Shown here piece by piece: positions 1-27,597 of a DNA stretch of 27,597 nt. How positions within the stretch are numbered: the stretch's first letter is position 1; the number at the start of each line of letters is the position of its first letter. The DNA is taken from the NCBI GenBank assembly GCA_030528845.1, contig JAUMYC010000006.1, forward strand, positions 1 through 27,597, written 5' to 3'. The translations under genes and the position numbers were made by a program. The notes below the pieces were generated by a model that was not told the origin of the DNA, ran no database searches, and was given only the letters and a program-made list of their open reading frames with translations. This DNA comes from Eubacteriales bacterium. Its GTDB lineage: Bacteria > Bacillota_A > Clostridia > Christensenellales > Aristaeellaceae.

Positions 1-46
1 ACTTTTCCTTGCCCATTGCGATCAGCTCGCGCAGCCTCGCCGCCAT
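1..46 (-). CDS. rpoD: RNA polymerase sigma factor RpoD (SigA), N-terminal fragment
   Basis: Only the first 15 codons lie in the window. They read MAARLRELIAMGKEK, which resembles the region 1.1 start of clostridial primary sigma factors (a pattern like LKELIELGKKKG). The frame is closed by an in-frame TAA just upstream of the ATG at 46, so this ATG is the natural start, although no strong Shine-Dalgarno site precedes it. It begins 29 bp downstream of the dnaG stop on the same strand, which matches the dnaG-rpoD macromolecular-synthesis order in Firmicutes. The identity rests on that gene order plus a short N-terminal match, so it is probable rather than certain. Confidence 0.6.
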   Translation of the reverse strand, partial: MAARLRELIAMGKEK

Positions 47-75
47 TTTTTACATTGCTTTATTGCTGGCCATGT

Positions 76-1824
76 TTATAGCCAATACTTTCCGATCCTG
101 TCAAGGCGCGCCCGTTCGGTTTCGATCGAAACCAGCTGCTCCCGAAGCGCAGCGCGCCTTTCCTCGGTGGCATTGGTATATTCCTGAATAAGAGTGTCGT
201 ACACTGTTTCGAGTTTGTCTTTTCGCATCTTTTCGAGACATTCCTGCGCAAACTGCAGCGCCTTTTCGCCGTCCTCCGGCAGCATCTGCTCGTGCAGGGC
301 GCTCACGGCGTCGGCGAGCGCTTCCCCCTCCAGAGAGAGTCTGTCCGGGATGGAGGAGGGCGAAACGCCTTCCAGAAGAAGTTTCGCCATATCCCGCGCA
401 AGTCCTTCTGAAAAATCCTCTGTTTTTACAGTTTCCCGGGGGATCAGGCCCTTTGCGAGCAAGGTCAGGAGCATGCGCTCGTATTTTTCCAGTCCCCGGG
501 CTTCTTTTTTTACGATGCGCCGCGCGGGCTTTGCCTGCTCTGCATCGCTGGCGACTACGCCCATCTGCTCGAGCAGCACGCCGCGCGTGAAGCCCGTCTG
601 TATCTCCAGACGTTTCAGATAGCCTTCCCGTTCCACGGGGTTTTTTACCCGGCGCAGGATCTGGCAGCAGCGGATGGCATAGGAAACGCGCGCCTCTTCC
701 GCGGAAAGGTCGAGGTCGTCTGCAGCGCGCGCCATGCGGTATTCCGGCGCGGACATGGGCTTGAGCTGTTCAAAGCCCTGCGCGCCGTGTTCGCGGATGA
801 AATCGTCCGGATCCATCCCTGCGGGGTAATCCACCACCTTGGCGGGGATATCCATCTGCTCGAAGATGTCCAGCGCGCGCAGGGCGGCCTTTCGGCCTGC
901 GCTGTCGCCGTCGTAGGAGATCCACACCTCCGGCGCGAGCCGCTTGATCAGCCGGGCCTGCTCTTCCGTCAGCGCGGTGCCCAGAGTGGCCACGACGCCC
1001 TCGAGCCCGGCGCAGCGCAGCGCGATCACGTCCATGTAGCCCTCGGCGAGGATGATCCTCTTCAGGCCGCGCTCCTTGCGCACATAGTTCATGGCGTAGA
1101 GGTTGCGCCGCTTGTTGAACACCGGGGTGTCGCCCGTGTTGAGGTATTTGGGCTCGCCGCTGCCCAGAATGCGCCCGCCGAAGCCCAGCACATAGCCCTG
1201 CCCATCGATGATGGGGAAGATGGCCCTGTCGCGGAACATATCGTAGAGACGGCCGTCCCGGCTCGTGGCGATGCCGGCCTTGAGCAGTATGGCGTCGCTG
1301 TAGCCCTTCTCGCGCAGGTGTTTTAGGCAGGAGTCGCGCCCGCCCGCCGTGGAGCCCAGCCCGAAATGGCGGATCTGCTTGTCCGTCAGCCCGCGCTTGT
1401 GCAGATAGGAGAGCGCCTGCGCGCCCTCGCTCTGCCAGAGAGAGGCGTGATAAAACCGCGCGGCCTCGCGGTTGGCCTCGCGGATGAGCTCCTTTTCCTC
1501 GCGCGAAACGCCCTCGCGCGGGCCGCCCGTGTCCACAGGCAGGGCGAAGTTCACCCGCTCGGCCAATTCCTTGACCGCGTCGGGAAACTCCAGCCGATCC
1601 ATCTCCATTACGAAGTGGATCACGTTGCCGCCCTTGTGGCAGCCAAAGCAGTAATAGAGCTGCGCGGCGGAATCCACGCTGAAGGAGGGCGTCTTTTCGT
1701 TGTGAAAGGGGCAGCAGCCCCAGAAACGCCTTCCCTTTTGCTTGAGCGGCACATATCCGCTCACGACGTCGACGATATCGACGCGCGAACGCAGCTCGTC
1801 GAGCCAGGCGTCCGTAAAGCGCAT
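76..1824 (-). CDS. dnaG: DNA primase DnaG
   Basis: This is the replicative primase (582 aa), which makes RNA primers for lagging-strand synthesis with the DnaB/DnaC-type helicase. Domains in order: an N-terminal CHC2 zinc-binding domain with C38-x2-H41 and C59-x2-C62; the catalytic core; a TOPRIM domain with EGYMD at 260-264 and the acidic DGD at 304-306; and a C-terminal helicase-interacting region. The length is close to the roughly 600 aa usual in Firmicutes. I place the start at 1824 because ATG there follows AAGGAG with good spacing and gives the canonical N-terminus (MRFTDAWLDELRSRVDIVDV). An upstream in-frame ATG at 1938 would lie ahead of the promoter described below. The gene precedes a probable rpoD, so both are likely co-transcribed. 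Confidence 0.97.
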   Translation of the reverse strand: MRFTDAWLDELRSRVDIVDVVSGYVPLKQKGRRFWGCCPFHNEKTPSFSVDSAAQLYYCFGCHKGGNVIHFVMEMDRLEFPDAVKELAERVNFALPVDTGGPREGVSREEKELIREANREAARFYHASLWQSEGAQALSYLHKRGLTDKQIRHFGLGSTAGGRDSCLKHLREKGYSDAILLKAGIATSRDGRLYDMFRDRAIFPIIDGQGYVLGFGGRILGSGEPKYLNTGDTPVFNKRRNLYAMNYVRKERGLKRIILAEGYMDVIALRCAGLEGVVATLGTALTEEQARLIKRLAPEVWISYDGDSAGRKAALRALDIFEQMDIPAKVVDYPAGMDPDDFIREHGAQGFEQLKPMSAPEYRMARAADDLDLSAEEARVSYAIRCCQILRRVKNPVEREGYLKRLEIQTGFTRGVLLEQMGVVASDAEQAKPARRIVKKEARGLEKYERMLLTLLAKGLIPRETVKTEDFSEGLARDMAKLLLEGVSPSSIPDRLSLEGEALADAVSALHEQMLPEDGEKALQFAQECLEKMRKDKLETVYDTLIQEYTNATEERRAALREQLVSIETERARLDRIGKYWL

Positions 1825-1908
1825 TGCCACCGCTCCTTTTCCGTAAAAGATGCCGCGCTTCTTTGCCGCAGACGGACGCCGCGGTAATAAAAGCGCGATT
1901 TTTGATAT

Positions 1909-1935
1909 ATTCGACAGCCTGCGCCGTTTTCCTAT
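1909..1935 (-). promoter_or_regulatory. Sigma-H-type promoter for dnaG-rpoD
   Basis: On the minus strand, ATAGGAAAA (1927-1935) and GTCGAAT (1909-1915) are separated by 11 nt. This matches the Bacillus sigma-H consensus RnAGGAwWW-N11/12-RnnGAAT at every defined position. Transcription would start near 1902, about 78 nt upstream of the dnaG ATG. In B. subtilis the dnaG-sigA operon is known to have a sigma-H promoter, which supports the assignment. I found no convincing sigma-A promoter in the same gap, although it is AT-rich enough to hide one. Confidence 0.7.
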
Positions 1936-2007
1936 CAAATATAAACGTTATTTTCCCGCAAATTCCGCCCTCGTTTCGTTACAATTTTCGCCTTTTCCGC
2001 GCGGGAT

Positions 2008-2044
2008 AAAAAAAGCCGGCGCTCCGTTTGGGAGCGCCGGCTTT
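2008..2044 (-). terminator. Rho-independent terminator of spoIVA
   Basis: An 11-bp perfect GC-rich stem (2015-2025 with 2031-2041), extended by three A-T pairs, has a 5-nt loop. On the minus strand a run of seven T follows. It lies 12 bp after the spoIVA stop codon and separates spoIVA from dnaG. Confidence 0.93.
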
Positions 2045-2055
2045 GCGAAGGGAGC

Positions 2056-3534
2056 TCAGAGCAGGATGCAGATCATGCCGCCCGTGCCCTCGTTGATGAT
2101 CTTCTCGAGCGCCTCGCGCATTTTCGCCTGCGTGCTGTCCGGCATGCGGCCGAGCTTGCCGCTGAGCCCCTCGCGTACCAGCTCCGAGAGCGGCTTGCCG
2201 AAGATGTCCGTCTGCCAGAGCTGCGCGGGGTCGGTCTCAAATTCGCTCAGCAGGAATTTGACCAGCTCCTCGCCCTGCTGCTCGGAGCCCACCAGCGGGT
2301 TCACCTCTGTCTGGATATCTACGCGCATCAGGTGCAGAGAGGGCGCGGTCGCGTTGAGCTTGACGCCGAAGCGGCTGCCCTGTTTGGAGATCTGCGGCTC
2401 CTGCAGGCGCATTTCGTCCATGGAGGGCGGCACCATGCCGTAGCCCGTCTTGCGCGCGCTGGCCAGCGCCTCGGCCACGCGGTCGTATTCGCGCTTGGCA
2501 AAGGCCAGCTCCGTCATCAGCGCAAAGAGCCGCTCCTCGCTGTCGATCTCCTGCCCACAGGACTGGCCGAGCGTCTCGTAGAAAAGGCCGTCGCGCAGGC
2601 GCAGCTCGTAATCGAGCGTGCCGTCGTTGAGCTGCGAGGAGCGCAGCTGCGCCTCCGAGGCCCCTTCGAGCTGCGCCATCGCCGCGCTCATGGCCGGGGC
2701 GTCCTTCATTTTGCGCAGCTGCTTTGCCGCCCCGGTGATGGAATCGAGGATGCCGCTGTAGAGCGGATGCCCCTGCGGCAGCGCGCCCAGCCAGCTCGGC
2801 AGCCGCACGACGGCCTCGCGGATGGGGAATTCCATCAGAACGCCCGCGAGGATATGGCGCAGATCCTCCTCGGTCATCTCCGGCGCGCGCACCGGCACCA
2901 CGGGCACGCCGTAGAGATCCTGCAGGGAAGAGGAGAGCGCCTGCACGGCGGCGGAGTTCGGCTCTGCGCTGTTGAGCACCACGGAAAAAGGCTTAGCAAG
3001 GGCCTTGAGCTCGCGCACCACGCGTGCCTCCGCCTCTTCGTAGGCGGCGCGGGGAAGCGAAGAAAAGCTGCCGTCTGTGGTCACGACCAGCCCGATGGTG
3101 GAATGCTCGTCGATCACCTTGCGCGTGCCGATTTCCGCGGCCTGCTCAAAGGGGATGTCGTGCTCAAACCACGGCGTACGCACCATGCGGCTCTCGCCGT
3201 TTTCCTCCAGCCCCAGCGCGCCGTCGATGAGATAGCCCGCGCAGTCGGCCAGACGGATGCGCGCCACTGTGTTTTCCGCCAGCGGCAGCTCCACGGCCTC
3301 GTCCGGCACAAAGCGCGGCTGCGTGGTCATGATGGTCTTGCCCGCGCCGCTCAGGGGCATCTCGTCGCGCAGGCGCTCGCGCTTTGTCTCCTGCGCGATC
3401 TCCGGCAGCACGGCCAGCTCCATAAAGCGCTTGATGAAGGCCGATTTGCCCGTGCGCACCGGCCCGACCACGCCGATATAGATATCGCCGTCGGTCCTGC
3501 CGGCGATATCGCGATAGATCGAATTTCTGTCCAA
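2056..3534 (-). CDS. spoIVA: Stage IV sporulation protein A (spore coat basement-layer ATPase)
   Basis: SpoIVA is the ATPase that polymerises on the outer forespore membrane and anchors the spore coat. The product is 492 aa, the same length as B. subtilis SpoIVA. The N-terminus (MDRNSIYRDIAGRTDGDIYI) and the P-loop GPVRTGKS (residues 24-31) are typical. The C-terminus ends GGMICILL, which matches the family's hydrophobic membrane-targeting tail. The start is TTG at 3534 behind AGGAGG with about 8 nt spacing. The gene is monocistronic, with its own terminator at 2008-2044. I looked for a sigma-E promoter in the G+C-rich upstream region and could not identify one with confidence. The gene is direct evidence that the organism belongs to an endospore-forming lineage. 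Confidence 0.98.
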   Translation of the reverse strand: MDRNSIYRDIAGRTDGDIYIGVVGPVRTGKSAFIKRFMELAVLPEIAQETKRERLRDEMPLSGAGKTIMTTQPRFVPDEAVELPLAENTVARIRLADCAGYLIDGALGLEENGESRMVRTPWFEHDIPFEQAAEIGTRKVIDEHSTIGLVVTTDGSFSSLPRAAYEEAEARVVRELKALAKPFSVVLNSAEPNSAAVQALSSSLQDLYGVPVVPVRAPEMTEEDLRHILAGVLMEFPIREAVVRLPSWLGALPQGHPLYSGILDSITGAAKQLRKMKDAPAMSAAMAQLEGASEAQLRSSQLNDGTLDYELRLRDGLFYETLGQSCGQEIDSEERLFALMTELAFAKREYDRVAEALASARKTGYGMVPPSMDEMRLQEPQISKQGSRFGVKLNATAPSLHLMRVDIQTEVNPLVGSEQQGEELVKFLLSEFETDPAQLWQTDIFGKPLSELVREGLSGKLGRMPDSTQAKMREALEKIINEGTGGMICILL

Positions 3535-3652
3535 ATAAGTTCCCTCCTGTCCGGCGCCAAACGGCGGTTTGCGGAATGCGGCAGCGCGTTCGGCCGCGCT
3601 TTGCCCGCCCGTTGAGCCTATGCGCCCGCGCAGCCGCGCATGCCCGCGGGCA

Positions 3653-3681
3653 TTGCCAGAAAAAGCGCAGTCGGGTATAAT
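3653..3681 (+). promoter_or_regulatory. Sigma-A promoter for the 3705-6115 gene group
   Basis: TTGCCA (3653-3658), a 17-bp spacer and a perfect TATAAT (3676-3681) lie 24 bp upstream of the ATG at 3705, with AAGGAGG between. The promoter diverges from spoIVA. Confidence 0.85.
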
Positions 3682-3704
3682 ACAGAAGAAGGAGGCGATG
3701 CGGA

Positions 3705-4235
3705 ATGAAAAAGATCGGCTGTCTTGCGCTCGTTCTACTGCTTGTCCTGCTGCTCATGGCTGCCGCTTATTTTGTCGGGCATATCGCGGGATTTGACAGC
3801 GCCATGCCGAAGTCGGATGCAGAGCGCTTTGCTTCCGCGTTCGAATTCGTGACCGGAATGCAGATCGACGTGTCGGACGGGAGCGATTCGAAATGTCTCG
3901 TCTATACCGATACGCACGGAGGCTTCCTCGGCGACGGCTGTACCGTCGGCATCGTGCAGTTTGGCTATTGGGATGCGAAAGAGTTCGAAGAGCGGATCCA
4001 AGGCGATCCGCAATGGGAAGAGCGCAGCGTGAATGGCCGGGGCATATGCCATTTCCTTGATCTGGAAATGGGCACTGCAAACGGGCTGTTTGGTCTGGAA
4101 AGCAGCGAAGTTGAGCAATATGACTACTTATGGTTGCATATGGAGAACTGGCTGACGGACCATTGGCACAATTATAAAGTATGTCTCTATGACAGCGAGA
4201 CCGGGACGCTTGCCATGTATGTATTGGATTACTAA
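3705..4235 (+). CDS. Membrane-anchored protein of unknown function
   Basis: I do not recognise this 176-aa protein. It starts with a short basic segment (MKK) and a very hydrophobic stretch at about residues 6-26 that reads as an uncleaved signal anchor. There is no clear lipobox; the only early Cys (C6) is inside the hydrophobic segment. The remaining 150 or so residues are acidic and aromatic-rich and would face outside, ending in YVLDY. The start is supported by AAGGAGG about 9 nt upstream and the promoter at 3653-3681. It is the first gene of a group, with the thioesterase gene 19 bp downstream. Its function is unknown; the coding call is strong because promoter, ribosome site and signal anchor agree. 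Confidence 0.8.
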   Translation: MKKIGCLALVLLLVLLLMAAAYFVGHIAGFDSAMPKSDAERFASAFEFVTGMQIDVSDGSDSKCLVYTDTHGGFLGDGCTVGIVQFGYWDAKEFEERIQGDPQWEERSVNGRGICHFLDLEMGTANGLFGLESSEVEQYDYLWLHMENWLTDHWHNYKVCLYDSETGTLAMYVLDY

Positions 4236-4254
4236 GCGAAAGGGAGATAGGAAT

Positions 4255-4644
4255 ATGGAGATCGGGATCATCGGAAAGCAGGAGATCATCGTAACGGAAG
4301 AAAAGACCGCCAAGGCCATGGGCAGCGGCGAGCTGAACGTGTTCGCCACCCCGGCCATGATCGCGCTGATGGAAAACACCGCCTACACGAGCGTGGCGGA
4401 TCAGCTCGAAAGCGGCCAGGGCACCGTGGGCACGCTCATGAACGTGAAGCATCTGGCGGCGACCCCCGTGGGCATGAAGGTGACCTGCCAGACCAAGCTG
4501 ATCGAGATCGACCGCCGCCGTCTGGTGTTCGAGGTCTCGGCCAGCGACGAGGCCGGGCTCATCGGCGAGGGCATCCACGAGCGCTTTATCGTGGACAACG
4601 CCAAGTTCCAGAGCCGCGCGGACGCAAAGAGGGAGGCAAAATGA
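4255..4644 (+). CDS. Hotdog-fold acyl-CoA thioesterase, FlK (fluoroacetyl-CoA thioesterase) family
   Basis: This 129-aa single-domain hotdog protein contains the segment NVFATPAMIALMENTA followed by NVKHLAATPVG. Candidate catalytic residues are T32, E40 and H66. Their relative spacing (8 and 34 residues from the Thr) equals that of Thr42, Glu50 and His76 in Streptomyces FlK, the fluoroacetyl-CoA thioesterase. The family hydrolyses small acyl-CoA esters in the cytoplasm; the true substrate here is unknown, and fluoroacetyl-CoA is unlikely outside producers. The start is ATG 4255 after AGGGAGATAGG. Its stop overlaps the next gene's ATG (ATGA), so translation is probably coupled to the nitroreductase. 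Confidence 0.87.
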   Translation: MEIGIIGKQEIIVTEEKTAKAMGSGELNVFATPAMIALMENTAYTSVADQLESGQGTVGTLMNVKHLAATPVGMKVTCQTKLIEIDRRRLVFEVSASDEAGLIGEGIHERFIVDNAKFQSRADAKREAK

Positions 4645-5165
4645 ACATGAACGCCGGATTTCTCGAACTTGCCGGGGCGCGCTATTCCGTGCGGAAATTC
4701 GACCCGAGGCCCGTGGAGCAGGAAAAGCTCGAAAATGTGCTGCAGGCGGGCAGGATCGCGCCGACCGCCTGCAACAACCAGCCGCAGAAGGTCTATGTCA
4801 TCCGCAGCGAGGAGGGGCTCGCGCGCCTGCGCCGCTGCACCACCTGCCATTTTTCCGCGCCGGTCGTGCTGCTGGTGTGCTATGACGAGCGCCTGAGCTG
4901 GAAGCGCAGCTTCGACGGGCAGGACAGCGGCTTTGTGGACGCGAGCATCGTGACCACGCAGATGATGCTGCAGGCGGCGGAGCTCGGCCTCGGCTCGACA
5001 TGGGTCATGTACTTCGATCCGGCCAGGACGCGCGAAGAATTCGCCCTGCCGGAGCATATCGTGCCCGCGGCCATGCTGCCCATGGGCTATCCCGCGCAGG
5101 ACGCAGCCCCCGCGCCGATGCATTCCTCCTTCCGCCCGGCGCAGGAGACGATCGAATATATCTGA
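4641..5165 (+). CDS. Nitroreductase family FMN-dependent oxidoreductase
   Basis: This 174-aa protein has the nitroreductase FMN-binding start RYSVRKF (residues 14-20), the APTACNNQP segment near 40-48 that packs on the flavin, and a C-terminal PMGYP motif. The family uses NAD(P)H to reduce nitroaromatics, quinones or related electrophiles; the substrate cannot be read from sequence. The length fits the shorter clostridial members. The ATG at 4641 overlaps the thioesterase stop and follows GAGGGAGG. Together with the upstream hotdog protein it suggests handling of a reactive or unwanted metabolite, but this is only contextual. Confidence 0.9.
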   Translation: MNMNAGFLELAGARYSVRKFDPRPVEQEKLENVLQAGRIAPTACNNQPQKVYVIRSEEGLARLRRCTTCHFSAPVVLLVCYDERLSWKRSFDGQDSGFVDASIVTTQMMLQAAELGLGSTWVMYFDPARTREEFALPEHIVPAAMLPMGYPAQDAAPAPMHSSFRPAQETIEYI

Positions 5166-5171
5166 AAAAGA

Positions 5172-5203
5172 CGCGCTCCTTTCCCTCCGGGGAGAGGGGC
5201 GCG
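5172..5203. other. Stable intergenic hairpin between nitroreductase and serine hydrolase genes
   Basis: A 14-bp stem with two G-T pairs closes a TCCG tetraloop. On the plus strand it is not followed by a T-run, so it is not a standard terminator for the upstream genes. It may protect or process mRNA or reduce read-through. A CTTTTTC follows it on the minus strand, but there is no minus-strand gene for it to end. Confidence 0.55.
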
Positions 5204-5245
5204 CGCAGCACAGAGAAAAAACGAGAAAGGAGAGAGCTTCCAAAA

Positions 5246-6115
5246 ATGAACATGAAACGGCTGATCGAAAAAACGGAGCCCTACGGCATTCTCGGCGAGA
5301 AGATCTCGCAGAACGGCGCGCTGGTGGGCGAGCACCTCTGGGAGGAGGACTGCCGCCGCAACGTCTACTCCGCCAGCAAATCCTTCACCTCCTGTGCGGT
5401 GGGCATCGCACAGGAAGAAGGCCTGCTCTCCATCGACGAAAAGCTCACGGACGCCTTTGCGGGCGAGCTGCCGGAGGAGATCGGCGAAAACCTTGCAAAG
5501 GCCACGGTGCGCGATCTGCTCACGATGTGCCTCGGGCAGGCCGAAGGCTATCTCATGGGCGGGCAGAGGCCGCAGATGAAGCGCAAGGACTGGGTGCGTG
5601 CGAGTCTGGAGCAGCCCTTTGTCTATGCGCCGGACACGCATTTTGTCTATAACAACGTCGGCCCCTATCTGGCGGGCGTGCTCGTGCAGCGGCGCGCGGG
5701 CTGCGATCTGGTCGAATATCTCCTGCCGAGGCTGTTCGAGCCGCTGGGCATCCTGCGCCCCACATGGGAGACCGACCCGCAGGGCATGACCTTCGGCGCG
5801 GGCGGACTGATGCTCACTCTGGACGAGCTGCACCGCTTCGGCCTGCTCTATCTGCAAAACGGCAATTGGGAAGGCAAACAGCTCGTGCCGGCGCAGTGGG
5901 TGGCCGAGAGCACGCGCAAGCAGGTGGAAAACGGCTCCTTCGGCTATGGCTATCTCTTCTGGGCGGGGGAGAGGAACAGCTTCCGCGCCGACGGAAAGTA
6001 TCATCAATATTCCATCCTTCTTCGCGAGAAGAACACCGTGGTCTCCTGCTTTGCCGAATGCCGCAGGGACGGCTTGCGGCAGACGCTCATCGAGGAGGCG
6101 TGGGCGCTTTTGTAA
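5246..6115 (+). CDS. Serine hydrolase, beta-lactamase/class C-like (COG1680 type), short form
   Basis: This 289-aa protein is of the penicillin-binding, serine beta-lactamase-like superfamily. The nucleophile motif SxxK is S42-A-S-K45, and the second motif is Y135-N-N137. There is no signal peptide, so it is probably cytoplasmic and more likely an esterase or peptidase than a secreted beta-lactamase. I chose ATG 5246 because AAAGGAGAG lies upstream and the protein then begins at the usual distance before SxxK. Compared with the paralogue at 12747-14183 it lacks roughly 25 N-terminal residues before SxxK and about 160 C-terminal residues. It follows the nitroreductase after 80 bp and ends at the terminator at 6129-6163. 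Confidence 0.88.
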   Translation: MNMKRLIEKTEPYGILGEKISQNGALVGEHLWEEDCRRNVYSASKSFTSCAVGIAQEEGLLSIDEKLTDAFAGELPEEIGENLAKATVRDLLTMCLGQAEGYLMGGQRPQMKRKDWVRASLEQPFVYAPDTHFVYNNVGPYLAGVLVQRRAGCDLVEYLLPRLFEPLGILRPTWETDPQGMTFGAGGLMLTLDELHRFGLLYLQNGNWEGKQLVPAQWVAESTRKQVENGSFGYGYLFWAGERNSFRADGKYHQYSILLREKNTVVSCFAECRRDGLRQTLIEEAWALL

Positions 6116-6128
6116 AGAGGGCATACGC

Positions 6129-6163
6129 GGGGCGCGCTCAACCGGGCGCGCCCCTTGTCTTTT
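6129..6163 (+). terminator. Rho-independent terminator after the serine hydrolase
   Basis: A perfect 9-bp stem (GGGGCGCGC 6129-6137, GCGCGCCCC 6146-6154) with an 8-nt loop is followed by TTGTCTTTT. Its tail overlaps the -35 box of the next promoter. Confidence 0.85.
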
Positions 6164-6183
6164 GCCCGCGCTTTTGCTATACT
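6155..6183 (+). promoter_or_regulatory. Sigma-A promoter for the ABC exporter leader
   Basis: TTGTCT (6155-6160), a 17-bp spacer and TATACT (6178-6183). Transcription would start near 6190, giving about 160 nt of untranslated leader before the ATG at 6351. The -35 box is formed by the T-tract of the preceding terminator. Confidence 0.65.
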
Positions 6184-6189
6184 GTGGCT

Positions 6190-6295
6190 TGTGTAGGGTA
6201 GAGATGCATATTCCGAATAGGAATACACAGACGGATCGCGCCCGTAGCCGGTGACTGAGGGCACGCCAACTGCATAAGACCGGGGGCTTTTTTTG
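6190..6295 (+). promoter_or_regulatory. Structured leader RNA with attenuator; candidate riboswitch
   Basis: About 105 nt of leader precedes the exporter gene. Visible helices: ATGCA (6204-6208) can pair with TGCAT (6271-6275), enclosing a 6-bp hairpin TATTCC/GGAATA (6209-6225), ACGG/CCGT (6231-6245) and GTG/CAC (6251-6264). The 3' end forms an alternative terminator (6240-6294) that consumes strands of the ACGG/CCGT and GTG/CAC helices, the usual logic of a ligand-controlled transcription switch. The class is not established. The leader GTGTAGGGTA, the ACAGACGGAT segment and the downstream multidrug-type exporter made me think of the clostridial guanidine-IV (mepA) class, but I cannot verify that from memory. 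Confidence 0.55.
6240..6294 (+). terminator. Leader (attenuator) terminator upstream of the ABC exporter
   Basis: GCCC (6240-6243) plus CCGGT (6248-6252) pairs with ACCGGGGGC (6279-6287), leaving a 4-nt bulge, and seven T follow (6288-6294). It lies before the exporter's ribosome site, so it would abort transcription unless an alternative fold wins. Confidence 0.7.
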
Positions 6296-6350
6296 TATGA
6301 AAAGCCGCGCTCCGGTTTATTTCTGTTGTATTCAATTTTGGAGGATCTGT

Positions 6351-8081
6351 ATGCATAACTCTCGCTGGAAGAAATTCTTTTCGTATTATAAGCCGCATCT
6401 TGGAAAGTTCTCCCTCGTTCTGCTCTGCTCGCTGATCGGGGCGGGCGTGGAGCTGGTCATGCCGCTCTTCGCCCAGCACATCGCCGACACCTCCTTCGGC
6501 GAGGCTGCGCGGGGCGTTTCGCCCGGGCTGCTTGGGCTGATGTGCGCGCTGGCGCTGATCGAGCTCGGTGCGAATTATTACAAGGACATCCACGGCCATT
6601 CGCTGGGCGCGCAGATGGAAAACGAGCTGCGGCAGGAGCTGTACGACCATCTGCAGAAGCTGCCCTTTTCCTTTTATGATAAACACCCCGTGGGCGATCT
6701 CATGTCCCGCCTGACGGGCGACCTTCTGGAGCTGGCCGAGCTTTATCACCACGGGCCGGAGGATTACGTCGTCAACGCGCTGACCTGCCTGGGCGCGCTG
6801 GCCATCCTCTTTCCCATCAACGCCAAGCTCACGCTCCTCCTTTTGCTGTTCATGGTCGTGCTGGGCGTCTGGACGTGGCGCATGAACGCGCGCGTCGAGC
6901 GCGCAAGCGCTCTGCAGCAAAGCCGCATCGGGCAGATCAACGCGCACGCGCAGGACGCGCTGCAGGGCATCCGCACGGTGCAGTCCTATTCTCTCGAGGG
7001 CGAGATGAGCCGCCGCTTTGCCGGGCTGGCCGGCTCGTTTTACGACGCGCGCGTGGGCATTTACAGGGCGGAAGGCTATGCGTGGCAGGGCATGTCGCTC
7101 ATCAGCCGCTTCATCCGCATCGCCGCCATGTTCGTCGGCGGCCTGCTGGCGATGAAGGGCGAGCTGGACACGGCGGGCTTTGTGGCGTTTTTGCTCTATG
7201 CGGGTTATCTGATCGAGCCCGTGCGTCAGCTTGCTTGGATGGCAACGCAGTTTCATCGGGGCATGGCAGGCTTCGGCCGCGTGATGGACGTCCTCGAGAT
7301 CGAGCCGGAGATCGCCGACGGGGCCGAAGCGAAGCCCTGCGCGCGGCTCAGGGGCGAGATCTCGCTGGAAAATGTGCATTTTTCTTATGGGGAAGGCCTG
7401 CCCGAGGTGCTCTGCGGGGTCAGCCTGCGCGTCGCGCAGCAGGAGACCGTCGCGCTCGTGGGCGCGTCGGGCATCGGCAAAACGACCTTGCTCTCGCTCA
7501 TCCCGCGCTTTTATGAGGCGCAGCAGGGCCGCGTGTGCATAGACGGGCGCGACGTGCGCAGCTATCGGCTGGAAGACCTGCGCGGCAGCATCGCCATCGT
7601 GCGGCAGGAGAGCGCGCTCTTTTCGGGCAGCGTGCTGGAGAACATCCGCATGGGCAGGCCGCAGGCCACCCGGGAGGAAGTCGTCGAGGCGGCGAAGCTG
7701 GCCGACGCGGACGGGTTCATCCGCGCGCTGCCCGAGGGCTACGACAGCGACGTCGGCCCGCAGGGAGTGCGCCTCTCCGGCGGGCAGAGGCAGCGCATCT
7801 GCATCGCGCGCGCCTTTCTCAAGGATGCGCCCATCCTGCTGCTCGACGAGGCTACCAGCGCCCTCGACGGCGAGAGCGAGGCCGAGGTGCAGCGCTCGCT
7901 CGAGCGGCTGCGCGCCGGGCGCACCACCATCATCGTGGCGCATAGGCTCTCCACCGTGCGCAATGCGGACCGCATCTGCGTGCTCGACGCAAGCGGCGTG
8001 TGCGAGCAGGGTACGCACGAAGAGCTCCTGCAAAAGAACGCAGCCTACGCCGCGCTCTATCGCCAATACGACCTGATCTGA
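6351..8081 (+). CDS. ABC exporter, fused membrane and ATPase domains (MsbA/LmrA type)
   Basis: This 576-aa half-transporter exports lipids, drugs or peptides across the cytoplasmic membrane and should act as a homo- or heterodimer. The membrane domain spans about residues 18-300. The ATPase domain shows Walker A GASGIGKT (371-378), the Q-loop Gln419, signature LSGGQ (475-479), Walker B LLLDE with catalytic Glu500, and the switch His531. The start is ATG 6351 with GGAGG six nt upstream. An in-frame ATG at 6297 sits just after the attenuator T-run and has no ribosome site. Expression is probably controlled by the leader at 6190-6295. lrgA follows after 11 bp, so the genes are likely co-transcribed. 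The substrate is unknown. Confidence 0.95.
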   Translation: MHNSRWKKFFSYYKPHLGKFSLVLLCSLIGAGVELVMPLFAQHIADTSFGEAARGVSPGLLGLMCALALIELGANYYKDIHGHSLGAQMENELRQELYDHLQKLPFSFYDKHPVGDLMSRLTGDLLELAELYHHGPEDYVVNALTCLGALAILFPINAKLTLLLLLFMVVLGVWTWRMNARVERASALQQSRIGQINAHAQDALQGIRTVQSYSLEGEMSRRFAGLAGSFYDARVGIYRAEGYAWQGMSLISRFIRIAAMFVGGLLAMKGELDTAGFVAFLLYAGYLIEPVRQLAWMATQFHRGMAGFGRVMDVLEIEPEIADGAEAKPCARLRGEISLENVHFSYGEGLPEVLCGVSLRVAQQETVALVGASGIGKTTLLSLIPRFYEAQQGRVCIDGRDVRSYRLEDLRGSIAIVRQESALFSGSVLENIRMGRPQATREEVVEAAKLADADGFIRALPEGYDSDVGPQGVRLSGGQRQRICIARAFLKDAPILLLDEATSALDGESEAEVQRSLERLRAGRTTIIVAHRLSTVRNADRICVLDASGVCEQGTHEELLQKNAAYAALYRQYDLI

Positions 8082-8092
8082 AAGGAAACGCG

Positions 8093-8446
8093 ATGAAATA
8101 TCTCTTTCAATTCCTGCGCATCCTCGCCGTGTGTCTGCTCGGCGAGGTTTTGGGCGCAGTCCTCCCGCTGCCCGTTCCGGGCAGCATCTACGGCCTGCTG
8201 CTGATGCTGCTCGCGCTGAAAACGGGTCTGTTCAAGCTGGAGCAGGTGCGCGAAACGGCGCTCTTTCTCATCGCCGTCATGCCGGTGATGTTCGTTCCGG
8301 CGGCCGCGGGCGTCATGGAACTGCTCGGCTCTCTGCGCGACATGCTCCTGCCCATCTGCATCGCGGTCGTGCCGGTGACGGTGCTGGTGATGGCCGTCGG
8401 CGGCAAGGTGACGCAGGCCATCGCGGAAAGGGGGCGCGGAAAATGA
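8093..8446 (+). CDS. lrgA: CidA/LrgA-family holin-like membrane protein
   Basis: This 117-aa protein with four predicted membrane helices belongs to the CidA/LrgA family. The segment LPLPVPGSIYGLLLMLLAL matches the family's conserved PxPVPGxxxGLxLL pattern. Family members modulate autolysis, and work in several bacteria links LrgAB and CidAB to transport of pyruvate or small acids. ATG 8093 follows AAAGGAAA. The stop overlaps the lrgB start (ATGA), the usual tight lrgAB pairing. Confidence 0.92.
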   Translation: MKYLFQFLRILAVCLLGEVLGAVLPLPVPGSIYGLLLMLLALKTGLFKLEQVRETALFLIAVMPVMFVPAAAGVMELLGSLRDMLLPICIAVVPVTVLVMAVGGKVTQAIAERGRGK

Positions 8447-9138
8447 CGGAGTTTCTGCAAAGTTCCTCGGCGTGGGGCTGCGCGCTGACGCTGCTGGCCT
8501 TCGCCGTCGGGACGTTTATCCACAAAAAGACGAAGCAGGCCTGGTGCAACCCGCTGCTCATCGGCTCGCTCTTGGTCATCTGCACGCTCGGCGCGCTGCG
8601 CATCCCCTACGCGCAGTATAAAGCGAGCGCGCAGCCGATCAGCTATCTTCTGCTCCCGGCCACGGTGAGCCTCGCCGTGCCGCTGTATGAGAGCTGGGAG
8701 ATCCTGCGCAAAAACGCGCCGGCGATCTTCGCGGGCATCGCCGCGGGCACGCTGACCAGCCTCGGCTCGATCACGCTCATGGCGTGGCTTTTGCACCTGT
8801 CGCCCGCGCAGTATGCCACCTTGCTGCCCAAATCCGTCACCACCGCCATCGGCATGGACGTGGCCGGGCTGCTCGGCGGTATGGCTCCGCTCGCCGGCGC
8901 GGTGATCATCCTGACCGGCATCGCGGGAAACCTCCTTGCCGTGTGGGTCTGCCGCGTTTTCCGCATCACCTCGCCCATGGCGCGCGGCGTGGGTGTCGGC
9001 ACGGCTTCGCACGCCATCGGCACGGCCAAGGCCATGGAAATGGGCAAGACGGAAGGGGCCATGAGCTCTCTTTCCATCGCCGTGGCGGGCGTGCTCACCG
9101 CGCTGCTCGCCCCGCTCTTTGCCGGGTTCGTCGGCTGA
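8443..9138 (+). CDS. lrgB: LrgB-family membrane protein
   Basis: This 231-aa LrgB/CidB-type protein has about six to seven hydrophobic segments. Family landmarks are the central LLPKSVTTAIGMDVAGLLGG and the GVGTASHAIGTAKA segment. It acts with LrgA as a membrane complex in control of murein hydrolase activity or small-acid export. Its ATG lies within the lrgA stop, indicating coupled translation. No clear terminator follows; a strong promoter for the next gene starts 7 bp after the stop. Confidence 0.95.
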   Translation: MTEFLQSSSAWGCALTLLAFAVGTFIHKKTKQAWCNPLLIGSLLVICTLGALRIPYAQYKASAQPISYLLLPATVSLAVPLYESWEILRKNAPAIFAGIAAGTLTSLGSITLMAWLLHLSPAQYATLLPKSVTTAIGMDVAGLLGGMAPLAGAVIILTGIAGNLLAVWVCRVFRITSPMARGVGVGTASHAIGTAKAMEMGKTEGAMSSLSIAVAGVLTALLAPLFAGFVG

Positions 9139-9145
9139 TAAAAAG

Positions 9146-9174
9146 TTGACACGCCGCCGTGCGGGTGCTATCAT
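9146..9174 (+). promoter_or_regulatory. Strong sigma-A promoter for the GNAT-HAD pair
   Basis: A perfect TTGACA (9146-9151), a 17-bp spacer and TATCAT (9169-9174, one mismatch) lie 39 bp upstream of the ATG at 9214. Confidence 0.9.
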
Positions 9175-9213
9175 ACTGCGCAAACGAAACGCCGCAAAAG
9201 GGAGGCTGCTGTT

Positions 9214-9690
9214 ATGAACGTCGTCATCCGCAGGGCCGTGCAGGAGGACAATCTGAAGATCCGTCCGCTGCAGACCGAGATCGCCAGGCTGCATCACGAG
9301 GGAAAGCCGGAGCTGTTCAAGGCCGAGCCGCGCTTTCACAGCGAAGAGGCCTTTGCAGGCATGCTCGCCGACCCTGAGCATTTCATCTTCATCGCCGAGG
9401 CGGACGGGCGCGTGGTGGGCTATGCGTTCGCCTTTATCAGCCATGTCAGAAACCACCCGACGTATATCGATTTTGACCGCTTCTATATCGACGATATCTG
9501 CGTTCTGGAGGAATGCAGGGGCAGGGGCGTCGGGCGCAGGCTGTTCGAAGCATGCAGAGAACAGGCGCAGAAGACGGACTGCAAGGTGATGGACCTTGGC
9601 GTGTTCGGCTTCAATACGGGCGCGATCGCCTTTTACGAGGCCTGCGGCATGACGGAGCAGCAGCGCAGGATGGAGATCGTGCTGCGCTGA
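9214..9690 (+). CDS. GNAT-family N-acetyltransferase
   Basis: This 158-aa single-domain GNAT protein has the acetyl-CoA pyrophosphate-binding loop RGRGVGRRLF at about 107-116, preceded by the beta-strand IDDICVLEECRG. It ends with the typical NTGAIAFYEACGM segment of motif B. It transfers an acetyl group from acetyl-CoA to an amine, but the substrate cannot be told. The start ATG 9214 has GGGAGG eight nt upstream. It is the first gene after the 9146 promoter and is followed 32 bp later by a HAD phosphatase, and the pair shares a terminator. Confidence 0.93.
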   Translation: MNVVIRRAVQEDNLKIRPLQTEIARLHHEGKPELFKAEPRFHSEEAFAGMLADPEHFIFIAEADGRVVGYAFAFISHVRNHPTYIDFDRFYIDDICVLEECRGRGVGRRLFEACREQAQKTDCKVMDLGVFGFNTGAIAFYEACGMTEQQRRMEIVLR

Positions 9691-9722
9691 AAAAAAGAGG
9701 CACGAACGGGGAGGAGATGCTG

Positions 9723-10490
9723 ATGAACGGGATCCGCATGATCGCCGTCGATCTGGACGGCACCTTGCTGCGCGGCGACAAGACCGTTTCGCAGTATACG
9801 CTGGAAACGATCCGACGCGCGCGGGAAAAGGGCCTGCGCTTTGTCATCGCCACGGCGCGGCCCGTGCGCGCCGTGCGGCAGATGCTGCCCGGGCTTCCCA
9901 TGGACGCCGGGATCTATCACAACGGCGCGGTGATTTGGAACGCGCACGCCCGCATAGGCGGGTTCGGCATCGCAGATCCCGCGCAGGTCGCTCGCGTGCT
10001 CCTGCGCAGCAGGCCGCAGAGCCGCATTTCGGTGGAATCGGACGAGGTGCTCTATGCAAACTACCCGGCGGACGAAACGTGGCCGGGCATAGAATACGTC
10101 TGTACACAGGATTTTTCGCAGATAGAGGGCGCGGTCGCGGACAAGATCATCGTGGAGGCGGATACGCAGGAGAAGGTAAGCGAGATCGGCGCGCTGCTGC
10201 CGGAAGACTGCTACGCGCAGCTGTGCGAAAACCGGCTGGCGCTGTGCATGCATAAGGAGGCGAGCAAGCCCCGGGCGCTCGCGCTGGTCGCGCAGATGTA
10301 CGGCGTTGCGATGGAGGAGATCGCGTGTTTCGGAGACGATCACAACGATATCGCCATGCTGCGCGCCTGCGGCTGCGGCGTCGCGGTCGCCAATGCCATA
10401 AACGAAGTCAAGCAGGCGGCGGATATCACGCTGGCTTATACAAACGAAGAAGACGGCGTCGCGCGCTGGATCGAAGAAAATCTGCTGTGA
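9723..10490 (+). CDS. Cof-type HAD-IIB phosphatase
   Basis: This 255-aa protein belongs to the Cof/YbjI-like subfamily of HAD phosphatases, which dephosphorylate sugar phosphates, FMN or related small molecules. Motif I is DLDGT with the nucleophile Asp10 and acid/base Asp12. Motif II is the Thr in VIATARP, and motif IV is the C-terminal GDDHNDIAML. The C2 cap lies between motifs II and III, which defines class IIB. I prefer ATG 9723 over the ATG at 9717 because GGGGAGG then has normal spacing. The substrate is unknown. Confidence 0.94.
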   Translation: MNGIRMIAVDLDGTLLRGDKTVSQYTLETIRRAREKGLRFVIATARPVRAVRQMLPGLPMDAGIYHNGAVIWNAHARIGGFGIADPAQVARVLLRSRPQSRISVESDEVLYANYPADETWPGIEYVCTQDFSQIEGAVADKIIVEADTQEKVSEIGALLPEDCYAQLCENRLALCMHKEASKPRALALVAQMYGVAMEEIACFGDDHNDIAMLRACGCGVAVANAINEVKQAADITLAYTNEEDGVARWIEENLL

Positions 10491-10496
10491 CGTAAA

Positions 10497-10531
10497 CAAG
10501 CCCCGGAACGCTCTCCGGGGCCTGTTTTTTT
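10497..10531 (+). terminator. Rho-independent terminator after the HAD gene
   Basis: An 8-bp perfect stem GCCCCGGA/TCCGGGGC (10500-10507 with 10514-10521), extended past one mismatch, has a 6-nt loop and a run of seven T (10525-10531). Confidence 0.93.
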
Positions 10532-10567
10532 ATGCATGTCGTGTACGGCGGAAATATGGAAAAAGAG

Positions 10568-10596
10568 ATGCCATGGGCGAAGAAAACTGGTATAAT
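10568..10596 (+). promoter_or_regulatory. Extended -10 promoter of the six-gene operon
   Basis: TGGTATAAT (10588-10596) is a perfect -10 with the TGn extension. A weak -35, ATGCCA (10568-10573), sits 17 bp upstream. It serves the TTG start at 10635 and probably everything to 16093. Confidence 0.75.
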
Positions 10597-10634
10597 GATG
10601 GAGGTGCAGTCGCAAAGGAAGGGAGGCGGCGGGA

Positions 10635-11453
10635 TTGCAGAATCTGAGCGGAAAGGAAAAGCGGCTCCTGCGCCGTCTTCAGACGGAAAAAGGCGCGATG
10701 CGCGGGCATATGACGGCGCTGTTTCGGCTGCCGGGGCGGCCCGAGCCGGACGTGGAACGGCCGAAGGGGCTGCGCGAGCGGCTTTGCGCGCTGCGCCTGC
10801 GGACGAACGACCCGCTCACGGGCGTTCTCTCTTCGCACAGTGCGCAGATGGAGCTTCTGCGCGCGAAAAGGCAGGAAAAGTGGATCCCGCGCACATGGGC
10901 CGTCGGCAGAAAATTCCGGGAAGTTCAATGGAAAGAGATGCCGGAATCGGTCGTGCTGCGGCCGGATCACCTGCCCGGAGAAAAGTGCCTGATCGACAGG
11001 AGCCAAAAAGGCTGGAAAAAGAAGGCGAAGCACAAGTTCAAAAAATGGATGCGCCGCAATGCGTTTGCGAAGACCGGGTATCCGGAATACGCGCAGACGG
11101 AGCCGCTCGTGCTGGTGGAAGAAAGCCGACCGGGGAGAATGCTCCATGTGCTGTGCATCGGGGGAGAGGTCCGCGCGATGTATTGGCAGGAGGAGCCGGG
11201 ATGCGTAATGGACGCCTTCGGCGGCGTTCTTTGCGAAAGGAGCGCGAAAGCGCCCGATCCGCTGTCGGAGATCCATTCCTTCTGCCGGGAGGTCTCGGCG
11301 GATTTCCCGTTTATGAAGCTTGCATTGATCATCGGGGAAGGGCAGCCGAAATGCACGGGGATATCGCTGCGCGAGGAAATGGAATTTTTCGAGAGCATCC
11401 CGGCGGAGCTGGACGAAGAGCTGGGCTCGATGCTGAAGCTCCCGAATGCATAA
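10635..11453 (+). CDS. TupA-like ATP-grasp family protein, probably degenerate
   Basis: This 272-aa protein resembles the TupA-like ATP-grasp family found in capsule and teichuronopeptide-type clusters. The matching parts are a helix GWKKKAKHKFKKWMRRN (126-142), the LVLVEES strand (158-164), LHVLCIGGEVRAMY (170-183) and SADFPFMKLALI (221-232). The residues I expect for ATP and metal binding look lost: the usual Lys-rich and Gly-rich segment is replaced by VVLRPDHLPGEKCL, and the late acidic position of the DFPFxxxDLY pattern is Ala230. It may be a non-catalytic member. The start is TTG 10635 behind GGGAGG. It is the first gene of the operon, 24 bp before the MFS gene. The family call is from memory of the pattern, so moderate. 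Confidence 0.6.
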   Translation: MQNLSGKEKRLLRRLQTEKGAMRGHMTALFRLPGRPEPDVERPKGLRERLCALRLRTNDPLTGVLSSHSAQMELLRAKRQEKWIPRTWAVGRKFREVQWKEMPESVVLRPDHLPGEKCLIDRSQKGWKKKAKHKFKKWMRRNAFAKTGYPEYAQTEPLVLVEESRPGRMLHVLCIGGEVRAMYWQEEPGCVMDAFGGVLCERSAKAPDPLSEIHSFCREVSADFPFMKLALIIGEGQPKCTGISLREEMEFFESIPAELDEELGSMLKLPNA

Positions 11454-11477
11454 ACACACAAGAGGAGAGGGTCGGGT

Positions 11478-12743
11478 TTGGAACAGAACAAAATGAACAT
11501 CGTGCGCAGCTTCAAGGCGCTGCGCGGAAATGCAAAGGCCTGCGTGTGGACGGAATGGATGTGGGCTGTGCCGAACACCCTGTATGCGGCCTATGCGACG
11601 CTGTACATGCAGGAGCTGGGCCTGAGCCTTGCCGAGATCGGCCTGGTCTCGTCGCTGGGCCTCGTGGTGCAGATCATCGCCTCGCTGCTCTCGGGCGTGA
11701 TCGCAGACAAAATGGGCCGCAGGCTCACCACGTTTATCTTCGATATGATCTCTTGGGGCATCCCGGTGTTTCTGTGGTCGGTCGCGCAGTCGTTTGAATG
11801 GTTCGTAGCGGCGGCAATGTGCAACGGCCTCTGGCGCATCACGGGCGTCACCTTCGGCCTTTTGTCGGTGGAGGACGCTCCGCAGGAGCAGCTCGTGCAC
11901 ATCTTCTCCCTGTCCGAGCTGATGAGCCTGTTTTCTGCGTTCTTTGCTCCGGTTTCAAAAGTCTGCGTGGATATCTGGGGCGTCGTGCCCACCATGCGCG
12001 TGATCTATGCCATTTCCTGCACGCTGATGGTCACAAAGTTCATCCTGCTCTTTTTCATCACCAAGGAGACGCAGGTCGGCCTCCGGCGCATGCAGGAGAC
12101 GAAGAACACCAGCCCCTTTGCGCTCCTGTGGGATTGCCGGCGCGTGTTCTGGAATCTGCTCAAGAGCAGGGAGATGCTGCTGACCATCGGCATCCTCGTT
12201 TCGTATAATGTCGTGATGTCGCTCAACGGCAGCTTCTGGTCCGTCATCGTGACCAACCGCATGGGCGTGAGCAAGGCGGACGTTTCGCTCTACGCCATGA
12301 TCAAGCAGGTGCTGCAGCTTTCCATCATCATCTTCATCGTGCCCCGGTTCAGTTCCAAAAAGTTCAAAAACCCGATGCTGCTCAGCTGGGGCCTGTTCGC
12401 GCTTGCGCAGCTGATCATCATCTGCACCCCGGTCGGTCTGGCTTCCGCGCCGGTGCTCATGGTGCTCTCCGCAGCGCTGGAGGGCGTCGCCATCGCCTGT
12501 ATGAGCCCGGTGCTCGAATCGCTGGTCTATATCAATTCCGACCCGGAGGAGCGCTCGCGCATCCTCGGCATGGTGTATGCCATCATGCTTCTGATCATGA
12601 CGGTCTTCCCGATGGCGGCCGGCACCCTTTCCGAATGGGACGTGCGCGCGCCGATGTATATCAACCTCGTTCTCTTTGCCGTGGGCAGCGCGTTCACCTG
12701 CGCGCTGTGGAATATCCGTAAAAACGAATTGAGAGGGGAATGA
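11478..12743 (+). CDS. Major facilitator superfamily transporter
   Basis: This 421-aa protein has about twelve hydrophobic segments and the MFS loop 2-3 signature GVIADKMGRR near residues 75-84. A hydrophilic central loop at about 195-225 separates two six-helix halves. It moves an unknown solute, probably as a proton symporter or antiporter. The start is TTG 11478 after AGGAGAGGG. Only 3 bp separate its stop from the ATG of the serine hydrolase, so the two are very likely translated together. That pairing suggests a transporter working with an esterase or peptidase on the same compound, but the sequence does not say which. Confidence 0.92.
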   Translation: MEQNKMNIVRSFKALRGNAKACVWTEWMWAVPNTLYAAYATLYMQELGLSLAEIGLVSSLGLVVQIIASLLSGVIADKMGRRLTTFIFDMISWGIPVFLWSVAQSFEWFVAAAMCNGLWRITGVTFGLLSVEDAPQEQLVHIFSLSELMSLFSAFFAPVSKVCVDIWGVVPTMRVIYAISCTLMVTKFILLFFITKETQVGLRRMQETKNTSPFALLWDCRRVFWNLLKSREMLLTIGILVSYNVVMSLNGSFWSVIVTNRMGVSKADVSLYAMIKQVLQLSIIIFIVPRFSSKKFKNPMLLSWGLFALAQLIIICTPVGLASAPVLMVLSAALEGVAIACMSPVLESLVYINSDPEERSRILGMVYAIMLLIMTVFPMAAGTLSEWDVRAPMYINLVLFAVGSAFTCALWNIRKNELRGE

Positions 12744-12746
12744 AAA

Positions 12747-14183
12747 ATGGTATTTCCGAAAAATGATTTCCTGAGGGCTACTCCCGAATCGCAGGGCGTA
12801 TCAAGCGGCGCGATCATAGGCGCGCTGGAGGCGATCCGCGCATCCGGCAAGGATATCCATTCCATGCTGGTGCTCAAAAACGGCTATCTCATCAGCGAGA
12901 CCTATTTCGCTCCCTATACCGAGCACACGAAGCATTCCATGTTCTCCTGCTCGAAGACCTTCACCTCCATGCTCATCGGCATCGCGCAGGGCAAGGGTCT
13001 GCTCAGCCTTTCCGACAAAGTCGCCTCCTTCTTCCCGGACAAGCTGCCCGCCGAGCCGAGCGAAAATCTGTTGCAGATGACCATCCGCGACCTTCTGCAC
13101 ATGGCCACGGGCAACGATCAGGACACCTACGGCCACATGGTGCGCAGCGGCGGAGACTGGGTCGAGGCGTTCCTCGCGCGCCCGGTCGAACACGCGCCCG
13201 GCACCTTCTTCCGCTATAACACCGGCGCGACCTATATGCTCTCCGCCATTTTGACGAAAGTGACCGGCAAGACCGCGCTGGAGCTTGCGAACGAATGGAT
13301 CTTCGACACCATCGGCATCCGCTTTGCCAACTGGGACGCCTCTCCGCAGGGCATCTCGCAGGGCGGCACCGGCCTGCATCTCACGCCCCGCCAGATGGCG
13401 CGCTTTGGCCTTTTGCTGCTCAATAAGGGCAATTGGGACGGCAGGCAGCTCATCCCGGAGGAATATGTTCTGGAGGCGCAGGAGAAGAAGATCGACACGA
13501 GCAACCATATCGACCATCCGGACTGGTGCTCCGGCTATTGCTATCAGATGTGGCGCTGCTCCTTCGGGGCCTATCGCGCCGACGGTATGGGCGGCCAGTT
13601 CATCGTGGTCTTCCCGGAGCAGAACGCCGTGGTCGTCTTTACCAGCGCGCTGGGCGCGGATATCGTCTTCCCCATGGACGTCGCGCACGAGCATCTGGCC
13701 GAGGCGCTGCGCGGAAACGAGCCCCTGCCCGAGGACGAATGCGCGCAGGAACAGCTTGCTTGCCTGAGCAAGGGCTTTGCGCTGCCCGCCGGCCAGCCCA
13801 TTCCCGCAGAGGCGATGGCGAACGTGCCGTGGGGCAAAAAGATCGTGCTGAACGAAAAGCTCTTCGGCATTGCCGATTCCATCACCCTGTACGGCGGAAG
13901 GTTTGCCCTCGGCACGAGGTTCGGTTCCATGGACTTTGCGTTCAAGTGGAACGCGCCGATCCTCTCCGCGCGAGGCATCCCCATGCTCTTTGGCCGCAGG
14001 AGGGGCGCAAAGGTCTCCTGCATGGCAAGCTGGAAGGACGGCGCGCTCGTTCTGCGCGTGAACGTGCTGGAGGAACCGGCGACTGCCTATATCACGATCC
14101 GCTTTGAAGGCGCACAGGCCTCCGTCGAGGTGAAGTCCACCGCCTTTATCGCCGAACAGAGCCTGAAGGGGACGATCGCATGA
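12747..14183 (+). CDS. Serine hydrolase, beta-lactamase/class C-like, long form
   Basis: This 478-aa protein has SxxK at S67-C-S-K70 (HSMFSCSKTFTS) and the tyrosine motif at Y157-N-T. The DGMGGQFIVVFPEQNAVVVFT segment (from about 280) corresponds to the third active-site strand of the fold. About 140 further C-terminal residues form a beta-rich domain of the kind seen in other COG1680 members. There is no signal peptide, so it is probably a cytoplasmic esterase or peptidase. The ATG 12747 lies 3 bp after the MFS stop, with GAGAGGGG upstream. Its stop overlaps the thpR ATG. It is the larger paralogue of the enzyme at 5246-6115. Confidence 0.92.
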   Translation: MVFPKNDFLRATPESQGVSSGAIIGALEAIRASGKDIHSMLVLKNGYLISETYFAPYTEHTKHSMFSCSKTFTSMLIGIAQGKGLLSLSDKVASFFPDKLPAEPSENLLQMTIRDLLHMATGNDQDTYGHMVRSGGDWVEAFLARPVEHAPGTFFRYNTGATYMLSAILTKVTGKTALELANEWIFDTIGIRFANWDASPQGISQGGTGLHLTPRQMARFGLLLLNKGNWDGRQLIPEEYVLEAQEKKIDTSNHIDHPDWCSGYCYQMWRCSFGAYRADGMGGQFIVVFPEQNAVVVFTSALGADIVFPMDVAHEHLAEALRGNEPLPEDECAQEQLACLSKGFALPAGQPIPAEAMANVPWGKKIVLNEKLFGIADSITLYGGRFALGTRFGSMDFAFKWNAPILSARGIPMLFGRRRGAKVSCMASWKDGALVLRVNVLEEPATAYITIRFEGAQASVEVKSTAFIAEQSLKGTIA

Positions 14184-14707
14184 GGCTGTTCGTCGGCATT
14201 GAGATCAACGACGAAGCCCGGGCTGCACTGAGCACAGCCCGGGCTTCCTGGGAAAGGTCCGCTAAGGCGAAATTCTGCGATGCGGACCTGTATCACCTCA
14301 CGCTCGCTTTCATCGGCAATGTGGAGCCGGAGCGCCTCGGCGATTTGAAAAGGACGCTGGGGAAGGTGCGCTTCAGGCCGTTTTCGATCAAGACCGGTCA
14401 GGCGGACAGATTTGAAAAGGGGATATTGTTTGCGGGCGTGCAGGAGCCGAACGAGGGGCTCTCTGCGCTGCAAAGTGCGGTCGCACAGGAGCTCAGAGAA
14501 GACGGCTGGGCGATGGAGGACAGGCCGTATCACCCGCATATCACCATGGCGTGGCAGGCGGAGGAATTCGGCACGCCGCCGAAGATCGAGCCCGTCACCA
14601 TGCCTGTACGGCGATTTGCCTTGTTTGAGAGCGCGCAGGTGGACGGGCGGTTTTGCTACACGCCGATCGCGCATTGGGAGGCAAGGGATGAACTGGAACG
14701 AATTTGA
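14180..14707 (+). CDS. thpR: RNA 2',3'-cyclic phosphodiesterase ThpR (2H / LigT family)
   Basis: This 175-aa 2H phosphoesterase carries the two signature HxTx motifs, H39-L-T41-L (YHLTLAFIG) and H120-I-T122-M (YHPHITMAW), at the spacing expected for LigT/ThpR. The N-terminal MRLFVGIEI is also typical. Family members hydrolyse 2',3'-cyclic phosphates on RNA ends and can ligate tRNA halves with 2'-5' linkages in vitro. The ATG overlaps the previous stop (ATGA). The 3' end overlaps the QueG-like start by 20 nt. A perfect 13-bp inverted repeat lies in its early codons (14213-14247). Confidence 0.93.
   Translation: MRLFVGIEINDEARAALSTARASWERSAKAKFCDADLYHLTLAFIGNVEPERLGDLKRTLGKVRFRPFSIKTGQADRFEKGILFAGVQEPNEGLSALQSAVAQELREDGWAMEDRPYHPHITMAWQAEEFGTPPKIEPVTMPVRRFALFESAQVDGRFCYTPIAHWEARDELERI
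14213..14247. repeat. Perfect 13-bp inverted repeat inside thpR
   Basis: GAAGCCCGGGCTG (14213-14225) and its exact reverse complement (14235-14247) flank 9 nt. Each arm contains the palindrome GCCCGGGC. The hairpin falls in codons 12-23 of thpR and has no T-tract on either strand, so it does not look like a terminator. Confidence 0.8.
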
Positions 14708-15632
14708 GCAAATTGCGCTGCAGAAGGGCTTTGCGTGCGCGTATTCCGTCGCGCCGGAGACCTTTGCGCGCTGGGAGAAGATCGCCCTTGCGCAGCCGGA
14801 TCCGCGCTGGTCGGGCCTGCGGGCAGAGCCGAAGGCCATAATGCCGCAAGCGCGCTGCATCGCGGTGCTTGCGTGGGCGTATCGTCCGTATTCCGCGTTC
14901 CCGGAGGGAGAAGCGGAGCTGGACGCCTATTATCCCGCCTCGCAGACAGCCTACGCCGAGGCGAATTCTCTTGCGCAGCTGCTGCGGGACGCGGGGCATA
15001 GGGCGGACGCAGCCGCGCCCCTGCCCGCAAAACGCGCGCTGCTGCGCACGGGAGAGGCGCGCTACGGCAGGAACGGCCTGCTCGCGCTCGGCGAGCTCGG
15101 CACGCGCATCTGCATCCAGACCATCCTGACCGACGCGGCGTTTCCGCAGACGGACAAAATGCCCGAGATCGAGATCGACGGCCGCTGCGGCGACTGTGCG
15201 CTCTGCCGCAATGCATGCCCCGTCGGCGCGATCCTGCCCGGCGCGCGCATCGATACGGCGAAGTGCCTGCGCGCGCAGCCGTATGCCGAGCCCGTCCCGG
15301 AGGAGTACCGCGCGCGGATCGGCCGCAGCGTGCTCGGCTGCGATATCTGCCAGCGCATCTGCCCGCGCAACGCCGCCGTCGAAACGACGCAGCCGCCGGC
15401 GGAGGTGTCGGAAGCATTGAAGCTGGAGAAGCTGCTGGCCGGAGATACGAAAGACCTCGCGCGGCTGATCGGCTCCAATTACGCGCGGCCCGTGCGCATG
15501 CAGGCGCGCGCTGCGCTGATCGCGGCCAATCTCGGCAGGAGAGACCTTCTGCCGCAGCTGGAGGCGCTTTGCGAAAGCAAATTCGATCATGTGCGCGAGC
15601 ATGCGCGTTGGGCGGTGCAAAAGCTGAAATGA
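14688..15632 (+). CDS. Epoxyqueuosine reductase QueG-like double [4Fe-4S] protein
   Basis: This 314-aa protein carries the two-cluster ferredoxin pattern of QueG: C167-x2-C170-x2-C173-x3-C177 followed by C193 and C218-x2-C221-x3-C225 (GCDICQRICP). A C-terminal HEAT-like segment from about 255 to the end (ARPVRMQARAALI, VREHARWAVQKL) is also as in QueG. QueG uses cobalamin to reduce epoxyqueuosine in tRNA. At 314 aa it is shorter than the roughly 380 aa of E. coli and B. subtilis QueG. The usual GLGWIGKNT segment reads as ARYGRNGLL, so it may be a divergent QueG or a related reductase. ATG 14688 has GGGAGG upstream and overlaps thpR. Its stop overlaps the next ATG. Confidence 0.75.
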   Translation: MNWNEFEQIALQKGFACAYSVAPETFARWEKIALAQPDPRWSGLRAEPKAIMPQARCIAVLAWAYRPYSAFPEGEAELDAYYPASQTAYAEANSLAQLLRDAGHRADAAAPLPAKRALLRTGEARYGRNGLLALGELGTRICIQTILTDAAFPQTDKMPEIEIDGRCGDCALCRNACPVGAILPGARIDTAKCLRAQPYAEPVPEEYRARIGRSVLGCDICQRICPRNAAVETTQPPAEVSEALKLEKLLAGDTKDLARLIGSNYARPVRMQARAALIAANLGRRDLLPQLEALCESKFDHVREHARWAVQKLK

Positions 15633-16093
15633 AGATCGTCATCCATAAATCGGAACGACTGCTGACGGCCTGCGAAGGCGGGCGGGAGGTCTTTCGGTGC
15701 AGCGTGCAGCTCGGCGCAGCGCCCGTCGGCCAAAAGCGAGCCGAGGGCGATGGCAGAACGCCGGAAGGGCGGTTTTACGTCTGCACGAAAAACCCGCAGA
15801 GCAAATTTCATCTCGCGCTGGGCGTGAGCTATCCCGACGAGCCGTGCGCGAAGGCAGCGCTTCTGGAAGGGCGCATCGGCCCCGAGCAGTACGCCGCCGT
15901 CGCAAAGGCGCAGCGCGAGCGAAAGCGCCCGCCGTGGGATACGCCGCTGGGCGGCTTTATCATGCTGCACGGCGAGCATCCCGAAGGCAAGACGGGCGAC
16001 TGGACGGCGGGCTGCGTGGCGATGCGCAACGGCGAGATCGAACGCCTGTTCGCACTGGCGCAGCTTGGCGACGAGATCGAGATATTGCCGTAA
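15629..16093 (+). CDS. YkuD-fold (L,D-transpeptidase-like) protein without signal peptide
   Basis: This 154-aa protein has the YkuD active-site arrangement: H114-G in GGFIMLHGEHP and the catalytic Cys129 in TAGCVAMRN. An early GDGRTPEGRFYV segment is typical of the domain. L,D-transpeptidases cross-link or trim peptidoglycan, and the GCxAM variant recalls the YafK/DpaA hydrolase branch. It begins directly with the catalytic domain and shows neither a signal peptide nor a membrane anchor, which is unusual for a wall enzyme. ATG 15629 overlaps the QueG-like stop. It is the last gene before the terminator at 16098-16138. Confidence 0.88.
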   Translation: MKIVIHKSERLLTACEGGREVFRCSVQLGAAPVGQKRAEGDGRTPEGRFYVCTKNPQSKFHLALGVSYPDEPCAKAALLEGRIGPEQYAAVAKAQRERKRPPWDTPLGGFIMLHGEHPEGKTGDWTAGCVAMRNGEIERLFALAQLGDEIEILP

Positions 16094-16097
16094 AAGG

Positions 16098-16138
16098 AAA
16101 AAACATCCGGCCTGCATTCCGCAGGCCGGATATTTTTG
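16098..16138. terminator. Bidirectional terminator between convergent operons
   Basis: A perfect 11-bp stem ATCCGGCCTGC/GCAGGCCGGAT (16105-16115 with 16121-16131) has a 5-nt loop. ATTTTTGTTT follows on the plus strand and GTTTTTTCC on the minus strand. It serves the operon ending at 16093 and the leftward operon ending at 16140. Confidence 0.93.
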
Positions 16139-16139
16139 T

Positions 16140-16580
16140 TTATTCCACCGTGAAATCGGTCCATTCGATCTTATTGTACTGCATCACGTCCTGCGCCCTT
16201 TGCATGCCCAGCTTCTCGTAGAAGGGAACGGCCCTGTCGTTGGCGATCAGATAGACCGCGATGTCCTTTTCGCCGCCGGCCAATGCGTGCGCAGTCTTCA
16301 TCAGGCGCGTGCCGATGCCCCGACCGGCATACGCTCTGTCCACGCCGAGGTCGGTCACATACAGCCAGTAGGCAAAATCCGTCAGCCCGAACAGCACGCC
16401 CACGATCTTCCCGGCGGGGTCTCTTGCGACGAGGGAGATCGACGCCGTGCGCACGAGTTTTGCGATGCGCTCGGAAAAGCGCTCCTTTGGATATTGCGAG
16501 CCCAGATCCGTGCGCCTGAGAAAATCGATGTACGCTTCCGGGCTGAGCCGCTCTTCGCGGATGATGATCGCGTCGTTCAT
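16140..16580 (-). CDS. GNAT-family N-acetyltransferase
   Basis: This 146-aa GNAT protein has the acetyl-CoA loop DRAYAGRGIGTRLM (about 87-100), preceded by the strand YVTDLGV, and the C-terminal NDRAVPFYEKLGM segment. ATG 16580 follows AAGGAGAG. It is the last gene of the leftward group that begins with the GH95 fucosidase, 40 bp from the second acetyltransferase. The substrate is unknown. Confidence 0.92.
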   Translation of the reverse strand: MNDAIIIREERLSPEAYIDFLRRTDLGSQYPKERFSERIAKLVRTASISLVARDPAGKIVGVLFGLTDFAYWLYVTDLGVDRAYAGRGIGTRLMKTAHALAGGEKDIAVYLIANDRAVPFYEKLGMQRAQDVMQYNKIEWTDFTVE

Positions 16581-16620
16581 TGCTCTCTCCTTGTTTTTGC
16601 GTGAAACCGGGGGAGTGGGT

Positions 16621-17154
16621 TCAGCGCATGGTCGGCACGTCGTAACGGAGCACCGTCATGCCGGATTCTTCACCGTAGATGGAATCGACCTGCACGCCGC
16701 CGTTGGCTGAGATCACCCGGCTGCTGGCCGTGTTCCTGTCGAGGCAGATGAGCCGCACACTGTGCAGCCCGTGCTCTGCGGCCTTTTGCAGGCCGAGGCG
16801 CAAAAGCTCTTTGGCATAGCCCTTGCCGCGCTCGCCCGGGCGCACGGAATAGCCGATGTGCGAGGCGAATTCCGGGTCGTCGTCATCATATTCCAGACGG
16901 TGCCGCAGGACGAGGCAGCCGACGAGCCTGCCGTCGCCCTCCCTGATGCCCAGATACCAGGAGATCCTGCCCCGCATCCGTTCGCACAGGCGCAGCCATT
17001 CGCGCGCGTCTTCGTATTCCTCGAGGTGATCGAGCCCTGGGATCCTGTCCTGCACATAGGTCGCGCGCGTGCTCTGCGCGGAGAATTCTGCCCGATAGCG
17101 CCCGATCTCCTCGGCATAGGCCTGCGAGACGGGGACGAGGGAAATGCGTTCCAT
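16621..17154 (-). CDS. GNAT-family N-acetyltransferase (COG3981-like)
   Basis: This 177-aa GNAT protein has VRPGERGKGYAKELL (about 107-121) as its acetyl-CoA binding loop and a long N-terminal part containing WYLGIREGDGRLVGCLVLRHRL. The layout resembles the predicted acetyltransferases of COG3981. The ATG at 17154 follows AAGGAA and lies 16 bp after the GH95 stop, so it is most likely co-transcribed with the fucosidase. The substrate cannot be inferred; an acetylated sugar or amino acid is only a guess. Confidence 0.9.
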   Translation of the reverse strand: MERISLVPVSQAYAEEIGRYRAEFSAQSTRATYVQDRIPGLDHLEEYEDAREWLRLCERMRGRISWYLGIREGDGRLVGCLVLRHRLEYDDDDPEFASHIGYSVRPGERGKGYAKELLRLGLQKAAEHGLHSVRLICLDRNTASSRVISANGGVQVDSIYGEESGMTVLRYDVPTMR

Positions 17155-17170
17155 GGTCCGTTCCTTTCCG

Positions 17171-19537
17171 TCAGGGCCGGAGGGTCAGCTCGCACGGCCC
17201 GGTCACGAGGGCGAGGGTCGCTCCGGCATATCGCACGGCCACCGGGCGATAGGGCGCGCTTTCGGCGCGGACGTGCGCCTCGGCCAGCTTGCCCTTGGCA
17301 AAGCGGATATCGACCGTCAGCCCGCCCATCGTCTTTACGCCGGTGATCTCGCCGTCCGTCCAGCTCGCGGGCAGCGCGGGCAGCAGCTCGACTGTATACT
17401 GTTCGTCCTCCTCGCGGCTGCGCAGCAGCATCTCGCAGATGCCGGCCGTCGCGCCGTAATTGCCGTCGATCTGGAAGGGCGGATGCGCGTCGAACATATT
17501 CGGATAGGTACCGCCGCCCTTGGTGTAGACGACCTTGCTGTCGCCCACGAGGCGCAGCTGCATTTTGATGAGCTGCAGCGCGTGGTCGCCATCGTTCATG
17601 CGCGCCCACATGTTGATCTTCCAGCCGAGGCTCCAGCCGGTGCCGTCGTCGCCGCGCAGCTCGAGCGACCTGCGCACAGCCTGCATCAGCTCCGGCGTCT
17701 TTTCGCTGATCTGCGTGCCGGGATGGAAGGGGTAGAGGTGGGAAAGATGCCGGTGGTGCGGCTCGGCTTCTTCATATTCCTCCGTCCATTCGAGCAGCTG
17801 CCCCTTCGAACCGATGGCGTAGGGGCGCAGCTTCTGCGTCTTTTCGAGGATCGTGCCGCTCAGCTCGTCCTCCTCGCCGAGGATCTCCAGTCCCTTGAGA
17901 TAGTTTGCGAACACCTCGCGGATGATCGCCTCCTGCATGGTGGCGTTCGCCGCGCCGCTGACCTTCGCTCCTTCATACAGGAAGGTGTTCTCCGGAGAGG
18001 TGGCGGGGTAGATGGAAAGATAGCCCCGGCCGTCGTCTTTCAGCGCGTCGCAGTAGAACAGCGCTGCCTCGCGCAGCACGGGCATCGCCCTGTTTTTCAG
18101 GAAATCGAGATCGTTCGTATAGAGGAAATGGTCGAAGAGATGGCGGCTGAGCCAGCCCAGAGACATCGGCCAGAACGCCCAGACCTGGCTGCCCGCCTGA
18201 TTGAGCCCCACGGGCGTGGTGTGCCGCCAGAGGTCGGCGTTGTGGTGCGAAACGGAGCCGCGCGCGCCGTAGAAATCCTGCGCGGTCTGCCTGCCGTTTG
18301 CGCACAGGCCTTCGATCAGATCGAACAGGGGCTCTGTCATTTCGGAGAGATTGGTCGGCTCGGCGGGCCAATAGTTCATCTCCGTGTTGATGTTGATGGT
18401 ATAATTGCTCGACCACGGCGGGAGCAGGCTCTCGTTCCAGATGCCCTGCAGGTTGGTCGCCTGTGTGCCGGGGCGGGAAGCCGCCGCCGTCAGATAGCGC
18501 CCGTATTGGAAGAGCAGCTCATAGAGCGCGGGGTCGTCCTGCGTGTCACGGAAGGCGCGCAGCCTTTCGAGCGTGGGCAGATCCTCTCTGGGGGCGTTCA
18601 GGTGGAAATCGCAGCGGCGCATGATGGCGGAGAAGTCCTCGATATGCCTGCTGCGCAGCTGCGCATAGGGGAGAGAGCGCGCGGCCTTCTGGTCGGCGCG
18701 CACATCTTCCTCCGGACATTTGCCCTGCAGCTCCGGGTGCTTGTCGCAGCCGTTGAAGGAGGTGCGCACGAAGAAGCGGATCACGGCTTCGTCGGCCTCG
18801 CGCACGCAGGCGCGGCAGTCGCCCTTGCCGCCGTCGCCGCCGAAGAAGTTCGTCTGCACCAGCGCGCAGAAGCGCACGCCGCGCTCGCCCGGCAGCATGT
18901 CATAGCGGATGGGCTCGTCCTGCGCGGCGTAATGCGGGTCTGCATTAGAAGGGCAGACCGCGCGCAGCACGGTCTCCACATGGCCGAACTCGCCCTCGAC
19001 GCAGCTCTCCTCGAGCCTGCGCAGCTGCGTGTCCAGCTCCATATCAAAGCTGATGCAGCCGGGCCTGTCTGCACTGAAGCGCAGAACGAGCGCCTGATCG
19101 GGCTGCGAGATGAACGCTTCGCGCACATAATGCACGCCGGCGCAGTCAAATTCGACCGTGTGTACGCCGTTTTCGATATCGAGCGTGCGCGTGTAATGCT
19201 GCACATCGCCCGCGAGATCCAGAAAGCGGATGTGCATATCGCCAAGGGGCATGTAGGCCTGCGAGAAATTGCTTGTCACGTTTTTTTCGATCAGCTGCTG
19301 CGCCTCGGCCAGCCTGCCCTCGCGCACGAGCCTCTGCGCCTCGGCGATGTGCTGCGGCGCGTTTTCACGGCGGTAGCGGCGCGGATAGCCGGACCAGAGC
19401 GTGTCCTCGTTCAGGGCGAGCTTTTCCTCATGGACGCCGCCGAAGACCATCGCGCCGATGCGGCCGTTGCCCAGAGGCAGCGCCTCGACCCATTGCTCCG
19501 CGGGAGAAGTATACCAGAGTTTCGATGTGCCTTTCAT
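17171..19537 (-). CDS. Glycoside hydrolase family 95, alpha-L-fucosidase
   Basis: This 788-aa protein matches GH95 over its whole length, starting with WYTSPAEQWVEALPLGNGRIGAMVFGG. Residues corresponding to the bifidobacterial 1,2-alpha-L-fucosidase AfcA active site are visible: the Asn pair N382/N384 in ININTEMNYWP, the general acid E516 in ATSPEN and D691 in QIDGNYG. GH95 enzymes remove terminal fucose (some act on galactose) with inversion of configuration. There is no signal peptide, so it should act in the cytoplasm on imported oligosaccharides, although no sugar transporter lies nearby. I chose ATG 19537 because GGAGG lies 8 nt upstream; an in-frame ATG at 19588 overlaps the -10 box. 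Confidence 0.96.
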   Translation of the reverse strand: MKGTSKLWYTSPAEQWVEALPLGNGRIGAMVFGGVHEEKLALNEDTLWSGYPRRYRRENAPQHIAEAQRLVREGRLAEAQQLIEKNVTSNFSQAYMPLGDMHIRFLDLAGDVQHYTRTLDIENGVHTVEFDCAGVHYVREAFISQPDQALVLRFSADRPGCISFDMELDTQLRRLEESCVEGEFGHVETVLRAVCPSNADPHYAAQDEPIRYDMLPGERGVRFCALVQTNFFGGDGGKGDCRACVREADEAVIRFFVRTSFNGCDKHPELQGKCPEEDVRADQKAARSLPYAQLRSRHIEDFSAIMRRCDFHLNAPREDLPTLERLRAFRDTQDDPALYELLFQYGRYLTAAASRPGTQATNLQGIWNESLLPPWSSNYTININTEMNYWPAEPTNLSEMTEPLFDLIEGLCANGRQTAQDFYGARGSVSHHNADLWRHTTPVGLNQAGSQVWAFWPMSLGWLSRHLFDHFLYTNDLDFLKNRAMPVLREAALFYCDALKDDGRGYLSIYPATSPENTFLYEGAKVSGAANATMQEAIIREVFANYLKGLEILGEEDELSGTILEKTQKLRPYAIGSKGQLLEWTEEYEEAEPHHRHLSHLYPFHPGTQISEKTPELMQAVRRSLELRGDDGTGWSLGWKINMWARMNDGDHALQLIKMQLRLVGDSKVVYTKGGGTYPNMFDAHPPFQIDGNYGATAGICEMLLRSREEDEQYTVELLPALPASWTDGEITGVKTMGGLTVDIRFAKGKLAEAHVRAESAPYRPVAVRYAGATLALVTGPCELTLRP

Positions 19538-19586
19538 ATCGATATCCTCCAAATCGTTTGCATCAAAAAGGGAGCGTTCCGCGTTC

Positions 19587-19595
19587 ATTATACCA
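19587..19595 (-). promoter_or_regulatory. Extended -10 promoter for the GH95 operon
   Basis: On the minus strand TGGTATAAT is a perfect -10 with the TGn extension, 50 bp upstream of the GH95 ATG. No good -35 box is visible at 16-18 bp. It is divergent from the promoter at 19620-19648. Confidence 0.75.
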
Positions 19596-19619
19596 GTTTT
19601 TGCGGGGGAGCGGTAGGGT

Positions 19620-19648
19620 TTGACGCAATATTCCCCCTGTGCTAAAAT
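19620..19648 (+). promoter_or_regulatory. Sigma-A promoter for the AlkZ-like gene
   Basis: TTGACG (19620-19625), a 17-bp spacer and TAAAAT (19643-19648), 34 bp upstream of the GTG start at 19683. It is back to back with the GH95 promoter. Confidence 0.82.
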
Positions 19649-19682
19649 TGCCGTATCGGAAGAAAAAAAGGGGGCGCGGGCA

Positions 19683-20708
19683 GTGAACGAGAGGGAGCTG
19701 CTGCTGTATCATTCGCTCAAAAACCTCCATCTCCTCGAAAAAGCGCCGAAGCGCACGGTCGTGCGCGATCTGCTCGGCCTGCAGGCGCAGTTTTCGCGCA
19801 ATCCGCAGCTGTCGCTCCGGCTGCGCGCGAGCGACTATTCGCCGGAGACGTGGGGCGAAGGCCTCGTGAAGATCTGGTCGCACAGGGGCACGATGCATGT
19901 GATCGACGAAAGCGAGCTCGGCCTGTATTGTTCCGCAGCCGGAAACAACGGCCCCTTCGGGCAGGACTTCTGGGGCATCCCAAAAGAAGAGGCGGAGAAA
20001 TGGGCCCCCTTTATGCAGGCGCAGGTGCTCTCGGGCAACGACACGCGCGAGGGGCTCAAGCGGGCCTGCCTGCGCGCGGGCATGGAAGGCGCGCTGCTGG
20101 AAAAGGTCTTTCACGGCTGGGGCGGGCTGATCAAGGAGATGTGCTGTCGCGGCATGCTCTGCTGCGCGACGGGCACGCAGAAGCGCTATCTCGTGCCGCC
20201 CGCGCCTGTCTTTGAGGACCGGGACAGGGCGCGCGCGGCGTTGATCGAGCGCTATTTTGATGCGTTCGGCCCGGCGACCGTGCAGGATTGCAGCGCGTTC
20301 TTTCTCTGGAAAATGGCGGAGCTCAGGCCGCTGCTGGAGGAGATATTGCCGCGGCTGCATGCGGAGAAGATCGACGGCGCGACCTATTATCACGCGCGGG
20401 CGCTGGACGCGCCGGGGGAGATCCCTCCGTGCGTGCTCGTGCCCGGGTTCGATCAGCTCGTCCTCGGATACCGCGACAGGACGCGCTGCATCGACAGGGA
20501 GCACAACGCAAAGCTGGTCAACGGCGCGGGCATCGTCTTTCCTGCGCTGCTGCTGCGCGGAAGGCTGCGGGCAAAATGGAAGATCGAGGGCGGGCGCATG
20601 GTCGTCACGCCGTTTGAGCGGCTCCTGAAAAAGGACGAAGCAGCCATCCGACGGGAGGTAAAGGCAAAATTCGGCAAAGAGATCGCGCAGATCGAATATG
20701 TGGAATGA
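19683..20708 (+). CDS. AlkZ/YcaQ-like winged-helix DNA glycosylase (HTH_42 family)
   Basis: This 341-aa protein is of the winged-helix AlkZ/YcaQ family. It shows the N-terminal LLGLQAQFSRNPQLSLRLR segment with the catalytic-type Q34-A-Q36 (QxQ) motif, WSHRGTMHVIDE, and the C-terminal VLVPGFDQLVLGYRDR. Characterised members excise bulky alkylated bases or unhook interstrand cross-links, some giving self-resistance to DNA-alkylating antibiotics; others are uncharacterised. The GTG at 19683 follows AAGGGGG with 8 nt spacing, and the protein then starts at the usual point before the first helix. No antibiotic cluster is visible nearby. Confidence 0.88.
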   Translation: MNERELLLYHSLKNLHLLEKAPKRTVVRDLLGLQAQFSRNPQLSLRLRASDYSPETWGEGLVKIWSHRGTMHVIDESELGLYCSAAGNNGPFGQDFWGIPKEEAEKWAPFMQAQVLSGNDTREGLKRACLRAGMEGALLEKVFHGWGGLIKEMCCRGMLCCATGTQKRYLVPPAPVFEDRDRARAALIERYFDAFGPATVQDCSAFFLWKMAELRPLLEEILPRLHAEKIDGATYYHARALDAPGEIPPCVLVPGFDQLVLGYRDRTRCIDREHNAKLVNGAGIVFPALLLRGRLRAKWKIEGGRMVVTPFERLLKKDEAAIRREVKAKFGKEIAQIEYVE

Positions 20709-20714
20709 TTCTGC

Positions 20715-20743
20715 TTGCGGCATTTGCCCGCGCGGTTTATAAT
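20715..20743 (+). promoter_or_regulatory. Sigma-A promoter for the GDPD gene
   Basis: TTGCGG (20715-20720), a 17-bp spacer and a perfect TATAAT (20738-20743), followed by AAAGGAG and the ATG at 20785. Confidence 0.75.
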
Positions 20744-20784
20744 ACCAGAGGGAATACAGCCTTTTTTGAAAGGAGATATACGAT

Positions 20785-21624
20785 ATGGAATTCGATCTGA
20801 GGAAAACAGCGCAGGAGAAGATCATCCTCGTGGCACACAGGGGCACCTGCGGCGGCAACATCCCCTGCAACACCATCACCTCCTATGAGATCGCGCTCCG
20901 GCAGGGCGCGGACATGATCGAGATCGACGTGGATATGTCCAGGGACGGCGAGCTGTTCATCTTCCATCCCGGCATGGAAAAGGCGCATCTGAACATGGAC
21001 GTGCATATCCCGGAGATGACGGCGGCGGAGGTCAAAAAGCTGCGCTTTGTCAACCAGGACGACACGCCCACCCAGTTTGGCCTGAACACGCTCGACGAAG
21101 TGCTCGAACAGTTCAAGGGCCGCTGCTATATCAACTGCGACAAGTTCTGGGAGCATCCGCGCGAGATCTCCGAGCATATCCGCGCGCACGGCATGATGGA
21201 ACAGATCCTCGTCAAGACCTCGCCCAAGAAGGAGCTGTTCGACGTCATCGAGCAGCACGCGCCGGACGTGCAGTATATGGTCATCGTGAAAGAGAACGCC
21301 GAGCAGGTGCATAACGAGCTGCTCAAGCGCAGGATCAACTATATGGGGCAGGAGCTGCTCTTTGAGACGGACGACAGCCCCATGTGCTCGCCGGAATATC
21401 TCGAGCGCCTGCGCAGAGACAACATCCTCTCCTGGGCCAATTCCATCATCTACAACTACAAGGCGCAGCTCGCCGCCGGCCACAGCGACGATACCGCCCT
21501 TTCCGAGGATATGGAAAAGGGCTGGGGCTGGCTCGCACGCCGCGGGTTTGATTTCATTCAGACCGACTGGCCGCTCATGCTCAAGATGTATCTGGAGGAG
21601 CAGGGCCTGCTCTATCGCAAATAA
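20785..21624 (+). CDS. Glycerophosphodiester phosphodiesterase family protein
   Basis: This 279-aa TIM-barrel protein of the GDPD family hydrolyses glycerophosphodiesters to glycerol 3-phosphate and an alcohol, or related lipid head groups. It has H18-R19-G20 at the first strand, E46 and D48 in GADMIEIDVD (metal ligands), and H61 as the second catalytic His. The C-terminal FIQTDWP is also typical. The usual HDxxLxRTT after the second His is replaced by HPGMEKAH, so it is a divergent branch. There is no signal peptide. ATG 20785 has AAAGGAG with good spacing. The gene is followed by a hairpin at 21636-21667 and the alpha/beta hydrolase. Confidence 0.88.
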   Translation: MEFDLRKTAQEKIILVAHRGTCGGNIPCNTITSYEIALRQGADMIEIDVDMSRDGELFIFHPGMEKAHLNMDVHIPEMTAAEVKKLRFVNQDDTPTQFGLNTLDEVLEQFKGRCYINCDKFWEHPREISEHIRAHGMMEQILVKTSPKKELFDVIEQHAPDVQYMVIVKENAEQVHNELLKRRINYMGQELLFETDDSPMCSPEYLERLRRDNILSWANSIIYNYKAQLAAGHSDDTALSEDMEKGWGWLARRGFDFIQTDWPLMLKMYLEEQGLLYRK

Positions 21625-21635
21625 TAGTTCACTTC

Positions 21636-21667
21636 GGAAAAGGGCTGCCCTGCGCGGGCACCTTTTT
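21636..21667 (+). terminator. Possible leaky terminator between GDPD and hydrolase genes
   Basis: TGCCC/GGGCA (21646-21650 with 21656-21660), plus AAAAGG pairing with CCTTTT across a 2-nt bulge, runs straight into CCTTTTTCC. Because the next gene starts 20 bp later and no clear promoter is seen between, it may attenuate rather than end transcription. Confidence 0.5.
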
Positions 21668-21687
21668 CCTGTATAAAGGAGAAGATC

Positions 21688-22692
21688 ATGAGCCATACCG
21701 TAGATACGCTGCATCATCAGCTCTCGTCCGTCTATCCCAAGCCGCTCTCCTTCGATCCGTCCGCGCCGCTCGGGCCGCAGCAGAGGGCGATTCGCGAAAA
21801 ATACGCGCAGCTTTTGAAAATGCCCGAAAAGACGGGCAGGGCGCGGGCGCGCGTGGAATGGGAAGAGACAAAGGACAGGCGCTTTGACGAGGTGCGCTTT
21901 CTGGTGGAGACCGAGCCGGATTTCTTCGTGCCCTGCCATATGCTCCTGCCTAAGGACATCGCGCCCGGGGAAAAGCGGCCCGCCGTCGTGTGCCTGCAGG
22001 GGCATTCCACGGGCATGCATATCTCTCTGGGCCGGCCGAAATACCCGGGAGACAAAAAGAGCATCAGCGGCGGCGACAGGGATTTCGCCATTCAGGCTGT
22101 GGCAAGAGGCTATATCGCCGTGGCGATGGAGCAGAGGGGCTTCGGCGAGCTCAAAAGCGAAGTCTCGGAGCGCGGCTGCCATCATCTCATGGCGCAGTGC
22201 CTGATGACCGGGCGCACGCTGCAGGGCGAACGCATCCACGATGTGATCTGCCTTGTCGATGCGCTCGAGGGCTTTGCGCAGGTGGACATGAGCCGTCTGG
22301 CCGTGATGGGCAACTCCGGCGGCGGCACCACCGCCTATCACGCAGCCTGCCTTGAGCCGCGCTTCAAGGTCGTCATGCCGTCCTGCTCGTTCAATACCTA
22401 CGAGCATTCCATTCTCGCCATGCTGCATTGCATGTGCAATTATGTGCCGGATCTGGCGCTGCATATGGAAATGGCGGATCTGGCCATGTGCATCGCGCCG
22501 AGACCGCTTCTGGTGGTCAACGGCGCGCTGGACGAGATCTTTCCCATCGAAACGGCCAAGGACGCCTTCGCCGTCGTGCGCAGGATCTATGAAGCCGCGG
22601 GCGCGCCGGACAATTGCCGGCATATCATTGGCAAGGAGGGCCACCGCTTCTACGCGGAGGATGCATGGCCCGTCTTCGCGCAGTATATTTGA
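21688..22692 (+). CDS. Alpha/beta hydrolase (dienelactone hydrolase / acetyl-esterase-like)
   Basis: This 334-aa serine hydrolase of the alpha/beta fold has a full catalytic triad: Ser210 in GNSGGG, Asp282 in NGALDEIFP and His319 in GKEGHRF. The VVCLQGHSTGMH segment supplies the oxyanion-hole region. The roughly 80-residue N-terminal extension before the first core strand resembles the Abhydrolase_7 / acetyl xylan esterase-like group. There is no signal peptide. ATG 21688 has AAAGGAG nine nt upstream. It is probably read from the GDPD promoter. The natural ester substrate is unknown. Confidence 0.9.
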   Translation: MSHTVDTLHHQLSSVYPKPLSFDPSAPLGPQQRAIREKYAQLLKMPEKTGRARARVEWEETKDRRFDEVRFLVETEPDFFVPCHMLLPKDIAPGEKRPAVVCLQGHSTGMHISLGRPKYPGDKKSISGGDRDFAIQAVARGYIAVAMEQRGFGELKSEVSERGCHHLMAQCLMTGRTLQGERIHDVICLVDALEGFAQVDMSRLAVMGNSGGGTTAYHAACLEPRFKVVMPSCSFNTYEHSILAMLHCMCNYVPDLALHMEMADLAMCIAPRPLLVVNGALDEIFPIETAKDAFAVVRRIYEAAGAPDNCRHIIGKEGHRFYAEDAWPVFAQYI

Positions 22693-22708
22693 AGGAGCAA
22701 AAAACCGA

Positions 22709-22738
22709 GCATAAATGCGATCCCTCCCGGCTATACTT
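22709..22738 (+). promoter_or_regulatory. Forespore sigma-F/sigma-G-type promoter
   Basis: GCATA (22709-22713) is followed after exactly 15 nt by GGCTATACTT (22729-22738). This fits the B. subtilis sigma-F consensus (GywTA-N15-GGnrAnAnTw) at every position except the weak purine. The -10 also contains TATACT, but no sigma-A -35 lies at 16-18 bp. Transcription would start about 15-20 nt before the TTG start at 22760. Confidence 0.6.
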
Positions 22739-22759
22739 TTGGCTGAGGAGGGATCGCTA

Positions 22760-24022
22760 TTGAATCCGTTTGAAATCATGCCCGGGAAGGGCGCAGAGCT
22801 TCTGATCGACTGGGAGAAGATGTGGGTACGCCCTTACGACAAGCGCAGCGTGGATCCGTACACCCGCACGCGCGTCATCCTGATGAACGGCACGGAGTTT
22901 GAAAACGTCTGGTTTTCGCATCAGTTCTCGCGCAATGTGCAGGACAACGACCTGCGCCGCACGCTCGCGCTCATCCGTCGCAGCGAGCAGCAGCAGCAAA
23001 AGACCATCTCGCATATCAAGCCCGGCGACGAGACCGTGCTGGAGCACACCATCGGCTACGAGCAGCTCGCCGTGGACCTGACGGCGCACCTTGCCAAGCG
23101 CGTGACGGACTGCAATGTCAAAAACGCGCTGGATTTTGCCCTGCTGGAGGATTTTGACCATCTCTATCGCTATGCGGACCTGCTGGATCTGCATTTCCAC
23201 GTCAAGGCGGAAAACCTCGTGGGGCGCTACACGGAGATCATGCCCGGGCGGCCTACGATCGCGCATCACCGCCATCCCTACGACAGCGTGCGCTGGCCGA
23301 TGACCGGCCCCGCGCCCGAGCTGTTCGACGTGCTCGCGGCGAACGTGATCACAGCGGCCGAGCAGCAGACCATGAACTATTACATGAACACGGCTGCGGT
23401 CTATCCCGAAGAGACGGGCAGGCGGCTCTATCAGGAGATCGGCATGATCGAGGAGCAGCATGTGACGCAGTACGGCAGCCTGCTCAACCCGAACATGACA
23501 TGGCTGGAAAACCTGCTGGTGCACCAGTATACGGAGGCGTGGCTCTACTGGAGCATGCTGCAGACCGAGACCGACCGCGAGATCCGCTGCTTCTGGGAGG
23601 CGTGCTTCGGACAGGAGCTGCTGCATCTGCGCATGGCCGAAGAGCTGCTGCAGCGCTATGAGGGCAAGGAATGGCAGCAGGTCATTCCCTGCGGCGAATT
23701 CCCGCAGCCGCTCTGTCTCGAGAGCAATATCGAATATGTGCGCGATATCCTCGGCGGTACGGTGAACAACACCGCCCTGCGCGAGGAATACGCGGACGTG
23801 CGCACGCTGCCCGAGGACGGCGATTTCGCCGAGTATCAGCGCCGGGTGAACGAACCGGCGTGCAACGTGCTCAGCCACAGCGTGATCGAGGAGTATATCC
23901 GCAAAAATGGCCGGGATTATCGATTTGAGACCGCGCCGAACCCCGTGCCGCAGCTGCGCGACCGCACGCACGACGACATCTGCACGGGCCGGCAGAACGT
24001 CTGCCAGCTGCAAAACGCCTGA
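22760..24022 (+). CDS. Uncharacterised diiron ferritin-like protein
   Basis: This 420-aa protein is not one I can name. Residues 190-300 are helical and carry a complete carboxylate-diiron pattern: E201, E231-x2-H234 (EEQH), E259 and E286-x2-H289 (ELLH), with spacings of 30 and 27 residues. That is the E...ExxH...E...ExxH set of ferritin-like proteins. The first 190 residues hold another helical stretch with E95-H96, E101 and E130-x3-H134 and a His-rich IAHHRHPYD. Roughly 120 C-terminal residues are polar with several Cys. There is no signal peptide. The TTG at 22760 follows GGAGGG with 7 nt spacing. A forespore-type promoter precedes it and a strong terminator (24075-24110) follows, so it is monocistronic. 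Possible roles are peroxide or oxygen detoxification or iron handling in the spore. Confidence 0.85.
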   Translation: MNPFEIMPGKGAELLIDWEKMWVRPYDKRSVDPYTRTRVILMNGTEFENVWFSHQFSRNVQDNDLRRTLALIRRSEQQQQKTISHIKPGDETVLEHTIGYEQLAVDLTAHLAKRVTDCNVKNALDFALLEDFDHLYRYADLLDLHFHVKAENLVGRYTEIMPGRPTIAHHRHPYDSVRWPMTGPAPELFDVLAANVITAAEQQTMNYYMNTAAVYPEETGRRLYQEIGMIEEQHVTQYGSLLNPNMTWLENLLVHQYTEAWLYWSMLQTETDREIRCFWEACFGQELLHLRMAEELLQRYEGKEWQQVIPCGEFPQPLCLESNIEYVRDILGGTVNNTALREEYADVRTLPEDGDFAEYQRRVNEPACNVLSHSVIEEYIRKNGRDYRFETAPNPVPQLRDRTHDDICTGRQNVCQLQNA

Positions 24023-24029
24023 GCGGCAC

Positions 24030-24061
24030 AAAAAAACGCCCCCCATTTGAAGGCAGGGCGT
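24030..24061 (-). terminator. Terminator for the leftward reductase-transporter operon
   Basis: ACGCCC/GGGCGT (24036-24041 with 24056-24061) with a 14-nt loop is followed on the minus strand by seven T. It lies beyond the intergenic repeat, about 210 bp after the transporter stop. Confidence 0.6.
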
Positions 24062-24074
24062 CGTAAAACAGTAG

Positions 24075-24110
24075 ATCCGACCTATGGTTTCGACCATAGG
24101 TCGGATTTTT
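24075..24110 (+). terminator. Rho-independent terminator of the ferritin-like gene
   Basis: A perfect 14-bp stem (24075-24088 with 24093-24106) is closed by a TTCG tetraloop and followed by TTTT. Confidence 0.93.
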
Positions 24111-24119
24111 GCAAGATTG

Positions 24120-24195
24120 ACCGGCCTCGCTGACGGAGGGATGGCCAACCCCTCCGCCCCGTGCGGGGCGCCTCCCCTTACACCGGGGAGGCTTT
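24120..24195. repeat. Three-hairpin intergenic repeat element
   Basis: Three adjacent hairpins: CGGAGGG/CCCTCCG (24134-24156), CGCCCC-GTGC-GGGGCG (24155-24170) and GCCTCCCC/GGGGAGGC (24170-24192), with TTT at the end. Very similar GCCTCCCC-TTACACC-GGGGAGGC and GGAGGG...CCCCTCC modules recur between genes in many gut Clostridia, as I recall. Only one copy is in this window. The remaining gene-free bases, 24196-24273, show nothing I can identify. Confidence 0.7.
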
Positions 24196-24273
24196 GACAC
24201 GTCGTAAACCAAAGGCTGATTTATCATATAGAATCATGAGATATGCTCTTGGATAAAGCGTTTTTCTGCTGCG

Positions 24274-25518
24274 TCAGCCCAGCAGCACCGGCAGGAACTG
24301 TTCCACCAGCACCACGGCCAGCAGCGCGGTGGGGTAGGTCGCCGCATAGGCGGAGGCTACCTCCTCCGTGCCTGCCACATGGATGAGCGTGCCCAGCGCG
24401 GGGGTGGAGGTCATGCCTCCGGTGATGGAGCCGAGGTTGTTGAGCAGGTTCAGCTTGAGCACGTATTTTGCGAAAAGATAGCCCGCGACCATGGGGACGA
24501 TCGTCATCACGACGCCGTAGAGGAAATAGACCGGCCGGAAAAACTCCACAAAGCGCGCGCCGCCGGCAATGCCCGCGCCCATCAGGAAGAGGATCAGCCC
24601 CAGCTCGCGCAGTACTTCCAGCAGCTTTTTCTGCGGGGTGAGGCTCAGCGGGCCGACATGCGCGAAATGGCCGAAGACCAGCGACGCGACCAGAGTGCCG
24701 CCGGTCGTGGTCAGGGAAAAGCAGGGGCCGGAAAGGCCCGCGCCCGTGAGCGGGATCTTGACCGAGCCGAGCACGATGCCCAGCGCCGCCGCGAGCGCGA
24801 AGGGGGTGAACCCGAAGCCGTCGATCTGAACGAGCGTTCCGGAATAGGCCCTGCGCGTTTCATCGGCGTTCGCCGAGGAGATCAGCGCGCGCTCCTTGGC
24901 CATGTCCGCTTTGGTGAGCTTGGGGATCAGCTGCACGAACAGCACCACGCCCACTACGCCGAAGAGATAGGCGATGCCGTAGCCCACCGTGACGGCGGCT
25001 TCGAGATCGGCGGTGGCGGTCGTCGCCTTGGCGGCGGAGAAGCCCGGCGTGCTCGTCAGCGCGCCGGAGAGCAGCCCCTGCAGGATGGCGACGAAGGTGC
25101 GGCTGTCGCTCTCCGCGCCGCGGCCGATGAAATAGCACAGCGCGCAGGCCGCGCCTGAGGAGAGGATGATGAGCGCGCCGAGCACGATGTACGATTTAAA
25201 ATTGCGCTTGAGGTTGCCGAAAAACTTCGGCCCGGCGATGAAGCCGACGGCGGTCACGAAAAAGACCAGCCCGATGTTTTCCACGACTTTGAGCGCGTTC
25301 GCGGCGAAGCTCGAGCCGCCGGAGATCAGCGCGGCGTCGAGCTGCGGGTAAAACAGCGCGCCGTAGAGCAGCGCGGCGATAAACACGCCCGCAGAGCCGA
25401 GGCTGATGCCCTTGACGTGCACCGAGCCGAGCAGATAGCCCGCCGCGGAGATGATCAGCAGGGAAAACAGGAGAAACGGCACGCCGCCGACGGAGATCAG
25501 ACTTCCGAACAATTGCAT
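24274..25518 (-). CDS. AspT/YidE-type membrane transporter (aspartate:alanine exchanger fold)
   Basis: This 414-aa membrane protein is made of two homologous halves, each with about five to six helices. A duplicated motif marks them: SGALTSTPG (151-159) and GGMTSTPAL (367-375). This is the layout of the aspartate-alanine exchanger family (AspT, YidE, YbjL). It lacks the central TrkA_C domains of AspT/YidE; only a short hydrophilic linker of about 30 residues (199-228) is present. Members exchange or export small carboxylates; the substrate here is unknown. ATG 25518 follows AAGGAGGGG and lies 16 bp after the flavoprotein stop. Confidence 0.85.
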   Translation of the reverse strand: MQLFGSLISVGGVPFLLFSLLIISAAGYLLGSVHVKGISLGSAGVFIAALLYGALFYPQLDAALISGGSSFAANALKVVENIGLVFFVTAVGFIAGPKFFGNLKRNFKSYIVLGALIILSSGAACALCYFIGRGAESDSRTFVAILQGLLSGALTSTPGFSAAKATTATADLEAAVTVGYGIAYLFGVVGVVLFVQLIPKLTKADMAKERALISSANADETRRAYSGTLVQIDGFGFTPFALAAALGIVLGSVKIPLTGAGLSGPCFSLTTTGGTLVASLVFGHFAHVGPLSLTPQKKLLEVLRELGLILFLMGAGIAGGARFVEFFRPVYFLYGVVMTIVPMVAGYLFAKYVLKLNLLNNLGSITGGMTSTPALGTLIHVAGTEEVASAYAATYPTALLAVVLVEQFLPVLLG

Positions 25519-25534
25519 CGCACGCCCCTCCTTC

Positions 25535-27148
25535 TTATCGCTGCGCCGCAGGGAAGGTGCGGCGGTAGTCCGGCAGGAGCATGGGGGAGACCGCGTCCGT
25601 TTCGCAGCCGGCCTCTTTGAGCTCCCTGTCAAATGCTTCGATGTGCGCAAGGCTCAGCGCGGCCGGCTCATAGCCCTGCGCGCGCTCGGCGGCGGCTTTG
25701 CCCGCGCCGCGCCCGAAGACGATGATGTCCAGCAGGCTGTTGCCCATCAGGCGGTTGCGCCCGTGGATGCCGCCGACGGCCTCTCCGGCCACGAACAGGC
25801 CGGGCACGTTGGGCGTCATGCCGCTGCGGTCCACGTCCAGCCCGCCGTTCTGATAGTGCAGCGTGGGATAGACGAGGATCGGCTCTTTGCGGATATCCAC
25901 GCCGTATTCCTCAAACATGCGCAGCATGGCGGGGATGCGCGCTTCGATCGTGCCCTCGCCGTTTTTGAGTTCGATCATGGGCGTGTCGAGCCATACGCCC
26001 TGTCCTTCGCCCGTTTCGAGCCCCTTGCCGCGCTGCCGGCATTCGCGGATGATCGCCGCCGCGGCGACGTCGCGGGTCTCGAGCGGGTGTACGAACACCT
26101 CACCCTCGCTGTTGATCAGCTTCGCGCCCAGAGAGCGCACCTTTTCCGTCACCAGCGCGCCGAAGATCTGCACGGGATAGGCCGCGCCGGTGGGGTGATA
26201 CTGCAGCGAATCCTGATAAAGCAGCTTCGCTCCGGCGCGATAGCCCAAAACGAGGCCGTCGGCGGTGGCACCGTAATGGTTGGAGGTGGGGAAGCCCTGA
26301 TAATGCATGCGCCCCGCGCCGCCCGTGGCGATAACGACCGCCTTTGCGCGCGCGACATACAATTCGCGCGTTTCCATGTTCATGAGCACCGCGCCCGCGC
26401 AGCAGCCGTGTTCGTCGAGGATCAGCTCGACTGCGGAGGTGAACTCCAGCACGGGCACGCCGCAGTTGAGCGTCTCGTCGCGCAGCGTGCGCATGATCTC
26501 CGCGCCGGTATAGTCCTTTGCCGCGTGCATGCGCTTGCGCGAGGTGCCGCCGCCGTGGGTGGTGATCATCGTGCCGTCCGGCGCCTTGTCAAATTCCACG
26601 CCCAGCTCGTTGAGCCAGAGGATGGCCTCCGGCGCTTCGCTCACCAGACGGGCCAGCAGCTCGCGCTTTGCGGCGAAATGCCCCCCTCCGAAGGCGTCCA
26701 GAAAGTGAATGGCGGGGGAATCGTTGGGCTTGTCCGCCGCCTGGATGCCGCCCTCGGCCATCATGGTGTTCGCGTCGCCCAGGCGCAGCTTGGTCGCGAT
26801 CAGCGCCCTTGCGCCGGCCGCGTGCGCCTCGATGGCAGCTGCGCAGCCCGCGCCGCCGCCGCCGATGATCAGCACGTCCACGTCGTGATCCGGCGCGGAG
26901 AGATCGACCGAGGAAGGCGTGATGCGGCTGTGCGCCTGCAAAAGCCGCGCCAGCTCAGCCGGAGCGCGCTCGCCCTTGTTCGGCCCGGCGAGCAGAGCGG
27001 CAAACCGGTCTGCCCGGTGGTCCGGATGAAACTCCTCCAGCAGTGCCTGCTTTTCGGCGGCGTCCATGCGCCGGGGCTCCAGCGCCGCGTTGGCCGCCCG
27101 GTTTTGTTCCACAAGCCGGAGAGATGCTCTGATATATTCTGGGTACAT
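25535..27148 (-). CDS. Fumarate-reductase-type FAD flavoprotein
   Basis: This 537-aa flavoprotein is of the succinate dehydrogenase/fumarate reductase family. FAD-binding GGGGAG is at 96-101, behind an unusual N-terminal extension of about 90 residues. Residues of the fumarate site are kept: H318 in QYHPTG, R338 in EKVRSLG, H431 in HYQNGG and R466 in GRNRLMGNS, which correspond to the His/Arg set of E. coli FrdA. It should therefore reduce fumarate or a similar 2-enoate. There is no signal peptide and no FMN-binding domain, so it is cytoplasmic and needs a partner for electrons. ATG 27148 follows AAGGAGGGG. The [4Fe-4S] protein gene ends 20 bp upstream and the AspT-like gene begins 16 bp downstream, one operon. 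Confidence 0.93.
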   Translation of the reverse strand: MYPEYIRASLRLVEQNRAANAALEPRRMDAAEKQALLEEFHPDHRADRFAALLAGPNKGERAPAELARLLQAHSRITPSSVDLSAPDHDVDVLIIGGGGAGCAAAIEAHAAGARALIATKLRLGDANTMMAEGGIQAADKPNDSPAIHFLDAFGGGHFAAKRELLARLVSEAPEAILWLNELGVEFDKAPDGTMITTHGGGTSRKRMHAAKDYTGAEIMRTLRDETLNCGVPVLEFTSAVELILDEHGCCAGAVLMNMETRELYVARAKAVVIATGGAGRMHYQGFPTSNHYGATADGLVLGYRAGAKLLYQDSLQYHPTGAAYPVQIFGALVTEKVRSLGAKLINSEGEVFVHPLETRDVAAAAIIRECRQRGKGLETGEGQGVWLDTPMIELKNGEGTIEARIPAMLRMFEEYGVDIRKEPILVYPTLHYQNGGLDVDRSGMTPNVPGLFVAGEAVGGIHGRNRLMGNSLLDIIVFGRGAGKAAAERAQGYEPAALSLAHIEAFDRELKEAGCETDAVSPMLLPDYRRTFPAAQR

Positions 27149-27168
27149 ATCGCCCTTGCCCCTCCTTA

Positions 27169-27597
27169 TTATTGCTCGATGTCGCGTTGGTTGTACAGCT
27201 CGCGCAGTTCCTCGACCGGCCTTTGCATCAGCCGTTCGATCAGCTCGCGGAAGTCGCCCCGCTGCACTTCCTGCACGCGTTCCTTGAGATGCGCGCTCTC
27301 CGGGGCGATGTACTTGCCGTAGAGCCGCCGCGCCAGCAGCGCCACCTGCGGATGCGAAATGCCCGCCGGGCAGCGCGAGGAGCACAGGCCGCACATCACG
27401 CAGTCAAAGCTCTCCTGCGCGCACATGGCAAAATCGCCGCCCTGCGCAAAGCCGATGTATTCCATGACGTTGAGCCCCTGCGTGCAGGCGCGCGTGCAGG
27501 CGTTGCAGCCGATGCAGGAGTAGATCTCCGGGTAGAGCTGCATCATGACGGTCTGCTCGGGCTTGAGCCGGTTCAGATCGTACACCTGCTTGATCAG
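27169..27597 (-). CDS. [4Fe-4S] dicluster electron-transfer protein (partial, start outside window)
   Basis: The reading frame is open to the window edge, and the codons at the edge (LIKQV) continue without a start or ribosome site, so the N-terminus is missing. The visible 142 residues contain two ferredoxin-type clusters, CIGCNACTRAC and CVMCGLCSSRCP, in an HdrC/FrdB-like arrangement, and end in a helical tail (QRDIEQ). It most likely passes electrons to the flavoprotein encoded 20 bp downstream. Missing upstream sequence may include further domains, for example a flavin-binding or hydrogenase-like part. Confidence 0.88.
   Translation of the reverse strand: MIKQVYDLNRLKPEQTVMMQLYPEIYSCIGCNACTRACTQGLNVMEYIGFAQGGDFAMCAQESFDCVMCGLCSSRCPAGISHPQVALLARRLYGKYIAPESAHLKERVQEVQRGDFRELIERLMQRPVEELRELYNQRDIEQ

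Follow-up and report, generated by a model that had tools for sequence, protein, structure and literature searches.

What is encoded by a gene whose product carries ferritin-type metal ligands and matches no curated family? The question is raised by one reading frame in a 27,597-nucleotide stretch of clostridial DNA (the window, taken here at its full length). The frame, at 22760-24022 (+), translates into 420 residues with TTG initiation, and a Shine-Dalgarno sequence (GGAGGG, 22747-22752) lies 5′ of this start. In alignment A1, 37 of the 40 rows start level with the TTG, and P0011, P0038 and P0118 start earlier. An in-frame ATG upstream of the TTG, at 22715, falls within the putative promoter. 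Judged from its sequence, the frame is genuine and a member of a large family.

Homologues of the window protein were found in at least 7,989 clusters (7,997 candidates scored), and a search seeded by a distant member matched at least 7,995 of the 7,997 candidates. For the window protein, Pfam gives nothing above cut-off (the sole match, E 0.26, is a coiled-coil model), and neither does NCBIfam (best E 0.087, iron exporter MbfA over residues 198-242). Names are mostly absent among the best 120 relatives listed, and the named ones are mainly ‘hypothetical protein’; four bear the JGI label ‘rubrerythrin’ and one the UniRef label ‘Ferritin-like domain-containing protein’ (names shortened). From these names and the Pfam and NCBIfam outcome, there is a superfamily label for some members and no curated family. 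Among the matches listed in the literature on spore proteins of ferritin-like or rubrerythrin type, and on those that carry two ferritin-like domains, the family is unnamed in titles and abstract openings, and the phrase ‘two ferritin-like domains’ is absent from the papers matched on such proteins.

The best 80 of at least 560 confirmed places have Clostridia titles (e.g. Oscillospiraceae, Lachnospiraceae, Gemmiger and Coprococcus), with one titled ‘uncultured bacterium’ and one ‘Firmicutes bacterium’. Carriers account for 14 of 299 genomes in a one-phylum sample (one of the 14 having a partial copy) and 13 of 245 in a one-order sample; the distribution is therefore patchy. Two partial gene copies were seen, L101 in genome G159 with a match limited to residues 237-416, and L102 in genome G242, which has a full copy too, with a match limited to residues 321-416.

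The gene and the predicted parts of its product lie in the window as follows.

22760..24022 (+), gene of a ferritin-like family without curated model, 420 aa, TTG start
22856..22936 (+), predicted outer bundle helix A, residues 33-59 with a break at 44-48; candidate ligand E46
22946..23017 (+), predicted outer bundle helix B, residues 63-86; E76xxQ79
23036..23101 (+), predicted inner bundle helix A, residues 93-114; E101
23111..23197 (+), predicted inner bundle helix B, residues 118-146; E130, D131xxH134
23198..23320 (+), predicted inner B-C crossover, residues 147-187; conserved PGRPT, H170-R171
23321..23401 (+), predicted inner bundle helix C, residues 188-214; E201, Y208
23411..23473 (+), predicted inner bundle helix D, residues 218-238; E231xxH234
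23501..23566 (+), predicted outer bundle helix C, residues 248-269; E259, H255
23576..23662 (+), predicted outer bundle helix D, residues 273-301; E286xxH289
23675..24019 (+), C-terminal region, residues 306-420, no assigned fold

Conservation was read from two partly overlapping alignments of 215 and 334 sequences, which agree; sequences outside the length limits and a few listed ids, including the two partial copies, had been removed beforehand. Across the 334 sequences, 39 columns are invariant. Among them are E101, E130, D131, H134, E201, E231, H234 and E286, as well as Y208, seven residues C-terminal of E201. E259 and Q79 each occur in 333 members, E48 and H255 each in 332, E46 in 331, E76 in 327 (Asp in six, Gln in one) and H289 in 314, with Gln in the other 20. 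Since conservation is nearly complete across 334 members, the ligand pattern is not due to chance. In the C-terminal region, H373, D386 and R388 are also invariant in the 334. The first-pass annotation had placed E101, E130, H134, E201, E231xxH234, E259 and E286xxH289 correctly, as translation confirms, with the right spacings of 30 and 27 residues; E46, E76 and Q79 belong to the same ligand pattern and were missing from its set.

The whole-length model is a single chain of seven long helices and one broken helix. It suggests that the protein probably consists of two ferritin-like four-helix bundles, one nested within the other, the inner bundle (93-238) being predicted to be inserted in the B-C crossover of the outer bundle (33-86 plus 248-301). 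The whole-length model, a piece folded separately and sequence couplings all concur on nested bundles. Modelled alone, the inner piece recovers a four-helix bundle with a long crossover; the outer bundle is seen via the whole-length model and the couplings only. Of the 50 listed VIA rows, most extend over about 89-257 or 27-304 and a few are of mixed extent (such as 90-305, 91-308, 16-308 and 88-377), and none covers 188-301 on its own; families missing from the VIA lists were not treated as excluded. A comparison of hairpin against hairpin by hhalign gave no usable match to an internal repeat (every probability <10).

Couplings were derived by mean-field analysis of the 334 sequences (Neff 127) and binned per helix pair. 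The strongest enrichments among the 28 pairs are inner A-C (3.6-fold), outer B-D (3.1-fold) and outer A-C (2.2-fold); inner B-D, the fourth pair expected, is unenriched (1.1-fold), yet four of its five strong pairs are in register. Register was defined by antiparallel bands centred on the ligands, with 600 shuffles as null. Under the nested pairing, 28 of the 940 in-register pairs are strongly coupled (null 14.8), which is matched by 0 of 600 shuffles. A third pairing gives 11 of 955 (null 9.3), with a mean coupling above null (fraction 0.003). The coupling and model tests are not fully independent, because the model drew on part of the same sequences. The nested helix pairing and the inner-bundle fold, like the family, its conservation and the family-wide promoter enrichment described below, are computed results of the present analysis.

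The layout first annotated, in which helices 188-301 form one bundle in sequence and residues 1-190 a separate half, is very improbable. It draws on the E201-E231xxH234-E259-E286xxH289 spacing, on a sub-threshold match of Pfam Rubrerythrin (PF02915) to residues 199-307 of homologue L080 (11.2 bits against a cut-off of 22.8) and on the strongest single coupling, 196-261, which joins inner helix C to outer helix C. This coupling is predicted by the sequential order, but also fits packing of one bundle on the other. Against the sequential layout, the link from the helix end at 238 to the helix start at 248 has nine residues, short for a crossover, and the sequential pairing, to which none of the 50 listed VIA rows is confined, shows in-register couplings at null level (7 of 940, null 9.1), whereas the nested pairing stands above 600 of 600 shuffles. 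The N-terminal half is not degenerate, contrary to an initial suggestion, because E101, E130, D131 and H134 are invariant; they lie within the inner bundle that folds alone. Thus, the annotated ligands do exist and are conserved, but they probably do not make up one complete site: the set would be half of each nested site.

With the bundles nested, the inner candidate site probably comprises E101, D131xxH134 (or E130), E201 and E231xxH234, and the outer one probably E46, E76xxQ79, E259 and E286xxH289. Helix B of the inner bundle reads D131xxH134, not the standard ExxH, and helix B of the outer bundle reads E76xxQ79.

Both bundles can be set against bacterioferritins. The ligands of mini-bacterioferritin are Glu16, Glu49, His52, Glu91, Glu124 and His127, and its Tyr98, seven residues after Glu91, recalls Y208, seven after E201 (excerpts of PMC13168243). 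Row 9qq5_E aligns with the inner piece from a first pair 7-7 to a last pair 159-137, and these end offsets bring Glu16 to E101, Glu124 to E231 and His127 to H234; row 9qq4_A has the same offset at the C end and a two-residue shift at the N end, so that end offsets are indicative only. Nine VIA rows span about 27-304, eight titled bacterioferritin and one ‘E. coli ferritin mutant-M52H’, with an N offset of 28 in eight and a C offset of 159 in eight. With the bacterioferritin (Bfr) ligands at E18, E51, H54, E127 and H130, these offsets place E18 on E46, E127 on E286 and H130 on H289; E76 and Q79 would match E51 and H54 given a loop three residues shorter. The offsets of three ferritin-titled rows differ from these (29/159 twice and 23/153). 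By alignment ends, the E, ExxH, E, ExxH register of bacterioferritin and mini-bacterioferritin fits each bundle, and the four-helix bundle with a B-C crossover is shared. Unlike bacterioferritin, the window protein has two bundles per chain, Asp and Gln at helix-B positions and an extra C-terminal region.

Other known systems also differ from the window protein. Rubrerythrin, nigerythrin and sulerythrin have a like ferritin-type diiron bundle, nigerythrin being VIA row 6 of the inner piece. The window protein has no CxxC pair and therefore, unlike rubrerythrin, no rubredoxin FeS4 domain; the 334 members have no invariant Cys. PF02915 does not match the window protein at E 1. Of 43 members, 8 have a match to it at E ≤1 (best 0.00099) and 11 to the coiled-coil model; the two PF02915 matches inspected reach 11.2 and 12.7 bits against 22.8. 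EncB, an encapsulated ferritin with a short chain forming a single hairpin, is the best PDB match by single sequence, at an E of 0.0022 that is inflated because the alignment opens by pairing HHRH with the EncB His tag (profiles give E 0.26 and 0.9). Its E and ExxH align with E201 and E231xxH234, but the window protein, with seven long helices and a broken one per chain, is no two-helix protomer. Manganese catalases (KatB; spore CotG/CotJC) are also unlike it in sequence profile: at E 1, neither Pfam nor NCBIfam matches the window protein to a Mn-catalase model. Collectively, the model, the conserved ligands and the lack of Pfam or NCBIfam matches above cut-off agree with the original proposal of a ferritin-like, probably dinuclear-metal protein without a curated family.

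The time and place of expression can be approached through the upstream region, which has two features.

22709..22738 (+), putative promoter of forespore-sigma type, GCATA-N18-TATACTT, agreeing with the consensus at 9 of 11 letters
22717..22757 (+), 11-bp inverted repeat (arms 22717-22727 and 22747-22757) flanking the -10-like element, with its 3′ arm covering the Shine-Dalgarno sequence

Taken singly, the putative window promoter is not above controls, 26% of which reach a score of 9. For the family, 100 upstream regions gave 93 distinct ones, window included, after loci with identical upstreams were dropped; the sigma consensus sequences scored are those of Bacillus subtilis. The consensus sequences of Clostridioides difficile are very similar (excerpts of PMC3789822). 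Of the 93 family upstreams, 27 carry GYATR-N17/18-CATNHTA at ≥10 of 11 letters; among controls the count is 14 of 484, and among shuffles 53 of 1,860. The Fisher p of family against controls (7e-14), like all promoter p-values here, is too small, because the controls (mechanical ORFs of the same loci, some inside operons) include operon-internal genes and the loci are related by descent. In 25 of the 27 cases the site ends 20-41 bases 5′ of the start codon, a count with no positional control. Enrichment extends to the sigma-F consensus (8 of 93 versus 6 of 484) and to a loose sigma-K pattern (38 of 93 versus 60 of 484), whose -10 overlaps. The sigma-E consensus with one mismatch is absent from family and controls (0 of 93 and 0 of 484), and sigma-A-like sites are present in 53 of 484 controls and in none of the 93 family upstreams. 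The family protein is thus probably made inside developing spores, as the promoter sequences suggest, and the spore protein first surmised gains from the family-wide enrichment. The 5′ arm of the repeat precedes the expected start of transcription, so that only read-through RNA could fold into a hairpin, comparable to the large one described for B. subtilis sigG (excerpts of PMC5942855). Inverted repeats of ≥7 bp over the Shine-Dalgarno sequence are in modest excess (19 of 93 family upstreams versus 45 of 484 controls), too modest for a hairpin at the ribosome site to be taken as a conserved means of control. An Rfam scan of 20000-25000 gave two matches at E ≤1, both well under gathering score.

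Upstream of the gene stand an alpha/beta hydrolase (21688-22692, +) and, at 20785-21624 (+), a GDPD domain followed by DUF4996; neither is kept beside the gene in other loci. In 80 loci plus the window, many truncated by contig ends, no conserved neighbours of the gene were found, and just two ORF clusters recur in at least five loci. One, presumably glutamate-dehydrogenase-like from its sequence, occurs in seven loci, with five of its ORFs at most two places from the gene; the other, which from its sequence we take to be an ABC-transporter ATPase, occurs in five, none close to the gene. We propose a stand-alone gene with its own forespore-type promoter, a proposal that shares the even confidence given below to the explanation as a whole.

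The window's own genome has the core sporulation gene SpoIVA, full length and with all three Pfam domains, at 2056-3534 (-). SpoIVA is present in 14 of 14 carriers and 236 of 285 non-carriers of the phylum sample, in 11 of 13 and 202 of 232 of the order sample (a different SpoIVA domain being used) and in 47 of 50 carriers from the set of 80 loci (50 of the 80 examined). Pooled, it is not significantly commoner in distinct carriers (68 of 73) than in non-carriers (438 of 517, some counted in both samples; p 0.07, completeness unreported). These counts speak neither for nor against a family limited to spore-formers. One listed relative is named Anaerocellum diazotrophicum; Anaerocellum and Caldicellulosiruptor are described as without spores.

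Precedents exist for related functions in spores. The sigma-G regulon of C. difficile includes cotG (manganese catalase), rbr and sodA (excerpts of PMC3789822), and spores of Moorella thermoacetica were found to contain two rubrerythrins (excerpts of PMC8745062). A dinuclear protein made in the forespore would suit the same purpose, removal of peroxide or O2, or the holding of metal; the window protein may accordingly use up oxygen or peroxide, or act as a binder of Fe or Mn. The best explanation overall, to which we give an even chance, is a soluble protein bearing two dinuclear metal sites of ferritin type, its inner bundle in the outer B-C crossover, that would be expressed in the forespore from the gene's own sigma-G/F-type promoter. 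Each site would most likely bind two Fe (or Mn), and peroxide or O2 would be reduced in spores of anaerobic Clostridia, during development or dormancy. Metal binding, metal identity, separate roles of the sites, the electron donor and the reaction are what we infer here.

Two other functions deserve consideration. The nested fold may serve to store or sequester Fe or Mn within the core of the spore, or form a cage like ferritins and Dps, and not act mainly as a peroxide or O2 reductase. Bacterioferritins and Dps are among the closest folds and no electron-transfer partner is conserved nearby, but two bundles and a 115-residue C-terminal region are unlike the single-bundle subunit of a cage, and storage is possible if rather unlikely. 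Ferritin-like folds also serve enzymes of the oxygenase or desaturase type, and the protein might act on a specific organic substrate, with the second site in structural or redox support. The 39 invariant columns in 334 sequences, beyond the needs of ligands, and the non-standard D131 and Q79 lean that way; biosynthetic neighbours, however, are not conserved, and the promoters are of forespore type in anaerobic hosts, which leaves such an enzyme improbable.

Returning to nested bundles in a forespore-made reductase, it is tempting to speculate further, on a tentative footing, that a diiron bundle in place of another's crossover loop makes up a new architecture, whose two dinuclear sites differ (DxxH in the inner bundle, ExxQ in the outer) and cooperate. 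One might reduce peroxide or O2, for example, and the other feed electrons or hold a different metal, as a protection system loaded in the forespore for the spores of anaerobes. If true, the insertion of one ferritin-like bundle into another would be unusual. A Clostridia family that is widespread but patchy and without a curated model would gain a predicted fold, a pair of candidate metal sites and an indication of when and where it is likely to be expressed, and the handling of oxygen or peroxide by the spores of anaerobes becomes directly testable.
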